From contig NZ_JAFKFW010000015.1 of the NCBI RefSeq assembly GCF_017308015.1, forward strand, positions 1 through 64,000: a stretch of DNA of 64,000 bases. Direction: 5' to 3'. The DNA comes from Allobosea sp. GTDB taxonomy: Bacteria > Pseudomonadota > Alphaproteobacteria > Rhizobiales > Beijerinckiaceae. Made by a program: the position numbers and the translations under genes. The notes below the pieces were generated by a model that made no database searches, had not been told where the DNA came from, and was given only the letters and a program-made list of their open reading frames with translations. This document shows positions 1 to 64,000 of this stretch, one piece after another; position 1 is the stretch's first letter; each line of letters opens with the position of its first letter.

Positions 1-229
1 GAGTCTCGATCTCGACCATGCCTGGTCCGGCGCCTTCGGGCAGACCGAGGATGGCTTGCCCTTGATCGGGCGGGTGCCCGGCCATCCGCGCCTGCTCGCC
101 GCCTATGGCTATGGCGGCAACGGCATCACTTTCAGCTTCATGGCGTCCCGGCTGATCGGCGCGCTGGTGAGCGGGCGAGAAAAGCGCTGGTTCCGCCATT
201 TCGCGATCGACCGCCCGCGCCCTGGCTGA
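1..229 (+). CDS. FAD-dependent oxidoreductase, C-terminal end (partial)
   Basis: The window opens inside a reading frame that ends at TGA 227-229; about 75 residues are visible. They include W-S-G-A-F-G, then a D-G-L-P-L-I-G stretch and Y-G-Y-G-G-N-G-I, the usual C-terminal signature of DAO-family flavoenzymes (glycine or D-amino-acid oxidase relatives) that closes the FAD site. The substrate cannot be told from this fragment. The N-terminal Rossmann domain lies outside the window. The next gene starts 115 bases on, in the same direction. Confidence 0.75.
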   Translation, partial: SLDLDHAWSGAFGQTEDGLPLIGRVPGHPRLLAAYGYGGNGITFSFMASRLIGALVSGREKRWFRHFAIDRPRPG

Positions 230-238
230 GCGCCCGTC

Positions 239-254
239 ATTGCAACCATGCAAT
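239..254. promoter_or_regulatory. small inverted repeat upstream of the VOC gene
   Basis: ATTGCA-ACCA-TGCAAT is a perfect 6-bp inverted repeat 90 bases before the VOC start. It could be a regulator site or chance; no promoter elements are convincing around it. Confidence 0.25.
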
Positions 255-344
255 CGCAGTCTTGCCGGCCGGGTGGGCGACAAGATTGGGTGGAAGCACC
301 ATTTTAGGGTCGCGGCCGGCATGGCCGCCGCGAAAGGATTTGCC

Positions 345-1214
345 ATGGTCGTAACTGCCGAACGGACGGCCTCCGCCGCCACTCTCGAAGCCCACAAGGC
401 GCCCGTCTTCATCGGCGCAGTGACGCTCCGGGTTCACGATCTCCCGGCACTGACAGCCTATTACCGCGATGCGATCGGCCTGCGCCTGATCCGGCAGGAT
501 GCGGAGAGTGCCGAGCTCGGCGTCGGCGCGCAGGTACTGGTCCGACTGGTGGCGGGCGCGGTCCGGCCGACCTCTGCCGCCGGCCTGTTTCATCTCGCCA
601 TCCTGCTGCCGTCCAGGCGCGATCTCGCCAACTGGCTGAGGCATGCCGCCGTCAAGCGCATCTCGCTCGAAGGCGCCTCCGACCATCTCGTCAGCGAGGC
701 GCTCTATCTCTCCGACCCCGAAGGCAACGGCATCGAGATCTATCGCGACCGCGCGCGTGCCGAATGGCCGCGCAAGCCCGATGGCGGCATCGCCATGGCG
801 ACCGAGCGGCTCGATCTCGACAAGCTGCTGAGCGAGGCCGACGAGACTGCCTATGCCGGCATGCCGGAGAGCACGGGAATGGGCCACATCCATCTGCGCG
901 TCGGTGATACGCAGGCTGCGGAAGCCTTCTATCGCGATCTGCTCGGCTTCGACCTGATGGTGCACTATCCCGGCGCGAGCTTCCTCGCCAGCGGCGGCTA
1001 TCACCACCACATCGCCGGCAATATCTGGGGGAGCCGCGGGGCCGGGCTGCGCCAGCCGGGCGAGGCGGGGCTCGACCGTTTCGAGCTGATCGCGCGGGAC
1101 GAGGTCGATTTCGCGGCGATGCGCCAGCGCATCCTGGCGGCCGGCGGCAACGAGGCCGATGGCGAGCCGACGGTGACCGACCCCTGGAATAACCGGCTGG
1201 TTCTGGTGCGCTGA
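345..1214 (+). CDS. VOC (glyoxalase/extradiol dioxygenase) family protein, CatE-like
   Basis: A 289-residue protein with two vicinal-oxygen-chelate modules. The first opens with GAVTLRVHDLPALTAYY near residue 20 and has E-I-Y at its end. The second opens with MGHIHLRVGDTQAAEAFYRD near residue 180 and carries the H-H-H-I-A-G-N-W motif. H and E positions fit a metal site of the catechol-2,3-dioxygenase-like (CatE/YfiE) branch, which opens or isomerises small aromatic or keto compounds; the substrate is not predictable. ATG 345 is chosen because AAAGGA lies 6-7 bases before it. The frame stays open upstream to a TTG at 240, which lacks such a site. It seems to stand alone; the following genes run the other way. 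Confidence 0.8.
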   Translation: MVVTAERTASAATLEAHKAPVFIGAVTLRVHDLPALTAYYRDAIGLRLIRQDAESAELGVGAQVLVRLVAGAVRPTSAAGLFHLAILLPSRRDLANWLRHAAVKRISLEGASDHLVSEALYLSDPEGNGIEIYRDRARAEWPRKPDGGIAMATERLDLDKLLSEADETAYAGMPESTGMGHIHLRVGDTQAAEAFYRDLLGFDLMVHYPGASFLASGGYHHHIAGNIWGSRGAGLRQPGEAGLDRFELIARDEVDFAAMRQRILAAGGNEADGEPTVTDPWNNRLVLVR

Positions 1215-1221
1215 GACGCGC

Positions 1222-1674
1222 TCAGCGCGTCAGCAGATGCGAGCGGCGCGTCCCGCTCGTGTCGGGTTGAAAGCCGTTCGCTTCCCAGAAGGCGCTCGCG
1301 CGCGCATCGCCGGCGCGCAATGCCAGCTTGGGCGCCAGGTCCAGCCCCTGCTGGATCAGGGCAGCGGCCAGCATGCGGCCGACGCCGGCGCTGCGGTGCA
1401 GCGGCCGGACATAGACATGCCGGACGCGCAGGAGATCGGGCGCGGGATCGTAGGGATCGGGCGTCAGCGCCCCGATCCCGGCAAGTTCGCTTTCATGGAA
1501 GGCGGCGAAGGTGACGAAACGCTCGTCCCCGCCGCCGTAATGGCCGGCGAGCCATTCCTCGCGCAGCCCCTCGACGAAACGATAGCTTTCGGCGCTCGCC
1601 TCATGCCGCAGCGCCTCGAAATCGTCCGGCAGGCTCTCCGCCAGCCGGACGATCTGGATGGCCGTTGCGGTCAC
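1222..1674 (-). CDS. GNAT family N-acetyltransferase
   Basis: A 150-residue protein with the GNAT fold. The acetyl-CoA loop appears as R-x-A-G-V-G-R-M-L around residues 94-102, followed by the typical F-W-E-A-N-G-F-Q near the C-terminus. The acceptor is unknown. Its GTG start overlaps the cysK stop by four bases (GTGA), so it is probably translated from the cysK message. A link to O-acetylserine or cysteine metabolism is possible from position alone, but it lacks any sign of being serine acetyltransferase, which is a hexapeptide-repeat protein. Confidence 0.8.
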
Positions 1675-2642
1675 AGACCCTCGAACAGGGCGCTGGAGAT
1701 ATAGCGCTCGGCAAAGGAGGGGATGATCACCACGATGGTCTTGCCGGCATTCTCGGGCCGCGCGCCGATTTCGAGTGCCGCCGCGACCGCAGCACCCGAC
1801 GAGATGCCGGCGGGGATGCCTTCGCTTTTGGCGAGCGCGCGCGCCGTCTCGAAGGCCGTCTGGTTACCGACGGTGACGACCTCGTCGATGACGCCGCGGT
1901 CGAGGATGCCCGGCACGAAACCGGCGCCGAGGCCCTGGATCTTGTGCGGGCCGGCCTGGCCGCCCGACAGCACGGGGGAATCCTCGGGCTCGACCGCGAC
2001 CATCTTCAGGCCGGGTTTGCGCGGCTTCAGCACCTGTCCGACACCGGTGATCGTGCCGCCGGTGCCGACGCCGGAGACGATGATGTCGACCCCGCCATCG
2101 GTATCGTTCCAGATCTCCTCGGCGGTCGTCTTGCGATGGATTTCGGGGTTATGCGGGTTCTCGAACTGCTGCGGGATGATCGCGCCCGGAATCTCGTTCT
2201 TGAGCTCCTCGGCCTTCGCGATGGCACCGCGCATGCCGCCGGGGCCGGGCGTCAGCACCAGTTCGGCGCCGAGCAGGAGCAGCATCTTGCGCCGCTCCAG
2301 CGACATCGTCTCCGGCATCACCAGGATCAGGCGATAGCCGCGCGCCGCGGCGACGAAAGCGAGCGCGATACCGGTATTGCCCGAGGTCGGCTCGATCAGC
2401 GTGCCGCCGGGCTTGAGCGCGCCGGAAGCCTCCAGCGCGTCGATCATGTTGACGCCGATGCGGTCCTTCACGCTCGAGATCGGATTGAAGAACTCGAGCT
2501 TGGCCAGGATCGTCGCCTTGACCCCGCGCTCGGCCGGCAAGCGGTTGAGCTTGACCAGCGGCGTATCGCCGATCGTGTCGGTGATCGAGTTGTAGACGCG
2601 TCCGCGTCCGGGTGCCTTCGTCGATTTCTGTGCTTCGGCCAT
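1671..2642 (-). CDS. cysK: cysteine synthase A (O-acetylserine sulfhydrylase)
   Basis: A 323-residue fold-type II PLP enzyme that makes cysteine from O-acetylserine and sulfide in the cytoplasm. Visible are the PLP lysine in N-P-I-S-S-V-K-D-R (Lys59), the substrate loop [11 protein letters not shown], the phosphate-binding G-V-G-T-G-G-T loop and S-S-G-A-A near the C-terminus. Length matches CysK rather than the shorter CysM. AGAGGAG sits 7 bases before the ATG. An Rrf2-type regulator lies directly upstream on the same strand, separated by an AT-rich promoter region, and a GNAT gene is translationally coupled downstream. Confidence 0.95.
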
Positions 2643-2729
2643 GACATGACTCCTCTGGACGAGAGAATATTCGGCCCTGAGGTTAGATCAATTCACAAAA
2701 ATTGTCGAATAAAGAAATAAATCACACAA
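2643..2729 (-). promoter_or_regulatory. AT-rich cysK promoter region
   Basis: Read on the minus strand this short gap is far richer in A/T than its surroundings. It holds a plausible sigma-70 type promoter, TCGACA, 17 bases, TAACCT, ending about 40 bases before cysK. The element gives cysK its own promoter separate from the coaBC-dut-Rrf2 run, and is a natural target for the neighbouring Rrf2 protein. Base matches are only by eye. Confidence 0.45.
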
Positions 2730-3182
2730 TTAGATTGTGAAATCTGATTTCGTACCGGGTTCGCCGAAGACGGCTTGCGCTTGCGCGCGCCGGCACAACT
2801 CCTCGACGGTCACCATGTCGAGTCCGGCCAGGAAGGCGGCGGAGGCCTGTTCGACCTCCGGCCCGATGACCTCGTCGACAAGCCGCGACTGCGGCTCCGG
2901 GCCGAGCCCCTCCTCGATGGCCTCCTGCATCGCGGCACGCGCAATGTCGCCGGCCGTGATCTTGCGCCGTTCGCGGGCAAGTTCGTAGCCGCCGCGCGGG
3001 CCGCGCACGCCCTTGAGGATGCCGACGCGCACCAGCGTCTGCAGCAGGGTTTCGAGATGGCGCGGCGGCAGGGCGTGCCGGGCCGCGAGCAGCTTCGCAG
3101 CGACCGGCTGCGGCCTTGCATGCAATGCGATATCGACCACGGCGGCGATGGCGAGCAGGCTGCGACGCGAGAGCAGGATCAT
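2730..3182 (-). CDS. Rrf2 family transcriptional regulator (cluster-free, CymR-like)
   Basis: A 150-residue protein with an N-terminal winged helix: [11 protein letters not shown] is the recognition region and [11 protein letters not shown] is the Rrf2 wing motif. The iron-sulfur members (IscR, NsrR, RirA) carry three conserved cysteines near residues 92-106; here the only cysteine is near residue 132, so no [2Fe-2S] cluster is expected. Cluster-free Rrf2 proteins such as CymR sense cysteine synthesis, often with CysK as partner, and cysK lies next downstream. Control of cysK is therefore the likely job (inference). Its ATG overlaps the dut stop by four bases. Confidence 0.85.
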
Positions 3183-3658
3183 GATCCGCTTCCCATGCGT
3201 GTCCCGCCGCTGACGCCGGTCGAGCCGTAACCGCCGGCGCCGCGCGCGGTTTCGCTCAGCATGTCGACCTCCGAAAGCCGGGCATGGCTGACCGGCGCGA
3301 TGACGAGCTGAGCGATGCGATCGCCGCGCGTGACCGTGAAATCCTCGCTGCCATGGTTGATCAGCACGACCGAAACCTCGCCGCGATAATCGCTGTCGAC
3401 CGTGCCGGGTGCGTTGAGGACGGTGATGCCGTGGCGCAGCGCCAACCCGGAGCGTGGCCGTACCTGCCCTTCGAACCCTGCCGGCAATTGCATCGCGAGC
3501 CCGGTCGGAACGAGCGCGCGTGCGCCCGGGGCGAGTGTGACAGGCGTGGCAATAGCGGCGCGCAGGTCGAGCCCGGCCGCGCCTTCCGTCTCATAGGCCG
3601 GCAAGGGCAGGTCGGCGCCATGCGAGAGGCGCTGCAGCAGGACAGAGACCATCGTCAA
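3179..3658 (-). CDS. dut: dUTP diphosphatase (dUTPase)
   Basis: A 159-residue trimeric dUTPase that splits dUTP to dUMP and pyrophosphate, keeping uracil out of DNA and feeding thymidylate synthesis. All five motifs are readable: [30 protein letters not shown] and the glycine-rich C-terminal [10 protein letters not shown]. The frame can start with TTG at 3658, overlapping the coaBC stop by four bases, or with ATG at 3652; the coupled TTG is given here. The coaBC-dut pair is widely conserved in bacteria. Confidence 0.95.
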
Positions 3659-4929
3659 TCCGCCTGCCGGGCCGGTTTCAGCCCGGCGATATGGGTGATC
3701 AGGCGTGCGGCGACCTCGCTCTTCGGCAGGGTCGGCCAGGTCTCGACGCCCGTCGCTGTGACGAGATGCACGGTATTGGCGTCGCCGCCCATCACGCCGG
3801 TGCCACCGACATCGTTCGCAACGATCAGGTCGCAGCCCTTTCTGGCGAGCTTGACGCGGGCATAATCGATCACGTTCTGCGTCTCGGCAGCGAAGCCGAT
3901 GACCAATGGGGGACGCCCGTTCTGGCGATGCGCGACGGTGGCGAGGATGTCGGGATTCTCGACCAGCGAGAGCGGCGGCAATGCGTTGCCGTCCTTCTTC
4001 AGCTTGTCAGAGGCCGCGTCGGCGACGCGCCAGTCGGCCACGGCGGCGGCGAAGATCGCGATATCGGCCGGGAGCGCGGTCTCGACGGCGGCCAGCATCT
4101 CGCGCGCCGATTCGACATGGATGGTCTCGACGCCGGCCGGGTCGGGCAGATTCACGGGCCCGCTGACCAAGGTCACCCGCGCACCGGCAGCCGCCGCAGC
4201 CGCGGCAATGGCGTGACCCTGCTTCCCGGAGGAGCGGTTGGCGATGTAGCGCACGGGGTCGATCGGCTCATGCGTCGGGCCGGAGGTGATCAGCACATGC
4301 TGGCCGGCAAGTGCACCGGTCGCGTGTTCGCCGCCCGGCAATCGGCCGAGGAAGCCGATGGCGCGCTGGGCATTGGGCTTCTCGCCGGCCAGCGCCAGCT
4401 CGATCGCGGCGAGGATTTCCGGCGGCTCGGCCATGCGGCCCGGCCCGCTCTCGCCGCGCTCGGCCATCGCACCGACATTGGGGCCGACGACCAGAATGCC
4501 GTCCTTTTCGAGCTGCGCCATGTTCCGGCGTGTCGCCGGATGCTGCCACATGCGCGGATTCATCGCGGGCGCGATCAGCACGCGCTTGTCGGTGGCGAGC
4601 AGGGCGGTCGAGGCGAGATCGTCGGCGTGCCCGTTAGCCATCTTGGCGATCAGGTCGGCGGTCGCAGGCGCGACGACGACGAGATCGGTCGAGCGCGAGA
4701 GCTGGATATGGCCGATATCGGCTTCGTCTGTCAGCGAGAAAAGGTCGGTGAAGCAGCGCTCGCCAGCCAGCGATGAGACGGTGAGCGGCGTCACGAACTG
4801 CTCGCCCGCCTTGGTGACGATGCAGCGCGAGGCGATGCCGCGATCCTTCAATCGCCGGATCACCTCCAGCATCTTGTAGGCGGCGATGCCGCCGCCGATG
4901 ATCAGGAGAACGGAGCGGGAAGCGGACAA
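3655..4929 (-). CDS. coaBC: bifunctional phosphopantothenoylcysteine decarboxylase / phosphopantothenate-cysteine ligase
   Basis: A 424-residue fusion enzyme of coenzyme A synthesis. The N-terminal CoaC half (about residues 1-180) is the FMN-dependent decarboxylase, with G-G-G-I-A-A-Y-K at the start, a histidine in I-G-H-I-Q-L and A-P-A-M-N-P-R-M-W. The C-terminal CoaB half (from about 205) has [13 protein letters not shown] and N-R-S-S-G-K-Q-G, and a K-L-K-K loop that binds the acyl phosphate. The start is TTG, supported by GAGGAG five bases before it; no nearby ATG fits the family N-terminus. First gene of the coaBC-dut-Rrf2 coupled run. Confidence 0.95.
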
Positions 4930-4980
4930 GACGGCTCCTCGGGCAGCGCGATGGCGGACTGACCGTTACCTAGCATCCGC

Positions 4981-5006
4981 CGCGCCGCGCTGTCATGCGC
5001 GGCGCG
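4981..5006 (-). terminator. perfect GC hairpin after the Lrp gene
   Basis: Arms CGCGCCGCGC and GCGCGGCGCG pair over 10 bp around the loop TGTCAT. It lies 14 bases past the Lrp/AsnC stop codon on the minus strand, before coaBC. No T-run follows, so it is a weak intrinsic terminator at best, or an mRNA-stabilising end. Confidence 0.5.
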
Positions 5007-5020
5007 ATTCGCTGTCTTCC

Positions 5021-5488
5021 TCAGGTGCGGGGCAGATCCGGCACCTTGTAGGCCGTCGTTGCCTTGATCCGCTCCATCGCAAAGCGCGAGGTCACGTTCT
5101 TGAGTGGGATGGTCTCGATCAGCTTCTTGTAGAAGCCGTCATAGGCGGCCATGTCGGCGACGACGACCCGCAGCATGTAGTCGACGTCGCCGGCCATCCT
5201 GTAGAATTCCATCACCTCCGGCATGGCGGCGACCATCTGCGCGAATTTTTCCAGCCACGGGCCGGAATGGTCCGCGGTCTCGATCTGGACGAAGACGGTG
5301 AGGCCGAGCCCGATCTTTTCGGGCGCGACCAGGGCGACCCTCTTCAAGATCACTCCGGCCTGTTCGAGCTTCTGGATACGCTTCCAGCACGGAGTCTGCG
5401 AGAGCCCGACTCGGTCGGCCAGTTCCGCGATCGAGATGTTCGCGTCCGCCTGAAGCACGGTCAGAATCTTGCGGTCGATGGCGTCCAT
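5021..5488 (-). CDS. Lrp/AsnC family transcriptional regulator
   Basis: A 155-residue regulator with the usual order: an N-terminal AsnC helix-turn-helix (D-A-I-D-R-K-I-L-x-x-L-Q-A-D, then S-I-A-E-L-A-D-R-V-G-L-S-Q-T-P-C-W-K-R-I) and a C-terminal RAM effector domain with G-D-V-D-Y-M-L-R-V-V. Such proteins sense amino acids and form octamers. The upstream DNA (5515-5615) is strikingly AT-rich with short palindromes, consistent with an autoregulated control region. The target is unknown; divergent dsbD is a possible partner. Confidence 0.92.
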   Translation of the reverse strand: MDAIDRKILTVLQADANISIAELADRVGLSQTPCWKRIQKLEQAGVILKRVALVAPEKIGLGLTVFVQIETADHSGPWLEKFAQMVAAMPEVMEFYRMAGDVDYMLRVVVADMAAYDGFYKKLIETIPLKNVTSRFAMERIKATTAYKVPDLPRT

Positions 5489-5969
5489 TCTCTCAAGCTC
5501 GCTGTCGGGAAAAATGTTGTCGGCCTACTTTGCAGAAAAGAGATAAATCATCTTTTTTGCGACAATTCTTGGCTATCAAATAGAAAAACCTTTTATGGAA
5601 TGTCAATGAGGTTGTGTTCGAGCCTGCTCGCGAAAGGGATTTGAACGATGGGCGCCGTCGGTTCCTCATCGCCGGGCTGATCCTCGCGGTGGCCATGCTC
5701 GTCGCCGGCGCGGCCCATGCGCGGAGCGTCGTCGCGGAGGCCGGGATCGTGCGTGCGGTTCGCGCGGGCTCCGGCACCGATACCGTCCGGGCGGCACAGC
5801 GATCTGACTGAACGGTCGCCTGTTTCATCAGCGGCGACATCATGGCACGCTGCCTCCCGGTCAGGGATTGCCCAGAATGCCCGTGACCTCCCGCCTCACT
5901 GCCTTGTCATTGGCGGGCGAGGACGGATTGAGGCATGGGGTCCGGATGATCAGGAATGGCGACGGCATC
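5489..5969. other. long divergent intergenic region (lrp / dsbD)
   Basis: About 480 bases. The first 120 (5500-5615) are AT-rich with the short palindrome AGAT-AAATC-ATCT and look like the Lrp control region. The remainder is GC-rich again, contains the doubtful small reading frame 5614-5811 and extends to the dsbD start. I see no riboswitch or repeat. Confidence 0.5.
5614..5811 (+). CDS. possible small secreted or membrane-anchored protein (doubtful)
   Basis: A 65-codon frame with a GTG start. Residues 14-37 read as arginines followed by a hydrophobic run ending in A-H-A-R, a plausible signal peptide with an Ala-x-Ala type cleavage site. That would leave a secreted peptide of about 28 residues. 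GAGG precedes the GTG at short spacing. I recognise no family. It could be a real small gene or a chance frame in GC-rich DNA; the hydrophobic run is the only argument for it. Confidence 0.3.
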   Translation: MFEPARERDLNDGRRRFLIAGLILAVAMLVAGAAHARSVVAEAGIVRAVRAGSGTDTVRAAQRSD

Positions 5970-8135
5970 ATGCGGCGATATCTAGGCAAGCGGTCCCTGC
6001 GGGGGGCGATGCTGGCGTTCGGGCTGGTCGTGCCCGGTTTCGCGCTTGCCGCCGAATCCGCGCCCGTCACTTCGCCGCGCGTGACTGCGACCCTGCTGTC
6101 GAGCCGCGATGCGGTCGCGCCGGGCGAGCGCTTCAAGGTCGCGCTCGTTCAGAAGCTCGCTCCGCACTGGCATACCTATTGGCTCAACCCCGGCGATTCC
6201 GGCGAGCCGACCCAGATCAACTGGAATCTGCCGGCCGGCGCGACCGCAGGCGAGATTCAGTGGCCGGCGCCCAAGGCGATCCGCGTCGAGCCCCTGGTCA
6301 ATTTCGGCTTCGAGGGCACGGTGCTGCTGCCGATCGAGATCACCGTTCCGGCCGATGCCAGGCACGGCGAGAGCTTTGCGCTGAAGGCGGAAGCGACCTG
6401 GCTGGTTTGCGAGAAAATCTGCATTCCCGAGGAGGGCTCCTTCTCGCTCGAGCTGCCGATCCAAGCCGCGAGCGCAGTCGATCCGGCCGCCGAGACGCGG
6501 ATCGACGCTTCCGTTGCGGCGTTGCCCAAGCCGGCTTCCTTCCGCGGCAAGCTTCGCGGCGAGGCCGGCAAGCTCGTTCTCGATCTGCCCGGCCTGCCGG
6601 CCGGCGCCGCCGATCCGCACTTCTTCCCGGTTTCAGACATGCTGATCGAGCATGCGGCCGATCAGCCCTTCGCAGCCGACGGCAAGCCTGCTCTGACACT
6701 GACCCGTTCCAGTGCCTTCAAGCTGGCGAAGCCCGAGATCTCCGGTGTCCTGACCTTCACCGAGGCGGGTGCGCCGAGAGCCGTCACGCTGCTTGCCGAT
6801 GCCGATCCCGCCCTGATGGCGGCTGACGGGACGGCCGCGCCTGAAGCCAGCCCGGCCGTGGTGCGAATTCCGATGCCCGCCGAGGGCGCGGATCTCACGC
6901 TCTGGGCGGCGCTCGCCTTCGCCTTTGCTGGCGGCCTGATTCTCAACCTGATGCCTTGCGTCCTGCCGGTGCTGTTCATCAAGGCGCTCGGCTTTGCGCA
7001 GCTCGCGCATCGCAGCCGCTCCGAGGTCCGCGAGCAAGGCCTGCTCTTCCTTGGCGGCGTGCTCGTGACTTTCATGGTGCTGGCCGGCGCGGTGATCGCG
7101 CTGGGCAGCTTGGGCAGCAGCGTCGGCTGGGGTTTTCAGCTCCAGTCCCCGCCGCTCGTCATCGCGCTTGCTGTGGTGATGGTCCTGATCGGCCTCAACC
7201 TGCTCGGTGCCTTCGAGATCGGCATCTCCGTGACCGGCCTCGGCGATGGCCTCGCCAGCCGGGGCGGGCGTTCCGGCGCCTTCATGACCGGCGTGCTCGC
7301 GGTCGTCGTCGCCACGCCCTGCACCGCGCCCTTCATGGGCGCGGCGATGGGGTATGCGGTCACGCAACCGCCGGCCGTCGCCCTGTCCGTCTTCATGGCT
7401 CTGGCGCTGGGCTTCGCCTTGCCGGTGGTCGCGCTCTCCTTCGCGCCCGGCCTCCTGCGCCTGCTGCCGAAGCCCGGCCGCTGGATGCTGGTGCTGAAAC
7501 AGGCCTTCGCCTTCCCGATGTTCGCGACCGCGATCTGGCTGATCTGGGTCGCCGCGGTGCAGAGCGGCCCGCAGGGCGTGCTCGCGGCGCTGGTCGCGGT
7601 GCTCGCGGCCGGTTTCGCCGTCTGGCTCGTCGGCGTGACGCGCGGGTCGCTCGCACGCCGTGCCTTTGGTTCGGTGCTCGCGGCGCTGGTCGTGCTCGGT
7701 GCCGGGTGGTTCACGCTGCAGAATGCGGTTCCCGGCGCGGCCACCGAGGCACGGGCCGGCGATATCGAGGCCTGGTCGCCCGAGCGGGTCGCAGCCTTGC
7801 AGGCGCAGGGCAAGCCGGTCTTCGTCAATTTCACTGCGGCCTGGTGCATCACCTGCATCGCCAACGAGCGCGTCGCGCTCTCGCGGCAGGAGGTGAAGGA
7901 TGCCTTCGCCAAGCTCGGCGTCGTTTATCTGAAGGCGGACTGGACCAATCGTGACGGCCGCATCGCCAGGGCTCTGGCCGAGCAGGGCCGCGCCGGCGTG
8001 CCGCTCTATCTGTTCTATCCCGCCCGCAAGGAGGCGCAGGCCGAAATCCTGCCGCAGCTTCTGACCGTGGATACATTGATAGAAGCGGCCGAGCGCGCGG
8101 CTGGCCGCAATGCGAAGACGGCGGCGCTGCCGTAG
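5970..8135 (+). CDS. DsbD/ScsB-like thiol:disulfide interchange protein
   Basis: About 721 residues. A signal peptide (R-R-Y-L-G-K-R followed by a hydrophobic run ending A-L-A-A-E) leads into a periplasmic DsbC-like domain with C-E-K-I-C near residue 147. Next is a membrane domain of about eight helices with two cysteine-centred motifs, N-L-M-P-C-V-L-P-V (near 328) and V-A-T-P-C-T-A-P-F (near 448). A C-terminal periplasmic thioredoxin domain carries W-C-I-T-C near residue 625. This passes electrons from cytoplasmic thioredoxin to the periplasm; the domain order matches ScsB-type proteins. The frame is open upstream to 5868; ATG 5970 is preferred because it puts the signal peptide at the N-terminus. 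The thioredoxin-like gene 29 bases downstream is the likely partner. Confidence 0.88.
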   Translation: MRRYLGKRSLRGAMLAFGLVVPGFALAAESAPVTSPRVTATLLSSRDAVAPGERFKVALVQKLAPHWHTYWLNPGDSGEPTQINWNLPAGATAGEIQWPAPKAIRVEPLVNFGFEGTVLLPIEITVPADARHGESFALKAEATWLVCEKICIPEEGSFSLELPIQAASAVDPAAETRIDASVAALPKPASFRGKLRGEAGKLVLDLPGLPAGAADPHFFPVSDMLIEHAADQPFAADGKPALTLTRSSAFKLAKPEISGVLTFTEAGAPRAVTLLADADPALMAADGTAAPEASPAVVRIPMPAEGADLTLWAALAFAFAGGLILNLMPCVLPVLFIKALGFAQLAHRSRSEVREQGLLFLGGVLVTFMVLAGAVIALGSLGSSVGWGFQLQSPPLVIALAVVMVLIGLNLLGAFEIGISVTGLGDGLASRGGRSGAFMTGVLAVVVATPCTAPFMGAAMGYAVTQPPAVALSVFMALALGFALPVVALSFAPGLLRLLPKPGRWMLVLKQAFAFPMFATAIWLIWVAAVQSGPQGVLAALVAVLAAGFAVWLVGVTRGSLARRAFGSVLAALVVLGAGWFTLQNAVPGAATEARAGDIEAWSPERVAALQAQGKPVFVNFTAAWCITCIANERVALSRQEVKDAFAKLGVVYLKADWTNRDGRIARALAEQGRAGVPLYLFYPARKEAQAEILPQLLTVDTLIEAAERAAGRNAKTAALP

Positions 8136-8164
8136 GTTTTCGACTTCGACCAAGGGAGACAGAC

Positions 8165-8800
8165 ATGCAAAGCCTGACCAGACAGACTTTCATCGCCGGC
8201 CTCACCCTCGCGGCCCTCGCCTTCCCGGCTGCCGCCTTCGCGCAAGGCGTGGCCAAGGTCGGCGCGCCCGCCCCCGCCTTCCAGGCGACCGATGTCGAGG
8301 GCAAGACGCGCAGCCTCTCCGAATTCGCCGGCAAGACGGTGATCCTCGAATGGACCAACCATGACTGCCCCTACGTCCGGAAGCACTACAACAGCGCGAC
8401 CATGCAGAATCTGCAGAAGGACATGGCGAAGGAAGGCGTGGTCTGGCTTTCGGTGATCTCCTCGCCGCAGGGCGAGCAGGGGCATGTCGACGCTGCCAAG
8501 GCGAAGGAGTTGACGGTCCAGCGCAATGCCGCGCCGGCCGGCATCCTGCTGGACCCGAATAGCAAGATGGCACGGGCCTATGGCGCGCAGACCACGCCGC
8601 ATATGTACATCGTCGATCCCAAGGGCACGCTCGTCTATATGGGTGCGATCGACGACAGGCCGACCTCGGCTGCATCGAGCCTCGATGGTGCGAAGAGCTA
8701 TGTCCGCCAGGCCGTCGCCGAGCTCAAGGCCGGCAAGCCGGTCTCGGAAGCCAGCACCAAGGCCTATGGCTGCGTCGTGAAATACGCGCCGCAGAGTTGA
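8165..8800 (+). CDS. periplasmic thioredoxin-like (redoxin/AhpC-TSA) protein
   Basis: A 211-residue exported protein with a signal peptide ending near A-A-A-F-A-Q (residue 27) and a redoxin domain. The redox site is N-H-D-C-P-Y-V-R-K-H near residue 68. It has one cysteine there instead of CxxC, resembling the peroxiredoxin-like DCPYxxKHY family. A second cysteine lies near the C-terminus (Y-G-C-V-V-K). It follows the DsbD/ScsB-like gene by 29 bases, with AAGGGAGA before its ATG, so its oxidised form is probably recycled by that exporter (inference). Substrate proteins or peroxides are unknown. Confidence 0.85.
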   Translation: MQSLTRQTFIAGLTLAALAFPAAAFAQGVAKVGAPAPAFQATDVEGKTRSLSEFAGKTVILEWTNHDCPYVRKHYNSATMQNLQKDMAKEGVVWLSVISSPQGEQGHVDAAKAKELTVQRNAAPAGILLDPNSKMARAYGAQTTPHMYIVDPKGTLVYMGAIDDRPTSAASSLDGAKSYVRQAVAELKAGKPVSEASTKAYGCVVKYAPQS

Positions 8801-8810
8801 TCGTCTTCAG

Positions 8811-8918
8811 CCGTCATGCTCGGGGCTTGACCCGAGCATCTCATGCCAACAGAGGCTCCCGAGCCTCTTCCTGCCGCAGGTTCTCGGGTCTGCGCTGCGC
8901 TTCGCCCGGGAATGACGG
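8811..8918. repeat. palindromic intergenic repeat, copy 1
   Basis: Begins CCGTCATGCTCGGG, then GCTTGACCCGAGCATCTC, and ends with a CCCGGGAATGACGG arm, so the ends are inverted (CCGTCAT / ATGACGG) and each half also folds on itself. The same pattern recurs at 35648 and 39895. It fills the whole gap between the convergent thioredoxin-like and lpoA genes. Confidence 0.85.
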
Positions 8919-8934
8919 TGTTCCGTCGGCTCGC

Positions 8935-10143
8935 CTACTGCGACCTCGGGCCGAGATCGCGCGGCGCGGCGTTGATCGTGACGATCTGGCCGTTGCGCAG
9001 TTCCAGCACGGCGAGGCCGCGCTCGACCTGCCCGTCCGGGCGGAAGCGGAAGACGCCGTCCGCCCCGGCAAAGCCCGAGCCGTTGGTCAGCACCGCTTCC
9101 GAGAATCGCTGCGACCCTTGCGTGCGCGCCAGCGCCGCCGCGAGCGAAACCGCGTCATAGGCCAGCGTCGCTGTGCGGGTCGGTGCGCTGTTGAAGCGCT
9201 GCTGATAGCGCCCGGCGAAGGCGTTGAAGCCGGCGGTATCGGGCGAGGCGAACCAGCCGCCCTGGATCGCCGCCACGCGCGCGATGCCGGCGTCGTTCCA
9301 GACGCCGGTGCCGAGCGGCTTGACCTTGGCCGGATTGTAGCCGGCCTCCTGCAGAAGCTGGCCGAGCGTTGGCATCGTGTCGGCGGCGGCCGGCACGAAC
9401 AGCGCATCGGCCTGGGCGAGCGACGGCATCAGGCGCTGGATCGCGGCCTTCATCGCGGCCGGATCGGAGCTGAAGCGCTCGATCGCGGCGACGCGCACGC
9501 CGCGATTGGCGGCGGCCTGCTGGAACGCGGCCTCGACGACCTTGCCGTAAGCGGTGTCAGGCACCAGCGCGGCGAAGGACTTGCGACCCTGCTGGGCAGC
9601 ATAGCCGATCACGCGATTGACGTCGTTCTCGGGTGGGAAGGAGAGCAGGTAGACGCCGCGCGAGGCGACGTTGGAATCGCTGGAGAAGGCGATGATAGGC
9701 CGGTTGGCGCCGCGTGCGACCTGCCCGGCGGCCTGGACGGAGGGCGCGAAGAGCGGGCCTACGATCAGTTCGGCGCCTTCCGAAAGGGCCTCCTGCGCCG
9801 CGGCGCGGGCCCCGTCGGGTGTACCGCGATCGTCCTTGAGGAGCAGGGTCAGGTCGGCGTTGGGGAACTCGGCCAGCGCCATCTCTGCAGCGTTCTTCAG
9901 GGAATTGCCGACAACCGCGCCCTGGCCTTCGGCCGTGAGCGGCAGTATGAGACCGACCTTGACCTTGCCGGTGCCGATGGTCTGGCCGGTCGGCGTAGAG
10001 CCCCCGGCGGCCGGCGCGCCCGAATCGAAGCCCGGCAGGCCTGAGGTGCCTCCGCCGCAGGCGGCTAGCGCAAGCGGCAGCATGACGGCAAAGGCGCGTG
10101 CCTTGAACCGCAGAATCGGTGCGACATGCCGATGATGGAACAC
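8935..10143 (-). CDS. penicillin-binding protein activator, LpoA-like lipoprotein
   Basis: A 402-residue lipoprotein with a signal peptide and lipobox L-A-A-C (Cys29). It is followed by a glycine/serine/proline linker and a periplasmic-binding-protein type I fold with V-G-L-I-L-P-L near residue 64. This is the LpoA C-terminal type that activates class A peptidoglycan synthases. It is annotated elsewhere as an ABC amino-acid binding protein, but no transporter genes are near. It is divergent from rsmI-yraN-gshB, matching the known lpoA (yraM)-rsmI (yraL)-yraN synteny, which supports the cell-wall role. The start given is GTG; ATG at residue 21 would shorten the signal peptide too far. Confidence 0.82.
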   Translation of the reverse strand: MFHHRHVAPILRFKARAFAVMLPLALAACGGGTSGLPGFDSGAPAAGGSTPTGQTIGTGKVKVGLILPLTAEGQGAVVGNSLKNAAEMALAEFPNADLTLLLKDDRGTPDGARAAAQEALSEGAELIVGPLFAPSVQAAGQVARGANRPIIAFSSDSNVASRGVYLLSFPPENDVNRVIGYAAQQGRKSFAALVPDTAYGKVVEAAFQQAAANRGVRVAAIERFSSDPAAMKAAIQRLMPSLAQADALFVPAAADTMPTLGQLLQEAGYNPAKVKPLGTGVWNDAGIARVAAIQGGWFASPDTAGFNAFAGRYQQRFNSAPTRTATLAYDAVSLAAALARTQGSQRFSEAVLTNGSGFAGADGVFRFRPDGQVERGLAVLELRNGQIVTINAAPRDLGPRSQ

Positions 10144-10279
10144 GGGCGATCTCCAGTCGTGACCGGGCCGGCGAAACGCTGCCCGGCGATGGTCCTGCGG
10201 AACTGTTCTACCCCCGGACCTCTCGTGCCAGTCCGAAAGCCTATTTTCAAGTTGTTAACTATAGGTTGCACGGGAGCAG

Positions 10280-11236
10280 ATGCGCCTTGCCATGGCGCGG
10301 GATCAGCCGCTGTGGCAGCGTGGCACGATGTCGACCGATACCGCCGCCCGTTCTCCCAGCTATACCGCCTTTGGCCTGAGGGCCGAGGCCGAGCCATTGG
10401 CACCGGGCCTCCATATCGTCGCGACGCCGATCGGCAATCTCCGCGACATCTCGTTCCGGGCGCTGGCGACGCTTGCTGCCGCCGACGCGATTCTCGCCGA
10501 GGATACCCGCACCTCGAAGACGCTGCTGGCGCATTACGGCATCTCGACGCCCCTCCTGCCCTATCACGAGCACAATGCCGCGCAGATGCGGCCGAAGGTG
10601 CTGGCCAGGCTGCGCGAAGGCGGCAAGCTCGCCCTGATCTCGGATGCCGGCACGCCGCTGGTCTCCGATCCCGGCTACAAACTCGTCGCCGAATTGGTGG
10701 CGGAGGGCCTGCCCGTGACCGGCATCCCCGGTCCTTCCGCGGTGCTGGCTGCTCTGGTGCTGGCCGGCCTGCCGACCGACCGCTTCTTCTTCGAAGGCTT
10801 CCTGCCGCCGAAATCGGGCGGGCGCCGCACCCGCCTGACCGAGCTCGCGGCCATTCCCGGCACGCTGGTCTTCTTCGAATCGCCCCGCCGCCTCGCCGAG
10901 ATGCTGAGTGATGCAGCCGCCGTGCTCGGCGCGCGGCCCGGCGCCGTCGCGCGCGAACTCACCAAGTTCTACGAGACGGTCAGGCGCGGCACGCTCCCCG
11001 AACTGGCCGCCCATTACGAGAGCGAGGAGGAGGCGCGCGGCGAGATCGTCGTGATCATCGGTCCGCCCGGCGCCGCCGATCTCGTCACCAGCGACGAGGC
11101 GATCGACGCGCGTTTGCGCGCGGCGATGGCTAAGGTGTCGCTGAAGGAGGCCGTAGCGCAGGTAGCGGCCGAAACCGGTCAGCCGCGCCGCAAGGTCTAT
11201 GCCCGCGCGCTCGAACTCACTCGCGACGATCCGTGA
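10280..11236 (+). CDS. rsmI: 16S rRNA (cytidine1402-2'-O)-methyltransferase
   Basis: A 318-residue SAM-dependent tetrapyrrole-methylase-fold enzyme that 2'-O-methylates C1402 in the ribosomal P site. Motifs: I-V-A-T-P-I-G-N-L-R-D-I-S near residue 47, E-D-T-R-T-S-K-T-L-L, and S-D-A-G-T-P-L-V-S-D-P-G. GGGAG lies just before ATG 10280; ATG 10328 would give a 302-residue product closer to the usual length. The yraN start overlaps its stop (GTGA), so the two are co-translated. The pair is divergent from lpoA. Confidence 0.95.
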   Translation: MRLAMARDQPLWQRGTMSTDTAARSPSYTAFGLRAEAEPLAPGLHIVATPIGNLRDISFRALATLAAADAILAEDTRTSKTLLAHYGISTPLLPYHEHNAAQMRPKVLARLREGGKLALISDAGTPLVSDPGYKLVAELVAEGLPVTGIPGPSAVLAALVLAGLPTDRFFFEGFLPPKSGGRRTRLTELAAIPGTLVFFESPRRLAEMLSDAAAVLGARPGAVARELTKFYETVRRGTLPELAAHYESEEEARGEIVVIIGPPGAADLVTSDEAIDARLRAAMAKVSLKEAVAQVAAETGQPRRKVYARALELTRDDP

Positions 11237-11628
11237 CCAAGGCAGGCGCCGATCCGGGCGGGCGCAGCCATAAAGCGCGTCGCTCCGGTCTCACCGGCCA
11301 CCGTGCCGAATGGCTTGCCATCCTCTGGCTGACCGCAAAGGGCTATCGTTTGCTGGAACGCCGCTTCGGCGGCAAGGGTGGCGAGATCGACCTCGTGATG
11401 AAGCGCGGCCGCACCATCGCCTTCGTCGAGGTCAAGGCGCGTAGGGACCTCGACGATGCCATGATCGCGATCACCGCGGAAAAGCAGCGGCTGGTCGAGC
11501 GGCGGGTGCGGCACTGGCTTTCGCGCAATCCCTGGGCTGCCGGCTATCATCTGCGAGCTGACGCTGTGTTCCTGGCGCCGTGGTGCCGGCCGCGCCATGT
11601 GCCCGCCGCCTTCGCGCTTGTCCTGTGA
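11233..11628 (+). CDS. yraN: YraN (UPF0102) family endonuclease-fold protein
   Basis: A 131-residue protein with a PD-(D/E)xK nuclease-like core. G-x-x-A-E near residue 21 is followed by G-G-E-I-D-L-V near residue 51 and F-V-E-V-K-A-R near residue 67, the Asp, Glu and Lys typical of the fold. The biological role is not settled in any organism. The GTG start overlaps the rsmI stop by four bases and gshB follows 70 bases later. This order is conserved across alphaproteobacteria. Confidence 0.92.
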
Positions 11629-11698
11629 TGCAGGGCGCCCCACTTGCGAGAACCCCGCCCGCGGCCCGATAAGAACGGCCTGCAACAGGAAGCCTGTC

Positions 11699-12643
11699 AT
11701 GAGCCTCAACGTCGCCATCCAGATGGACCCGATCGAGCGCATCCGGATCGCCGGGGATACCGGCTTCGCGCTGATGCTGGAAGCGCAGGCGCGCGGCCAC
11801 ACGCTCTACACCTACACGCCGGACAAGCTCTCGATGCGCGACGGCAAGGTCACGGCGCCGATGCGCCCGGTGAAAGTACGGGATGTCGAAGGCGATTATT
11901 TCACCGCCGGCGCCGAGGAGAAGATCGATCTGTCCACGCTGGACGTGGTGCTGCTGCGGCAGGACCCGCCCTTCGACATGGCCTATGTCACCACGACGCA
12001 TATGCTCGAGCGCATCCACCCGAAGACGCTGGTGGTCAACGACCCCACTTCGGTGCGCAACGCGCCCGAAAAAATCCTCGTCACCCATTTCCCCGAACTG
12101 ATGCCGCCCACGCTGATCACCCGCGACAGGGCGGAAGTTGAGGCCTTCCGCGACGAGCATGGCGAGATCGTCATGAAGCCGCTCTATGGCCATGGCGGCG
12201 CGACCGTGTTCAAGACCAGCAGGACCGACCCGAATTTCGGCTCGCTTTTCGATCTGTTCAGCAACCTCTTCCGCGAGCCCTGGGTCGTTCAGGGCTTCAT
12301 CAAGGAGGTCAGTGAGGGCGACAAGCGCATCATCCTGATCGACGGCAAGGCGGCGGGCGCCGTCAACCGCGTTCCGGCGGTCGGCGACCTCCGCGCCAAC
12401 ATGGTGCGCGGCGGCGCGGCGCGACCGACCGACCTGTCGAAGCAGGAGCTCGCGATCTGCGAGGCGATCGGCCCGACCTTGCGCGAGCGCGGCCTGCTGC
12501 TGGTCGGCATCGACGTGATCCACGGCAAGCTCACCGAGATCAACGTCACCGCGCCGACCGGCGTGCGCGCGATCAAGAAGCTCGGCGGGCCGGATCTCGC
12601 GGCGCAGCTCTTCGACGTGATCGAGGCGAAGCGCGGCCGCTAG
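11699..12643 (+). CDS. gshB: glutathione synthetase
   Basis: A 314-residue ATP-grasp enzyme that joins gamma-glutamylcysteine and glycine. The N-terminus [13 protein letters not shown] is diagnostic. The ATP-grasp glycine loop K-P-L-Y-G-H-G-G and the C-terminal metal/ATP residues in E-I-N-V-T-A-P-T-G are intact. ATG 11699 matches the family N-terminus and has AGGAAG 7 bases before it; the longer frame from 11597 is rejected. It is the last gene of the rsmI-yraN-gshB run and is followed by a short hairpin repeat. Confidence 0.96.
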
Positions 12644-12644
12644 A

Positions 12645-12688
12645 GCATTTTCAAGCGAAGTGGGGACCGGTTCGCGTGAAGAAAATGC
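12645..12688. repeat. short hairpin repeat after gshB
   Basis: Outer arms GCATTTTC and GAAAATGC enclose a second pairing GCGAA/TTCGC around GGGGACC. This small palindrome is a familiar scattered intergenic element in rhizobial-group genomes. It begins two bases after the gshB stop codon and lies between convergent genes, so it may act as a bidirectional terminator. Confidence 0.7.
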
Positions 12689-12703
12689 GATAAGACAAAG
12701 ACC

Positions 12704-14419
12704 CTAAGCCGGCTTCACATAGCCTTTCCAGCAGCGCCCGAGCGCGATCTCCCGCCGGCCCGTCAGGACCGGTGCGTAGATTCGGCGCAGGGCCTCGTTT
12801 GCGACCGTGACCGGGCAGAGCGGGTAGAGCACGAGGTCCGCCTCGCGGGCGAGCGTGATCTCCGTATCGTCCGGCTTCGGCACGGCCCGGAACGGGTCGG
12901 CGCCGATGGCGATGCCGCGTGGCGCGCTCCGGTCCATCACGAACGGAAACGGGTTGACGAAATTGAGGCTCATGATCGTCTCGAAACGGCGCCCGCTCGC
13001 CTGCTCGTGTGCCAGGATCGCCGAGACGCCCTCGTCGACCGCCATCAGCCACGAAGCCTGGAAGTCGAGTTCGGAATAGAGCTGCGGTGACGGCAGCATC
13101 TCGCGGGCAGCGAAATCCCGGAATGTCGCCGAATGGAAGGCGTAAAGGTCGAGCATCGCGCTGGCGCGGCTGACGACATTGGCATGCTGCGAGACCTGGC
13201 CGAGACGGCCGAGATGCTGGTTCGGCAGCGCGGTATAGCCCGCCTGCGCCATCAGCGCCCGCGCGGCGCGCTGGAGCACGGTCTCGGCCGGCGGGATCGC
13301 GGTGGCCGCGACCAGGCCGCAGACCAGGAGCGCGCCGCGCCGGCCGCTGCCGAGCCAGCGCGACAGGATGACCAGCAGGACCGGCCAGATGAAGATGAAG
13401 GCCTGCCCGCCGGTGTTCTGGGTCTCGAAGAACAGCCCCGCTGCGAGGACGACCGCGAGCCAGGCGACATCGCGGTCGAGCAGGCGGACGAAGCCGGCCG
13501 CAGACAGGTGGCGGCGCAGCGCAAGAGCAGCCTCCGCGATGTCGCGGCGATCCAGCCAGAGCAGGGCGAGCCCGAGCGCCGCTCCGGCGCCGACGATGTC
13601 GAGATGCAGCGAGGTGGCCTGGACGAAGCGCGGCAGGATGCCGCCGGCATTGATCGCGACAAGCGCGAGAATGCTGTCGAGATAGGCGCTGACAAGCCCG
13701 GTCGCGAATTCGAGCCCTAGCATCCCGAGACCGGCCGCGGCGGCGACGAGGAGACACTGGCGCCAGCCGATCCGCCCGGCTGCCAAGGCGAAGATCGTGA
13801 CGAGGCCGCCGGCGAGGAAGCCGGTGATCTTGATCAGGAACAGCGCCGTGAGCGTCCAGCCGATGATCGCCCAGAGTGCGAGGCCACGCAGGAAGACGAG
13901 GCCCGAGACCAGCACATAGAGCACGATGCTGACATGGCGGTTGTAGATGCCGAAGCCGTCCGTGCCGGGGAAGAAGGAGTAATGCTCGACATTGATCGGC
14001 AGGATCTGGAAGGCGAGATAGGGCAGGAGCAGCGCCGTTGCCTTGGCGCGCGACAGCTTGCCGACCTGGTGCAGGACGAGCGCCATCGCCGGGGCCGTCA
14101 CCGCGAACAGGCACCATTGCGCCGTAAGCAGCGGCTGCGCGCGCGGAAACAGCGCGTCGAAACCGGCGAAGAGCCAGTAGCCGAGCGGACCGACCGGCGC
14201 GATGAAATCGACCAGCGGCACCTGCCCGTCGCCGATCCGGTTGGCGGCGTCGAGATACAGGACGAGGTCCCAGTACATCGGCCCGAGCGGCAGCGTCAGG
14301 GGCTGCGTCAACACGAGCGCGCAGGCGAGAAGGGCGATGCCGAGCAGAGCGAGCGGCAGGTTCGGAAACTGTCCCGCCCGTGTCGAAACGCGCGTCCCGA
14401 TCGTGCCGCCGGCCTGCAT
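12704..14419 (-). CDS. uncharacterised polytopic membrane protein (paralogue of 27422-29143)
   Basis: About 571 residues with roughly ten to twelve hydrophobic segments, then a soluble C-terminal domain of about 150 residues. The N-terminal loop has a D-L-V-L-Y-L-D-A-A-N-R-I motif followed by V-D-F-I-A-P-V-G-P-L-G, placed like the acidic loop of GT-C glycosyltransferases, but I cannot assign a GT family. The C-terminal domain has L-Y-S-E-L-D-F-Q-A-S-W, C-P-V-T and I-A-L-G-R-C-W-K-G-Y. All of these recur in the second copy in this window. ATG 14419 is preferred: GGGGAAGAG precedes it, and the longer frame would run into the moeB-like gene. Function unknown. Confidence 0.8.
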   Translation of the reverse strand: MQAGGTIGTRVSTRAGQFPNLPLALLGIALLACALVLTQPLTLPLGPMYWDLVLYLDAANRIGDGQVPLVDFIAPVGPLGYWLFAGFDALFPRAQPLLTAQWCLFAVTAPAMALVLHQVGKLSRAKATALLLPYLAFQILPINVEHYSFFPGTDGFGIYNRHVSIVLYVLVSGLVFLRGLALWAIIGWTLTALFLIKITGFLAGGLVTIFALAAGRIGWRQCLLVAAAAGLGMLGLEFATGLVSAYLDSILALVAINAGGILPRFVQATSLHLDIVGAGAALGLALLWLDRRDIAEAALALRRHLSAAGFVRLLDRDVAWLAVVLAAGLFFETQNTGGQAFIFIWPVLLVILSRWLGSGRRGALLVCGLVAATAIPPAETVLQRAARALMAQAGYTALPNQHLGRLGQVSQHANVVSRASAMLDLYAFHSATFRDFAAREMLPSPQLYSELDFQASWLMAVDEGVSAILAHEQASGRRFETIMSLNFVNPFPFVMDRSAPRGIAIGADPFRAVPKPDDTEITLAREADLVLYPLCPVTVANEALRRIYAPVLTGRREIALGRCWKGYVKPA

Positions 14420-14465
14420 GGCGCTCTTCCCCGTCCCTGTGACGGGGTTTGCTAGCAGGATCCGG

Positions 14466-15257
14466 TTAAAATCGGCCTTCGGCTGCCATGTTGCCGCTGA
14501 GCGGGTTGGCCTCGTCCCAGCCATAGCGCAGTGTTTCGAAGCGCATCGTCAGTGAATCGAGCAGGAGGAGCTTGCCGACCAGTGGCTCGCCAAAGCCGGT
14601 GATGGCGCGTACCACCTCCAGCGCCATCAGGGAGCCGATCACGCCCGGCAGGGCGCCGAGCACGCCGGCTTCCGCGCAGGTCGGGATCGCGCCGGGCGGC
14701 GGTGCTTCCGGAAAGAGGCAGCGCCAGGTCGGGTTCGGCTTTCCGTCCGGCCCGGTCTCATGGGCGCGGATCGTGGTGAGCGAGCCGTCGAAGCGCCCGA
14801 GCGCGCCCATCACCACCGGCTTGCGCTCATGGAAACAGGCGTCGGACACGGCATAGCGCGTCGCGAAATTGTCGGAGCCTTCCGCCGCGATATCGTAGAA
14901 GGCGATCAGCGCGCGGGCATTATGCGGATCGAGCCGCGTGACATGTTCCTCGACCACGACGTTCGGGTTGAGATTGCGCACGAAGCGGGCGGCGACCACC
15001 GCCTTGTGTGCGCCGATATCCTCGGTGGTGAAGATGGTCTGGCGCTGCAGGTTCGAGAGCGAGACGATATCGTCGTCGACGATGCCGATCTTCCCCACGC
15101 CGGCCGCGGCCAGATACTGAAGCAGCGGTGCGCCGAGCCCGCCAGCCCCGACGACCAGCACGCGCGCGTTCTTCAGCCGCTGCTGCCCCGGCCCGCCGAT
15201 CTCGGGCAGGACGATATGGCGCGCATAGCGCTCGATCTCGTCGTCGTTCAGCATCAT
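14466..15257 (-). CDS. moeB: HesA/MoeB/ThiF family adenylyltransferase
   Basis: A 263-residue E1-like enzyme that adenylates the C-terminal Gly-Gly of a small sulfur carrier (MoaD or ThiS). Motifs: R-Y-A-R-H-I-V-L-P-E-I-G-G near residue 8, V-V-G-A-G-G-L-G-A-P near residue 35, and C-L-F-P-E then T-C-A-E-A-G-V-L-G. The Cys-x-x-Cys pairs that hold zinc in E. coli MoeB are missing: W-R-C replaces the first pair and no C-terminal pair exists. With no moaD or thiS near, MoeB versus ThiF is undecided; MoeB is the better length match. Two adjacent ATGs (15257, 15254) could start it. It is divergent from the nucleoside operon. Confidence 0.85.
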   Translation of the reverse strand: MMLNDDEIERYARHIVLPEIGGPGQQRLKNARVLVVGAGGLGAPLLQYLAAAGVGKIGIVDDDIVSLSNLQRQTIFTTEDIGAHKAVVAARFVRNLNPNVVVEEHVTRLDPHNARALIAFYDIAAEGSDNFATRYAVSDACFHERKPVVMGALGRFDGSLTTIRAHETGPDGKPNPTWRCLFPEAPPPGAIPTCAEAGVLGALPGVIGSLMALEVVRAITGFGEPLVGKLLLLDSLTMRFETLRYGWDEANPLSGNMAAEGRF

Positions 15258-15428
15258 GGGCGGTAGCCTAAGGCCGGGAGCGGCCTCTGGGCAATCGCCA
15301 TGCCTGCGCGACCATGCCGTCGTGATGAACATGACCTTTCGCCAGCTTGGCCGCGTCGCTTGGCCATGTCATCGTGCCGCCATCGAGGGCCGGATAACGG
15401 CGCCCGGCTGCAACAGGGGATCGCTTCC

Positions 15429-16433
15429 ATGCGTTTGGGTTCTTTCGCGGCGGCGCTCGCCGGCGTGGCGCTTTCGGCCGTGGCGGCACTGGCACAGCCT
15501 CAGCCAATCAAGCCGGCGATCGTCTACGACAAGGGCGGCAAGTTCGACAAATCCTTCAACGAGGGTGTGTTCATCGGCGCCGAGAAGTTCAGGAAGGAGA
15601 CGAATGTCGACTTCCGCGATTTCGAGCCTACTAACGACGCCCAGATCGAGCAGGCCCTGCGCCGCTTCGCCCGGGACGGCCATTCGCCGATCATCGCGGT
15701 CGGCTTCTCGCAGGCCACCGCCCTGCAGAAGGTTGCGGCCGAGTTCCCGAACCTGAAATTCACGATCATCGACATGGTGGTCGAACTGCCGAACGTACAA
15801 TCGGTCGTCTTCAAGGAGCATGAGGGCTCCTATCTCGTCGGGCTGCTCGCGGCGATGGCCTCGAAGTCCGGCAAGGTCGGCTTCGTCGGCGGCATGGATA
15901 TCCCGCTGATCCGCAAATTCGCCTGCGGCTACGTCCAGGGCGTCAAGGCCGGCAAGGCCGATGCCGAGATCTTCCAGAACATGACCGGCTCGACCCCGGC
16001 CGCCTGGAATGACCCGGTCAAGGGCGGCGAGCTCGCCAAGTCGCAGATCGATCGCGGGGCCGACGTGGTCTATCATGCGGCGGGCGGCACCGGTATCGGC
16101 GTGCTCCGGGCGGTGGCGGATGCCGGCAAGCTGGGCATCGGCGTCGATTCCAACCAGAACGCCCTCCATCCCGGCAAGGTCCTGACCTCGATGCTGAAGC
16201 GCGTCGACATCGCCGCCTACAACTCCTTCAAGGCGGCGCAGGACGGCTCCTGGAAGGCGGGCGTCTCGGTGCTCGGCCTGAAGGAAGAGGGTATCGACTG
16301 GGCGCTGGACGATAACAACAAGGCCCTGATCACGCCTCAGATGAAGGCCGCCGCCGACAAGGCCAAGGCCGATATCATTGCCGGCACCGTCAAGATCCAC
16401 GACTACATGTCCGACCAGAAATGCACGATGTGA
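15429..16433 (+). CDS. BMP family ABC transporter substrate-binding protein (nucleoside uptake)
   Basis: A 334-residue periplasmic binding protein of the basic membrane protein / PnrA family, whose characterised members bind purine and pyrimidine nucleosides. A signal peptide ends near A-A-L-A-Q. D-K-G-G-K-F-D-K-S-F-N-E-G near residue 34 is the family signature, and G-G-M-D-I-P-L-I-R-K-F follows. Many relatives are lipoproteins; here there is no lipobox cysteine. GGGGA precedes ATG 15429. It opens an operon with the matching ATPase, two permeases and nucleoside-degrading enzymes, which fixes the substrate class with good confidence. Confidence 0.93.
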   Translation: MRLGSFAAALAGVALSAVAALAQPQPIKPAIVYDKGGKFDKSFNEGVFIGAEKFRKETNVDFRDFEPTNDAQIEQALRRFARDGHSPIIAVGFSQATALQKVAAEFPNLKFTIIDMVVELPNVQSVVFKEHEGSYLVGLLAAMASKSGKVGFVGGMDIPLIRKFACGYVQGVKAGKADAEIFQNMTGSTPAAWNDPVKGGELAKSQIDRGADVVYHAAGGTGIGVLRAVADAGKLGIGVDSNQNALHPGKVLTSMLKRVDIAAYNSFKAAQDGSWKAGVSVLGLKEEGIDWALDDNNKALITPQMKAAADKAKADIIAGTVKIHDYMSDQKCTM

Positions 16434-16449
16434 GGCGCGGGCGGCTCCC

Positions 16450-17979
16450 TTGAGTTCCGTGCTCGCCATCGAGCTTGTCGGGATCTCCAAGCGCTTCGGC
16501 CCGGTCGCCGCCAACAGGGACGTGTCCCTCTCGGTCGCGGCCGGCTCGATCCACGGCATCGTCGGCGAAAACGGCGCCGGCAAGTCGACGCTGATGTCGA
16601 TCCTCTATGGCTTCTACGAGGCCGATGCCGGGGAGATCAGGATCGCCGGCGCACCGTGCCGCATCCGCTCCCCGGCCGATGCGATCGCGGCCGGGATCGG
16701 CATGGTCCATCAGCATTTCATGCTGGTGGAGACCTTGAGCGTCGTCGAGAACGTCGTACTCGGCGCCGAGGGCGGGGCTTTCCTGAAAAGCGGCGTCGGG
16801 AAGGCGCGAGCCGCCCTCGCCAGGCTCTCGCAGGACTACGGCCTCGCGATCGATCCCGATGCCATCGTCGGCGATCTTTCCGTGGGCCTGCAGCAGCGCG
16901 TCGAGATCCTGAAGGCGCTCTATCGCGGTGCCGAGATCCTGATCCTCGACGAGCCGACGGCGGTGCTGACCCCGGCCGAGGCCGACCAGTTCTTCGCCTT
17001 GCTCCGGGCGCTGAAGGCACAGGGCAAGACGGTGATCCTGATCACCCACAAGCTGCGCGAGATCATGGACGTCACCGACAGGGTCTCGGTGATGCGCCGC
17101 GGCGAGATGGTCGCCCATGTCGCCACGGCCGAAACCTCGCTGCCGGCTTTGGCCGAAGCGATGGTCGGCCGGCGCGTGCTGCTGCGGGTCGAGAAGGAGC
17201 CGCGCGAGCGTGGCGCGCCGGTGCTGGAGGCGGTCGGCCTCTCCTGCCGCGACGGGCGCGGCACCGAAACCCTGAAGGACGTCAATCTCACGCTTCATGC
17301 AGGCGAGATCGTCGGCATCGCGGGTGTCGCCGGCAATGGCCAGAGCGAATTGCTGGAGGTGCTGGCAGGCCTGATCCAGCCGAGCCGCGGCGTGATCCGG
17401 CTGGGCGGGCAGATTCTTGCCGCCGCCGACCGTCACCCTGCCCGCCTGCGCGATCGCGGCCTGATGCATATTCCCGAGGATCGCCACCGCAGCGGCCTCG
17501 TCACCGCCTTCTCCGCTGCCGAGAACGCCATCCTCGGTTATCAGCATGATCCGGCCTTCGGTTCCGGTCCCTTGCTCTCGCCGGCCCGCATCGAGGCTCA
17601 TGCGCGCGAGGCCTTCGCGGCCTATGACGTGCGCCCGCCCGACCCGGCGCTGAAGACCGCAAAGTTCTCCGGCGGCAACCAGCAGAAGATCGTGCTCGCC
17701 CGTGAGATCGAGCGCGGCCCCAAGGTACTGCTCGTCGGCCAGCCAACACGCGGCGTCGATATCGGCGCGATCGAGTTCATCCATCGCCGGCTGGTGGCGC
17801 TGCGCGATGCCGGCGTCGCGATCCTGCTCGTTTCGGTCGAGTTGGAGGAGGTGATGGCGTTGTCCGACCGGATCATCGCCATGTGCGGCGGCCGGATCAC
17901 CGGCGAGCGCGTCGCCGAGCAGGCCGACGAGCGCGATCTCGGCCTGCTGATGGCCGGCGTGACGGACGAGGCCGCATGA
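16450..17979 (+). CDS. double ABC ATPase of the nucleoside transporter
   Basis: A 509-residue protein with two nucleotide-binding domains in tandem, like RbsA or the NupA subunits. Domain 1 has G-E-N-G-A-G-K-S-T (Walker A, near 40), L-S-V-G-L-Q-Q-R-V-E-I (signature) and L-I-L-D-E-P-T (Walker B). Domain 2 has a degenerate Walker A, G-V-A-G-N-G-Q-S-E, the signature F-S-G-G-N-Q-Q-K-I-V and L-L-V-G-Q-P-T instead of a Walker B with Asp-Glu, so site 2 is probably not hydrolytic, as is usual for this subfamily. The start is TTG 16450, 17 bases after the binding-protein stop. It overlaps the next gene by four bases. Confidence 0.94.
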   Translation: MSSVLAIELVGISKRFGPVAANRDVSLSVAAGSIHGIVGENGAGKSTLMSILYGFYEADAGEIRIAGAPCRIRSPADAIAAGIGMVHQHFMLVETLSVVENVVLGAEGGAFLKSGVGKARAALARLSQDYGLAIDPDAIVGDLSVGLQQRVEILKALYRGAEILILDEPTAVLTPAEADQFFALLRALKAQGKTVILITHKLREIMDVTDRVSVMRRGEMVAHVATAETSLPALAEAMVGRRVLLRVEKEPRERGAPVLEAVGLSCRDGRGTETLKDVNLTLHAGEIVGIAGVAGNGQSELLEVLAGLIQPSRGVIRLGGQILAAADRHPARLRDRGLMHIPEDRHRSGLVTAFSAAENAILGYQHDPAFGSGPLLSPARIEAHAREAFAAYDVRPPDPALKTAKFSGGNQQKIVLAREIERGPKVLLVGQPTRGVDIGAIEFIHRRLVALRDAGVAILLVSVELEEVMALSDRIIAMCGGRITGERVAEQADERDLGLLMAGVTDEAA

Positions 17980-19079
17980 GCGCCGTACCCGTCGACCTCC
18001 CGCGCTGGGCCGATGTCGCGCTGGTGCCGCTGGTCTCGGTGATCGCGGCCCTGTTCGTCGCCGGGCTCGTCGTCGTCGGCATCGGCGAGAACCCGCTGGA
18101 GGCGACGGCCCTGCTTCTGCGCGGCGCGCTCGGCAGCGCCGAGGGGATGGGTTTCACGCTCTACTACGCCACGAACTTCATCTTCGCGGGGCTTGCGGTC
18201 GCCGTCGCCTTCCATGCCGGCCTGTTCAATATCGGCGGCGAGGGGCAGGCGACCGTCGCTGGCATCGCCATGGCGATCGCCTGCCTCGCCTTCTCTGCCT
18301 TGCCGGGCTTCTTGGCCGCACCGTTTGCGATCCTGGCGGCGGCGGCGGGCGGCGCGGCTTACGCCTTCATCCCCGGCTGGCTCCAGGCCAGGCGCGGGAG
18401 CCATGTCGTCATCACCACGATCATGCTGAACTTCGTCGCGGCGACGCTGATCGTCTATCTCTTGCGCGAAATCATCGGCAAACCCGGCTCGATGCAGCCG
18501 GAAACGCCGAATTTCCCGGCACAGGCCGTCCTGACGCCGATGCATCAATGGCTGGCGCCTTTCGGTATCGACCTGCCGTCGACCCCGCTCAACACGGCCT
18601 TCCTGCTGGCCCTGATGGCGCTCGTCGCCGTCTGGCTGCTGATCTGGCGGACGCGGTTGGGCTATGCGATCCGCACGGTCGGCGCCAATCCGCGCGCCGC
18701 CGCCTATGCCGGCATCTCGCCCGCCACTGTGACCATGATCGCGATGGCGATCTCCGGCGCGCTCGCCGGCGGACTCGCGGTCAACGAGGCGCTCGGCGTC
18801 CAGCACCGGCTGGTGCTCGACTTCACCGCCGGCTACGGCTTCGTCGGCATCGCGGTCGCACTGATGGGACGCGGCCACCCGGTTGGCGTCGGCCTCGCCG
18901 CCATGCTCTTCGGTGTGCTCTATCAGGGCGGAGCCGAACTCTCCTTCGACAAGCCGGCGATCACCCGCGACATGGTCGTGGTCATTGGCGGCGTGCTCGT
19001 CCTCTTCGCCGGAGCGCTGGACGGGCTGTTCCGCCGGCTTGTCGCAAGCGTCCTCCATAGCGGGCGGGAAGCGGCCTGA
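17976..19079 (+). CDS. ABC transporter permease 1 (nucleoside)
   Basis: A 367-residue inner-membrane permease of the BPD_transp_2 family with about nine helices. G-L-F-N-I-G-G-E-G-Q near residue 80 and the G-A-N-P-R-A-A-A-Y-A-G-I coupling region near residue 230 are characteristic of BMP-type and ribose-type transporters. ATG 17976 overlaps the ATPase stop (ATGA). The frame is open further upstream, but that region lies inside the ATPase and has no family match. Its own stop overlaps the next permease start by one base. Confidence 0.93.
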   Translation: MSAVPVDLPRWADVALVPLVSVIAALFVAGLVVVGIGENPLEATALLLRGALGSAEGMGFTLYYATNFIFAGLAVAVAFHAGLFNIGGEGQATVAGIAMAIACLAFSALPGFLAAPFAILAAAAGGAAYAFIPGWLQARRGSHVVITTIMLNFVAATLIVYLLREIIGKPGSMQPETPNFPAQAVLTPMHQWLAPFGIDLPSTPLNTAFLLALMALVAVWLLIWRTRLGYAIRTVGANPRAAAYAGISPATVTMIAMAISGALAGGLAVNEALGVQHRLVLDFTAGYGFVGIAVALMGRGHPVGVGLAAMLFGVLYQGGAELSFDKPAITRDMVVVIGGVLVLFAGALDGLFRRLVASVLHSGREAA

Positions 19080-20053
19080 TGGACCTGCTCCAGCTCATCG
19101 CCGTCATCCTCGATTCGACCATCCGGCTTTCGATCCCGCTGATCTGTGCAGCGATGGCCGGGCTCTGGTCGGAGCGGGCGGGCGTCGTCGATATCGGCCT
19201 CGAGGGCAAGATGCTCATCGCCGCCTTCGCCTCGGCGGTCGCGGCCTTCGTCACCGGCTCGGCCTGGGTCGGACTTGGCGCCGGCATCCTTGCAGCGTTG
19301 GCGCTGTCGCTGGTCCATGGCTTCGCCGCGATCACCTGGCGCGGCAACCAGATCGTCTCCGGCGTCGCCGTCAACATGCTGGCGGTGGGGCTCACGATCA
19401 TCTTCGGCAATGCCTGGTACGGGCAGGGCGGGCGCACCCCCTCGCTCGAAGGCCCGGCCCGCTTCGGCGAGATCACCCTGCCCTTCGCCCGCTGGGCGCG
19501 CGAGCATGTGCCCGGGCTCGGCCTGATCTATGACGAGGTCGTCTCCGGCCACGCCGCGCCGGCCTATATCGCCCTGCTTTGCGTGTTCATCACGGCCTTC
19601 ACCCTGAAGCGGACACGCTTCGGCCTGCGCATCCGTGCCGTCGGCGAGAATCCGGCTGCGGTCGACACGGCCGGCATCTCGGTCGCCGGCCTGCGTTATG
19701 GCGCGGTCGGGATCTGCGGCCTGCTCTGCGGCATCGGCGGCACTTACCTTGCCGTGGCACAATCCGCCGGCTTCCTGCCGCATATGACGGCGGGGCGCGG
19801 CTTCATTGCGCTGGCCGCCGTGATCTTCGCCAACTGGCGGCCCTGGCCGGCGCTGGGCGCGGGCCTCCTCTTCGGCCTGCTCGATGCGGTCGCGATCCGG
19901 CTCCAGGGCGTGACGCTGCCCGGTATCGGCCTCGTGCCGGTGGAAGCGATCCAGGCCTTGCCCTATCTGATGACCGTCGTCCTGCTCGCCGGCTTCATCG
20001 GCAAGGCGACACCGCCCAGGGCCTCCGGCCTGCCTTATGTGAAGGAACGCTGA
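19079..20053 (+). CDS. ABC transporter permease 2 (nucleoside)
   Basis: A 324-residue permease of the same family, forming the heterodimer with permease 1. It has E-R-A-G-V-V-D-I-G-L-E-G-K-M near residue 32 and G-E-N-P-A-A-V-D-T-A-G-I near residue 195, the paired coupling motif. Eight or so hydrophobic segments are visible. It starts at the last base of the previous stop codon (TGATG), so the subunits are made together. Cytidine deaminase follows one base after its stop. Confidence 0.93.
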   Translation: MDLLQLIAVILDSTIRLSIPLICAAMAGLWSERAGVVDIGLEGKMLIAAFASAVAAFVTGSAWVGLGAGILAALALSLVHGFAAITWRGNQIVSGVAVNMLAVGLTIIFGNAWYGQGGRTPSLEGPARFGEITLPFARWAREHVPGLGLIYDEVVSGHAAPAYIALLCVFITAFTLKRTRFGLRIRAVGENPAAVDTAGISVAGLRYGAVGICGLLCGIGGTYLAVAQSAGFLPHMTAGRGFIALAAVIFANWRPWPALGAGLLFGLLDAVAIRLQGVTLPGIGLVPVEAIQALPYLMTVVLLAGFIGKATPPRASGLPYVKER

Positions 20054-20054
20054 T

Positions 20055-20465
20055 TTGCCGGCCGATCCCGATTTCGAGGCCCTGTTCGCTGCCGCCGTCG
20101 CCATCCAGCCGCGCGCCTATGCGCCCTATTCGCGGTTCAAGGTCGGCGCCGCTCTGCTCGCCGATGACGGCGCGGTCCATGCCGGCTGCAATGTCGAGAA
20201 CGCCGCCTATCCCGTCGGCTCCTGTGCCGAGGCCGGGGCTATCGCCGCGATGATCGGGGCTGGCGGGCGAGCCATTCGTGCTGTGCTCGTCTTTGGCGAG
20301 GGCGCCGAGCTGGTCACGCCCTGTGGTGCCTGCCGCCAGCGCATCCGCGAATTCGCGGCACCGGAGATCCCTATCGCGATCGCAGGCCCCGAGGGCATTC
20401 GCGCCCGCTTCACCCTGGAAGAGCTGTTGCCAGCCTCCTTCGGACCGGCCAATTTGCCGCGGTGA
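20055..20465 (+). CDS. cdd: cytidine deaminase
   Basis: A 136-residue zinc enzyme that turns cytidine and deoxycytidine into uridine and deoxyuridine. The active site is complete: C-N-V-E-N-A-A-Y near residue 39, G-S-C-A-E-A-G-A near residue 56 (zinc Cys and proton-shuttling Glu) and P-C-G-A-C-R near residue 90 (two zinc Cys). The length is that of the short homotetrameric class. It starts with TTG one base after the permease stop, so import and deamination are coupled. Products feed the phosphorylases encoded downstream. Confidence 0.95.
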   Translation: MPADPDFEALFAAAVAIQPRAYAPYSRFKVGAALLADDGAVHAGCNVENAAYPVGSCAEAGAIAAMIGAGGRAIRAVLVFGEGAELVTPCGACRQRIREFAAPEIPIAIAGPEGIRARFTLEELLPASFGPANLPR

Positions 20466-20501
20466 TTTGCGGCCGCCTCGGCGGTCTGAAGGGAGCTTGG
20501 G

Positions 20502-21311
20502 ATGGCGGCCGATCCGGCCTTCGACGAGGTGGCATCCATCCTGACGGATCGGGGTGTCGATGCGATCGATTGCGCGATCGTGCTCGGTACCGGCCTCGGC
20601 GCCGTCGCCGAGGACATCCAGGACGCGATCCGCATTCCCTATGCCGAGCTGCCCGGCTTCCCGCGTGGCGAGGTCTCCGGCCATGCCCGCCGGCTCTGCT
20701 ACGGCATGCTGCATGGCCGCAAGGTGCTGATCTACGAGGGCCGCGCCCATTACTACGAGGGCGGCGATTCCGCGGTGATGCGGGTGCCGCTTGGCGTGCT
20801 CACCGCCTTCGGCTCGCCGCCGCTGATCCTGACCAATGCGGCGGGCTCGCTTTCGCCGGAGATGCGCCCGGGCAGCCTCGCCCTCATCACCGACCACATC
20901 AATCTGAACGGTCCCAACCCGCTGATCGGCGACAGGGGCGACGGGCGCTTCGTGCCGATGGTCGATGCCTATGACCCGCATCTGCGCGGCCGCTTCAAGC
21001 GTGCGGCGCAGAGGGCGGCGATCCCGCTCGGCGAGGGCGTCTATATGTGGTTCACCGGGCCGAGCTTCGAGACGCCGGCCGAGATCCGCATGGCCAAGGT
21101 TCTCGGCGCCGATCTCGTCGGCATGTCGACCGTGCCGGAGGTGATCCTGGCACGCCGCCACGGGTTGCGAGTCGCCGGCCTGTCCATCGTCACCAATATG
21201 GGTGCCGGCCTGCATGGCGGCACACCGCATCATGCCGAGACCCGCGATGTCGCGGGCCTCGCGGCGGGCGCGCTCAAGCGCCTGATCCGCACCTTCCTGT
21301 CGGAGTTGTAA
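20502..21311 (+). CDS. punA: purine-nucleoside phosphorylase (trimeric type)
   Basis: A 269-residue enzyme that splits inosine, guanosine or xanthosine with phosphate, giving the base and (deoxy)ribose 1-phosphate. Signature motifs of the trimeric PNP/XapA class are present: V-L-G-T-G-L-G near residue 27, G-R-A-H-Y-Y-E-G, T-N-A-A-G-S-L, M-W-F-T-G-P-S-F-E-T-P-A-E and G-M-S-T-V-P-E-V. AAGGGAG lies before ATG 20502. Whether guanosine or xanthosine is preferred cannot be judged. It sits between cdd and deoC in the nucleoside operon. Confidence 0.92.
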   Translation: MAADPAFDEVASILTDRGVDAIDCAIVLGTGLGAVAEDIQDAIRIPYAELPGFPRGEVSGHARRLCYGMLHGRKVLIYEGRAHYYEGGDSAVMRVPLGVLTAFGSPPLILTNAAGSLSPEMRPGSLALITDHINLNGPNPLIGDRGDGRFVPMVDAYDPHLRGRFKRAAQRAAIPLGEGVYMWFTGPSFETPAEIRMAKVLGADLVGMSTVPEVILARRHGLRVAGLSIVTNMGAGLHGGTPHHAETRDVAGLAAGALKRLIRTFLSEL

Positions 21312-21314
21312 GCC

Positions 21315-22076
21315 ATGTCCGATGCCGATCTCGCCCGGCGCGCGCTCGCCTTGCTCGACCTCACCGATCTCGCCGATGACGCCACGGAGGCAGGCACCCG
21401 GGATCTCTGCCGGCGTGCCGTCTCCGGTCCCGTGCCGGTGGCGGCGGTCTGCCTGTGGTCCCGTTTCGTCGCGACGGCGCGGGCCGAGCTCGGCGATGGT
21501 CCCGTCCGCATCGCGACGGTGGTGAACTTTCCCGACGGCGACACGCCGATCGCCCCGGCCATGCGCGAGACGGAAGAGGCGCTCGCGGCGGGCGTCGACG
21601 AGATCGACCTCGTCCTGCCCTGGCGGGCCGTGCTCGCCGGCCAGACGACGGCTGCTACGGCCATGGTGCGCAACGTCAAGTCGCTCTGTGGCGAAAGGCG
21701 GCTGAAGGTTATTCTGCAGACCGGCGAATATCCCGATCTCGACAAGGTCAGGACAACCTCGGAGCTCGCCATCGCGGCCGGTGCCGATTTCATCAAGACC
21801 TCGACCGGCAAGACCGCGAACTCGGCCAGCATCCCGGCTGCGCGGGTGATGCTGAGCGTCATCGCGGGAGCCGGGCGCCCTGTCGGCTTGAAGCCGTCGG
21901 GCGGCATCCGGACGCTCGCCGACGCCAGGAGCTATCTCGAACTCGCCGATGCGATCATGGGCCCCGACTGGGTCTCGCCGACGACTTTCCGCTTCGGCGC
22001 CAGTGGTCTCCATGGCGCGCTCGTCGCGGCGATTGAAGGCGCCGCGCCCGATCCTGCGCCGCGCGGGAGTTATTGA
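21315..22076 (+). CDS. deoC: deoxyribose-phosphate aldolase
   Basis: A 253-residue class I aldolase that cleaves deoxyribose 5-phosphate to acetaldehyde and glyceraldehyde 3-phosphate. The Schiff-base lysine is in [10 protein letters not shown] near residue 162; the partner lysine is in G-L-K-P-S-G-G-I near residue 195, and E-I-D-L-V-L-P is near residue 97. It starts three bases after the phosphorylase stop. A phosphopentomutase (deoB), needed to convert the phosphorylase product to the aldolase substrate, is not in the window. Confidence 0.95.
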
Positions 22077-23401
22077 TGCGCCTGACCCAGGAAATCATCG
22101 CCGCCAAGCGCGACGGTGCGGAACTGTCCAATGCCGATATCCGCCAGCTCATCGCCGGCTTGCCGGACGGCACGGTCAGCGAGGGGCAGGCCGCGGCCTT
22201 CGCCATGGCGGTCTATTTCAACGGCATGACCGAGCGCGAGCGTGTGGCGCTGACGCTGGCCATGCGCGATTCGGGCACGGTGCTGCGCTGGGACGATCTG
22301 CCGGGCCCTGCTCTCGACAAGCATTCGACCGGCGGCGTCGGCGATACTGTCAGCCTGCCCTTGGCGGCGGCGGTCGCGGCCTGCGGTGGCCATGTCCCGA
22401 TGATCTCCGGTCGCGGCCTCGGTCATACCGGCGGGACGCTCGACAAGCTCGATGCGGTGCCGGGCTACGTCACCCAGCCCGGCATCGACCTCTTTCGCAA
22501 GGTGGTGCGGGAGACGGGCTGCGCCATCATCGGCCAGACCGCCGATCTCGCCCCGGCCGACAAGCGCCTCTATGCCATCCGCGATGTCACTGCGACGGTC
22601 GAGACGATTCCCTTGCTGGTCTCCTCGATCCTGTCGAAGAAGCTCGCCGCCGGCCTGCACGGCCTCGCCATGGATGTGAAATTCGGTTCCGGCGCGTTTC
22701 TGCCTGATTATGGCAAGGCGCAGGCCCTGGCGCAGGCGCTGGTCGGCGTCGCCAATGGCGCCGGTCTGCCGACGAACGCGCTCCTGACCGATATGGGTGA
22801 GCCGCTCGCTTCGGCGGCCGGCAATGCGCTCGAGGTCGCCTATGCGCTCGACCACCTGACCGGCCGGCGGCGCGAGCCGCGTTTCCACGAGGTCACGGTG
22901 GCGCTCGCGGCCGAGATGCTGCTGCTCGGCAAGCTCGCGCCGGATCTCGACACCGCTCGCACCAAGATCGAGCAGGCTTTCGCCTCGGGTGCCGCAGCGG
23001 AGCGCTTCGCCCGGATGATCGTGGCACTCGGCGGTCCGGCGGATCTGCTGGAGGCGCCGCAGAAGCATCTTGCTGCCGCTCCCATCGTGAAGCCGGTCTA
23101 TCCCGAAACGCCCGGGCAGATCGCGTCCATCGACACGCGCGCCGTCGGGCTGGCCGTCGTCGCGCTCGGTGGCGGCCGCGTGCGCCCGCAGGACCCGATC
23201 GACCATGCCGTCGGCATCGTCGCACTGGCGGGGATTGGCGACGCCGTCGGACCGGACCGGCCGCTCGGCATCGTCCATGCCCGTGACGAAGCCGGCTACG
23301 CCGCCGCAAGCGAGCGCTTGCACAGAGCCTATCGGATCGGAGAGGGTGCGGCGCGCGGCCCGCTGGTCGCGGAACGGTTGACGGAGAGGGTTACGGGATG
23401 A
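22076..23401 (+). CDS. deoA: thymidine phosphorylase
   Basis: A 441-residue homodimeric enzyme converting thymidine or deoxyuridine plus phosphate to base and deoxyribose 1-phosphate. Motifs are intact: the phosphate loop K-H-S-T-G-G-V-G-D near residue 81, [13 protein letters not shown] and M-D-V-K-F-G-S-G-A near residue 200. ATG 22076 overlaps the deoC stop by one base (TTGATG). A TTG three bases earlier is possible but unnecessary. With cdd upstream, deoxycytidine can be processed fully to sugar phosphate and uracil. Confidence 0.95.
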
Positions 23402-24342
23402 GTCTGCTTCTGGCCATGACGGGTTGGCATGTCGAGGACTGGCGCGCGCGCTTCCAGGCGCTGCTGCCGGATATGCCGATCGTCGTCCTCGGCGAGCCCT
23501 TCGACCGTCGCGCCGTCCATTATGTCGCGAGCTGGAAGCACCCGCCCGGCAGCCTGACCGGCCTGCCCAATCTCGCCGCGATCTTCTCGCTCGGCGCCGG
23601 CGTCGATTTCCTCTTCGCCGATGACAAGCTGCCGGCGGCCCCGATTGCGCGCATCGTCGATCCCGACCTGACGACGCGGATGAGCGAATACATTGTCCTG
23701 CACTGCCTGAGCTACCTGCGCCAGCAGCGCCGCTATGATAGCCAGCAGCGCGAGAAGCTCTGGGACGACGACCGCAACCAGCCGGCCGCGCGCTCGGTCC
23801 GCGTCGGCATCATGGGGCTGGGAGAGCTGGGGCAGGACGCGGCCCGCAAGCTCGGGATGATCGGCTTCGACGTCGCCGGCTGGAGCCGCTCGCCAAAGAC
23901 CATCGAGGGTCTGCAGACCTTCTCCGGCGAGGACGGCATGAAGGCCTTCCTTGCCCGCACCGACATCCTCGTCAGCCTGTTGCCGCTGACTCCCGATACG
24001 CGTGGCATCATCGATGCCGAGATGCTCTCGGGTCTCGCCCAGGACGGGCGGCTCGGCGGGCCGTTCCTGATCAATGCCGGGCGCGGCGGCCTGCAGGTTG
24101 CGGATGATATCCTCGCCGCGCTCGATGCCGGCACGCTGAAGGGCGCGACCCTCGACGTCTTCGAGGTCGAACCGCTGCCGACGGATTCAGCCCTCTGGAC
24201 CCATCCCGGCGTGACGGTCACCCCCCATAATTCAGCGATGTCGGAGCCGGAGGCCATCGCCACCGCGGTCGCCCAGCAGATCGGGCGCTTGGAGGCGGGC
24301 GAGCCGCTGCTCAACGTGGTCGATCCGGCAAGGGGCTATTGA
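23398..24342 (+). CDS. ghrA: D-2-hydroxyacid dehydrogenase, glyoxylate/hydroxypyruvate reductase A type
   Basis: A 314-residue NAD(P)-dependent enzyme. The Rossmann motif G-L-G-E-L-G-Q near residue 139 is followed by W-S-R-S-P-K, whose basic residues fit NADPH. The catalytic set is N-A-G-R-G-G, F-E-V-E-P-L and T-P-H-N-S-A-M, resembling GhrA. ATG overlaps the deoA stop by four bases, so this is a true member of the nucleoside operon. What it reduces there is unclear: nucleoside breakdown gives acetaldehyde and sugar phosphates, not 2-oxoacids. Symbol assigned by family resemblance only. Confidence 0.82.
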
Positions 24343-24358
24343 TCGGCCCTGGCGGGCT

Positions 24359-25060
24359 TCACGTGATCCGCTTGTCCGGGGAGTCGCAGAGGTCGTTCTG
24401 GATGCAGCGGACGCATTCGGGGCGAAGCGCCTTGCAGGTATAGCGTCCGTGCAGGATGAGCCAGTGATGGGCGTGCCGGCCGAATTCGGGCGGCACCGCC
24501 TTCTCCAGCCCGAGTTCGACCTGCAGTACGTTCTTGCCCGGCGCGATGCGCAGGCGGTTGGCGATCCGGAAGACATGGGTGTCGACCGCATGGGTGATCT
24601 CGCCGAAGGCGATGTTGAGCACGACATTGGCGGTCTTGCGGCCGACGCCCGGCAGGCTCTCCAAGGCTTCGCGCGTCGCCGGCACCTCGCCGCCATATTC
24701 GGCGATCAGCCGCTCGCAGAGCGCGATCACGTTCTTCGCCTTGGTACGGTAGAGCCCGATCGTCTTGACGTATTCGCGGACGGTCTCCTCGCCGAGCGCG
24801 AGCATCTTCTCAGGCGTGTCGGCAATGGCGAAGAGCGGGCGCGTTGCCTTGTTCACCCCGGCATCGGTCGCCTGCGCCGACAGGACAACGGCCACCAGCA
24901 AGGTGAAGGCGTTGGTGTGGTCCAGCTCGCCCTTGGGCTCGGGATTGGCCGCCTGGAAGCGGCGAAAGATCTCGTAGATCTCCGCCGGCTTGCGCGCGCG
25001 CGGCAACGTGATGCGCTTTACCGGCGCCGCGGCGCGAGGGGGCCTGTTCCGCTGATCCAT
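24359..25060 (-). CDS. nth: endonuclease III (DNA glycosylase/AP lyase)
   Basis: A 233-residue base-excision repair enzyme that removes oxidised pyrimidines and nicks abasic sites. The helix-hairpin-helix L-P-G-V-G-R-K-T-A carries the catalytic Lys, the catalytic Asp is in H-A-V-D-T-H-V, and the C-terminal [4Fe-4S] ligands are spaced C-x6-C-x2-C-x5-C. ATG 25060 is chosen; a GTG at 25087 would overlap the divergent DUF2244 gene. Only 20 bases separate the two divergent starts, so one promoter must lie within the neighbour's coding sequence. Confidence 0.95.
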   Translation of the reverse strand: MDQRNRPPRAAAPVKRITLPRARKPAEIYEIFRRFQAANPEPKGELDHTNAFTLLVAVVLSAQATDAGVNKATRPLFAIADTPEKMLALGEETVREYVKTIGLYRTKAKNVIALCERLIAEYGGEVPATREALESLPGVGRKTANVVLNIAFGEITHAVDTHVFRIANRLRIAPGKNVLQVELGLEKAVPPEFGRHAHHWLILHGRYTCKALRPECVRCIQNDLCDSPDKRIT

Positions 25061-25080
25061 GACGGCGTTATAATCGCCGC

Positions 25081-25608
25081 ATGACACCCGGCAATAGCCT
25101 TGGCAGCAAGATCGCGGACGCGTCGCAGCGACCGGTCTTCGACGCCACGATCACGCCGCATCGCTCGCTCGGCCAGAACGGCTTTCGCATCGTGATGACG
25201 CTGGTCTGCCTTGCCAGCGTCATCTCCTCGGTCCCCTTCGTCGTGCTCGGCGCCTGGCCGGTGGCCGGTTTCTTCGGGCTCGACATTCTTGCGCTCTTCG
25301 CCGCTTTCCACCTCAACTTCCGGCATGCGCGCTCCTTCGAGCGCATCGTGGTGACGCCGCTGGAGATTTTCCTGCGCAAGGTCTCGCATCATGGCCGCGA
25401 GACGGTCTGGCGCTTCAATCCGATCTGGACGAGGCTCGAACGCCAGACGGACGAGGATTACGGCCTGCTCGGCCTGAAGCTGGTCTCGCGCGGGCAGAGC
25501 GTCGCGGTCGCCTCCGCGCTTTCGCCGCATGAGCGCTCGGGCTTTGCCGATGCATTGGGCTTGGCGCTGTCGAGTGCCCGCCGTGGCCCTGACTACGGTG
25601 CATCCTGA
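25081..25608 (+). CDS. DUF2244 family membrane protein
   Basis: A 175-residue protein with I-T-P-H-R-S-L at residue 24, two transmembrane helices at about residues 37-80 split by a short turn, and then a cytoplasmic domain. The latter contains H-H-G-R-E-T-V-W-R-F-N-P-x-W and ends in a conserved G-x-x-V-A-V-A-S-A-L-S-P-H-E-R. DUF2244 proteins are common in alphaproteobacteria and have no established function. It is divergent from nth and overlaps the end of the convergent methyltransferase gene by 16 bases. Confidence 0.88.
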   Translation: MTPGNSLGSKIADASQRPVFDATITPHRSLGQNGFRIVMTLVCLASVISSVPFVVLGAWPVAGFFGLDILALFAAFHLNFRHARSFERIVVTPLEIFLRKVSHHGRETVWRFNPIWTRLERQTDEDYGLLGLKLVSRGQSVAVASALSPHERSGFADALGLALSSARRGPDYGAS

Positions 25609-26213
25609 GCGGCGCTCGCTCTGGCGAGCCATATCGTATGTCCTCCGCAACTTGGGTCCTCGGTGACGTGGTCGACGACCGAGAAGCCGTTTTCCGCCAG
25701 CAGAGCCCGGTATTCCTGTGGGGCGAGGCTGCCATGATAGAGCGCCTCTCCCTCGAAACGGCCGATCGCCTCGCCGTGGGCCGGGCCGCTGGTGAACATC
25801 AGGGCAGCGCCCGGCGCGGCATGCGCCGCGAAGACCTTGAACATCCCGCGCTGGTCCTCGGGAGTCAGGTGGAAGAACGAGTCCCAGGCAATCAGCCCGC
25901 CGAAGCGGCGGCCGAGCGCAAGGCGGCGCATGTCGGCAACCTGCCAGTCGCCCTTCGGAAAACGCGCCCGGCACAGCGCGATCATCGCCGGGGCGGAGTC
26001 GACGCCGGTGACGGGATGGCCCTGCTCGCCGAGATGGCGGGCGATCGGCTGGCCGGTGCCGCAGCCGATATCGAGAATTGTGGCACCGGGCGCGAGCAGG
26101 CTCCGGAAGCGTGCCAGCCAGGGACCTTCCATGAGCAGCTTGCCGCGTAAACCGTCATAGGTGGCGGCATGGCGCTGGTAGAGGTCGATGACGGCGTCGG
26201 CGGGGGAGGTCAT
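25593..26213 (-). CDS. class I SAM-dependent methyltransferase
   Basis: A 206-residue protein with the Rossmann SAM site I-L-D-I-G-C-G-T-G-Q-P near residue 47, an acidic residue after strand 2 (T-G-V-D-S-A) and the motif W-D-S-F-F-H-L-T-P-E-D-Q. The family resembles small UbiE/Methyltransf_25 enzymes; the acceptor is unknown. ATG 26213 begins the recognisable domain, though the frame is open to 26387 through the repeat region. Its 3' end overlaps the convergent DUF2244 gene. Confidence 0.85.
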   Translation of the reverse strand: MTSPADAVIDLYQRHAATYDGLRGKLLMEGPWLARFRSLLAPGATILDIGCGTGQPIARHLGEQGHPVTGVDSAPAMIALCRARFPKGDWQVADMRRLALGRRFGGLIAWDSFFHLTPEDQRGMFKVFAAHAAPGAALMFTSGPAHGEAIGRFEGEALYHGSLAPQEYRALLAENGFSVVDHVTEDPSCGGHTIWLARASAAQDAP

Positions 26214-26223
26214 GGCCTTATGA

Positions 26224-26324
26224 ACCCTCATCCTGAGCAGGTCCGCAAGCTCTCGCGAAGGAGGCTGGGAACGATCTGGAGCCTCCTTCGCGGCGCCGCT
26301 CGCGCGGCTCCTCAGGATGAGGGT
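26224..26324. repeat. nested inverted repeat between divergent genes
   Basis: Outer arms ACCCTCATCCTGAG and CTCAGGATGAGGGT enclose a second perfect 12-bp pair, GCGAAGGAGGCT / AGCCTCCTTCGC. The whole unit can fold into one long cruciform or hairpin. It differs in sequence from the TCATGCTCGGG family elsewhere in the window, but is another rhizobial-style palindromic element. Confidence 0.8.
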
Positions 26325-26433
26325 CGATCGACAAGGACGACGGGGAGTGCAACCCCGCCCTTGCCAGCTTTCGGGTGGGAACGGCATGGTGGAGACCCTA
26401 GATTCGCATCATGACGAATGATGCGAGGTTCCC

Positions 26434-27411
26434 ATGAACGCTCATGCTTCCATGAAAACGGCGATGACCCCGACGCGCTTCTCCAATGCAGTGCTGGCGC
26501 GCGCCACGGATGCGATGCCGAGCGAGGCCGATTTCCCGGCCGTCGCCCCCGGCTCCGACTATGACACGGTCCGGCGCATCCTCTCCTTCATCACCCATAA
26601 CTGGCGCGAGCAGCCGACGATCGAAGCGATCGCCGAGGCCGCCGGAGCGACTCCGACCGATGTCCACCACCTCTTCCGGCGCTGGTGTGGGCTGACGCCG
26701 AAGGCGTTCCTGCAGGCGATCACGCTCGACCATGCCAAGGGGCTGCTCTCGTCTTCCGCCAGCATCCTCGATACGGCGCTGGAAGTCGGCCTGTCCGGCC
26801 CCGGCCGCCTGCATGATCTCTTTGTGACGCATGAGGCGATGTCGCCCGGCGAATGGAAGACCGGCGGCGAAGGCCTGAAGCTCTCCTACGGCTTCCATGC
26901 ATCGCCCTTCGGCGAGGCGCTGGTGGTCATCACCGATCGCGGCCTTGCCGGTCTCGGCTGGGTCTCGAACAGCGCCGATGGCGGCAAGGTCGTCGGCGGC
27001 CGGGCCGAAGCGCTGGCCGACATGATGCGGCGCTGGCCTCATGCCGACTACCATTATGATCCGGTGCTGACGGCGCCCTATGCCGGCCGGATCTTCGAGC
27101 CCAAGGCCTGGTCGCCGGAGACGCCCTTGCGCGTCGTGCTGATCGGCACGGATTTCGAGGTGCGGGTCTGGGAGACGCTGCTGCGTATTCCGGTCGGCTG
27201 CGCCACGACCTATGGCGAGGTCGCCAGCCATATCGGCAAGCCCAGCGCGGCACGCGCCGTCGGCATGGCGGTCGGCAAGAACCCGATCTCCTTCGTGGTG
27301 CCCTGCCACCGGGTCATCGGCAAGTCCGGTGCGCTGACCGGCTATCACTGGGGCCTGACGCGCAAGCGCGCCATCCTCGGCTGGGAGGCCGGCCAGACCG
27401 CTGCCGGCTGA
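26434..27411 (+). CDS. Ada-like AraC-type regulator / O6-methylguanine-DNA methyltransferase
   Basis: A 325-residue fusion. Residues about 45-145 form an AraC helix-turn-helix pair; the C-terminal 160 residues are a suicide methyltransferase with the active-site P-C-H-R-V near residue 290 and R-A-V-G-M-A-V-G-K-N-P before it. The N-terminal zinc domain of E. coli Ada, which takes methyl groups from phosphotriesters and switches the protein to an activator, is absent. How this form senses damage is therefore unclear. GAGG lies before ATG 26434. It is convergent with the membrane protein gene ten bases on. Confidence 0.9.
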   Translation: MNAHASMKTAMTPTRFSNAVLARATDAMPSEADFPAVAPGSDYDTVRRILSFITHNWREQPTIEAIAEAAGATPTDVHHLFRRWCGLTPKAFLQAITLDHAKGLLSSSASILDTALEVGLSGPGRLHDLFVTHEAMSPGEWKTGGEGLKLSYGFHASPFGEALVVITDRGLAGLGWVSNSADGGKVVGGRAEALADMMRRWPHADYHYDPVLTAPYAGRIFEPKAWSPETPLRVVLIGTDFEVRVWETLLRIPVGCATTYGEVASHIGKPSAARAVGMAVGKNPISFVVPCHRVIGKSGALTGYHWGLTRKRAILGWEAGQTAAG

Positions 27412-27421
27412 GCTGCCCGCT

Positions 27422-29143
27422 CTATTTCTTCAGATACATGTCCCAGCAGGGCGCGAGCGCGATCCGCTCGCGCCCTTCGAGTGCGGCGGCGAAGTGACTG
27501 CGGATCATCTCGCGCGGCGTCGTTACCGGGCATTTCGGCATCAGCATCGCGTCGGTCTGCCTGAGCGCCTCGATGGTGCCCGGCTGCAAATCGGGTGTGC
27601 TGCGGCCGGGATCGACGCCGACCGGCACGATCCGTGGCGGCGTACGCTGCAGCAGGACGTTCAGCGGATCGACGAAATCGAACGTGAAGAAGCCGTTGAG
27701 CTCGCGCTTGTTGGCGGTTTCCCAAGCCTTGATCGCGGTGATCGCCTGCTGGATCTCGAGCATCCAGGTCGCCTGGTAGTCGATCTCGGAATAGAGCGTG
27801 TAGGAGGGCAGGATGTCGCGTCGTATCAGGTCGCGATAGCCCTCCGGCTGCGTCGCGTAGTGATCGAGCATCGTGGCGGCGCGGGTGGCGATGTCCGGCT
27901 TCACGCTGACGCGGCCGAGGGGCCCGAGATCAGGCACGTCGAGCGCGACATAGGTCGCCCCGCCGATCACCGCGCGCATGCCCCGCTCCATGCAGATCAC
28001 GGCGCTCGGCAATGCGACTGCGAGCGCGAGCACGAGTACGACGGGTCGCATGCGATCCTCGCGCCGCTCCCGCCAGTCGAGGATGAGCGGCAGAAGAATC
28101 GGCCACAGACCGATGAATTCGAGCGAGCCTGTATTCTGCGTCTCGAACAGGGCGAGCGCGACCAGGCCGACGGCGAACCAGCCGATCGGCGCATCGGCCA
28201 GTGTCCGCCAGTCGGCAAGCGCCGTCGGCAAACCGTTGCGCCAGGAGGCGTAAGCCAGAGCGGCCAGCAGCAGCAGCGATGGCCCGATCACGTTGAACTT
28301 GACGGAGGCTACGGTCAGGAAGCGCGGCAGCAGCGTATCCGTGTTGAGGCCGAGCAGAGTCAGGATGTCGAGGACATAGGCCGAGCTCAGCCCGGTCGCG
28401 AGTTCGAGTACCCCCAGTGCGAGGATGACGAGGCCGGCGGCGATGACCGCATCGCGGAAGCGCATCCGGCCGCTCAGCGTGGCGTAGCCGACGAGCAGCG
28501 TGCCGGAGACGGCCCCGGTGACTTTGGTCAGGAAGAGCGTCAGCATCAGCACGGCCACGAGCCCGATGCTGAGGCTGCGTCGCTGCGCGAAGATCAACGT
28601 GGCGATCAGCAGATAGAGCAGCAGCGCCACATGGCGGTTGTAGAAGCCGTATCCGTCAAATCCGGGCGAGGGATAGAGCCCGTGGAGGTTGATCGGCAGT
28701 GCCGCGAACAGCAGGAAAGGCAGCACCAGCGCAAGGGCCTGCGGACGGGAGCGCCGGCAGACCTCGCCGGCGATGAGGGCGAGCACCGGCAGCATGACCG
28801 GCAGCAGGGCCCAGTTGATGAGCAGCATCGGCTGCGCATTCGGGAAGGCAATGTCGAGAGCCGCGGCAAGGTAGAAGCCGAGCGGACCGATCGGCGCGAA
28901 GAAGTCGATGGTCGGGACCTGGCCGAGCTCGATGCGCTGGATCGCGTCGAGATAGACCACGGTATCCCAGGCATTCGGTCCGAGCGGAAGACGCAGCGGC
29001 AGGATCAGGCCGGCGACCGCCGTCAGCGCGAAGGCCGCGATCCATACGAGGGGCGAGCCGACCATGCGCAGCACCCATCCCTTGCCACCGATACGCCCGT
29101 CGTCGACTCGGGAGTTCCGCCTCTCGATCTCGCTCATCGCCAT
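27422..29143 (-). CDS. uncharacterised polytopic membrane protein (paralogue of 12704-14419)
   Basis: A 573-residue protein built like its paralogue: about eleven hydrophobic segments and a soluble C-terminal domain. Shared landmarks are W-D-T-V-V-Y-L-D-A-I-Q-R-I, I-D-F-F-A-P-I-G-P-L-G, D-G-Y-G-F-Y-N-R-H-V-A, F-E-T-Q-N-T-G, L-Y-S-E-I-D-Y-Q-A-T-W, C-P-V-T and I-A-L-A-P-C-W-D-M-Y. The acidic first loop suggests a lipid-linked-sugar (GT-C-like) or related enzyme, but this is speculation. AGGAGG stands seven bases before ATG 29143, an unusually good start. No partner gene is obvious; it is monocistronic, between ada-like and the FAH-family gene. Confidence 0.82.
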   Translation of the reverse strand: MAMSEIERRNSRVDDGRIGGKGWVLRMVGSPLVWIAAFALTAVAGLILPLRLPLGPNAWDTVVYLDAIQRIELGQVPTIDFFAPIGPLGFYLAAALDIAFPNAQPMLLINWALLPVMLPVLALIAGEVCRRSRPQALALVLPFLLFAALPINLHGLYPSPGFDGYGFYNRHVALLLYLLIATLIFAQRRSLSIGLVAVLMLTLFLTKVTGAVSGTLLVGYATLSGRMRFRDAVIAAGLVILALGVLELATGLSSAYVLDILTLLGLNTDTLLPRFLTVASVKFNVIGPSLLLLAALAYASWRNGLPTALADWRTLADAPIGWFAVGLVALALFETQNTGSLEFIGLWPILLPLILDWRERREDRMRPVVLVLALAVALPSAVICMERGMRAVIGGATYVALDVPDLGPLGRVSVKPDIATRAATMLDHYATQPEGYRDLIRRDILPSYTLYSEIDYQATWMLEIQQAITAIKAWETANKRELNGFFTFDFVDPLNVLLQRTPPRIVPVGVDPGRSTPDLQPGTIEALRQTDAMLMPKCPVTTPREMIRSHFAAALEGRERIALAPCWDMYLKK

Positions 29144-29286
29144 GCCGAACCCTCCTGGTCCAGCCCGCTCTCTGGCAGAAAAAACTTACCAGTTGCCTGA
29201 CGCATAGGCAGGTTCTTGCCGGGTTTCGGCAGGAACCCCCGGCTTCGGAGGTGTGTTGCGCTCCGGTGCCCTGCGCGGGCCTCCGA

Positions 29287-30465
29287 TCAGAGCAGCCCGC
29301 GCCCGGCGAGGTGGCGCATCAGATGCGAGGCGCCATAGGTCCAGGGCGCACATTCGTCGGTGCGCTTCATCCGGTTGACGAGGCTGCCGAGCTCGGGCGC
29401 GGCGATGGTGACGATGTCCCCGTATTTATGGGTGAAGCCACCGCCCGGCGCATCGCGATCCTTGATCGGCGCGAACATCGTGCCGAGGTAGAGCGCTGCC
29501 CCGTCCGGATACTGATGATGCGGGCCGATCATTTGCGCGGCCAGGTCGGCCGGGTCGCGACTGATCTTCGCGATCGAGGAAGAGCCCTCCAGCGTGAAGC
29601 CGTCCTCGCCCGCGACCGTCAGCGTCACGGTCGTCCTGCGGACATGATCGAGCGTGAAGCCGGCATCGAACAGGCGGATGAAGGGGCCGACGGCCGCGGC
29701 GGCGTTGTTGTCCTTGGCCTTGCCGAGCAGGAGCGCCGAGCGGCCCTCGACATCGCGCAGGTTGACGTCGTTGCCGAGCGTGGCGCCGACGATTGCGCCG
29801 GTCGAGGCGACGACCAGCACGATCTCGGGCTCGGGATTGTTCCAGCTCGAGGCCGGATGCAGGCCGGCATCCGCGCCGGTACCGACCGTCGACATCGGTG
29901 GGGCCTTGGTGAAGATCTCGGCATCCGGCCCGATGCCGACTTCGAGATACTGGCTCCAGGCGCCCTGCTTGATCAGCACCTCCTTGAGACGCATCGCCTC
30001 CGGCGAGCCGGGCTTCAGCTTGGAGAGATCATCGCCGATGAGCTTGCCGATTTCCGCGCGGATCGTCGCGGCGGCGGCCGGGTTGCCGCGCGCCTTCTCC
30101 TCGATCACGCGCTCCAGCATCGAGACCGCGAAGGTGACGCCGGCGGCCTTCACCGCCTGCAGATCGAGGGGCGAGAGGAGCCAGGGCCGCTTCGGATCGC
30201 GGCCGTCCACGGGCGTGTTTGCGAGAATGTCGGCGAGCGAGCCGATCGCCTCGCCGTCGGCGGCGCGCAGCGCGGCGGCCGGTTCGTGACTTTCGCAGAG
30301 ATCCCGGCTGGTCGGGAAACTCCTGGTCACGTCCACGACCTGCCCGCCGCGGAGCGTCACCACGGCCGGTCCGCCGATCTCGGGGCGCCAGACGCGGCCG
30401 GCGAGTGCGGCGGCATCGGCGTCTACCGGCAAGGTTGCGGTCGCGGAAAGATCGAGGCTGGGCAT
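29287..30465 (-). CDS. fumarylacetoacetate hydrolase family protein
   Basis: A 392-residue protein whose C-terminal half is an FAH fold. N-N-P-E-P-E-I-V-L-V and G-N-D-V-N-L-R-D supply the usual metal ligands, and G-T-G-A-D-A lies before them. The long N-terminal region (about 170 residues) resembles sugar-acid dehydratase members of the family more than FahA itself. So a 2-keto-3-deoxy sugar acid or similar oxo-acid is the likely substrate class (inference). GTG 30477 would add four residues. It is divergent from ugpB, with a shared 199-base control region. Confidence 0.78.
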   Translation of the reverse strand: MPSLDLSATATLPVDADAAALAGRVWRPEIGGPAVVTLRGGQVVDVTRSFPTSRDLCESHEPAAALRAADGEAIGSLADILANTPVDGRDPKRPWLLSPLDLQAVKAAGVTFAVSMLERVIEEKARGNPAAAATIRAEIGKLIGDDLSKLKPGSPEAMRLKEVLIKQGAWSQYLEVGIGPDAEIFTKAPPMSTVGTGADAGLHPASSWNNPEPEIVLVVASTGAIVGATLGNDVNLRDVEGRSALLLGKAKDNNAAAAVGPFIRLFDAGFTLDHVRRTTVTLTVAGEDGFTLEGSSSIAKISRDPADLAAQMIGPHHQYPDGAALYLGTMFAPIKDRDAPGGGFTHKYGDIVTIAAPELGSLVNRMKRTDECAPWTYGASHLMRHLAGRGLL

Positions 30466-30562
30466 GGCGGCATCCACGAAGCGGGTTCGGATAGGCTGAG
30501 CAGATCAGCCGGTTATGCGCGAATGTGCAAGCCGCCCCCAGACCATAGGCGGATTGCGCCGG

Positions 30563-30591
30563 CTGTCATCGATTTGTCATTGAAATGTCGC
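30563..30591 (+). promoter_or_regulatory. Pho box upstream of ugpB
   Basis: CTGTCAT-CGAT-TTGTCAT followed by TGAA-ATGTCGC: three 7-base units spaced every 11 bases, the tandem layout PhoB binds. The first two units match the consensus CTGTCAT at 7 and 6 of 7 positions. A possible -10 (TACATG, 30598-30603) follows at a suitable distance, so the box would replace the -35 as in known Pho promoters. The ugpB start codon is about 75 bases downstream. Confidence 0.85.
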
Positions 30592-30664
30592 CTGCGCTAC
30601 ATGCTAGCTTGCGCACCAACGACAAGAACCGCGGCGGCGCTCGCCCGCGGAAGGGAGACATTCC

Positions 30665-31990
30665 ATGACCATCAAATCGCGCATCCTGATGTCGGTCGCG
30701 GCTTTTGCGCTCGCTGGCGCCTCGCCTGCCCTGGCGCAGACCGAGATCCAGTGGTGGCACGCGCTGACCGGCGCCAATAACGACGTTGTCGTCAAGCTCT
30801 CCGAGGACTTCAACGCCTCGCAGAAGGACTACAAGGTCGTACCCGTTTACAAGGGCTCCTATCCCGACACGCTGAATGCCGGCATCGCCGCCTTCCGTGC
30901 CGGCCAGGCCCCGCATATCCTGCAGGTCTTCGAGGTCGGCACCGGCACGATGATGTCGGCCAAGGGCGCGATCAAGCCGGTCCACGAGATCATGAAGGAA
31001 GCCGGCGAGAAGTTCGATCCGAACGCCTATCTGCCTGCGATCACCGGTTATTATTCGACGGCCAAGGGCGAGATGCTCTCGATGCCGTTCAACTCCTCGT
31101 CGATGGTGATGTGGTACAACAAGGACGCCTTCAAGAAGGCGGGCCTCGACCCGGCCAAGCCGCCGAAGACCTGGCCCGAGACCTTCGAGGCCGCCAAGAA
31201 GCTGAAGGCTGCCGGCTACGACAAGTGCGGCGTCTCGAACGCCTGGGCGACCTGGGCCAATATCGAGCAGTTCGGCGCTTGGCACAACATCGCGCTCTCG
31301 ACGAAGGTCAATGGCATGGCCGGTTTCGACGCCGTGCTGGAGTTCAACAAGAGCCCGGCTTTCCTGAAGCACTGGACCAACCTGGTCGAGCTGCAGAAGG
31401 ACAAGACCTATGACTATTCCGGCCGCACCAACAATGGCGAAGGCCGCTTCACCTCGGGCGAATGCCCGATCTTCCTGACCTCCTCGGGCTTCTTCGGCAA
31501 CGTCAGGGCGAACGCCAAGTTCGACTGGGGCAATGCGCCGATGCCGTATTATCCTGACGTGCAGGGCGCCCCGCAGAACTCGATCATCGGTGGCGCTTCG
31601 CTCTGGGTGATGGGTGGCAAGAAGGCCGACGAATACAAGGGTGTCGCGAAGTTCTTCACCTTCCTCTCGAATGTCGATCGTCAGGTGAAGCTGCATACCG
31701 AGTCGGGCTATCTGCCGATCACCAAGGCGGCCTACGAGAAGGTCAAGGAATCCGGCTTCTACAAGGACAAGCCCTATCTCGAGACCCCGATCCTGGAGCT
31801 GACCAACAAGGCTCCGACCGATAATTCGAAGGGCCTGCGCTATGGCAGCCTCGTCCAGATCCGCGACATCTGGTCGGAGGAGCTGGAGGCGGCGCTGAAC
31901 GGCCAGAAGTCGCCGCAGGCGGCGCTGGACGCGGCGGCCGAGCGCGGCAACCAGATGCTGCGCCAGTTCGAGCGTACCGCCGCCCGCTGA
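30665..31990 (+). CDS. ugpB: sn-glycerol-3-phosphate ABC transporter binding protein
   Basis: A 441-residue periplasmic binding protein with a signal peptide ending A-L-A-Q (about residue 25). It opens with I-Q-W-W-H-A-L-T-G and has [13 protein letters not shown], both typical of UgpB, which captures glycerol 3-phosphate and glycerophosphodiesters during phosphate shortage. AAGGGAG precedes ATG 30665. A Pho box upstream and the ugpA/E/C genes downstream support the assignment. A strong hairpin follows the stop codon. Confidence 0.93.
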
Positions 31991-32013
31991 GCGGTTAGCG
32001 CTTGCAAACCCAA

Positions 32014-32046
32014 GGCCATCCCGGACACTCTCCGTCCGGGATGGCC
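32014..32046 (+). terminator. strong hairpin between ugpB and ugpA (attenuator-like)
   Basis: GGCCATCCCGGAC and GTCCGGGATGGCC pair perfectly over 13 bp around a 7-base loop. There is no T-run, so it more likely protects the 3' end of a ugpB transcript or partially terminates, letting the binding protein be made in excess over the membrane subunits, as known for other ABC operons. Confidence 0.8.
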
Positions 32047-32066
32047 GTCTCGTTCCAGGGAAGCCG

Positions 32067-32948
32067 ATGCAGAAGAACGCATACTTCAAGGGGCTGACGA
32101 TCCCCTTCCTGCTGCTTCTGCCGCAGCTCGCCATCACCGTCGTGTTCTTCTACTGGCCGGCGAGCCAGGCGGTCTGGCAGAGCTTCCTGCTCGAGGATGC
32201 CTTCGGTACATCGACGGAATTCGTCTGGTTCGAGAACTACCAGATGCTGTTCGCCGATCCCGGCTATCTGAAGGCCTTCGTCAATACGGTCATCTTCTCG
32301 ACCTTCGTCTGCGTGTTCTCGCTCTCGATTGCGCTGCTCTTCGCCGTGATGGCGGACCGGCAGATCCGCGGCGCCGAAATCTACAAGACCCTCCTGATCT
32401 GGCCCTATGCGGTGGCGCCTGCGATTGCCGGCGTGCTTTGGCTCTTCATGTTCGATCCTTCGCTCGGCATGCTGGCGCGCGGCCTGCAATCCCTAGGTAT
32501 TCCGTGGAATCCGCGCCTCAACGGCAACCATGCCATGCTGCTGGTCATCCTCGCGGCGACCTGGAAGCAGATCAGCTACAATTTCCTGTTCTTCCTCGCC
32601 GGCCTGCAGTCGATCCCGAAGAGCGTGATCGAGGCGGCCGTGATCGACGGCGCCCGGCCGATGCGCCGGTTCTGGACCATCGTCTTCCCGCTGCTCTCGC
32701 CGACGACCTTCTTCCTGCTCGTCGTCAACATCGTCTATGTCTTCTTCGACACCTTCGGCATCATCGACACCATGACCGGCGGCGGTCCCTCGGGCGAGAC
32801 CGAAACGCTGGTCTACAAGGTCTTCTCCGACGGCAAGGGCGGCTCCAATCTCGGCGGCTCGGCGGCGCAGTCGGTGCTGCTGCTGATCATGGTGATCGGC
32901 CTGACCGCGGTCCAGTTCCGCTTCATCGAGCGCAAGGTCAGCTACTGA
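32067..32948 (+). CDS. ugpA: sn-glycerol-3-phosphate ABC transporter permease UgpA
   Basis: A 293-residue inner-membrane permease with six helices. The cytoplasmic coupling loop reads [10 protein letters not shown] near residue 190, the standard EAA motif that docks on UgpC. N-terminal [15 protein letters not shown] matches UgpA. The stop overlaps the next start by one base (TGATG), but that next gene is the creatininase, not ugpE. Confidence 0.93.
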
Positions 32949-33697
32949 TGGCCTCCGTGCTCTGGATGGATCTCACCGCCGAGGAACTGCGCGCCAAGGC
33001 GGCGACGGACGCCATCGTCGTCCTGCCCGTCGCCTCCATCGAACAGCACGGCCCGCATCTGCCCGTCGGCGTGGACACGATCCTGTGCAGCGGCGTCTGC
33101 AAGGCTGCGGCCGAGCGTGCCGGTGATGTCGATGTGGTGGTCGCGCCCACGCTCTGGTGCGGCATGGCCGAGCATCACATGGCTTTCGGCGGCACCTTCA
33201 CCTTCGACATCCCGACCTATCGCGCCGTGCTGCTCTCCTTCCTCAAGAGCATTGAGCGCCACGGTTTCCATCGCGTGCTGATCGTCAACGGCCATGGCGG
33301 CAACATTGCCGCGCTCACGGCCTTCCTGCCGGATTTTGCGGGCGAGACGAGCCTCCATGTCGAGGTGACGACCTATTTCATGCTGGCGCAGGACGCATTC
33401 CCGCCCTTGCTGCAAGACCAGCAGGGCGTCCAGCATGCCTGCGAGGTCGAGACCTCGATGATGATGGTGCTGGCGCCGGGCTCGGTCCGCGAGCCGCGTC
33501 TTCCGGAAGCCTTCGGCGCGCTGGATCGTGCCCCGCGCCGGCAGGTCGTCTCGCGCCACCGCTCCTTCCGGGAGATGACCGATACCGGGGTGGTCGGCGA
33601 CGCCCGCCGCGCCACACCTGAGAAGGGCCGGGCCTGCCTCGATGCCTGCGCCGACGCGCTGGCCGGATTGCTGCGCGAGATGGGGAGGGCCGCCTGA
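32948..33697 (+). CDS. creatininase family amidohydrolase embedded in the ugp operon
   Basis: A 249-residue protein of the creatininase fold, whose members are metal-dependent amidohydrolases or deformylases (creatininase, the archaeal ArfB deformylase, MftE peptidase). The metal set is complete: E32 and H34 in S-I-E-Q-H-G-P-H, D43 in G-V-D, the N-G-H-G-G-N motif at 114-119, and a later Glu in H-A-C-E-V-E-T. It lies between ugpA and ugpE, its start overlapping the ugpA stop by one base and its stop overlapping the ugpE start by one base. It is thus made with the transporter and, by the Pho box, on phosphate shortage. The substrate is not known; hydrolysis of an amide-bearing glycerophospho compound is one possibility. 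Confidence 0.88.
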   Translation: MASVLWMDLTAEELRAKAATDAIVVLPVASIEQHGPHLPVGVDTILCSGVCKAAAERAGDVDVVVAPTLWCGMAEHHMAFGGTFTFDIPTYRAVLLSFLKSIERHGFHRVLIVNGHGGNIAALTAFLPDFAGETSLHVEVTTYFMLAQDAFPPLLQDQQGVQHACEVETSMMMVLAPGSVREPRLPEAFGALDRAPRRQVVSRHRSFREMTDTGVVGDARRATPEKGRACLDACADALAGLLREMGRAA

Positions 33698-34545
33698 TGG
33701 TCGAGGACCGCCGCCTGGGCGACCTGATCGCCTATGTCATCCTGACGATCGGCGTGCTGATCGTCGCCTTCCCTGTCTGGCTGACCTTCGTCGCCTCGAC
33801 CTGGGACGCGGCGACCGTGATCAATGGCCAGATGCCGCTCTATCCCGGGCCGTATTTCCTGGAGAATTACAACCGCATCCTCTTCGTCGGCACGTCGGGC
33901 ACGACGCGCGAGCCGGTCATCGGGATGATGCTGAACTCCTTCGTCATGGCAATGGCGATCGCGCTCGGAAAGATCTTCATCTCCGTACTCTCGGCCTATG
34001 CGGTGGTCTATTACCGCTTTCCGTTCCGCATGGCGGCATTCTGGATCATCTTCGTCACGCTGATGCTCCCGGTCGAGGTCCGCATCTTCCCGACCTTCAA
34101 GATCGTGTCCGATCTCAACATGCTCGACACCTATCAGGGTCTTGCCGTGCCCCTGATCGCCTCGGCGACGGGCACGCTGCTCTTCCGGCAATTCTTCATG
34201 ACGATCCCCGACGAGTTGCTCGAGGCCTCCAAGATCGACGGCGCCGGTCCGTTCAGGTTCTTCAAGGACACGCTGATCCCGCTCTCGATGACGACGATCG
34301 CGGCACTCTTCGTCATCCAGTTCATCTATGGCTGGAACCAGTATCTCTGGCCGCTGCTGGTGACGACGAAGGACTCGATGCAGACCATCGTCATCGCCAT
34401 CAAGAAGATGATCGTCACCGCCGACGCCCTGACGGAATGGCAGCTCGCGATGGCCACGGCCATGCTGGCGATGCTCCCGCCCGTCCTCGTCGTCATCGCC
34501 ATGCAGAGGCTCTTCGTGAAGGGCCTGGTCGAAACCGAGAAGTAA
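33697..34545 (+). CDS. ugpE: sn-glycerol-3-phosphate ABC transporter permease UgpE
   Basis: A 282-residue permease with six helices, partner of UgpA. The EAA loop reads [10 protein letters not shown] near residue 180, and the C-terminal half has [11 protein letters not shown], a hallmark of UgpE/MalG-type subunits. It begins at the last base of the creatininase stop codon; ugpC follows after seven bases. Confidence 0.93.
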
Positions 34546-34552
34546 TCCGCGA

Positions 34553-35632
34553 ATGGCCCAGGTCACTCTCAGCAACGTCAAGAAGGTCTATGCCGGCGGC
34601 GTCGAAGCCGTGAAGGGCGTCTCCTTCGACATTCCCGATGGCGGCTTCTGCGTGTTGGTCGGCCCCTCCGGCTGCGGCAAGTCCACGCTGCTGCGCATGG
34701 TCGCCGGTCTCGAGACGATTTCGTCCGGTGAGGTCGCGATCGGCAATCGCGTCGTCAACGAGATCGAGCCGGCCGACCGCGACATCGCCATGGTGTTCCA
34801 GAATTATGCGCTCTACCCGCATATGAACATCTACGACAACATGGCCTATGGCCTGCGCAACCGCGGCACGCCCAAGGACGAGATCGACAAGCGCGTGAAG
34901 GAAGCCGCCCGCATCCTCGCGATCGAGCCCTTCCTTGAGCGCCGGCCGCGCCAGCTCTCCGGCGGCCAGCGCCAGCGCGTCGCCATGGGCCGCGCCATCG
35001 TGCGCAAGCCGCAGGTCTTCCTGTTCGACGAGCCGCTCTCGAACCTCGACGCCAAGCTGCGCGTCCAGATGCGCGTCGAGATCAAGAAGCTCCAGCGCGC
35101 GCTCGGCGTCACCGCGATCTACGTCACCCATGATCAGGTCGAGGCGATGACGCTCTCCGACAAGCTGGTCGTGATGAATGCCGGCCAGGTCGAGCAGATC
35201 GGCCTGCCGGCCGAGGTCTACCGCAAGCCGGCGAGCAAGTTCGTCGCAACCTTCATCGGCTCGCCTCCGATGAACATCCTGCCCGGTGCGGTCGATGGCC
35301 ACGGCATCGTCGCGCTCGGCGATGCCATCATCGAGGTCCGCGACCTGCGCGAGGATCTGGCGGCGCAGGCGCCGGTCGAGATCGGCCTGCGTCCCGAGGA
35401 TGTCGAGATCGCCTCGGAAGGGCAGGCGGGCTCGCTGCCCTTCGACGTCGAGTTCATCGAGGAACTGGGCGCCACACAGCTCTTCCACGGCAAGCTGTCG
35501 GGTCACCCCTTCGTGATGCAGGCGGCAACCGGCGAAGTCGCGGCACAGGAAGGCCGGCTCTGGATCACCGTCGATCCCGACAAGGTCCACGTCTTCGATC
35601 CGAAGAGCGGGGCGCGGCTGGGGAAGGGCTGA
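34553..35632 (+). CDS. ugpC: sn-glycerol-3-phosphate ABC transporter ATPase
   Basis: A 359-residue ATPase. The nucleotide-binding domain has G-P-S-G-C-G-K-S-T (Walker A, near 37), L-S-G-G-Q-R-Q-R-V (signature, near 135), [11 protein letters not shown] (Walker B and D-loop) and T-H-D-Q-V-E (switch). The C-terminal 110 residues form the TOBE/OB regulatory region (I-G-S-P-P-M-N onward) of the MalK/UgpC class. Last gene of the operon; a palindromic repeat follows. Confidence 0.94.
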
Positions 35633-35647
35633 ACGCCTGACCGGCAC

Positions 35648-35743
35648 CCGTCATGCTCGGGCTTGACCCGAGCTTCTCGGAAACCAGCGCCCTCTCGTCA
35701 TGGGATTCCCGGGTCTGCGCTTCGCTCCGCCCGAGAATGACGG
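35648..35743. repeat. palindromic intergenic repeat, copy 2
   Basis: CCGTCATGCTCGGG-CTTGACCCGAGC at the left and CCCGAGAATGACGG at the right, as at 8811 and 39895. It occupies essentially the whole gap between the convergent ugpC and hemW genes. Confidence 0.85.
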
Positions 35744-35749
35744 CAAGCC

Positions 35750-36949
35750 TTAAGCCGCCAGATCGGCCACCAGCGCATCCAGCAGGAGCGCCCCATCCGG
35801 CGTCGCTGCGAGCCGGCCGCCTGTGCGCTCCATCAGCAATTTCTGCTCGATCAGGCTCGAGACGCGCGTGGCGTTCAGCGCGCGCCCGGCCAGCGCCTTG
35901 AACACTTCGGGGTCGATACCCTCGACGAGGCGAAGCCCCATCAGCAGGTATTCGTCGCCCTGCGCCTCCTCGGACAACCGCTCGTCCTCGACCAGCGCAT
36001 GGCCCTCGGCTTCGACCCGTTCCAGCCAGACTTCCGGCCGCTTCTCGGTCGAATGCGCCATGCGGCCCTGCGCCGTCACCAGCCTGCCATGGGCGCCGGG
36101 GCCGATGCCGGCATATTCGCCATAGTGCCAGTAGACGAGGTTGTGTCGGCATTCGGCGCCGGGGCGCGCGTGGTTCGAGATCTCGTAGACCGGCAGGCCG
36201 TGCCTGGCGGTTATCTCCTGGGTCGTCTCGTAGAGTGCCGCGCCCGCATCGTGATCGGGGATGGCGAGCTTGCCGGCGCGGAACAGCCGGTCGAAGGCGG
36301 TGCCGGGCTCGATCGTGAGCTGATAGAGCGAAAGGTGCTCGGCCGCATGGCTGATCGCCAGTTCCAGCTCGGCGCGCCACAGCGCGGGCGTCTGCAAGGG
36401 CGAGCGGGCATAGATCAGGTCGAAGGAATAGCGCTCGAAATATTGCCGCGCGATCGCGACGGCCGCCAGCGCCTCCTCGGCCGAATGCATCCGGCCGAGC
36501 GCCTTGAGATCGGTATCGTTCAGCGCCTGCACGCCGAGCGAGACGCGGTTGACGCCGGCCGCGCGGAAATCGCGGAAGCGCCCGGCCTCGACGCTGGTCG
36601 GGTTGGCCTCCAGCGAGACCTCGCAATTCGGATCGACCGCCCAGTATTCGCCGATCGCATCGAGGATCGCGCCGACCGTTCGGCCTTCCATCAGGGAGGG
36701 CGTGCCGCCGCCGAAGAAGATCGAGGAGACCGTGCGTCCCGGCGCCAGCGCTGCTCGATGCGCGATCTCGCGACGGAAGGCGGCGATATAGCGCTGCTGG
36801 TCGGGCGGCTGCAGCCGGACATGGCTGTTGAAGTCGCAATAGGGGCATTTGGCCAAGCAGAACGGCCAATGCACATAGACGGCGAAGCCCGCATCCGCGG
36901 TCGGATGCAGGATCGAAGGCCGCGCGGCGAGGGCGGCCGGGGCGCTCAC
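35750..36949 (-). CDS. hemW: radical SAM heme chaperone HemW
   Basis: A 399-residue radical SAM protein. The cluster motif is C-L-A-K-C-P-Y-C near residue 31, with F-N-S-H directly after it, followed by F-F-G-G-G-T-P-S-L. This is the HemW type, long misannotated as oxygen-independent coproporphyrinogen oxidase; true HemN has an extra N-terminal region missing here. HemW delivers heme to respiratory enzymes. The GTG start overlaps the rdgB stop (GTGA). The rph-rdgB-hemW order is conserved in alphaproteobacteria. Confidence 0.93.
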   Translation of the reverse strand: MSAPAALAARPSILHPTADAGFAVYVHWPFCLAKCPYCDFNSHVRLQPPDQQRYIAAFRREIAHRAALAPGRTVSSIFFGGGTPSLMEGRTVGAILDAIGEYWAVDPNCEVSLEANPTSVEAGRFRDFRAAGVNRVSLGVQALNDTDLKALGRMHSAEEALAAVAIARQYFERYSFDLIYARSPLQTPALWRAELELAISHAAEHLSLYQLTIEPGTAFDRLFRAGKLAIPDHDAGAALYETTQEITARHGLPVYEISNHARPGAECRHNLVYWHYGEYAGIGPGAHGRLVTAQGRMAHSTEKRPEVWLERVEAEGHALVEDERLSEEAQGDEYLLMGLRLVEGIDPEVFKALAGRALNATRVSSLIEQKLLMERTGGRLAATPDGALLLDALVADLAA

Positions 36950-37593
36950 GCCGGCTTCCTCAGGCAGGCGGCGGCCAGCACATGGAAGGCGCGCGCACGA
37001 TGCGACAGGCCGGGCGAACCGTCGGCCGGAATGCCGTGCTTCTCTTCCGCACTCATCTCGCCGAAGGTCTTGTCATGGCCATCAGGCAGGAAGATCGGAT
37101 CGTAGCCGAAGCCGCCGAGGCCGCGCGCCTGCTCGGTCACCGTCCCGAAGACGCGGCCTTCGAACAGCTCCTGATGTCCGTCCGGCCAGGCGATCACGAG
37201 TGCCGAGACGAAATGCGCCTTGCGCTTGTCAGGCGTGACCGCGCCGCGCTTGGCGAGCTCCATCTGCACGCGCCCGATCGCCGGGGCGAAATCCTTGCCG
37301 GGGCCGGCCCAGTTGGCCGAGAACAGGCCGGGCGCGCCGTCGAGCGCATCGATGCAGATGCCTGAGTCGTCGGAGAGCGCGGGCAAACCGCTGGCGCTCG
37401 CCGCGGCGACCGCCTTGATCGCCGCGTTCTCCGAGAACATGGTGCCATCCTCGACCGGCTCGGGCAGGCCGAGTTCGCCTGCCGAGACCAGCTCGATGCC
37501 ATAGGGCGCCAGCAGGTCGCGCATCTCGCGCAGCTTGCCCTGGTTATGGGTCGCGATCACGACCTTGCCGGTGAGGAGGCGGTGTTGGCTCAT
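36946..37593 (-). CDS. rdgB: dITP/XTP pyrophosphatase
   Basis: A 215-residue house-cleaning enzyme that hydrolyses dITP, ITP and XTP so they are not built into nucleic acids. V-I-A-T-H-N-Q-G-K at residue 11 binds the triphosphate, S-D-D-S-G-I-C is the catalytic acidic motif near residue 73, and the C-terminal H-R-A-R-A motif is present. ATG 37593 is taken because homology begins there; the frame further upstream runs through rph and is spurious. It begins two bases after the rph stop. Confidence 0.95.
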   Translation of the reverse strand: MSQHRLLTGKVVIATHNQGKLREMRDLLAPYGIELVSAGELGLPEPVEDGTMFSENAAIKAVAAASASGLPALSDDSGICIDALDGAPGLFSANWAGPGKDFAPAIGRVQMELAKRGAVTPDKRKAHFVSALVIAWPDGHQELFEGRVFGTVTEQARGLGGFGYDPIFLPDGHDKTFGEMSAEEKHGIPADGSPGLSHRARAFHVLAAACLRKPA

Positions 37594-37595
37594 GC

Positions 37596-38312
37596 TCAGG
37601 CCACCGCCGCCTTCTGCAGCGTGACGAGCTTGGCGACGCCGCCCTTGGCGAGCTTCAGCAGCGACAGAAGCTCTTCCTCGGAGAAGGGCGCGCCTTCGGC
37701 CGTGCCCTGCACCTCGACGATGCCGCCCGAGCCGGTGATGACGAAATTTGCGTCGGTCTGCGCGCCGGAATCCTCGACATAGTCGAGATCGATCACCGGG
37801 TTGCCGGCGACGATGCCGCAGGAGATCGCGGCGACATGGTCCTTGAGCGGGTTCGTGCCCTTGAGCAGGCCGCGCCCTTCCATCCATTTCAGCGCATCGT
37901 GCAGCGCGACCCAGGCGCCGGTGATCGAGGCGGTGCGGGTACCGCCATCGGCCTGGAGCACGTCGCAATCGACGACGATCTGGCGCTCGCCAATCGCGGT
38001 GAGATCGACGACGGCGCGCAAGCTGCGGCCGATCAGGCGCTGGATTTCCTGCGTGCGGCCGGAGGGCTTGCCGGAGGTGACTTCGCGGCGCGTGCGCTCA
38101 TGCGTGGCGCGCGGCAGCATCGAGTATTCGGCGGTGACCCAGCCCTTGCCGGTGCCGCGCAGCCACGGTGGCCCCTTTTCCTCGACGGTCGCGGCGCAGA
38201 GCACCTTGGTCTCGCCGAACGTGACCATGCAGGAACCCTCGGCATAGCGCACCACGCCGCGTTCGAGCGTGACCTTGCGCATCTCGTCGGCGGCGCGTTT
38301 GGAGGGTCGCAT
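37596..38312 (-). CDS. rph: ribonuclease PH
   Basis: A 238-residue hexameric phosphorolytic exoribonuclease that trims tRNA 3' ends. Motifs: R-P-S-K-R-A at the N-terminus, [14 protein letters not shown] near residue 70, [15 protein letters not shown] near residue 92, and [19 protein letters not shown] lies six bases before ATG 38312. It is divergent from hrcA across 143 bases, and first in the rph-rdgB-hemW run. Confidence 0.96.
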
Positions 38313-38455
38313 GAAATGATCCTGTCTTTGGGGAAGTGGCGGCTTGTAGGCGCTTGCGCCGCGCACGGCAAGGCGCCGGCCCGGCCTGCCCCTTGATCCG
38401 CACGCTCTGCATGACGACAATAGGACGAGAACGACGGTTCGCCTGAAAAAGGTTC

Positions 38456-39541
38456 ATGAGCGCGCACACGCCCCGCCCCGAGACGATGAGTGGCCTGGTC
38501 GAGACCGACCAGCGCTCGCGCGAGATTTTTCGCCAGATCGTCGACGGATACCTGACGACCGGCGAGCCGGTCGGCTCCCGCAACATCGCCCGCCTGCTGC
38601 CGATGGCGCTCTCGCCCGCGACGGTGCGCAATGTCATGACCGACCTCGAAATGGCCGGGCTGATCTACGCGCCGCACACCTCGGCGGGGCGCCTGCCGAC
38701 AGAGCGGGGCCTGCGCTTCTTCGTCGATGCGATGATGGAGGTCGGCAATCTCACGGCCGATGAGCGCTCGCGCATCGAGGCACAGATCAGGGTCGCCGCC
38801 AGCAACCGCAATCTCGATCAGACCCTGACCGAAGCCTCGGCTCTGCTCTCCGGTTTGTCGCGCGGCGCCGGCGTCGTCGTCACCACCAAGGCCGATGTCC
38901 GGCTGAAGCATATCGAGTTCGTCCGGCTCGATCCGGCCCGCGCGCTGGTCGTGCTGGTCTCGGAGGATGGCACGGTCGAGAACCGCCTGCTGGCGCTGCC
39001 GCCCGGCCTGCCGGCCTCGGCCCTGAGCGAGGCCGCGAATTTCCTCAACGCCCGCATCCTCGGCAAGACGCTGGCCGAATTGCGCAGCGAGATCGGCGGG
39101 CAGCGCGCCCTGATGGAGCGCGAGCTCGACGCCCTGACCGCTCGGCTCGTTGAGAGTGGCATCGCGACCCAGGCCGGCCCGGGCAGCGACCGCCATCTCA
39201 TCGTGCGCGGCCAGGCGAACCTGCTCGACGATCTCCGGGCGCGGGAGGATCTCGAGCGCATCCGCATGCTCTTCGGCGATCTTGAGACGCAGACCGACGT
39301 CATCGACCTGCTGACCCGGGCCGAGGATGGCGATGGCGTGCGAATCTTCATCGGCTCGGAGAACAAGCTGTTCTCGATGTCCGGCTCCTCGATGGTGGCT
39401 GCGCCCTTCCGCGACGCCGAGCAGCGCATCGTCGGCGTCGTCGGCATCATTGGCCCGACGCGCCTGAACTATGCGCGCATCGTCCCGATGGTCGATTACA
39501 CCGCCAAGGTCGTCGGCCGTCTGCTGGATGGCAGCCGCTAG
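38456..39541 (+). CDS. hrcA: heat-inducible transcription repressor HrcA
   Basis: A 361-residue repressor of groE and dnaK-type heat-shock genes through CIRCE sites. The winged helix (residues about 15-90) has [11 protein letters not shown] near residue 36 and [14 protein letters not shown], then H-T-S-A-G-R-L-P-T. The C-terminal HrcA domain ends with [12 protein letters not shown] see no CIRCE sequence in the 143 bases before it. grpE, the usual next gene, is absent; a DUF3297 gene follows instead. Confidence 0.95.
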
Positions 39542-39629
39542 GCTTTAGTCCGAGCTCTGAGTTGGCTTTGCGGGCGGAAGCGGTTATCGAGCGGGCAAAG
39601 CAACATTTTCCGCAGTTTAGGTGCGACAC

Positions 39630-39878
39630 ATGTCCGAGCAGCTTCCCGACCGCCTCTCCGTCAATCCGGACAGCCCTTTCTACAATGAAGAGGTGCTGGC
39701 GCGCGACATCGGCATCCGCTTCAAGGGCGTCGAGAAGACCAATGTCGAGGAATATTGCGTTTCCGAGGGCTGGGTGAAGGTTGCCGCCGGCGCCGCCAAG
39801 GATCGTTTCGGCCGCCCGATGACGATCACGCTCAAGGGGCCGGTCGAGCCTTACGTGCGCGGCAACACCGAGGGCTGA
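39630..39878 (+). CDS. DUF3297 family protein
   Basis: An 82-residue protein beginning L-P-D-R-L-S-V-N-P-D-S-P-F-Y, with G-I-R-F-K-G-V-E-K in the middle and G-W-V-K-V at about residue 47. It matches the small, highly conserved DUF3297 family of proteobacteria, for which I know no function. AGGTG precedes ATG 39630. It lies 88 bases behind hrcA on the same strand. Confidence 0.88.
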   Translation: MSEQLPDRLSVNPDSPFYNEEVLARDIGIRFKGVEKTNVEEYCVSEGWVKVAAGAAKDRFGRPMTITLKGPVEPYVRGNTEG

Positions 39879-39894
39879 GCACTCGTTCCCACCG

Positions 39895-39988
39895 CCGTCA
39901 TTCTCGGGCTTGACCCGAGAATCTCTTGGAAGCGAAGTGCCGGAGCCTTCATTGGCAAGAGATGCTCGGGTCAAGCCCGCGCATGACG
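39895..39988. repeat. palindromic intergenic repeat, copy 3
   Basis: CCGTCATTCTCGGG-CTTGACCCGAGAATCTC on the left and GATGCTCGGGTCAAGCCCGC-GCATGACG on the right. Here both halves are near-complete inverted copies of each other, giving the best palindrome of the three. It fills the gap between convergent DUF3297 and GNAT genes. Confidence 0.85.
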
Positions 39989-39996
39989 CCCGTCAC

Positions 39997-40533
39997 TCAC
40001 GCAAGGCTCTTGTAGAAAAACGTCGACCCGCAATCGGAACCGTCCGGCATCAGCGCATAACGCGGGATGGTGCCGGCCTCGGTCCAGCCCAGCCGGTTAT
40101 AGAGCCGCCGCGCCGCGCCGTGCTCGTCGGTGTCAAGCACCAGGAGGTCGCGGCCCTTTTCCCGTGCTATGGCCTCGGCGCGCTGCATCAGTGCCTCGCC
40201 GATACCCTGCCGTCGTGCGCGCGAATGCACCAGCACCTTGGCGATTTCGGCCCGGTGCGGCTGGTTCGGCTTGCCGATCAGGTGAAGCTGCGCCGTACCG
40301 ACGATGCCGTCCTCGTTCCGCGCCGCCAGCAGGATGATCTGACCGCACGCGACGCCGGTCGCGACACCGCGCCAGAAGCGCTCGTAATCGGGGGCCGTGT
40401 TCCCGTTCATGAAGCCGACCGAAGCGCCGTTCGCGACGCTGTCGCGCAGGATGTCCGTCAGTGCAGGAATGGCCGCCTCGGCAGTGCTGGCGTCAAGCGT
40501 TCCGATAGTGACGGTGAAGGCGCTCGCATTCAT
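39997..40533 (-). CDS. GNAT family N-acetyltransferase
   Basis: A 178-residue GNAT protein. A-K-V-L-V-H-S-R-A-R-R-Q-G-I-G-E-A-L-M (near residue 95-113) is the acetyl-CoA motif, followed by L-V-L-D-T-D and A-R-R-L-Y-N-R-L-G-W. The family resembles tabtoxin-resistance-type acetyltransferases, but the substrate is unknown. Its ATG overlaps the stop of the XRE-cupin gene by four bases, so regulator and enzyme are co-translated and the regulator probably controls both. Confidence 0.85.
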   Translation of the reverse strand: MNASAFTVTIGTLDASTAEAAIPALTDILRDSVANGASVGFMNGNTAPDYERFWRGVATGVACGQIILLAARNEDGIVGTAQLHLIGKPNQPHRAEIAKVLVHSRARRQGIGEALMQRAEAIAREKGRDLLVLDTDEHGAARRLYNRLGWTEAGTIPRYALMPDGSDCGSTFFYKSLA

Positions 40534-41129
40534 GCGATATGTCCCGGGAAGGCCCCGCTTTTCGCGGCAAGGATGACGGCGTAGCGGACGGGTGTCTCGC
40601 CCGGATTGCGATAGATGATCGGGCCGCGCAGATGCATCTGCAGGCAGTCGCCCGCGGCAAGCTCGTGGCGGGTGCCTTCGACGGTGAGATCGAGCCGGCC
40701 GTGCAGTACCCAGATCTGCTGATCCAGAGCTGCCGTACCGGTGGCATTGTCGAGCCGCACTTCCGCTCCACCCGGCAACTCCACCTCGACGATCTCGAAG
40801 CCCGAGCCCGTCCCGCGCGGCGAGACGTTGCGGCGCAGATAGCCGCTCGCCGGATCGCGCCAGACCGGCTGGGCGTCGCGGCGCGCCAGCGGCCCGCTCC
40901 CTGCTTCCTCTTCCAGCAGCGCCGAGAGCGAGAGGCCTAATCCGGAGCCGAGCCGGACCAGCAGCGCCGCCGTCGGGCTCGATTCGCCGCGCTCGACGCG
41001 GGATATCATCGCCCGGCTGACGCCGCTGCGCGCCGCAAGCGCGTCGAGCGTCATGCCGTGATGCTGGCGCGCTGCCTTCAGGCGCTGGCCGAGTAGCCGA
41101 TCGATCTCGGTGTCGTGTTTAAATTCCAT
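40530..41129 (-). CDS. XRE family regulator with C-terminal cupin domain
   Basis: A 199-residue protein. An N-terminal helix-turn-helix (G-Q-R-L-K-A-A-R near residue 15 and S-R-A-M-I-S-R-V-E-R-G-E-S-S-P) is followed by a cupin domain from about residue 110, with L-A-A-G-D-C-L-Q-M near residue 166. Such proteins bind a small ligand in the cupin and usually repress their own operon. A TTG just upstream of ATG 41129 is an alternative start. It heads a two-gene unit with the GNAT gene. Confidence 0.88.
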   Translation of the reverse strand: MEFKHDTEIDRLLGQRLKAARQHHGMTLDALAARSGVSRAMISRVERGESSPTAALLVRLGSGLGLSLSALLEEEAGSGPLARRDAQPVWRDPASGYLRRNVSPRGTGSGFEIVEVELPGGAEVRLDNATGTAALDQQIWVLHGRLDLTVEGTRHELAAGDCLQMHLRGPIIYRNPGETPVRYAVILAAKSGAFPGHIA

Positions 41130-41192
41130 CAATCAAGAATAATTCTTAGATATTGGAATAGGCAAGTTCTTTTCGCGATCATTCGGACCGGC

Positions 41193-41315
41193 GCCCTCAT
41201 TCTGGCTTGCCCAGGCATCGATGAGAGAGCGCCGGAGCGTTGCCACGGGTCCGTTTCTTCGCTTCCCGCGACAGCGATGAGGCGATGGCTCAGCGAAAAG
41301 CGAGCCTGAATGACG
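41193..41315. repeat. possible decayed copy of the palindromic repeat
   Basis: Begins CCCTCATTCTGGCTTGCCC and ends GCCTGAATGACG, with GCGCCGGAGCGTTG inside that resembles part of the copy at 39895. Too diverged to be certain. It lies in the 239-base divergent gap before lepA, where I see no other structure. Confidence 0.35.
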
Positions 41316-41368
41316 TTCATAGGGGCCAACCGCTTGGCGCCAAGCGGCATCACTGCTATGGCGCGCGC

Positions 41369-43174
41369 ATGAGCACCCGCACCATCGACAACATCCGCAA
41401 CTTCTCGATCGTTGCCCATATCGACCACGGCAAGTCGACGCTGGCCGACCGTCTGATCCAGCAGACCGGCACCGTCGCTGCCCGCGACATGAGCGACCAG
41501 ATCCTCGACTCGATGGATATCGAGAAGGAGCGTGGCATCACCATCAAGGCGCAGACGGTGCGGCTCGACTACCGGGCCAAGGATGGCAAGGATTACATCC
41601 TGAACCTGATGGACACCCCCGGCCACGTCGACTTCGCCTATGAGGTCTCGCGCTCGCTCGCGGCCTGCGAGGGCTCGCTGCTGGTGGTCGATGCATCGCA
41701 GGGAGTCGAGGCGCAGACCCTCGCCAACGTTTATCAGGCGCTCGACGCCAATCACGAGATCGTTACGGTCCTCAACAAGATTGACCTGCCGGCGGCCGAT
41801 CCCGACCGGATCAAGGAGCAGATCGAGGACGTGATCGGCCTCGACGCGTCGGACGCCGTGCCGATTTCGGCCAAGACGGGGCTCAATATCGAGGGCGTGC
41901 TCGAAGCCATCGTCGAGAAGCTCCCCGCCCCGAAGGGCGATATCGATGCTCCGCTCAAGGCGATGCTGGTCGATTCCTGGTACGACGCCTATCTCGGCGT
42001 CGTCGTGCTCGTGCGCATCATCGATGGCGTGATGAAGAAGGGCATGACCATCCGCATGATGCGTGCCAACGCCTCCTATGGCGTCGATCGCGTTGGCGTG
42101 TTCAAGCCGAAAATGGCCGAAGTGAAGCAGCTCGGCCCCGGCGAGGTCGGCTTCTTCACCGCCTCGATCAAGGAAGTCGCGGATACCGCCGTCGGCGATA
42201 CCATCACCGACGAGAAGAAGCCGATCGCCGAGCCGCTGCCGGGCTTCAAGCCGGTGCAGCCGGTGGTGTTCTGCGGCATCTTCCCGGTCGATGCGGCTGA
42301 TTTCGAACTGCTGCGCGGCGCCATGGCGAAGCTGCGCCTGAACGATGCCTCGTTCTCCTACGAGATGGAGACCTCGGCCGCGCTCGGCTTCGGCTTCCGC
42401 TGCGGCTTCCTCGGGCTGCTGCATCTGGAGATCATCCAGGAGCGGCTGGAGCGCGAGTTCAACCTCAACCTGATCTCGACGGCGCCCTCGGTCGTCTATC
42501 ACCTGCGCCTGCGTGACGGCTCGACGCTGGAACTGCACAACCCGGCCGACATGCCGGACGTGATGAAGATCGAGGCGATTGACGAGCCCTGGATTCGCGC
42601 CACCATCTTCACGCCGGACGAGTATCTCGGCTCGGTGCTGAAGCTCTGTCAGGATCGCCGTGGCTTGCAGATCGACCTCGGCTATGTCGGCTCGCGCGCC
42701 AAGGTCGTCTACGACCTGCCGCTCAACGAAGTCGTCTTCGATTTCTACGATCGCCTGAAGTCGATCTCGAAGGGCTACGCTTCCTTCGACTACCAGATCA
42801 CCGATTATCGCGAGGGCGATCTCGTGCGCATGTCGGTCCTGGTCAATGCCGAGCCGGTCGACGCGCTCTCGATGCTGGTCCACCGGACGCGGGCCGAGTC
42901 GCGCGGCCGCGCCATGTGCGAGAAGCTCAAGGAGCTGATCCCGCCGCATATGTTCCAGATCCCGGTCCAGGCGGCGATCGGCGGCAAGATCATTGCCCGC
43001 GAGACCATCCGTGCGCTGCGCAAGGACGTCACCGCCAAGTGCTATGGCGGCGACGCCACCCGCAAGCGCAAGCTTCTGGAGAAGCAGAAGGAAGGCAAGA
43101 AGAAGATGCGGCAGTTCGGCAAGGTCGAAATCCCGCAGGAAGCCTTCATCGCCGCCCTCAAGATGGACGATTGA
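41369..43174 (+). CDS. lepA: elongation factor 4
   Basis: A 601-residue translational GTPase associated with ribosome back-translocation and 30S biogenesis. G-domain motifs are A-H-I-D-H-G-K-S-T (residue 18), R-G-I-T-I-K, D-T-P-G-H-V-D and N-K-I-D. Domains II, III and V follow, and the LepA-specific C-terminal domain has K-L-K-E-L-I-P-x-H-M-F and the lysine-rich [19 protein letters not shown] 41369 matches the family N-terminus ([13 protein letters not shown]). Confidence 0.97.
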
Positions 43175-43205
43175 GCGGCGCGCCGGCGCCGCTTCACTCC
43201 GCTGC

Positions 43206-43541
43206 CTAGAGCGCTTCCGCGCCGAGCTTCGCCTGCCAATGGGCGAGGCGCTCCTTCAGCACGCGGTCCAGGACATAGGCGATATCCTCGTCTTCCAGCC
43301 TTTCCAGCCTCTCGAAGCGGAAGGCTTCGGGGCCATGCGTGTGCCAGGCGGCCTGCAGGGAGCGCAGCCGATGGCTGCCATGGCGCAGCGTGAAGCGCAG
43401 CCGGTTCTCGATCGTGGAAAGATCGGGCGCCCGCCCGACCCATGTCAGCGCTGCCGCCGCACAGTGGAAGGCGAAGATGCCTGCCACCGTCTTCCGTTCC
43501 TTGTAGGCGGCGGTTGCCGCCTTCCTGTCTGCCATCTGCAT
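43206..43541 (-). CDS. small GIY-YIG nuclease-like protein
   Basis: A 111-residue protein. A-G-I-F-A-F near residue 20 and T-W-V-G near residue 33 stand where GIY and YIG motifs belong. R-N-R or N-R-L-R-F follows, and an F-R-F-E-x-L-E-R-L near residue 75-82 resembles the alphaproteobacterial stand-alone GIY-YIG family. The first motif is changed from GIY to GIF, so nuclease activity is doubtful. Function unknown. Start ATG 43541; a second ATG lies two codons in. Confidence 0.68.
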   Translation of the reverse strand: MQMADRKAATAAYKERKTVAGIFAFHCAAAALTWVGRAPDLSTIENRLRFTLRHGSHRLRSLQAAWHTHGPEAFRFERLERLEDEDIAYVLDRVLKERLAHWQAKLGAEAL

Positions 43542-43577
43542 CGGTGCTGCCCATCCTGTTCGATGGGCGTTTAATAA

Positions 43578-43614
43578 TACCCGGCTATTAATAAGGCAAT
43601 ATTTTATCCGGGTA
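43578..43614. promoter_or_regulatory. AT-rich inverted repeat between divergent genes
   Basis: TACCCGG (43578-43584) and CCGGGTA (43608-43614) flank a 23-base AT-rich centre. This is upstream of both the GIY-YIG-like gene and csbD and could be an operator for either. Confidence 0.4.
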
Positions 43615-43640
43615 ATTTATATCCGGCCGCATTTTCATGA

Positions 43641-43665
43641 TGAACCAACACGCTGCTGGCGCGTT
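43641..43665 (+). promoter_or_regulatory. EcfG-type general stress promoter before csbD
   Basis: TGAAC, 16 bases, CGTT: one mismatch from the alphaproteobacterial general-stress consensus GGAAC-N16/17-CGTT. The CGTT ends 37 bases before the csbD ATG. CsbD genes are typical members of this regulon. Confidence 0.65.
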
Positions 43666-43702
43666 CTCTAGGGGAATCCACTCTCAAAACGAGGAGGTCC
43701 CC

Positions 43703-43909
43703 ATGGACTGGAACCGCGTCGAAGGAAACTGGAAGCAGCTCAAGGGCAAGGTCAAGGAGCAATGGGGCAAGCTGACGGATGACGATCTCGACGTCATCGC
43801 CGGCAAGCGCGATCAGCTCGAAGGCAAGATCCAGGAGCGCTACGGCCTCGCCAAGGACAAAGCCCGCAGCGACGTCGATGCCTGGTATGGCCGCCAGACC
43901 TGGCAGTGA
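43703..43909 (+). CDS. csbD: CsbD family stress protein
   Basis: A 68-residue, highly charged protein starting M-D-W-N-R-V-E-G-N-W-K-Q-L-K-G-K-V-K-E-Q-W-G-K-L-T, the CsbD signature, with a second G-K-I-Q-E-R-Y-G repeat. CsbD proteins accumulate under general stress; their mode of action is unknown. AGGAGG lies six bases before the ATG, so the short start is firm. A candidate EcfG promoter is directly upstream. Confidence 0.93.
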   Translation: MDWNRVEGNWKQLKGKVKEQWGKLTDDDLDVIAGKRDQLEGKIQERYGLAKDKARSDVDAWYGRQTWQ

Positions 43910-44037
43910 CCAGCCGCCGATCGGTGAAGATGAATCAGGGAGCCTCGGCGTCCGCGCCGGGGCTCTTCGACGTTTGGGCGCCTTGATCGCCACCGGCAAC
44001 CGGCCGAGACTTGGCCGAGGCCGAAGCGGGATGTCCG

Positions 44038-44784
44038 ATGTTCGAGGATCTTTCGGGTAAGAGCGCTCTGGTGACCGGGGCTTCGGGAGGGCTGGGGCTG
44101 CACTTCGCCAGGCTGCTTGCGCGCCATGGCGTCGACGTCACGCTGGCCGCGCGCCGGCAATCCGCGTTGGATCAGGCGGGCGCGGAGATCGCGGCATTGG
44201 GCGGCACCGCGGAACATCTGGTGCTGGACGTGACCGACGCCGCCTCGGTAGCCGAGACGCTCGCTGGACGACATTTCGACATCCTCATCAACAATGCCGG
44301 GATCAGCGGCGCCGGTCCGGCCGCTGGCCTCTCGGAAGCGGATTGGGATGCCGTGCTCGACACCAACCTGAAGGGCGTCTTCCTCGTCGCGCAGGCTGTG
44401 GCTCGCGGCATGCGCGAAAGCGGCCGGGGTGGCGCCATCGTCAATATCGCCTCGATCCTAGGCCATCGCGTCGCCGGCGGCGTCAGCGCCTACGCGGCCT
44501 CGAAGGCGGGCGTGATCCAGTTGACCAAGGCGCTGGCCCTCGAATGGGCGCGAGACGGCATCCGCGTCAACGCGCTCTGCCCTGGTTATATCGAGACCGA
44601 TATCAATCGCGATTTCTTTGCGACCGAAGCCGGCTTGAACCTGATCAGGCGCATCCCGCAGCGAAGGCTGGGCCAACCGGATGAGCTCGACGGTGCGCTG
44701 CTGCTGCTCGCGTCCGCCGCTGGCAGCTACATCACCGGCGCGACCATCGAGGTCGATGGCGGCCATCTCGTTTCGTCCCTGTGA
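44038..44784 (+). CDS. SDR family oxidoreductase
   Basis: A 248-residue classical short-chain dehydrogenase. T-G-A-S-G-G-L-G near residue 14 binds NAD(P), N-N-A-G is near residue 83, and the catalytic Ser, Tyr and Lys are in S-I-L then Y-A-A-S-K near residue 155. G-A-x-I-E-V-D-G-G closes the fold. Acting with the downstream acyl-CoA dehydrogenase it may oxidise a hydroxyacyl intermediate (inference). The start could be TTG 44011, but ATG 44038 fits the family. Confidence 0.9.
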   Translation: MFEDLSGKSALVTGASGGLGLHFARLLARHGVDVTLAARRQSALDQAGAEIAALGGTAEHLVLDVTDAASVAETLAGRHFDILINNAGISGAGPAAGLSEADWDAVLDTNLKGVFLVAQAVARGMRESGRGGAIVNIASILGHRVAGGVSAYAASKAGVIQLTKALALEWARDGIRVNALCPGYIETDINRDFFATEAGLNLIRRIPQRRLGQPDELDGALLLLASAAGSYITGATIEVDGGHLVSSL

Positions 44785-44792
44785 GAACCGCC

Positions 44793-46010
44793 ATGGATTT
44801 CGAGATCTCTCCCCGCATCGAGGATTATCGCGCCCGCATCGCGGCCTTCGTCGAGCGCGAGATCCTGCCGCTCGAAGCCGACCGGGCCTCCTACGATCCT
44901 CATGGCAATATCGCGCTGCCTTTACTCGGGACCATGCGGGCCAGGGCCCGTGCCGAGGGGCTCTGGTGCCTGCAGCTCAAGCCGGAGACCGGCGGTGCCG
45001 GCCTGGGCAAGATGGGCATGGCCGTCGCTTACGAGGAGATGAACCGTTCGATCTTCGGTCCGGTCGTCTTCAATTCGGCCGCGCCCGACGACGGTAACAT
45101 GATGGTGTTGGAGGCGCTCGGCACGCCCGAGCAGAAGGAGAGCTGGCTGAAGCCGATCGTCGAGGGCAAGCTGCGCTCCGCCTTCGCCATGACCGAGCCG
45201 CATCCGGGCGGTGGCTCCGACCCCTCGATGATCCAGACCAGGGCCGAGCGGCGCGGCGACAGATACGTCGTCAGAGGCCGCAAATGGTTCATCACCGGTG
45301 CCGAGGAGGCCAAGCACTTCATCCTGATCGCCCGCACCTCGGACGATCCGCGCAACGGCCTCACCGCCTTCCTCTTCCATGCCGACCAGCCGGGCTGGCG
45401 CATCCTGCGCCGCATCGAGATCATGGGGCCGGAGGAGCATGGCGGCCATTGCGAGATCGAATTCGACGGGCTGGAAATTCCCGTCGAGAACGTGCTGGCC
45501 GGCGAGGGCAAGGGCATGAAGGTGACGCAGGTGCGCCTCGGCCCGGCCCGCCTGACCCATTGCATGCGCTGGCTGGGACTTTCCAAGCGCTGCATCGAGA
45601 TCGCACAGGCCTATGCCGCGGAGCGTCATGGCTTCGGCCAGCGCCTCGCCGATCGCGAGAGCATCCAGCTCAAACTCGGCGATCTCGCGATGCGCATCGA
45701 GATCGGTCGCCTGCTGGTGATGAAGGCGGCCTGGGAGCTCGATCGCGGCGGTTTCGCCCGCAAGGAGGTCTCGATGGCCAAGGTTCAGGTCGCCAATGTC
45801 CTGCACGATGCCGCCGATGTCGCGATCCAGGTCAACGGCGCTCGCGGCTATTCCAGGGACACCGTGCTCGAATGGATCTACCGCTATGCCCGTCAGGCGC
45901 GATTGGTCGACGGCGCCGACGAGGTCCACAAGATGGTGCTGAACCGCTTCCTGACGCAGGAGGGCCGGGATTTCTGGCGCTGGTCCGTAGCCGGGCAGGC
46001 GCAGGGCTGA
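44793..46010 (+). CDS. acyl-CoA dehydrogenase (ACAD10/11-like)
   Basis: A 405-residue FAD enzyme. F-A-M-T-E-P near residue 132 and K-W-F-I-T-G-A near residue 164 are FAD/substrate motifs. The C-terminal helical bundle has [12 protein letters not shown] and [18 protein letters not shown]. The long, phosphotransferase-linked type (like animal ACAD10/11) acts on 4-hydroxyacyl-CoAs with a kinase partner. The next gene is just such a phosphotransferase, four bases downstream. GTG 44781, overlapping the SDR stop, is an alternative start. Confidence 0.9.
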
Positions 46011-46014
46011 GGCG

Positions 46015-47052
46015 ATGGCAGCGCTGGCGCCCGCCGCGATCGATTTCGATCCGGCTGCATTGGCGAGCGTCCTGCGCGCGCAGTTCGGTGTCGGCGATCT
46101 CGCGCTCGAACGCATCGGCGGCGGCCAGTCCAACCCGACCTATTTCGTCGATTGGGGGAAGCGCCGCCTCGTTCTGCGCAAGCAGCCGGCTGGGCCGATC
46201 CTGCGTGGCGCTCACGCGATCGACCGAGAGTTCCGCGTGCTCGAAGCGCTCTCGCCGACGAACGTGCCGGTGCCGCGCGCCGTGCTGTTCCATGCCGATC
46301 CTGAGGCACTGGGGACGCCCTTCTACCTGATGGAGCGGCTTGAAGGCCGCGTCTTCCATGATTGCGCCCTGCCGGGGCTGGAGCCGGCCGAGCGGCGCGG
46401 TCTTTATCTCGGCATGGCCGAGGCGCTGGCGAAGCTCCATGCCGTGAGGCCCGATGAAGTCCGCCTCGGGGATTTCGGCCGGCCGGGCAACTATTTCGAG
46501 CGTCAGATCGCACGCTGGACCAGACAATTGCGGGAATCGCCGGGCGAGCGGATCGGCGAACTGGAGATGGTCGCCGACTGGCTGCCGGACAATCTGCCCG
46601 ACGATGACGGCCATGTGGCGATCGCCCATGGCGATTTCCGGCTCGGCAACCTGCTCTTTCATCCGGAAAAGCCCGAGGTGATCGGCATCCTCGACTGGGA
46701 ATTGTCGACGCTAGGCCATCCGCTCGCCGATCTCGGCTATTGCGCCATGCCCTGGCACACCGCGCCCGACGAATATGGTGGCATCCTCGGGCTCGACCAG
46801 GCCGCGCTCGGCATTCCCACGCAGGCCGAGTTCCTGGTGCATTACTACGCCCGCGCCGTGCCGACGGCGCCACTGTTACGCTTCCACCTCGTCTTCGCGC
46901 TGTTCCGCTTCGCGGTAATCTTCGTCGGGATCGCCGACCGGGTGCGTGCCGGCACGGCGGCGGCGGCGAATGCGGCCGAGGTCGCGCCGCTCGCCCGGCG
47001 TTTCGCGGTCCGAGCCGGCGAGGCGGTGGAGGGGCCGGAACGCCTCGGTTGA
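46015..47052 (+). CDS. phosphotransferase family protein (aminoglycoside-phosphotransferase fold)
   Basis: A 345-residue kinase-like protein. G-G-G-Q-S-N-P-T-Y near residue 32 is the nucleotide loop, A-H-G-D-F-R-L-G-N near residue 203 holds the catalytic Asp, and [13 protein letters not shown] near residue 222 the metal-binding Asp. Members next to acyl-CoA dehydrogenases match the kinase part of ACAD10/11, which phosphorylates 4-hydroxyacyl-CoA for dehydration, so this operon probably breaks down hydroxylated acids or lactones (inference). Antibiotic phosphorylation is unlikely here. Confidence 0.87.
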
Positions 47053-47084
47053 GCGCAAGACAATAACAGGATTCGTGAGGGCGT

Positions 47085-47180
47085 CGTCTTGGGTATGTGA
47101 TGTTACTCTCAATGAATTCCAGAATTCACCTAGTTTGTATCAATTCAAAACAAGCAGATTTGCTTTGCCGTCCCAAGACG
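47085..47180. promoter_or_regulatory. AT-rich control region with long-range inverted arms
   Basis: CGTCTTGGG (47085-47093) and CCCAAGACG (47172-47180) are perfect inverted copies 78 bases apart. They bracket an AT-rich segment and the 16-bp palindrome at 47113. The region precedes the iron-uptake operon and could be its promoter-operator or a folded leader. Confidence 0.4.
47113..47128. promoter_or_regulatory. 16-bp palindromic operator candidate before iron operon
   Basis: TGAATTC-CA-GAATTCA has perfect 7-bp arms. It is 99 bases before the binding-protein start in an AT-rich stretch. It resembles, without matching exactly, the TGA-N9-TCA iron boxes of RirA (here N10). Confidence 0.55.
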
Positions 47181-47226
47181 AGCTGTGATAGCGCGAGGGC
47201 ATCTTCCCCGGCAGGATACTTTTCCG

Positions 47227-48363
47227 ATGCCCGCTCCCCTTTGGTTTGCCCGCTTGTCTTCCGCCGTGCTATTCGGTGCGTCCGTGCTGTTTGGGGGTGT
47301 CGCTGCCGCCGAGACGATCGAGGTCACCGATCTCGCCGGCCGCGTCGTCAACGTCACGCGCGACCCCTCGAAGATCGTGCTGAGCGAGGGCCGCCAGCTC
47401 TATACGCTGGCGATGCTGGACCGCGAGGACCCGTTCAAGCGCGTCGTCGGCTGGGGCAACGACTTGATCGAGAATGATCCGGGCGCCTGGCAGAAGTACC
47501 TCGCCAGGTTCCCGAAGGCGAAGGATGTCGCGAACATGGGCAACCCCTATGCCGCCGATGTCAGCATGGAGAAGATCGCCGCGCTCGGCACCGAGGTCTA
47601 CATCCTCGACCTCTCCAACTACTTCAAGGCGCAGGAGACGGGCCTGCTCGCCAAGCTCGAAAAGGCCGGCATCACCACGGTCTTCGTCGATTTCCGCCAG
47701 GACCCGACCCAGAACGTGCTGCCGAGCGTGCAGTTGCTCGGCCGCATCCTCGGCCGCGAGAAAGAGGCCAACGCCTTCGCCGACTACTACATGCGCCAGA
47801 CCCGCAGCATCTATGCCCGCGTCGGCGCGATTCCCGACAAGCAGAAGCCGATGGTCTTCGTCGAGCGCGCGGCGGGCCTGCTGCCGTGCTGCGCCACCTT
47901 CGGCCCCTTCAATTTCGGCCGCTTCATCGAGGAGGCTGGCGGGCGCAACTGGGGCAGCCAGTTTTTCACCGCCTTCCAGGCGCAGGCCGCGCAGGAGAAG
48001 GTGCTCGCCGACAATCCGGATATCTATTTCCTCACCGGCGCCAACTGGTATGGCAGCAATCCCGGCAGCACCGCGGTCGCCCTCGGCTATGATGCGACGC
48101 CGGAGCAGGTGCAGAAGCAATTGGTGGCGCTGATGAACCGGCCCGGCTTCCAGCAGCTCAAGGCCGTCCAGGGCAAGAAGGTCATGGCCTTCTACCACCA
48201 GTTCTACGACATGCCCTATTACTTCATCGCCGAGCTCGCCATGGCGAAGGAGTTCTATCCGGACCGGTTCAAGGACGTCGATCCGGAGGCGGTCTTCAGG
48301 GAATTCCACGAGAAATTCCTGCCGATCCCCTATTCCGGCGTGTTCTGGGCCAAGCTCCAGTGA
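47227..48363 (+). CDS. iron-siderophore ABC transporter binding protein 1
   Basis: A 378-residue periplasmic protein of the FecB/BtuF fold with a signal peptide ending A-A-A-E (about residue 23). E-V-T-D-L-A-G-R-V-V and I-V-L-S-E-G-R-Q-L are family landmarks. It carries adjacent cysteines C221-C222 in L-L-P-C-C-A-T-F-G, a feature shared with its paralogue at 52987. The operon context gives ferric siderophore as the likely ligand. ATG 47227 has AGGATA before it. Confidence 0.87.
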   Translation: MPAPLWFARLSSAVLFGASVLFGGVAAAETIEVTDLAGRVVNVTRDPSKIVLSEGRQLYTLAMLDREDPFKRVVGWGNDLIENDPGAWQKYLARFPKAKDVANMGNPYAADVSMEKIAALGTEVYILDLSNYFKAQETGLLAKLEKAGITTVFVDFRQDPTQNVLPSVQLLGRILGREKEANAFADYYMRQTRSIYARVGAIPDKQKPMVFVERAAGLLPCCATFGPFNFGRFIEEAGGRNWGSQFFTAFQAQAAQEKVLADNPDIYFLTGANWYGSNPGSTAVALGYDATPEQVQKQLVALMNRPGFQQLKAVQGKKVMAFYHQFYDMPYYFIAELAMAKEFYPDRFKDVDPEAVFREFHEKFLPIPYSGVFWAKLQ

Positions 48364-48380
48364 TGATGGCCTGAGCGACG

Positions 48381-49442
48381 ATGGCCGCGACCCTGTCCAT
48401 GACGGCAACCGCCACCGGGGACTATCGCCGGCGCAACGCGCGCCGGCTGAAGCTCGTCCTGCTCGGCGTCGTCGCGCTCGCGGTCGCGCTGGCTCTCGAT
48501 GTCTCGATCGGCCCCGGCAACCTCCCGCTCGGCGACGTCCTGCGCACGCTGGTCGATCCGCAATCGGCCACGCCGCGGCTGTCCGTCATCGTCTGGGACC
48601 TGCGCCTGCCGATCGCGCTGATGGCGATGGCTGTCGGCGCCATGTTAGGGCTCAGCGGCGCGGGTATGCAGACCATCCTCGCCAACCCGCTGGCCGATCC
48701 CTTCACGCTCGGCGTCTCCGCCGCCGCGACGGTCGGCGCCTCCGTGGCGATCGTCTTCGGCTGGAGCGTCATTCCCGGTGCCGGCCCCTATATCGTCACG
48801 GCCAATGCCTTCGTCTTCGCGCTGGCCGCCTCGCTTGTCCTGTTCTTCATGACCAAGCTGCGCGGCGTCAGTGCCGAGACGATGATCCTCGTCGGCATCG
48901 CCCTGCTCTTCACTTGCAACGCCATCACCGCCTTGCTGCAATACCGCTCGAACGAGGTGCAGCTCACCCAGATCGTGTTCTGGACGCTGGGCAGCCTCGC
49001 CCGCGCCAGCTGGGAGAAGGTAGGCGTCGCCGCGCTCCTGATCGCGCTGGCTTTGCCGTTCTTCCTGATGCGCGGCTGGGCGCTGACCGCCTTGCGCCTC
49101 GGTGACGAGCGCGCCGAGAGCCTCGGCGTCCGCGTCGACCGCCTGCGCCTGGAAATCCTGATCGCGACCTCGCTGCTCGCCGCCGTCTCGGTCTCCTTCG
49201 TCGGCGGCATCGGCTTCATCGGCCTGGTCGGCCCGCATATCGCGCGGCTGCTCGTCGGCGAGGACCAGCGCTTCTTCCTGCCGGTCGCGACGATTGCGAG
49301 CGCCGTGCTGCTCTCGCTCGCCTCCACCGTCTCGAAAGTGATCACGCCCGGCGTGATCTACCCGATCGGCATTATCACGGCGCTGATCGGCGTGCCCTTC
49401 TTCATCAGCCTGGTCATGTCCATTCGCGGACGAGGAGTCTGA
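48381..49442 (+). CDS. FecCD-type iron ABC transporter permease
   Basis: A 353-residue permease with about nine to ten helices. D-L-R-L-P-I-A-L near residue 74, G-A-M-L-G-L-S-G-A-G-M-Q near residue 88, and the cytoplasmic coupling region G-V-R-V-D-R-L-R then G-G-I-G-F-I-G-L-V-G-P-H-I-A-R near residue 280 are diagnostic of the FecCD/BtuC family. A single permease gene suggests a homodimer. It starts 17 bases after the binding protein; the ATPase follows after three bases. Confidence 0.93.
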   Translation: MAATLSMTATATGDYRRRNARRLKLVLLGVVALAVALALDVSIGPGNLPLGDVLRTLVDPQSATPRLSVIVWDLRLPIALMAMAVGAMLGLSGAGMQTILANPLADPFTLGVSAAATVGASVAIVFGWSVIPGAGPYIVTANAFVFALAASLVLFFMTKLRGVSAETMILVGIALLFTCNAITALLQYRSNEVQLTQIVFWTLGSLARASWEKVGVAALLIALALPFFLMRGWALTALRLGDERAESLGVRVDRLRLEILIATSLLAAVSVSFVGGIGFIGLVGPHIARLLVGEDQRFFLPVATIASAVLLSLASTVSKVITPGVIYPIGIITALIGVPFFISLVMSIRGRGV

Positions 49443-49445
49443 GCC

Positions 49446-50231
49446 ATGGCGTTGCAGCTTCGCGATCTCGACTTCCGCTATGGCCCGACGCCGATCCTGC
49501 AGGGGCTCGGCACCGAGGCCCTGCCGCGCGGCGAGCTTGCCGCTTTGGTCGGCCCCAACGGCTCCGGCAAGTCGACGCTGTTCCGCTGTGCTGCCGGCCT
49601 GCTGCGCCCCGAGCGCGGCACGGTCGCGCTCGACGGCTATGACCTGTCGCAGCTTTCGCAGCGCGAGCGGGCCCGGAAGGTCTTCTATCTCGCGCAGGAT
49701 ACCGGCGCGCGCGTGGCGCTCTCGGTTTTCGACATCATCCTGCTCGCCCGCAAGAGCCTGCATCGCGGCTATGCACTCGCGGCCTCGCCCGAAGATACCC
49801 GTGCCGTCGAGGCGGTGATCGAGGAGCTTGGTCTGGCGCCCTTCGCCTCGCGCGATATCGCCACGCTCTCGGGCGGCCAGCGCCAGCTCGCCGCGATCGG
49901 CCAGGCGCTGGTGCGCGAGCCCGACGTGCTGCTGCTGGACGAGCCGACCAGCGCGCTCGACGTGCGCCGCCAGCTCGACGTCATGGCGACGATCCGCGAA
50001 GCGACGCGCCGGCGCGACATCGTCACCGTGGTGGCGATCCACGATCTCTCGCTCGCTGCCCGCTTCGCCGACCGGGTGCTGGTGATGAATTCAGGGCGTA
50101 TCGCGCAGGCCGGCGCGCCCGCCGCGGTGCTTGCGCATGAGGCGGTCTCGGAGACATATGCCGTCGGCGTGCATCTGGAGCATTCGGCTCGCGGCACGCT
50201 TCTCGTCGAGCCCTATATCCAGGTTCACTGA
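49446..50231 (+). CDS. iron-siderophore ABC transporter ATPase
   Basis: A 261-residue FecE/BtuD-type ATPase. G-P-N-G-S-G-K-S-T (Walker A, near 37), L-S-G-G-Q-R-Q-L-A (signature, near 140), L-L-L-D-E-P-T-S-A-L-D (Walker B and D-loop) and V-A-I-H-D-L-S (switch His) are intact. It energises the FecCD permease encoded just upstream. The methyltransferase gene begins three bases after its stop. Confidence 0.94.
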   Translation: MALQLRDLDFRYGPTPILQGLGTEALPRGELAALVGPNGSGKSTLFRCAAGLLRPERGTVALDGYDLSQLSQRERARKVFYLAQDTGARVALSVFDIILLARKSLHRGYALAASPEDTRAVEAVIEELGLAPFASRDIATLSGGQRQLAAIGQALVREPDVLLLDEPTSALDVRRQLDVMATIREATRRRDIVTVVAIHDLSLAARFADRVLVMNSGRIAQAGAPAAVLAHEAVSETYAVGVHLEHSARGTLLVEPYIQVH

Positions 50232-50234
50232 CAC

Positions 50235-51029
50235 ATGTCCGCTCCCTCGACGCATGACAATTTCACCCTGAAGGAAGAGATCCGCGCTTATTGGTCGGCG
50301 CGGGCGGAGAGCTTCGATCTCTCCTTCGGCCACGCGATCAAGTCGGACCGCGAACTAAAGGCCTTCCAGCGCCTGATAGGCGATTCCTTCGGCTCGGAGC
50401 CGCTCGACGTGCTCGATCTCGCCTGCGGCACTGGCGAAATCACCCGCGCCCTGCTCTCGCTGAACCACCGCGTCACCGCGCTCGATTTCTCTGAGGCGAT
50501 GCTGGAGCGTGCCCGCGCCAAGCACGGCAAGGCCGCCCGCTTCCGCCTTTGCGATGCCGAGCACCTGCTCGACGAGGATGAAAGCTACGACGCGGCCATC
50601 ACCCGCCATCTCGTCTGGACCCTGACCGATCCGGAAGCGGCGCTGAGCGAATGGTTCCGCGTCCTGCGCCCCGGCGGTCGCCTGCTGGTGATCGACGGCG
50701 ACTGGGTCAACCGCACGCGCTGGCAGGCGCTGGTCAACCGTTTCGGCACCTGGCTGCGCGAGAAGCGCGGTGCGGCCGTCCACCAGATCGATGCCGACAC
50801 GCATGCCTCGATCACCAGCCGCTTCTATTTCAAGGACGGCCTGAGCCGCCAGCAGCTCGAGACGATGCTGACCGCCGCCGGCTTCACTGACATCGTTTCT
50901 GCCGATTACCATCAGGTCGTGCGCGAGCAGCAGCGCGCCGCGCCACTGCACGATGCGATCCGGCTGGCTTCCTCGACCCGTTTCGCCCTTCTCGCACGCA
51001 AGCCTGCGGACGCAGGCGTTTCGCGCTAG
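50235..51029 (+). CDS. class I SAM methyltransferase in the iron operon
   Basis: A 264-residue methyltransferase: [11 protein letters not shown] near residue 57 and T-A-L-D-F-S-E-A-M near residue 83 bind SAM, and [14 protein letters not shown] is near residue 145. The acceptor is unknown. It is only three bases behind the ABC ATPase, so it is expressed with the iron transporter; modification or inactivation of a siderophore or its breakdown product is possible (inference). Confidence 0.87.
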
Positions 51030-51082
51030 AAGAAATCGATAGCCCGCTGCTCGCGGCGCGGGTTGCGGGACAGGAGCGAGCG

Positions 51083-51868
51083 ATGAACGCCAGGCCGGAT
51101 TGGGACGCCGCGCAATATCTGCGCTTCGAGGACGAGCGTACGCGGCCCTCGATCGATCTCTTGGCGCGCGTGCCGCTGAGCGACCCCAGGCGCTGCATCG
51201 ATCTCGGCTGCGGGCCCGGCAACAGCACGGAGCTGGTCGCCGCCCGCTATCCCGGCGCGGTCAATGAAGGCCTCGATTCCTCGCCGGACATGCTGGAGAA
51301 GGCGAGGAAGCGCCTGCCCAACCTCTCCTTCATCCTCGGCGACGTGAACAGCTGGTCGGATGCGACGGGCTACGACGTGATCTTCGCCAATGCCGTGCTG
51401 CAATGGCTGCCGGACCATGCCGCGCTGTTCCCGCGCCTTGCACGCTCGCTGACATCTGGCGGCTGCCTTGCCGTGCAGATGCCGAACAATCTCAACGAGC
51501 CCTCGCATGTCGCTATGCGCGAGGTCGCGGCCGATGGCCCCTGGGCGGAGAAGCTCGCGAACGCCAAGGCCGAGCGCGCCACGATCGGCTCCTTCGGCGA
51601 CTATCGGCGCTGGCTCGGCGAGGCCGGCTGCCGCGTCGATATCTGGCAGACGACCTATGTTCATGCGCTCGCCAATCTCGAAGCCATCGCCGAATGGTTC
51701 AAGAGCACCGGCCTGAAGCCCTATCTCGACCGTCTGACGGCCGAGGAGCAGAAGGACTTCCTCGCGCGCTATCTCGAGCGCATCGCGCCGCATTATCCGG
51801 TCGAGAGCGACGGGAAGGTGCTGTTGCGCTTCCCGCGCCTGTTCGTGGTCGCGGTGCGCGAGGGCTGA
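51083..51868 (+). CDS. tam: trans-aconitate 2-methyltransferase-like
   Basis: A 261-residue SAM enzyme that matches Tam closely: M[14 protein letters not shown] at the N-terminus, [11 protein letters not shown] near residue 39, [12 protein letters not shown] near residue 100 and Q-M-P-N-N near 133. Tam methylates trans-aconitate, a toxic by-product of the citric-acid cycle enzyme aconitase. Being the last gene of an iron-uptake operon is notable because citrate and aconitate are iron ligands. The stop TGA directly abuts the stop of the opposing SIP gene. Confidence 0.85.
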
Positions 51869-52975
51869 TCAGGCCTTCGCGGCTTCAGCCTTCTTCGCAG
51901 CGACATGTTCCTCGTCGGAGGCTCCGGCGCGCCAGTAGCTGACGACGAGATTCTGGTCGCGATCCGGCCTGAGCCTTCCCCGCGAAGCCGCCCGGATCGC
52001 CTTGAACGCGGCGTGCTCCGCGGCAGCCCAGAGATAGGTCGCGGGGCCGTCAGCCGGCCAGTCGATCGTCGCGAAGGCGTCCTGCAGCAGCGACAGGCTC
52101 CCCGGCGCGGCGTCGCCACGATGCAGCCAGGTCAGCGAGATGCCGGCAGGGTGGCGCAGGGGCTGTTCCTCGCTGGCATCGGCGACCTCGATGAAGACTT
52201 GGCCCATGGCCTCGGCCGGCAGGTTCTCCAGCATCCGCGCCACCGCCGGCAGGCCGGTCTCGTCGGCGAGGAAGACATAGCGCTCGGCTGGCTTGAGGCC
52301 GCGCCCGCCGGGACCTGCCATGCCGATCCGGTCGCCGGCCTTGGCCCGGAAGGCGAAGGCCGAGCCCGGGCCGGCATCCTCGTGCAGCACGAAATCGAGC
52401 GCGAGCGTGCCTTTGGCGACGTCGATCTCGCGAATCGTGTACTTCCGCACCAGCGGCCTGGTTTCTGCCGGCGCGGGCAGCAGCAGACCGTCATCGCCGA
52501 CCATCGGCCAGCTCGGCTCGGTGACGCCGACTGGCGGGATGAACAGGCGGACATGCAGCGCGTCGATATGGTCGTAGCGGGCGAGATTCTCGCCCGTGAA
52601 GCGGATGCGGGCCATATGCGGCGTGATCCGCTCGACGCCGGTGACCGTCAGGATGCGGAACTCCGGCGGCAGGGCGGGGCCGGTACCGTCGCCGGTCCAG
52701 CGCATCTCGGGCGCTGCGTCCTTCGGGGCGAATTCGATGACATGGCTGGCGATGGCGCGTTTCATCCCGAGCAGGGTGGAGAGATCAGGCGCCTCGACAT
52801 GGACATCGAGCGCGGCAGTCGTGAGTTCGATCCGCGCGTGGCTGCCGTCGAGGGCGATGAGCGTCGTGCCGCCCTGCTCGGTGATGACAGCCTCATGCTC
52901 GACGAGATGCTCGCAGAGCGGCTTCAGGACGCTCGCGGGGTTGGCGAGTGCGATCCGGGTCGAGGTGGCCAGCAT
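51869..52975 (-). CDS. DUF2218-siderophore-interacting protein fusion (ferric-siderophore reductase)
   Basis: A 368-residue two-part protein. Residues about 1-95 form a DUF2218 domain (L-x-x-H-x-E-H-E-A-V-I-T-E near residue 25 and L-G-M-K-R-A-I-A-S-H). From about residue 105 comes a SIP flavoprotein domain: V-T-G-V-E-R-I-T-P-H-M-A-R-I-R-F, R-x-Y-T-I-R near residue 190, G-P-G-G-R-G and the NAD(P) site F-L-A-D-E-T-G-L-P-A. The W-A-A-A-E-H and V-S-Y-W-R-A-G motifs at the end are SIP hallmarks. It releases iron from siderophores in the cytoplasm. ATG 52975 is chosen; the frame is open further upstream without homology. Confidence 0.9.
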   Translation of the reverse strand: MLATSTRIALANPASVLKPLCEHLVEHEAVITEQGGTTLIALDGSHARIELTTAALDVHVEAPDLSTLLGMKRAIASHVIEFAPKDAAPEMRWTGDGTGPALPPEFRILTVTGVERITPHMARIRFTGENLARYDHIDALHVRLFIPPVGVTEPSWPMVGDDGLLLPAPAETRPLVRKYTIREIDVAKGTLALDFVLHEDAGPGSAFAFRAKAGDRIGMAGPGGRGLKPAERYVFLADETGLPAVARMLENLPAEAMGQVFIEVADASEEQPLRHPAGISLTWLHRGDAAPGSLSLLQDAFATIDWPADGPATYLWAAAEHAAFKAIRAASRGRLRPDRDQNLVVSYWRAGASDEEHVAAKKAEAAKA

Positions 52976-52986
52976 GATCGTCTCCG

Positions 52987-54099
52987 TCAGGGCTTGGGCG
53001 CTGCCGTGATCCAGAGCGTCCCGTCGAGCGGGATCGCCGAGAAGCGGGCGCCCTCGGCAAGCGTCGCGGCCGGATCGATATCGGCGAAGCGCTCCGGGTG
53101 GAGCCATTTCGCGAGAACCTCGATCGCGGCGACATGCAGGGGGGTGTCGTTGAACAGGTGCCAGAAGCCGAAGGCGCGGCGCTTCTCGATGGCGCTGAGC
53201 ATCTTGAGCGACGGCGTGCCGAGGAGCTTGGCGAAGCTGGCGGCGGCATCCGTCTCGCTCACACCAAGACCGAGTACGAGCCCGCCGAGTTTGGCGAGAT
53301 GCGTGCCGCCGGTCGCGACATAGACATCCGGATCGGCGCCGATCAGTTGCTCCAGCCCGATCTGCCCGGTCGCTCCCGGCAGCATCGCGGCGGCGATATT
53401 GCGACCGCCGGCGGCCTGGATGAACTCGTTGAACGTGCCCTGTCCGGCCGTCATGCAGCAATCGTAGCCGCCGGCATGGGCATGGATGAAGACGGAGGGG
53501 CGCTTTGCGCCGGCGACCCGACTGGCGACCCGCGTCATCCGCTCCTCGTAGAAGCGGATCAATCGCTCGGTCTGTTCCTGCTGGCCGGTGAGGATGCCCA
53601 GCGCCCGAAGGCTCGGCACGGTGTCGCGCAGCGGCTCCAGGAAGAAATCGACCACCGCTACGGGAATGCCGGCCCCTTCCAGCTTCTCGACGAGATCGCC
53701 GGGACCGCGGCGCGTGCCGGCGAGCGATTTGCTGAGCACGACGAGATCGGGCCCGAGCGCGATTGCCTGCTCCAGCGAGAAGCCGGCGGCCGTTCCGCCG
53801 TCGCCGACGAGCGGCAGCTTGCTGATGGCTGGGAAGCGCGCCCGATAGCGCGCGAGCCCGTCCGGGTTCTGCCGTTCGAGATCGCTGCCCCAGCCGGCGA
53901 GGATGCTGACCGGATCAGGATGGATCAGGCCGAGCGCATTGAGCTGGCGGCCCTGCGCCAGCACGATCCGCTTCGCCGGCGCGGCGAGCTTGACGGTGCG
54001 GCCGAGCACATCGGTCGCCACGACTGGGTTGGCAGCCAGGGCCGGCAGCACCGGCAGGCTCAATCCGCCCAGGATCAGCGAGCGCCTGTCGAGCATCAT
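52987..54099 (-). CDS. iron-siderophore ABC transporter binding protein 2
   Basis: A 370-residue paralogue of the protein at 47227. A short R-R signal peptide (M-M-L-D-R-R-S-L-I-L-G-G) ends at A-L-A-A-N; the twin arginine suggests Tat export is possible. T-D-V-L-G-R-T-V, I-V-L-A-Q-G-R-Q-L and A-G-W-G-S-D-L are shared. Adjacent cysteines C214-C215 in Y-D-C-C-M-T-A-G align with those of the paralogue. No permease lies nearby in this operon, so it probably shares the FecCD permease from the opposing operon. ATG overlaps the hydrolase stop. Confidence 0.87.
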   Translation of the reverse strand: MMLDRRSLILGGLSLPVLPALAANPVVATDVLGRTVKLAAPAKRIVLAQGRQLNALGLIHPDPVSILAGWGSDLERQNPDGLARYRARFPAISKLPLVGDGGTAAGFSLEQAIALGPDLVVLSKSLAGTRRGPGDLVEKLEGAGIPVAVVDFFLEPLRDTVPSLRALGILTGQQEQTERLIRFYEERMTRVASRVAGAKRPSVFIHAHAGGYDCCMTAGQGTFNEFIQAAGGRNIAAAMLPGATGQIGLEQLIGADPDVYVATGGTHLAKLGGLVLGLGVSETDAAASFAKLLGTPSLKMLSAIEKRRAFGFWHLFNDTPLHVAAIEVLAKWLHPERFADIDPAATLAEGARFSAIPLDGTLWITAAPKP

Positions 54100-54935
54100 G
54101 CGGCAGTCGCCTTGTCCTGAGCCGTGCCGGCGAGCGCGAAGGCCACGCTGCGCGAGAGCATCGGCAGAATTACCGAGACATGGTTTTCGCCGGGGAATTC
54201 GGTGAAGTCGCAGGCGATCCGACCGGAAGCAGCCAGGCGTTCGGCCATCTCGGCGGCATTGTCGCGCATCCGCGCCCGCGCCAGCCGCTGGGCCCTTTGC
54301 GCCGTGACGGCGAGGATGGGGGCCTGCTCGTGGCTGCCGACCGTGATCAGGAGACGTCCGGCCGGAGCCAAGCCGCCGCGGCGGAATGCTTCCTCGCTCG
54401 CGAGGATGGCATGGTCCTGCCACCAGATCGAAGGGCTGCCGGCGACATGGGCTTCGAACAGGCCTGGCCGGGCGAACAGCGCGTGCAGTACGAACAACCC
54501 GCCATAGGAATGGCCGGCGAGAGCGCGGCGGCACGGATCAAGCGGCGCGATCCCTGCGACCGCCGGCAGCACCTCCTCGACGATCGTATCGAGGAAGCGG
54601 TCGGCTCCATCGGGCACGGGCAGGAGGTCGCGCTGGCGCCGTTCGGCATCGAAGGGCCGCCCGTCGGGATAGCCGATGCCGATGACCACGGCAGGTCCGA
54701 CCCCGGTCGCCTCCGGACGTTGCGCCTGCAACCGGGCTGCCGTGGCCGCGACCGGGAACAGCGCGTGGCCGTCGACCAGAACGAGCACGGGAAAGCCCCG
54801 CGCCGGAGCGGGGCCTTCCGGCACGGAGATCAGCAGCCTGTAGCGCGAACCGTCCCGTGCTTCGAAGTCACGCTGCCAGGCCTGCGGCAGCGTAACGGGG
54901 TCGAATGTGAGGTTGGCACGGCTTTCCGGCTGCAT
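54096..54935 (-). CDS. alpha/beta hydrolase, siderophore esterase-like (Fes/IroE fold)
   Basis: A 279-residue hydrolase of the esterase D/IroE type. G-H-S-Y-G-G near residue 150 is the nucleophile elbow, and a histidine in E-N-H-V-S-V near the C-terminus completes the triad with an upstream acid. The fold is used to cleave catecholate triester siderophores; IroE-like members act in the periplasm. No clear signal peptide is seen here, so a cytoplasmic site is likelier. ATG 54935 avoids overlap with the receptor gene, whose stop lies seven bases before it. Confidence 0.83.
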   Translation of the reverse strand: MQPESRANLTFDPVTLPQAWQRDFEARDGSRYRLLISVPEGPAPARGFPVLVLVDGHALFPVAATAARLQAQRPEATGVGPAVVIGIGYPDGRPFDAERRQRDLLPVPDGADRFLDTIVEEVLPAVAGIAPLDPCRRALAGHSYGGLFVLHALFARPGLFEAHVAGSPSIWWQDHAILASEEAFRRGGLAPAGRLLITVGSHEQAPILAVTAQRAQRLARARMRDNAAEMAERLAASGRIACDFTEFPGENHVSVILPMLSRSVAFALAGTAQDKATAA

Positions 54936-54942
54936 CGTCGCG

Positions 54943-57141
54943 TCACCAGCGATAGGACAGCGTCGCAAGCACGGTGCGGCGCAGGCCGAAGGAGCACTGC
55001 GTCGTGCCATAGCAGCCGGAGATATACTCCTTGTCGAACAGGTTCTGGGCGTTGACCTTTACCTTCCAGCCCTTGAGCGCAGGATTGGCGGCTGCGAGAT
55101 CGTAGCTGATCGCGGCATCGACCAGCGCGTAGTCCGACGTGAAGAACGTGTTGCCGGGGTCGCCTGCGCCGCCGCCGATATAGCGCACGCCGGCGCCGAG
55201 CCCGAGGCCCGAAAGCATCCCCGTCCGGAAGGTGTAATGCGCCCAGAGCGCCGCGGTGTGGCGCGGCACGACCGGCGGGCGCTTGTGCAGGTCGACGCCG
55301 TTGCTCTTGGTCACCTCGGCATCGGTATAGGTATAGGCCGCGATGAGATCGAGATTGTCGAACACGGTCGCACGCGCCTCGACCTCGACGCCCCGCGCCC
55401 GGATCTCGCCGGTCTGGATCTGGAAGGTCGGGTGCGCGAGGTCCGTCGTCGTGACGTTGCTCTGGGTCAATTGATAGACCGCAGCCTGCATGAAGGCATT
55501 GGTGCCCGGCAGTTCGTATTTGAACCCGGCCTCGTATTGCTCGCCCTCTGTCGGCTTGAACGGGGTGCCGCCGAAGGCCGTGCCGGCTTGCGGCTCGAAT
55601 GAGGTCGAATAGCTGGCGTAGGGCGCGAAGCCGTTGTCGAAATTGTACATCAGCGCGACGCGGCCGGTCCGCGCCGTGTCGTCCTGCTTGGTCAGGATGC
55701 CGGTCGTCAGCGCGCGGGTGCGGGCCTCGGCCCGGTCGAAGCGGCCGCCGACGAGGAGCGAGAGCCGGTCGAGCTTGATCTGGTCCTGCAGGTAGATGCC
55801 GTACTGGGCAGTCGTCTGCGTGGTGCTCGGCACGACGGGCAGGACGAAGGGCAGGCGCCCGTAGACCGGATTGGTGAAGTCGAGCGACTGCACCGTGCCG
55901 CCGGCGCCGGTGGCGGCCTTGGCGTCGGTCCAGTAGCCGTCGACGCCGAACAGGACCTTGTGGCTCAGCGGGCCGGTGCGGAAATCGGCCTGGAGCTGGT
56001 TGTCGATGCCGGCGGTGCGGGCACGTTCGTTCGAGATCGTTGCACGGCGCGTCAGCGTCTTCTGGTCGGCCGCGATGCCGCCAACCGCGACCGTGCGATT
56101 GCGCGATTCGAGATCGGAGATGCGGACGTTCTGGCGGAAGGTGAAGATGTCGTTGAAGCGGTGCTCGAAGGCGTAGCCGAGATTGGCCTGGTTGCGGCTA
56201 TAGCCCTCGAAATTCGGCTCACCCGGGAAAAACTCGCTGCGGATGCGCCCGGCCCGGCTTGGCAGGACGGTGCCGACAGCCGGGATGAAGCCGTAGAATC
56301 CGGTTTCCGGATCGCGCTGGAACGAGGCCATCAAGGTGAAGGTGGTCGCTCCGTTCGGTCGGTAGGTGAGCGAGGGGGCAATGAAGATGCGCTCTTCGCG
56401 GGTATGGTCGACCTGCGTGTCGGCGGCCCGGCCGAGCCCGACGACACGGTAGAGCCAGGTCTTCTCCGGGTTGACCGGTCCGCCGATATCGAAGGCCATC
56501 TGGGCCCGGTTGTGGCTGCCGAGCTGGAACTGCACCTCGCCGTGCCGCTCCTCCTTCGGCCGCTTGCTGACCATGTTGACGATGCCACCGGGCTTCACCT
56601 GGCCGAACACCACGGAGGACGGACCGCGCAGCACCTCGACCCGTTCCAGCCCCCAGGATTCGTAGGTCGGAACCAGGAAGTTGATGCCGCGCTGGTAGCG
56701 CAGGCCGTCGAGATTGTTGACGAAGCCGGCCGAGCCGCCCGAGCCACCGAAACCGCGGATGAAGACGCTGTCATAGCGGCCCATCGAGAGGCGGGTCTCG
56801 CCGAGCACGCCGGCGGTATAGCGCAGCGCCTGGCTGACATTCTGCGCGCCCTGATCGTCCATCTGGTCGCGGGTGACGACGGTGACCGACTGCGGCGTTT
56901 CCATCAGCGGCGTATCGGTCTTGGTTGCGGTGTCGCTGCGCCGGGCGACATAGCCGTTGACCGGGCCGCCGGCGCGCTCGCCCTGAACCTCGATCGTGTC
57001 GAGGCCGATCGCGGCCGCGGCGCCGGCCTGGGGCGCCGGGGCGTTCTGCGCCAGAGCCGAGCCGGCGCCGGCTGCGATGAGCGCGGCCAGGGCCACGCCG
57101 GCCCGTCCCATCGCGCGATTGCTGCTGTTGATCCCGATCAT
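54943..57141 (-). CDS. TonB-dependent siderophore receptor
   Basis: A 732-residue outer-membrane receptor of the FhuA/FoxA class. A signal peptide ends at A-L-A-Q (near residue 32). The plug contains T-I-E-V-Q-G as TonB-box-like sequence, P-Q-S-V-T-V-V-T-R near residue 80 and E-V-L-R-G-P-S-S-V-V-F-G-Q; the beta-barrel ends with L-S-Y-R-W, an aromatic terminal residue as required for assembly. No N-terminal STN signalling domain is present, so surface signalling to an ECF sigma factor is unlikely; the AraC regulator upstream probably does the job. Predicted ligand: a ferric siderophore, type unknown. Confidence 0.94.
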   Translation of the reverse strand: MIGINSSNRAMGRAGVALAALIAAGAGSALAQNAPAPQAGAAAAIGLDTIEVQGERAGGPVNGYVARRSDTATKTDTPLMETPQSVTVVTRDQMDDQGAQNVSQALRYTAGVLGETRLSMGRYDSVFIRGFGGSGGSAGFVNNLDGLRYQRGINFLVPTYESWGLERVEVLRGPSSVVFGQVKPGGIVNMVSKRPKEERHGEVQFQLGSHNRAQMAFDIGGPVNPEKTWLYRVVGLGRAADTQVDHTREERIFIAPSLTYRPNGATTFTLMASFQRDPETGFYGFIPAVGTVLPSRAGRIRSEFFPGEPNFEGYSRNQANLGYAFEHRFNDIFTFRQNVRISDLESRNRTVAVGGIAADQKTLTRRATISNERARTAGIDNQLQADFRTGPLSHKVLFGVDGYWTDAKAATGAGGTVQSLDFTNPVYGRLPFVLPVVPSTTQTTAQYGIYLQDQIKLDRLSLLVGGRFDRAEARTRALTTGILTKQDDTARTGRVALMYNFDNGFAPYASYSTSFEPQAGTAFGGTPFKPTEGEQYEAGFKYELPGTNAFMQAAVYQLTQSNVTTTDLAHPTFQIQTGEIRARGVEVEARATVFDNLDLIAAYTYTDAEVTKSNGVDLHKRPPVVPRHTAALWAHYTFRTGMLSGLGLGAGVRYIGGGAGDPGNTFFTSDYALVDAAISYDLAAANPALKGWKVKVNAQNLFDKEYISGCYGTTQCSFGLRRTVLATLSYRW

Positions 57142-57224
57142 ACCCGTAATCCTGCCCCTGGCGCCTGCGCGCCCTCGTCTCCGGGGTTCTTTCAGGAAGG
57201 CAGCGGGGCCGGCAACGCGCTTGG

Positions 57225-57256
57225 CTTTCGATCGCGGCAGTATTTCTTTCGGTCGC
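57225..57256 (-). promoter_or_regulatory. 21-bp-spaced direct repeat, likely AraC operator
   Basis: On the minus strand GCGACCGAAAG and GCGATCGAAAG (10 of 11 identical) start exactly 21 bp apart, two helical turns. They lie 84-115 bases before the receptor start, next to the AraC gene, the classic geometry for an AraC-type dimer activating the promoter. Confidence 0.7.
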
Positions 57257-57305
57257 GTTTCGAATGCGTCCAAGCAAGAACCAGAGGGCTGATTCATCGC
57301 CTGAA

Positions 57306-58169
57306 TCAGCGCAGGGCGCTCGGGGCGATGCCGAAACGCTTGCGGAACAGCCCCGAGAAGTGGGCCGGGCTGTAGCCGACCTGGAAGGCGGCGACGGCTA
57401 CGCTGGCCTCTCCGCTCGCGATCAGTGCATAGGCCTGCTGCAGGCGCTGCTCCTGCAGATACTCGAAGACGCTGGCACCGAACTCGGTCCGGAAGGCGGA
57501 GGTGAGTTTGGTCGGGTTGAGCCCGCTTTCGCGCGCCAGCTCCGCCAGGCTGAGAGGCTCCTGCAGGGTTTCGAGCAGGCGATCGCGTGCCGCGTGGACC
57601 TGCTCGCGCAGACGTGGAGCGAGCCGTGCCGGGCGGACAGGTCGCTCGCCGAGCATCCGGTCGAGCACCAGCGCCCCGAGCTCCAGCGCCTTGCCGGCGA
57701 GATAGAGCGGGCGCAAGGCTTCGCCGACCGGGCATTCCGCCATCTGCAGTGCGAGCGAGCGGATCGGAGCGTCGGCCGGGCGCACCCAGACGCCGGCATC
57801 GTCGGAGCAGGCGAGGCGCGCGGCCTTGGCGACATCCGGCCCGAACTCGCGAGCGACGAAATCGAAATCGAACTGCATCAGCGCGCAGCGCAGCGCGCCG
57901 TCGGCAAGGCCGGTCCGTTGCTGCGTATGGTCGCCGCCATTGGCCGCGACGAGGATCGTCGGCCCGTCGAGCAGCACGGCCGGGCGATCGTCGAGCACCA
58001 GCGCCTGCCGGCCCTCGAGCATGACCGCGACCTTGAGGCCGGGCCGCATCGGACCGACGATCCGCTGGCCTTCCTCAATCGCGAACGTGCCGGCCGAGAG
58101 CGAGAGATTGCGCGAGAACAGCTCCAGGGTCGTCGCGGATTTCTGGACTGAGCTGGAGCCGGCTTGCAT
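57306..58169 (-). CDS. AraC family regulator of siderophore uptake (PchR-like)
   Basis: A 287-residue protein. The N-terminal ligand-binding half (residues about 20-190) is typical of PchR-type regulators that sense a ferric siderophore. The C-terminal double helix-turn-helix (from about 200) has L-S-L-A-E-L-A-R-E-S-G-L-N-P-T-K-L and V-G-Y-S-P-A-H-F-S-G-L-F-R-K-R-F-G. It is transcribed towards the receptor gene 164 bases on and probably activates it. ATG 58169 with AGAGG before it is preferred over the longer start at 58211. Confidence 0.88.
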   Translation of the reverse strand: MQAGSSSVQKSATTLELFSRNLSLSAGTFAIEEGQRIVGPMRPGLKVAVMLEGRQALVLDDRPAVLLDGPTILVAANGGDHTQQRTGLADGALRCALMQFDFDFVAREFGPDVAKAARLACSDDAGVWVRPADAPIRSLALQMAECPVGEALRPLYLAGKALELGALVLDRMLGERPVRPARLAPRLREQVHAARDRLLETLQEPLSLAELARESGLNPTKLTSAFRTEFGASVFEYLQEQRLQQAYALIASGEASVAVAAFQVGYSPAHFSGLFRKRFGIAPSALR

Positions 58170-58234
58170 CGCGACCTCTGGGGGAAGAGGTGGCTCTATC
58201 TGAAGATGCAATAAAAATCAAATAATATCAATAG

Positions 58235-58251
58235 TTTAAACGAATTCTAAG
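58235..58251 (-). promoter_or_regulatory. Irr-like iron control element before the AraC gene
   Basis: TTTAAACGAATTCTAAG matches 11 of 14 arm positions of TTTAGAA-N3-TTCTAAA, the iron control element bound by Irr in rhizobial relatives. It is 66 bases before the AraC start in an AT-rich stretch. Confidence 0.4.
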
Positions 58252-58301
58252 GTTCAGAGGCATTGCGGTGCAAGTGCCGGCATACCTGGGCCGCCGCCAT
58301 G

Positions 58302-58880
58302 TCAGAGATAGGGCGGCGTGCAGGCGCTGACGACGATGCAGCGTTCCGTCCCGATATTGCGGTAGCGATGCGGGATGCGGCTGTCGAAGAGATAGGCATC
58401 GCCCGGCTTCAGCACCTTGATCTGGTCGCCGACCGTGACCTCCAGCTCGCCGGCCAGCACGACCCCGCCCTCATGGGAATCATGCTTGAGCATGGCGATG
58501 CCGGTATCGGCGCCGGCCTCGTAGGATTCGTGCAGAATCTGCAGATTATGGGCCTGGGCATCGCCGACCTGGCGGAAGGACATCTGACCGCGGCTTTCTC
58601 CGCCATTGACCTGATGAAGGCGCGAGGTCAGGTCCAGCAGGTCCGAGGCCTCGAAGAAGACCTTGTCGCGCGGTGTCCGTTGCTCGTCAAAAAAACTCAC
58701 CATCGTCATCGGGATACCGTCGAGAATCTTGCGCAACGACGCGACGGAGGGACTGTTCCGATTCTGCTCGATCAGCGAGATCAGGCTATGGGTCACGCCG
58801 GAGCGCGCCGCGAGTTCGCGTTGGGAAAGCCCGGCCGCGACCCTGATCTCCTTCAGCCTTCCGCCGACGTCAAAGCTCAT
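58302..58880 (-). CDS. XRE family regulator with cupin domain (PuuR-like)
   Basis: A 192-residue regulator. The helix-turn-helix contains L-K-E-I-R-V-A-A-G-L-S-Q-R-E-L-A then L-I-S-L-I-E-Q-N-R-N-S-P-S-V. The C-terminal cupin has H-D-S-H-E-G-G-V-V-L-A-G-E-L near residue 132 and L-K-P-G-D-A-Y-L-F-D-S-R-I-P-H-R-Y, with metal-binding-like histidines. Proteins of this build repress amine or amino-acid catabolism until their ligand appears. It is divergent from the amidohydrolase-transporter operon, which it probably controls. Confidence 0.9.
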   Translation of the reverse strand: MSFDVGGRLKEIRVAAGLSQRELAARSGVTHSLISLIEQNRNSPSVASLRKILDGIPMTMVSFFDEQRTPRDKVFFEASDLLDLTSRLHQVNGGESRGQMSFRQVGDAQAHNLQILHESYEAGADTGIAMLKHDSHEGGVVLAGELEVTVGDQIKVLKPGDAYLFDSRIPHRYRNIGTERCIVVSACTPPYL

Positions 58881-59200
58881 TGTCGCTCCGTTTCCCCATT
58901 CCGCGCGCCTTGTCTTTCCTGCGCGTTACGCAGGGCCGCCTGCTCGGCGGCCCTTGCCATGTTCAATATCCTGAGCAATGCTGACGAAAAGCCAACAAGA
59001 AAATGGTGTTACGGGGAACCGGCGGAGCGGCATGTTTTGGCGTTAGAAGCCCACCGTCCAGACTAATCCCCATTCGATACGATACGACCGCATGGACGCG
59101 CGCTGCCGCGTGCATGGGGCAGGAGATGCTTGCCGAAGACTATCGTCTCGCCAATGCCTCGCGGCGAGAATTCAACAGGGAAAGCAGGGTAATCCGGGCG
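58881..59200. other. divergent control region, XRE-cupin / amidohydrolase
   Basis: 320 bases without a confident gene. It holds an 8-bp GC hairpin (58933-58953) and a short tandem repeat CGATACGATACGA near 59076-59091. A reading frame continuous with the amidohydrolase crosses part of it, so a longer start (59114) cannot be excluded. No recognisable promoter. Confidence 0.5.
58933..58953. terminator. GC hairpin in divergent leader
   Basis: GGGCCGCC and GGCGGCCC pair perfectly around TGCTC. It lies within the leader on either strand and lacks a proper T-run, so attenuator, operator or chance are all open. Confidence 0.4.
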
Positions 59201-60847
59201 ATGACGCATGCTGAGACCGTTTTGTTGAATGGCCGCATCTTCTGCGGCTTGGCGGAAGGCTTCGTGGAGGCGTTGGCGATCCGGGATGGCAAGGTCCTGG
59301 CTGCTGGCACGGCTATCGAGATCGCCGCCTTGCAGGGCCCCGTGACGAAGGTTGTCGACCTTGCCGGCCGCGTCGCCATTCCCGGCCTGAATGACGCGCA
59401 TATGCATCTGCTGCCGCTTGGCCTCGCCATGAGCGAGGTCAACCTGCGCCCCGAGGAGGGTGTCAACAGCATCGACGAGATTCTGCGCCGCGTCGCTGCG
59501 GCTGTTAAGGGCAGGAAGCCGGGCGAATGGGTCATCGGCCGCGGCTACGACCATAACGAGCTGGCCGAGGCCCGCCATCCCACGGCCGAGGAGCTTGACC
59601 GCGTCTCGCCGGATAATCCCGTCTATATCAAGCGCACCTGCGGCCATGTCGGCGTCGTCAACAGCCGCGCCATGACGGCGGCCGGCATCGGCCATAACAC
59701 CCCGAGCCCCGATGGCGGCCTGATCGAGCGCCGCGACAACAAGCTGACCGGCCTCCTGGCCGAAAGCGCCATGCGCCTGGTCGTCCAGGCGATGCCGCGC
59801 CCGAGCGCGGCCGAGCTCAAGGCCGCGATCGAGAAGGCCGGGCACTACATGCTCTCGCAGGGCTTCACCAGTGTGATGGACGCCGGCGTCGGCATGGGCG
59901 CGGGCATGGCCGAGATCGAGGCCTATGAAGAGGTCGCGCGCGCCGGCACCCTGCCGGTCCGCACCTGGGTCTGCATCTACGGCAATGCCGACGGTATCGG
60001 CGACGAGGCCTATGCGGCGGGCTTCCGCTTCGGCCGTGAGACCGGCCTCCTGCGCTACGGCGCGATGAAGGTCTTCGGCGACGGTAGTGCCGGCGGTCTG
60101 ACCGCCGCGATGAGCGAGCCCTACCTCGTCGGCGACCCCGATAACCGCGGCATCTTCATCTATTCCGATGCCGACATGCATCGTTATCTCCGGCACTACC
60201 ACGAGCTCGGCTATCAGCTCGCGATCCACGCGATCGGTGATGCCGCGATCGAGCAGGTTCTCTCCGGCATGGAGAAGGCGGACAGCCCCGCGCATCCGAT
60301 CAAGGGACGGCGCCACCGCATCGAGCATTGCGGCTTCCTCACCGACGGCCAGCTCGCCCGCATGGCCGCCGCCGGCATCGACCCCGTGCCGCAGCCGGCC
60401 TTCATCTACGAATTCGGCGATCTCTACGTGATCAATCTCGGCGAAGAGCGTGCCGGCGCCTCCTATCCGATGCGCAAATGGCTCGATGGCGGCCTGCATG
60501 CCGCGGCAAGCTCGGATGCTCCGGTCTGCGCCACCGACCCGTTCAAGAACCTCTTCACCATGGTTACCCGCCAGACCAAGCGCCATACCGAGATCGGCGG
60601 CGCCGAGAAGCTGAGCATGGAGGAGGCGGTTCACGCCTATACCTTGCTCGGCGCCTATACCCAGTTCGCCGAGGAGAGGCTCGGCCGGCTCGTGCCGGGC
60701 CAGTTCGCCGATATCGCGGTGCTCTCGCACGACATCTTCGCGATCCCCGTCGGCGAGGTCGAGAACGATGTACGCTGCGACCTGACCCTGCTCGGCGGCG
60801 CGGTCGTCTTCGACCGTCACGGCCAGTTCGCGGCTGCCGCGCAATAG
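59201..60847 (+). CDS. amidohydrolase family protein (YtcJ-like)
   Basis: A 548-residue metal-dependent hydrolase of the amidohydrolase-3 group. G-L-N-D-A-H-M-H-L near residue 65 supplies the first metal histidines; K-V-F-G-D-G-S-A-G-G-L near residue 290, I-H-A-I-G-D-A-A near residue 343, R-I-E-H-C-G near residue 373 and A-S-S-D-A-P-V complete the site. YtcJ relatives act on N-formyl or N-acyl and ester compounds; the true substrate is unknown. It is followed after 15 bases by a dipeptide-type transporter, implying that the imported compound is its substrate. ATG 59201 is chosen from homology; its ribosome site is weak. Confidence 0.88.
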   Translation: MTHAETVLLNGRIFCGLAEGFVEALAIRDGKVLAAGTAIEIAALQGPVTKVVDLAGRVAIPGLNDAHMHLLPLGLAMSEVNLRPEEGVNSIDEILRRVAAAVKGRKPGEWVIGRGYDHNELAEARHPTAEELDRVSPDNPVYIKRTCGHVGVVNSRAMTAAGIGHNTPSPDGGLIERRDNKLTGLLAESAMRLVVQAMPRPSAAELKAAIEKAGHYMLSQGFTSVMDAGVGMGAGMAEIEAYEEVARAGTLPVRTWVCIYGNADGIGDEAYAAGFRFGRETGLLRYGAMKVFGDGSAGGLTAAMSEPYLVGDPDNRGIFIYSDADMHRYLRHYHELGYQLAIHAIGDAAIEQVLSGMEKADSPAHPIKGRRHRIEHCGFLTDGQLARMAAAGIDPVPQPAFIYEFGDLYVINLGEERAGASYPMRKWLDGGLHAAASSDAPVCATDPFKNLFTMVTRQTKRHTEIGGAEKLSMEEAVHAYTLLGAYTQFAEERLGRLVPGQFADIAVLSHDIFAIPVGEVENDVRCDLTLLGGAVVFDRHGQFAAAAQ

Positions 60848-60862
60848 GCGGGGAGCCGCTTC

Positions 60863-61804
60863 ATGCTCAAGCATACGCTGCAAAGGCTGCTGCTGGTCCT
60901 GCCGGTCCTGCTCGGCGTGCTGCTGATCGGCTTTCTGCTGATGCAGGTGGTGCCGACCGATCCGGCGCAGGTCCGCGCCGGCCCGATGGCGACGCAGGAC
61001 GTCGTCGAGGCGATCCGCCAGGAACTCGGGCTGAACCAGCCGCTCTGGAAGCAGTTCGCGATCTATATCGGGCGCCTGGCGCAGGGCGATCTCGGCGTCT
61101 CCATCATCAACAATGTCCCGGTTACCCAGGAGCTCGCCAACACGATCGGCCCGACGCTGGAGCTGATGCTGGCCTCGCTGGTCTGGGCGATTCCGCTCGG
61201 CATGTTCCTCGGCACGGTTGGTGCCTATTATCGGGGCTCGCTGATCGACCGCGCGATCATGGCGGTCTCGGTCGCCGGTGTCTCGCTGCCGGTCTTCTTC
61301 CTCGGCCTCGGGCTGATCTGGCTCTTCGGCTTCTATTATCCGATCCTACCCTTCACCGGCCGCGCCGGCCCGCTCTGGACCTGGGAGGGGCTGCAGGGGA
61401 TCATCCTGCCGGCGATCACGCTGGGCGGCGTTTTCGTCGGCCCGGTCGCTCGCATGACCCGCACTTCCGTGCTCGACGAGCTCGGCGCCGACCATGTCCG
61501 CACCGCCCGCGCCAAGGGGCTCAGTGAGAGCAGGGTCGTGCTGCGCCACACCCTGCGCAATGCGCTCGTCCCGGTCGTCACGCTGATCGGCCTGCAGATC
61601 GGCTTCCTGCTCGGCGGCGCCGTCGTCACCGAGACCGTGTTCTCCTGGCCGGGCATCGGCCGGCTCGCGGTGGGCGCCATCCTGTCGAGCGATCTGCCGA
61701 TGGCGCAGGGCACGATCATCATGCTCTCGCTCGGCTTCATCCTGGTCAATCTCGCGGTGGACGTCCTCTATGCCGTGCTCGACCCGCGCGTGAGGGGCAC
61801 CTGA
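60863..61804 (+). CDS. dipeptide/oligopeptide-type ABC transporter permease (DppB-like)
   Basis: A 313-residue inner-membrane permease with six helices. P-T-D-P-A-Q-V-R near residue 31, I-R-Q-E-L-G-L-N-Q-P near residue 50 and the coupling loop V-R-T-A-R-A-K-G-L near residue 215 are typical of DppB/NikB. It begins 15 bases after the amidohydrolase stop; its own stop overlaps the next start by one base (TGATGA). Confidence 0.93.
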   Translation: MLKHTLQRLLLVLPVLLGVLLIGFLLMQVVPTDPAQVRAGPMATQDVVEAIRQELGLNQPLWKQFAIYIGRLAQGDLGVSIINNVPVTQELANTIGPTLELMLASLVWAIPLGMFLGTVGAYYRGSLIDRAIMAVSVAGVSLPVFFLGLGLIWLFGFYYPILPFTGRAGPLWTWEGLQGIILPAITLGGVFVGPVARMTRTSVLDELGADHVRTARAKGLSESRVVLRHTLRNALVPVVTLIGLQIGFLLGGAVVTETVFSWPGIGRLAVGAILSSDLPMAQGTIIMLSLGFILVNLAVDVLYAVLDPRVRGT

Positions 61805-62727
61805 TGAGCTCCCCCATGAAGCTCGAACGCAATGCGCTCCAGCCCGGCGCCAAGACCGTCGAGGCCGCCGTGAGCGTCGCCGCGGCCGCGCCGGTCCGCC
61901 GGAAGACCGTCTTCCGGATGCTCCTCTCCGATGTCGGCTCCTGTGTCGCGTTGGCGCTCGTCGTCCTCGCCATCCTCTGTGCGACCTTCGCGCCCTGGCT
62001 CGCACCGACCGATCCCTTCGGCAACGATCTCGCCAACACCCTGAAGCCGCCGGGCGAAATGGGCCTGCTCGGCACCGATGGGCAGGGTCGCAGCATGATC
62101 ACGCGCCTGCTGTTCGGTCTGCGCACGAGCTTGCTGATGGGTCTCGCCTCTGTCGCCTTCGGCTGCACGATCGGCGGCGTCATCGGTTTCGCCGCGGCCT
62201 ATTATCCGAAGGCATCGGGCGTGCTGATGCGGTTCATGGACATCCTCCTGTCCTTCCCCGCGATCCTGTTCGGGCTGGCTATTGCCGCGATCTTCGGGCC
62301 GGGCCTGCCGGCGGTGATCATCGCGCTGACGATCGCGACGGTGCCGCTGATGGCCCGCGTGGTCCGCGGCTCGGCGCTGGTCGTGCTGCAGCAGGGCTAT
62401 ATCGAGGCTGCACGCTCGCTCGGCCTGAGCGACCTGCGCATCATCATCCGCTATGTCCTGCCGAACTGCCTCTCGGCAATCTTTGTCTTCGTCACCCTGC
62501 GCTTCGGCCAGGTGATCCTGCTCGGCGCGGCGCTGTCCTTCCTCGGTCTCGGCGCCCAGCCGCCGACGGCCGAACTTGGCGCCATGGCGGCGGATGGCCG
62601 CAACTTCCTGTTCTTCGCGCCGCATGTCTCGGTCCTGCCGAGCCTGGTGATCTTCGCGGTCGTGCTCGCCTTCAACGTACTCGGCGACTCCCTGCGGGAC
62701 GCCCTCGATCCGAAGCTGCGCAAATAG
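61804..62727 (+). CDS. dipeptide/oligopeptide-type ABC transporter permease (DppC-like)
   Basis: A 307-residue permease, partner of the previous one. P-F-G-N-D-L near residue 75, L-G-T-D-G-Q-G-R-S-M near residue 92 and E-A-A-R-S-L-G-L-S near residue 205 (coupling loop) are DppC landmarks; S-F-L-G-L-G-A-Q-P-P follows near residue 250. The N-terminal 30 residues are a soluble extension. The binding-protein gene starts 42 bases downstream; no ATPase gene is visible before the window ends. Confidence 0.93.
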   Translation: MSSPMKLERNALQPGAKTVEAAVSVAAAAPVRRKTVFRMLLSDVGSCVALALVVLAILCATFAPWLAPTDPFGNDLANTLKPPGEMGLLGTDGQGRSMITRLLFGLRTSLLMGLASVAFGCTIGGVIGFAAAYYPKASGVLMRFMDILLSFPAILFGLAIAAIFGPGLPAVIIALTIATVPLMARVVRGSALVVLQQGYIEAARSLGLSDLRIIIRYVLPNCLSAIFVFVTLRFGQVILLGAALSFLGLGAQPPTAELGAMAADGRNFLFFAPHVSVLPSLVIFAVVLAFNVLGDSLRDALDPKLRK

Positions 62728-62769
62728 CAGCCGATATCAACCAAGAAGCGTGAAAAGGGGATTTGCTCG

Positions 62770-64000
62770 ATGCTGAAACTGTCAACTCTGCTTCTCGCGG
62801 GCGCGGCCGCCGCGACCTTCGCGGCTGTGCCGGCCGTCGCCCAGCAGAAGGCGCCGCTCTCGATCCTGCGCATCATCGATGCCGACAATTACGATCCGAT
62901 CCGCTCGACCGCGACGGCGGCGGCCGAGGTCATGTACATGCTGGCCGACACGCTGGTGACGGTCGATTTCGACATGAAGACGATCAAGCCCGGCCTCGCC
63001 GAGAGCTGGACGATCTCGCCGGACGGCATGACCTACACCTTCAAGCTGCGCAAGGACGTCAAGTTCTGCGACGGCCGGCCGATGACGGTCGACGATGTCG
63101 TCTACTCGCTGAAGCGCTGGATCGACCCGGCCAGCAAGTCGCCTGTCTCCTTCCGCGCCGGCCCGGTCAAGGATATCCGTGTCGATGGCGATTCCACGCT
63201 GATCTATGAGCTGAAGGAACCCTATAGCGATCTGATGTTCCAGCTCGCCTTGTCCTTCGCCTCGGTGGTCGACAAGAACACGGTCGAAAAGCTCGGGCCG
63301 AATTTCGGTGTTCAGGGCTTCAACGGCACCGGCCCCTATTGCTGGTCGAAATGGACCCCGCGCCAGGAGCTGGTGCTCAAGAAGAACCCGCATTATTCGT
63401 GGGGCCCGCCGATCTACAAGGACCCGAAGCCGCAGATCGACGAGATCGTCTGGAAGGTCATCCCCGAGTCGAACACGCTGATGGCGGCGATTCAGGCCAA
63501 GCAGGCGGACGTGACCTATTACATGCCCTATATCGCGCTCGACACGATGCAGCGCATCCCGGGCATGACGGTGCAGCGGCAGGAAAACTACATCTACGAC
63601 GTCTTCATGGGCTTCAAGGTCGACAAGCCCGTCGCGAAGGACAAGGTCATCCGGCAGGCCGCCAACATGGCGACCAACAAGGAGGCGATCGCCAAGGCGA
63701 TCTTCTTCGGCAAGGGGCAGACCCTGCCCTCGCTGCTGAACCCGGCCGTGCTCGACTACGACAAGTCGTCAGCCGACAAGATGCCGAAATACGACCCCGC
63801 CGGCGCTGCCAAGCTGCTGGACGAGGCCGGCTGGAAGCCGGGTGCCGACGGCATCCGCGAGAAGGACGGCCAGAAGGCGACCTTCACCGTCTACGGCATC
63901 CGCAACGATTCCAACCCGCGGATTTCCGAGGCGATGCAGGCGGACCTGCGCAAGGTCGGCATCGACATGAAGATCCAGCTCTGGGACGCGACCGTCGCCT
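62770..64000 (+). CDS. ABC transporter binding protein, family 5 (partial, runs off window)
   Basis: The first 410 codons of a DppA/OppA-type periplasmic binding protein. A signal peptide ends near V-A-Q-Q (residue 26). G-L-A-E-S-W-T-I-S-P-D-G-M-T-Y-T-F-K-L-R near residue 76 and F-C-D-G-R-P-M-T-V-D-D-V-V are the family signature. GGGGA precedes ATG 62770. Family members carry peptides, opines, nickel or sugars; the amidohydrolase neighbour suggests an amide-containing solute. About 120 residues remain beyond position 64000. Confidence 0.9.
   Translation, partial: MLKLSTLLLAGAAAATFAAVPAVAQQKAPLSILRIIDADNYDPIRSTATAAAEVMYMLADTLVTVDFDMKTIKPGLAESWTISPDGMTYTFKLRKDVKFCDGRPMTVDDVVYSLKRWIDPASKSPVSFRAGPVKDIRVDGDSTLIYELKEPYSDLMFQLALSFASVVDKNTVEKLGPNFGVQGFNGTGPYCWSKWTPRQELVLKKNPHYSWGPPIYKDPKPQIDEIVWKVIPESNTLMAAIQAKQADVTYYMPYIALDTMQRIPGMTVQRQENYIYDVFMGFKVDKPVAKDKVIRQAANMATNKEAIAKAIFFGKGQTLPSLLNPAVLDYDKSSADKMPKYDPAGAAKLLDEAGWKPGADGIREKDGQKATFTVYGIRNDSNPRISEAMQADLRKVGIDMKIQLWDATVA

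Follow-up and report, generated by a model that had tools for sequence, protein, structure and literature searches.

A creatininase-family gene lies between ugpA and ugpE in the glycerol-3-phosphate importer operon of Bosea and some other Hyphomicrobiales

The ugp operon in the window (the whole 64,000-nucleotide stretch of DNA that was analysed) carries a gene for a creatininase-family putative metal hydrolase of 249 amino acids, here called CRN, in the order ugpB-ugpA-CRN-ugpE-ugpC. The genomic facts about this locus are firm. CRN is best explained as a probably old accessory gene of a glycerol-phosphate importer operon, present in Bosea and in some other Hyphomicrobiales. Operon structure and a PHO box tie the gene to an importer for which the ligand is understood, and this narrows the search for the CRN substrate. 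To our knowledge, a substrate has been established for few members of the creatininase family.

All five genes are on the forward strand, and the four Ugp proteins each pass an NCBIfam equivalog or subfamily cut-off. These are the glycerol-3-phosphate binding protein UgpB (30665..31990; NF008211, 529.7 bits against a cut-off of 411), the permeases UgpA (32067..32948; NF007852, 367.1 against 335) and UgpE (33697..34545; NF008210, 385.8 against 297), and the ATPase UgpC (34553..35632; NF008653, 542.5 against 432). CRN (32948..33697) is a complete reading frame with no internal stop. Its start codon ATG (32948-32950) overlaps the ugpA stop TGA (32946-32948) by one base in a TGATG at 32946..32950, and its own stop TGA (33695-33697) overlaps the ugpE start ATG (33697-33699) in the same way at 33695..33699. 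With a score of 223.5 bits for the Creatininase profile PF02633 (gathering cut-off 31.3), these coordinates confirm the first-pass annotation, in which a creatininase-fold gene stands between ugpA and ugpE and overlaps each of them by one base. Among 44 distinct loci with the ugpA-CRN-ugpE order, counted after removal of 12 duplicate loci and of L224 and L225, the one-base overlap is the same at the CRN/ugpE junction in 40 and at the ugpA/CRN junction in 31. The arrangement and its kept overlaps are more than chance. The gene is also under purifying selection, with a median pairwise dN/dS of 0.17 across 13 close relatives (0.10-0.13 for the ugp genes). Divergent to ugpB, and with a common upstream region, lies an FAA-hydrolase-like gene (29287-30477, reverse strand; 22.6 bits, Pfam cut-off 23.9), which is also seen in the CRN-less Bosea loci L171-L176.

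The importer itself resembles characterized Ugp systems. UgpB aligns over its full length with UgpB of Phaeobacter (9lff) and of E. coli (4aq4). The accessible part of PMC12718374 describes nine residues that hold G1P or G3P in the Phaeobacter protein and ties its small glycerol-phosphate pocket to two Trp residues. All nine contacts are kept in the window (Y66, E90, S145, W194, W197, S273, G310, Y349, and R400), as mapped by hand on the alignment with the letters verified. The likeness to UgpBAEC(Q) of E. coli and UgpBAEC of Phaeobacter thus comprises four subunits, nine UgpB ligand residues, and a PHO box, whereas the window differs by the hydrolase gene between ugpA and ugpE and by the absence of ugpQ from the operon; the genome has two GDPD genes, both on other contigs.

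The arrangement is conserved and lineage-restricted. In a draw of 67 genomes from the genus, CRN is matched in 46 (E <= 1e-85) and UgpE in 65 (E <= 1e-80). From match coordinates, ugpE lies directly 3' of CRN in 43 of the 46 (43/67 of the genus), at a distance of about 180 bases in one and of no more than about 30 in the others. The three other CRN genomes (G040, G041, and G043) have the gene beside TAXI-TRAP genes. All 30 genus loci that were read, the window included, are ugpA-CRN-ugpE, and named matches at 84-94% identity are records of Bosea or of unclassified Rhizobiales/Hyphomicrobiales. The order is also that of B. thiooxidans DSM 9653 (L072). In wider draws, with limits of E <= 1e-55 for CRN and E <= 1e-75 for UgpE, CRN directly precedes ugpE in 18 of the 103 UgpE genomes of the family (248 drawn) and in 5 of the 171 of the order (397 drawn). 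At class level, CRN is matched (E <= 1e-55) in 14 of 385 genomes, with 41-50% identity in those that do not belong to the family, and the plasmid-borne relatives (45 records) are all below 60%. The locus is not unique to its strain, an outcome that would have told against the first-pass interpretation; the order occurs beyond the strain and the genus, but at these limits the low family and order counts mean that it is not general in Hyphomicrobiales.

A PHO box of three 7-mers at 11-base spacing, CTGTCAT-N4-TTGTCAT-N4-ATGTCGC, precedes ugpB (30563..30591, forward strand). In E. coli, CTGTCAT is the most conserved motif of the box, originally defined as two 7-mers with 4-base spacing, according to the accessible part of PMC4415409. 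Exact matches to TGTCATNNNNNTGTCAT number 3 in the 4.89 Mb genome, and 15 sites have at most one mismatch; the reversed-pattern control gives 0. By reading of the sequence, without a family search, the exact sites precede the pstS-pstC-pstA-pstB-phoU-phoB genes, the ugpB of the window, and a MarR-like gene (where the site is double), and one-mismatch sites precede an apparent phosphonate-type ABC importer and a PhoX-like phosphatase gene. Behind seven of the 13 sites inspected out of 15 (that of the window and 12 in ten regions), no phosphate-related gene was recognised. A triple PHO-box-like repeat at L198 1580-1607 (G000:C12:27579-27606) stands ahead of an apparent MarR-type regulator gene, outside the usual phosphate genes.

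Most ugp-CRN operons carry such a box. After removal of 12 duplicate loci, a simple PHO-box score reaches 11.5 ahead of 39 of 45 such operons versus 5 of the 353 further upstream regions taken from these loci, a comparison that is not blind since score and threshold were chosen after the box of the window had been seen. The six operons under the threshold are L095, L096, L097, L102, L107, and L111; L108 is counted as lacking a box, but its other strand scores 12.0, facing ugpB. Ahead of CRN outside ugp operons, none of 47 loci has a box at the same threshold. The kept order, the overlaps, and the common PHO box bear out the earlier view that CRN belongs to the ugp operon, and for the window the box makes Pho regulation a prediction at the level of sequence.

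The putative metal site of CRN is nearly, not fully, that of creatininase. The protein has the creatininase fold, and in a fold search no family beyond the creatininases was prominent. E32, H34, D43, and H116 of CRN align with creatininase E34, H36, D45, and H120, which we take to be metal ligands together with a fifth, E122. The four CRN residues are invariant in all 88 aligned rows, window included (seven further distant rows were excluded). The fifth position is G118 in CRN, within a GHGGN motif identical in 3no4, so that the first-pass description of a complete metal site stands for four of the five ligand counterparts and fails at E122. By eye, no signal peptide is apparent at the N-terminus.

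The history of the gene was followed in two trees. In a tree of 95 CRN relatives, from which L120, L121, L178, L179, and L180, all distant at under 35% identity, and 12 duplicate loci were dropped, 67 rows form one group with full support, which divides into 9 rows (support 97) with HyuA/HyuB-like neighbours and 58 rows (91, not starred) that include the window. CRN adjoins ugp genes in 47 of these 58 rows versus 0 of the 37 others; among called neighbours, neither UgpA nor UgpE appears in any of the 37. Gene calls came from a simple codon-score script checked on the window only, and it missed CRN in L138, L156, L159, and L166, where tblastn finds CRN but nothing that matches Ugp. The ugp contexts of the 58-row branch are ugpA-CRN-ugpE (42 rows), ugpA-ugpE-CRN (2), ugpA-ugpA-CRN-ugpE (1), CRN divergent to ugpB (1), and ugpA-CRN with no UgpE match downstream (1); L102 reads ugpB-ugpA-CRN, and the 6 kb that follow contain no UgpE match. 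The other contexts are glpK (2 rows), fsa (5), TAXI (3), and a frame-broken second copy in G018 (1). That copy (L166 7242-7972) consists of two overlapping frames, pieces of 74% and 55% identity, with no Ugp match nearby, and looks broken.

In a tree of UgpA plus UgpE with 64 rows, CRN lies between the two permease genes in 43 rows and is absent from 21, where L107 and L111 are scored as absent since their CRN follows ugpE. Presence changes 8 times, against a mean of 17.7 in shuffles, and at least 5 of the changes are forced by well supported branches. Among the 22 genus genomes with UgpE and without CRN before ugpE, a bare TGATG overlap joins ugpA to ugpE in 12, another accessory gene stands alone at the junction in 4, and the 6 other junctions span 37 to 558 bases, two of them in a more distant ugp operon and one with a weak accessory-gene match. 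We read this as a probable old insertion followed by repeated clean losses, though some of the changes may be gains by exchange. On these trees, CRN is dispensable.

Two further kinds of insertion occur at the junction. A second accessory gene, of 147-176 amino acids, lies before CRN or replaces it in several relatives (L065 5462-5989; L181 6286-6816; L174 3634-4077; L126 7154-7567). The longer forms of its product have an apparent signal peptide, and the protein exceeds no Pfam cut-off and is matched by no NCBIfam model. Dispersed-repeat-like insertions of about 140-170 bases stand between ugpA and CRN (L077 5859-6000; L119 5847-6000; L080 5829-6000) or after CRN (L096 6745-6915).

The function that we favour for CRN, tentatively and as something quite possible that we would still not call probable, is that of a cytosolic metal amidohydrolase, induced through Pho, which would cleave a C-N bond in some minor cargo of Ugp. 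Phosphate starvation would lead PhoB to induce the whole ugp-CRN operon. Ribosomes that reach the end of ugpA may reinitiate at CRN and again at ugpE, so that enzyme and permeases would be made together. CRN would stay in the cytosol, and its target would be an amide, a formamide, or a cyclic amide, either of a minor compound brought in by UgpBAEC or of something derived from that compound. Hydrolysis would release an amine or acid fragment and leave the glycerol-phosphate portion to metabolism. Transport itself would presumably not require CRN. Should the link hold, the range of Ugp operons would extend beyond plain glycerol phosphates, and a single imported molecule may be a source of both nitrogen and phosphorus for some bacteria.

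Several observations speak for cargo-linked hydrolysis: the order and its overlaps, the PHO box (39/45), the ugp neighbours (47/58 vs 0/37), the intact UgpB contacts, the dN/dS of 0.17, and G3P-gene neighbours where CRN has left the junction between ugpA and ugpE. The five loci of the last kind have CRN after ugpE (L107 and L111), divergent to ugpB (L108), or beside a glycerol kinase gene (L101 and L106, with GlpK of L106 over its cut-off). Partnership with importers also recurs for the other three creatininase-family genes found in the genome; all four adjoin ABC importer genes, of the Ugp (window), NMT1, SBP_bac_8, and SBP_bac_5 types, which is a pattern and not a test. Near CRN relatives, the transport-like proteins match SBP_bac_3, SBP_bac_8, Peripla_BP_6, DctP, NMT1_3, or MFS, the ten profiled having been picked for their transport-like appearance; no importer was recognised near the relative in L131 or L134. 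A family precedent by analogy is BrbF of Rhizobiales, a formamidase that is homologous to creatininase and was originally annotated on that basis; according to the accessible part of PMC9478397, it deformylates a phosphorylated pyrimidine, a riboflavin precursor. A creatininase homolog can thus, on that account, act on a phosphorylated formamide.

Against cargo-linked hydrolysis, Ugp persists without CRN, as the repeated changes of presence show, and 6 of 45 ugp-CRN operons have no box at threshold. Relatives of the same branch stand beside fsa (5 rows) and TAXI-TRAP genes (3 rows), with no obvious link to G3P. The conserved positions of CRN are nearly all common to relatives beside fsa, TAXI-TRAP, or hydantoinase/formamidase-like genes, and this, together with the box count of 0/47 outside ugp, means that the CRN reaction may not concern phosphate. 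The first-pass proposal of an imported glycerophospho substrate with an amide or formyl group is accordingly a hypothesis, and both results count against a phosphate-specific substrate.

These points also feed a rival explanation that is possible and rather doubtful, namely that the amide cut by CRN has no relation to Ugp cargo, that the ugp operon merely provides expression under starvation, and that the overlaps are ordinary operon packing. The shared conserved positions and the missing boxes suit it, as does the repeated loss of CRN; so do the non-ugp neighbours, which include HyuA/HyuB-like and FmdA/AmdA-family genes and TAXI-TRAP, MFS, and TRAP transporters. A gene lodged in the operon for its expression alone fits less well with the persistence of CRN in ugp among relatives as low as about 61% identity, and with the five loci off the junction that still lie by ugp or glpK genes. 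The hydantoinase-like setting is seen in L143-L151 and L117 (one genus of another family), where HyuA/HyuB-like genes, so named by reading, are divergent to the CRN relative and a 315-aa gene is convergent to it. HyuB is not visible at the contig edge of L145, and TAXI-TRAP genes come next in L143, L144, L149, and L117. The 315-aa gene of L117 belongs to the FmdA/AmdA family (104.3 bits), and on the formamidase equivalog model its product scores no more than 72.3 bits (cut-off 500).

A bolder form of cargo-linked hydrolysis would have CRN and Ugp act together to scavenge N-acylated organophosphates and render them harmless. Fosmidomycin bears an N-formyl group. This, with a literature excerpt that links fosmidomycin resistance to the glycerol-3-phosphate transporter, prompted the idea that phosphate-starved cells might import amide or N-formyl/N-acetyl look-alikes of glycerol phosphate, natural phosphonate antimetabolites included, and that stripping in the cytosol might yield phosphorus and nitrogen and remove toxicity. 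We regard it as a long shot; if true, a creatininase-fold hydrolase paired with an importer of matching cargo would be a general principle in a poorly charted family.

Imidazolone rings formed by methylglyoxal on guanidines resemble creatinine, and CRN might accordingly be a repair enzyme for damage from glycerol-phosphate and triose-phosphate flux, for example one that opens such rings. The ugp, glpK, and fsa neighbours all concern C3 metabolism, as this improbable explanation would have it. The hyu and TAXI contexts, however, are unsuited to it. The fsa gene was also rejected as a functional partner of CRN; it lies next to a priA-like gene, so its adjacency to CRN is likely chance synteny.

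The known family identities jointly take up only a very small share of the probability. NCBIfam matches four named activities in the family, and by its curated cut-offs CRN, as judged from its sequence, is a creatininase-family protein yet not creatininase, MftE, IolN, or ArfB. The top score among these models is that of the mycofactocin maturation peptidase MftE (TIGR03964, 119.3 bits), but it falls under the equivalog cut-off of 172, and CRN is encoded with ugp, not mft genes; IolN is further off (NF041098, 72.9 bits against 245). A second riboflavin formamidase, BrbF- or ArfB-like and placed in ugp, has the Rhizobiales precedent of BrbF in its favour and is nevertheless very improbable. The ArfB model gives 26.2 bits against 180 (NF033501), and CRN adjoins ugpA and ugpE rather than the MarR and CobW pair reported for BrbF in Rhizobiaceae and Brucellaceae; CRN is set apart from BrbF by these neighbours as described, not by sequence. 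In the accessible part of PMC9478397, two more distant BrbF homologs failed to complement. That CRN is a true creatininase (EC 3.5.2.10) feeding creatine use is scarcely credible, the same fold and family notwithstanding, given 109 bits against an equivalog cut-off of 235 (TIGR04448) and differences from the Pseudomonas putida enzyme (1j2t, 1q3k) at E122 (G118), W154 (F144), and W174 (a gap), all positions that presumably have roles in creatininase.

The earlier statement that no creatininase-ugp link has been described agrees with a search of open-licence PMC papers, phosphate starvation and ugpB contexts included, in which none of the matches listed described such a link. In their accessible parts, PMC6742649 names UgpB in its reference list only, PMC3023750 is a mycofactocin paper that matches the creatininase family, and PMC12797532 reports two creatininase genes of Methylobacterium extorquens that rise under methanol stress and are assigned to creatinine degradation.

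Another Bosea creatininase-family gene (C16, P0006), matched in 90 of 179 genomes, was considered as BrbF but could not be identified as such, with no MarR/CobW pair recognised in the eight loci opened. Three of the eight have no usable gene call at the match, and in L230, L239, L241, and L244 a neighbour reads as an amidohydrolase. Within the clade of G000:C16 relatives (L239, L241, and L244), the gene follows the amidohydrolase-like gene on the same strand, by reading.

Follow-up and report, generated by a model that had tools for sequence, protein, structure and literature searches.

The locus described here raises the question of what a gene for a creatininase-family hydrolase (crn) is doing between ugpA and ugpE, the two permease genes of one importer. 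It lies in a window of 64,000 nucleotides from Allobosea sp. (contig NZ_JAFKFW010000015.1, positions 1 to 64,000), by which we mean the whole stretch of DNA that was analyzed. The arrangement is real and unusual, with crn in the ugp operon of Bosea and of some of its relatives. Annotation as creatinine amidohydrolase is common for proteins of the creatininase family, though proven members catalyze different reactions. In more than one genus, a member sits in an operon that probably responds to phosphate starvation, which supplies a condition under which its physiology can be tested and a short list of organisms for a substrate search. An earlier note on this DNA had proposed that the hydrolase acts on an imported glycerophospho compound bearing an amide or formyl group. 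We put the chances at about even for a different reading, namely, that a probably Pho-regulated ugp operon took in a hydrolase of small amides or formamides and that the two would be linked by their common expression, not by a special glycerophospho substrate.

Organization of the operon and identity of the importer

The products of ugpB, ugpA, ugpE, and ugpC each score above the curated NCBIfam cutoff for the respective subunit of the Ugp glycerol-3-phosphate importer (Table 1), and since all four do so, an importer for another sugar was rejected. The best PDB matches of UgpB are 9lff, 4aq4, and 6x84. Mapped by hand on the alignment with 9lff, its residues E90, W194, W197, G310, and R400 coincide with ligand residues that the portion of PMC12718374 available to us names for the binding of small glycerol phosphates; the mapping covers these five positions and leaves aside two tyrosines and two serines also named there.

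As the earlier note had it, crn is an intact gene between the two permease genes, with the ugpA/crn and crn/ugpE junctions of the window each reading TGATGG, a one-base overlap of stop and start. Because of this overlap with both neighbors, crn is expected to be produced along with the transporter. The gene ugpQ was not found among the genes read adjacent to the operon, and the two GDPD genes that were found both lie on contigs other than that of the operon. An FAH-like gene, scoring just under the Pfam cutoff, is divergent and faces ugpB (29287-30477, minus strand). A tie between this gene and crn was rejected, as it is found upstream of the operon in L169, which has crn, and in L164, L165, L166, and L172, which lack crn, and is missing in L171, itself without crn.

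Table 1. Features of the window's ugp operon and small orphan genes occupying the ugpA/ugpE slot in other loci
Feature	Coordinates	Strand	Evidence or remark
Pho-box-like site CTGTCAT-N4-TTGTCAT, upstream of ugpB	30563..30580	+	13/14 consensus positions
ugpB, glycerol-3-phosphate binding protein	30665..31990	+	NCBIfam NF008211, 529.7 bits vs cutoff 411
ugpA, permease	32067..32948	+	NF007852, 367.1 bits vs cutoff 335
crn, creatininase-family hydrolase, 249 aa	32948..33697	+	PF02633
ugpE, permease	33697..34545	+	NF008210, 385.8 bits vs cutoff 297
ugpC, ATP-binding protein	34553..35632	+	NF008653, 542.5 bits vs cutoff 432
Small orphan protein gene	L006:962-1489		slot gene
Small orphan protein gene	L022:974-1501		slot gene
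Small orphan protein gene	L164:2597-3151	-	slot gene
Small orphan protein gene	L166:792-1322	-	slot gene
Small orphan protein gene	L089:6424-6945		slot gene

The crn protein and its place in the family

The crn product matches PF02633 with 223.5 bits over residues 8-241 (cutoff, 31.3), and a creatininase fold is predicted for it. Its metal site is complete, as had been claimed: in an alignment of 46 sequences, E32, H34, D43, H116, and H163 are invariant, and E166 is at least 90% conserved. Going by work on creatininase, we take E32, H34, D43, H116, and E166 to be the likely metal ligands and H163 to be the likely acid/base. We infer that crn encodes a metal-dependent creatininase-family amidohydrolase, probably cytosolic, which would hydrolyze a small amide, lactam, or formamide. 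One member of the family, IolN, cleaves a carbon-carbon bond, so that amide chemistry is not certain for crn.

Assignment to named subfamilies was rejected against their equivalog cutoffs: true creatininase (TIGR04448, 109 bits versus 235), MftE (TIGR03964, 119.3 versus 172), IolN (NF041098, 72.9 versus 245), and ArfB (NF033501, 26.2 versus 180). Compared with creatininase CrnA (PDB 1j2t, 1q3k, and the 3a6 series), to which it is 26-29% identical, crn has G118 at the position of E122 and F144 at that of W154, and the loop with W174 aligns to a gap. These three creatininase residues presumably have functional roles, and with E122 and W154 replaced and the W174 loop in a gap, creatinine is not the expected substrate of crn.

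Three more creatininase-family genes are present in the window's genome, on contigs C9 (L175), C16 (L174), and C30 (L176); the one on C9 adjoins what appears by eye to be a spermidine/putrescine-type ABC transporter operon.

Distribution of the arrangement

A sample of 61 Bosea genomes was searched with UgpE, crn, and UgpA, and occupancy of the slot between ugpA and ugpE was judged by coordinates. The slot holds crn in 40 of these genomes, on which ground a strain-specific insertion was rejected; in two others (G070 and G078), a crn of 61-62% identity lies outside the slot, and in 19, none was found at an E value of 1e-40. In each of these 19, ugpA and ugpE share a contig, and in 10 they directly adjoin at the spacing of the overlap; such close relatives with the same ugp operon and no crn provide natural controls. 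Where crn occupies the slot, it begins at the one-base overlap with ugpA in 29 of the 40 genomes, at a distance of 142-172 bp in 7, and behind an extra gene in 4. On the ugpE side, the overlap is seen in 12 of the 40, which counts against our preferred reading, with distances of at most 29 bp in 27 and of 181 bp in one; these values rest on match ends, which can overstate the gap.

The arrangement extends beyond the genus. In a draw from the family, three of the eight UgpE-bearing members of a sister genus (G142, G554, and G620) have the order ugpA-crn-ugpE, which is thus recurrent and not unique to one strain, as the earlier note required. At least 592 loci came from named genomes, and among the best 80 of them the same order is seen in 9, 3 of these not labeled Bosea (L086, L089, and L090); the 9 may overlap with genomes of the other samples. 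As a class-wide control, 385 alphaproteobacterial genomes were searched for UgpA and UgpE, yielding 70 ugpE places, 69 of them with ugpA on the same contig. The two genes are no more than 50 bp apart in 67 of these 69 pairs, and the two exceptions, with gaps of 751 and 760 bp, belong to the window's own genome and to G142, both crn carriers. An insert at the junction is thus rare and bound to a lineage. We propose that crn entered the ugpA/ugpE junction in one part of the bacterial family.

Selection, history, and other occupants of the slot

One alternative is that crn is a passenger at a junction that tolerates inserts and has no functional tie to phosphate, which we regard as quite unlikely. 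In its favor, the junction accommodates other material. A second slot gene, of about 175 codons and lying between ugpA and either crn or ugpE, occurs in 9 of the 61 Bosea genomes and in L089, with or without crn; its product, of 174-185 aa, has by eye an N-terminal signal-like stretch. Of three such orphan proteins scanned against Pfam, two had no match and one had a match under the cutoff. A single search returned 24 homologs, and the four types that were compared are 23-39% alike over local stretches. Outside these nine, the gaps in the Bosea genomes are too short for the orphan gene, and ten such genomes carry short inserts of 115-181 bp in the slot. The inserts of about 140-180 bp lie right after ugpA in L008, L014, L018, and L023 and between crn and ugpE in L017; these five were read, and every one contains a single inverted repeat, the arms of which measure 13 to 47 nt. 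Also pointing to a passenger is the patchy occurrence of crn across a tree built from the UgpA and UgpE of 37 hand-chosen loci (24 with crn and 13 without; L059, from G068, and the very divergent L173 were left out), on which its presence changes at least seven times, four of these changes being forced by well-supported branches.

Against a passenger speak the overlap distance from ugpA retained in most carriers, the persistence of crn in the slot beyond Bosea, and the selection acting on the gene. The dN/dS values from 24 comparisons with the window are 0.094-0.417 for crn, 0.053-0.320 for ugpA, and 0.049-0.249 for ugpE. By these values, crn is under purifying selection and functional; its occurrence is patchy. 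Its dN exceeds that of ugpA in 22 of the 24 comparisons and that of ugpE in all 24, which we count against our own reading.

In trees of crn itself, identical proteins were counted once (142 of 185), and the incomplete L163 and L191 were left out, as were relatives below 43% identity with the exception of four outgroup rows. The 42 ugp-linked proteins fall in one group of 48 rows along with six from outside ugp operons. A single clade for all ugp-linked crn is rejected marginally (p-AU 0.042; 61 rows, with long branches present). The gene may have come into the slot twice, or it may have come in once and been lost from it twice.

Relatives of crn and the question of a special substrate

The core residues of crn were compared across 97 proteins with identities of 43% or more, of which 42 are ugp-linked and 55 are not, with the same incomplete and more distant sequences left out. 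In every group, ugp-linked and others alike, 42 positions are at least 90% conserved. The only positions enriched in the ugp-linked proteins (with a ceiling of 0.30 in the hydantoinase group and of 0.35 in the distant group) are V40, L99, F130, and V167, all of which are hydrophobic and none a metal ligand; V40, L99, and F130 are fixed also in three transaldolase-linked proteins. With the core residues the same in relatives outside ugp operons, a ugp-specific active site was rejected. Together, the shared core residues and the small-ligand residues of UgpB favor a general hydrolase of small amides or formamides, brought under phosphate control, over an enzyme for an imported glycerophospho amide.

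Some genomic neighbors of close relatives are in keeping with amide chemistry: genes for hydantoinase HyuA and an acetamidase/formamidase (Pfam-checked in L203), for a gamma-glutamyltransferase and a nitrile hydratase (Pfam-checked in L091), or for a C-N hydrolase (Pfam-checked in L098). Other relatives stand behind a transaldolase-family gene (one example Pfam-checked) or have no evident partners. Surveyed for a common partner, most of the 55 non-ugp relatives had no shared one, and by a crude gene call many stand alone; many neighbor names in this survey were read by eye from protein starts, and some were Pfam-checked. We count this result against our preferred reading, and because most of these relatives share no operon partner, the neighbors say little about the substrate of crn. 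Kinase genes also occur nearby: in G317, a relative and a glycerol kinase-like FGGY kinase gene are separated by about 1.2 kb, and at L202:6445-9896 a 66% identical crn is divergent from a cyclase-family gene, with an FGGY kinase gene similar to glycerol kinase following.

Probable phosphate regulation and the proposed role

A Pho-box-like site precedes ugpB in the window (Table 1). For what we take to be the Pho-box consensus, CTGTCAT-N4-CTGTCAT, we scanned the 250 bases before ugpB in this operon and in 22 more, some of which have crn and some of which do not. All 23 operons have their best site at 83-113 bases from the ugpB start, on the upstream side. In the window, none of 300 shuffles was as good, and the shuffle p value is at most 0.0134 in 22 operons and 0.053 in one (L165); base composition is the one property that the shuffles preserve, and among the 23 operons several are closely related to one another. 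The ugp operon probably belongs to the Pho regulon, and crn with it. With the operon probably phosphate regulated through this site, crn would probably be coexpressed with ugp under phosphate starvation.

The Pho-box-like site is equally part of the case for crn as a working part of the Ugp system, that is, an enzyme acting on a nitrogenous group (an amide, formamide, or N-acyl headgroup) of, or derived from, an imported glycerophospho compound and thereby yielding both phosphorus and nitrogen. This is close to what the earlier note had envisaged, and we consider it unlikely. It could call on the place that crn has long kept, and not in a single genus only, between subunits of the same transporter and on a possible second entry into the slot by a different crn lineage. 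However, the p-AU value behind such an entry is marginal and affected by long branches, the core residues are those of relatives outside ugp operons, UgpB keeps its five small-ligand residues, and nearly a third of the Bosea genomes do without crn, more than half of these with ugpA and ugpE directly joined. The earlier view is thus supported in part: the recurring arrangement and the probable phosphate regulation speak for it, and its special glycerophospho substrate is not supported. A broader version, in which a Pho-regulated ugp variant uses crn, sometimes with the small exported slot partner, to process a nitrogen-bearing organophosphorus import for phosphorus and nitrogen, with different crn lineages having entered the slot more than once, strikes us as very unlikely.

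We therefore return to the captured hydrolase of small amides or formamides. The enzyme would be produced alongside the transporter at times of phosphate scarcity, and any benefit to the cell would presumably be felt during such starvation.

Literature on the family and an alternative modeled on BrbF

No link of a creatininase to ugp or the Pho regulon appeared among the matches listed in the literature searched, in which few subscription journals were covered, in agreement with the earlier note, which knew of none. Among the papers listed, one has both creatininase and ugpA, a sponge metagenome study that treats them in separate sections of the portion available (PMC6742649). The creatininase passages of PMC12625717, PMC3023750, and PMC12797532 offer no substrate for the crn group.

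The closest precedent is BrbF of Sinorhizobium meliloti, described in the accessible part of PMC9478397 as a formamidase of the creatininase family whose substrate is AFRPP, a phosphorylated precursor of riboflavin. By analogy, BrbF shows that proteins of this family in Hyphomicrobiales can be formamidases. Hence, crn might deformylate or open a phosphorylated formamide in like manner, serving the repair or salvage of damaged nucleotides or flavin precursors under phosphate starvation; to this we assign a similarly low likelihood as to the passenger. Beyond the ribose phosphate substrate of BrbF and its occurrence in Hyphomicrobiales, the alternative has in its favor a 46% identical relative of crn, at L101:7001-10633, with a MarR gene adjoining and a CobW gene nearby, a setting that recalls the one reported for brbF. 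On the other hand, according to the same part of PMC9478397, complementation of a brbF mutant was unsuccessful with the Methylobacterium and Ochrobactrum homologs. Among the 120 matches listed for L101, the few named organisms are Bradyrhizobium, Methylobacterium, Lichenibacterium, and Acidisphaera, with no Sinorhizobium or Brucella, and BrbF itself (SMc02977) was not identified among the matches listed for plasmid records and homologs. The three other creatininase-family genes of the window's genome are also candidates for the BrbF role.

Comparison with known systems

Like the standard ugpBAEC operon, that of the window has all four subunits in the usual order; unlike it, it has an additional gene between ugpA and ugpE. 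At the protein level, the mycofactocin peptidase MftE is the best NCBIfam match of crn, though below the cutoff. With BrbF, crn shares membership in the creatininase family and a home in Hyphomicrobiales; according to the available text of PMC9478397, BrbF was at first annotated as creatinine amidohydrolase. The two were compared by their settings, which differ: brbF lies with MarR and CobW genes, whereas crn lies within a ugp operon.
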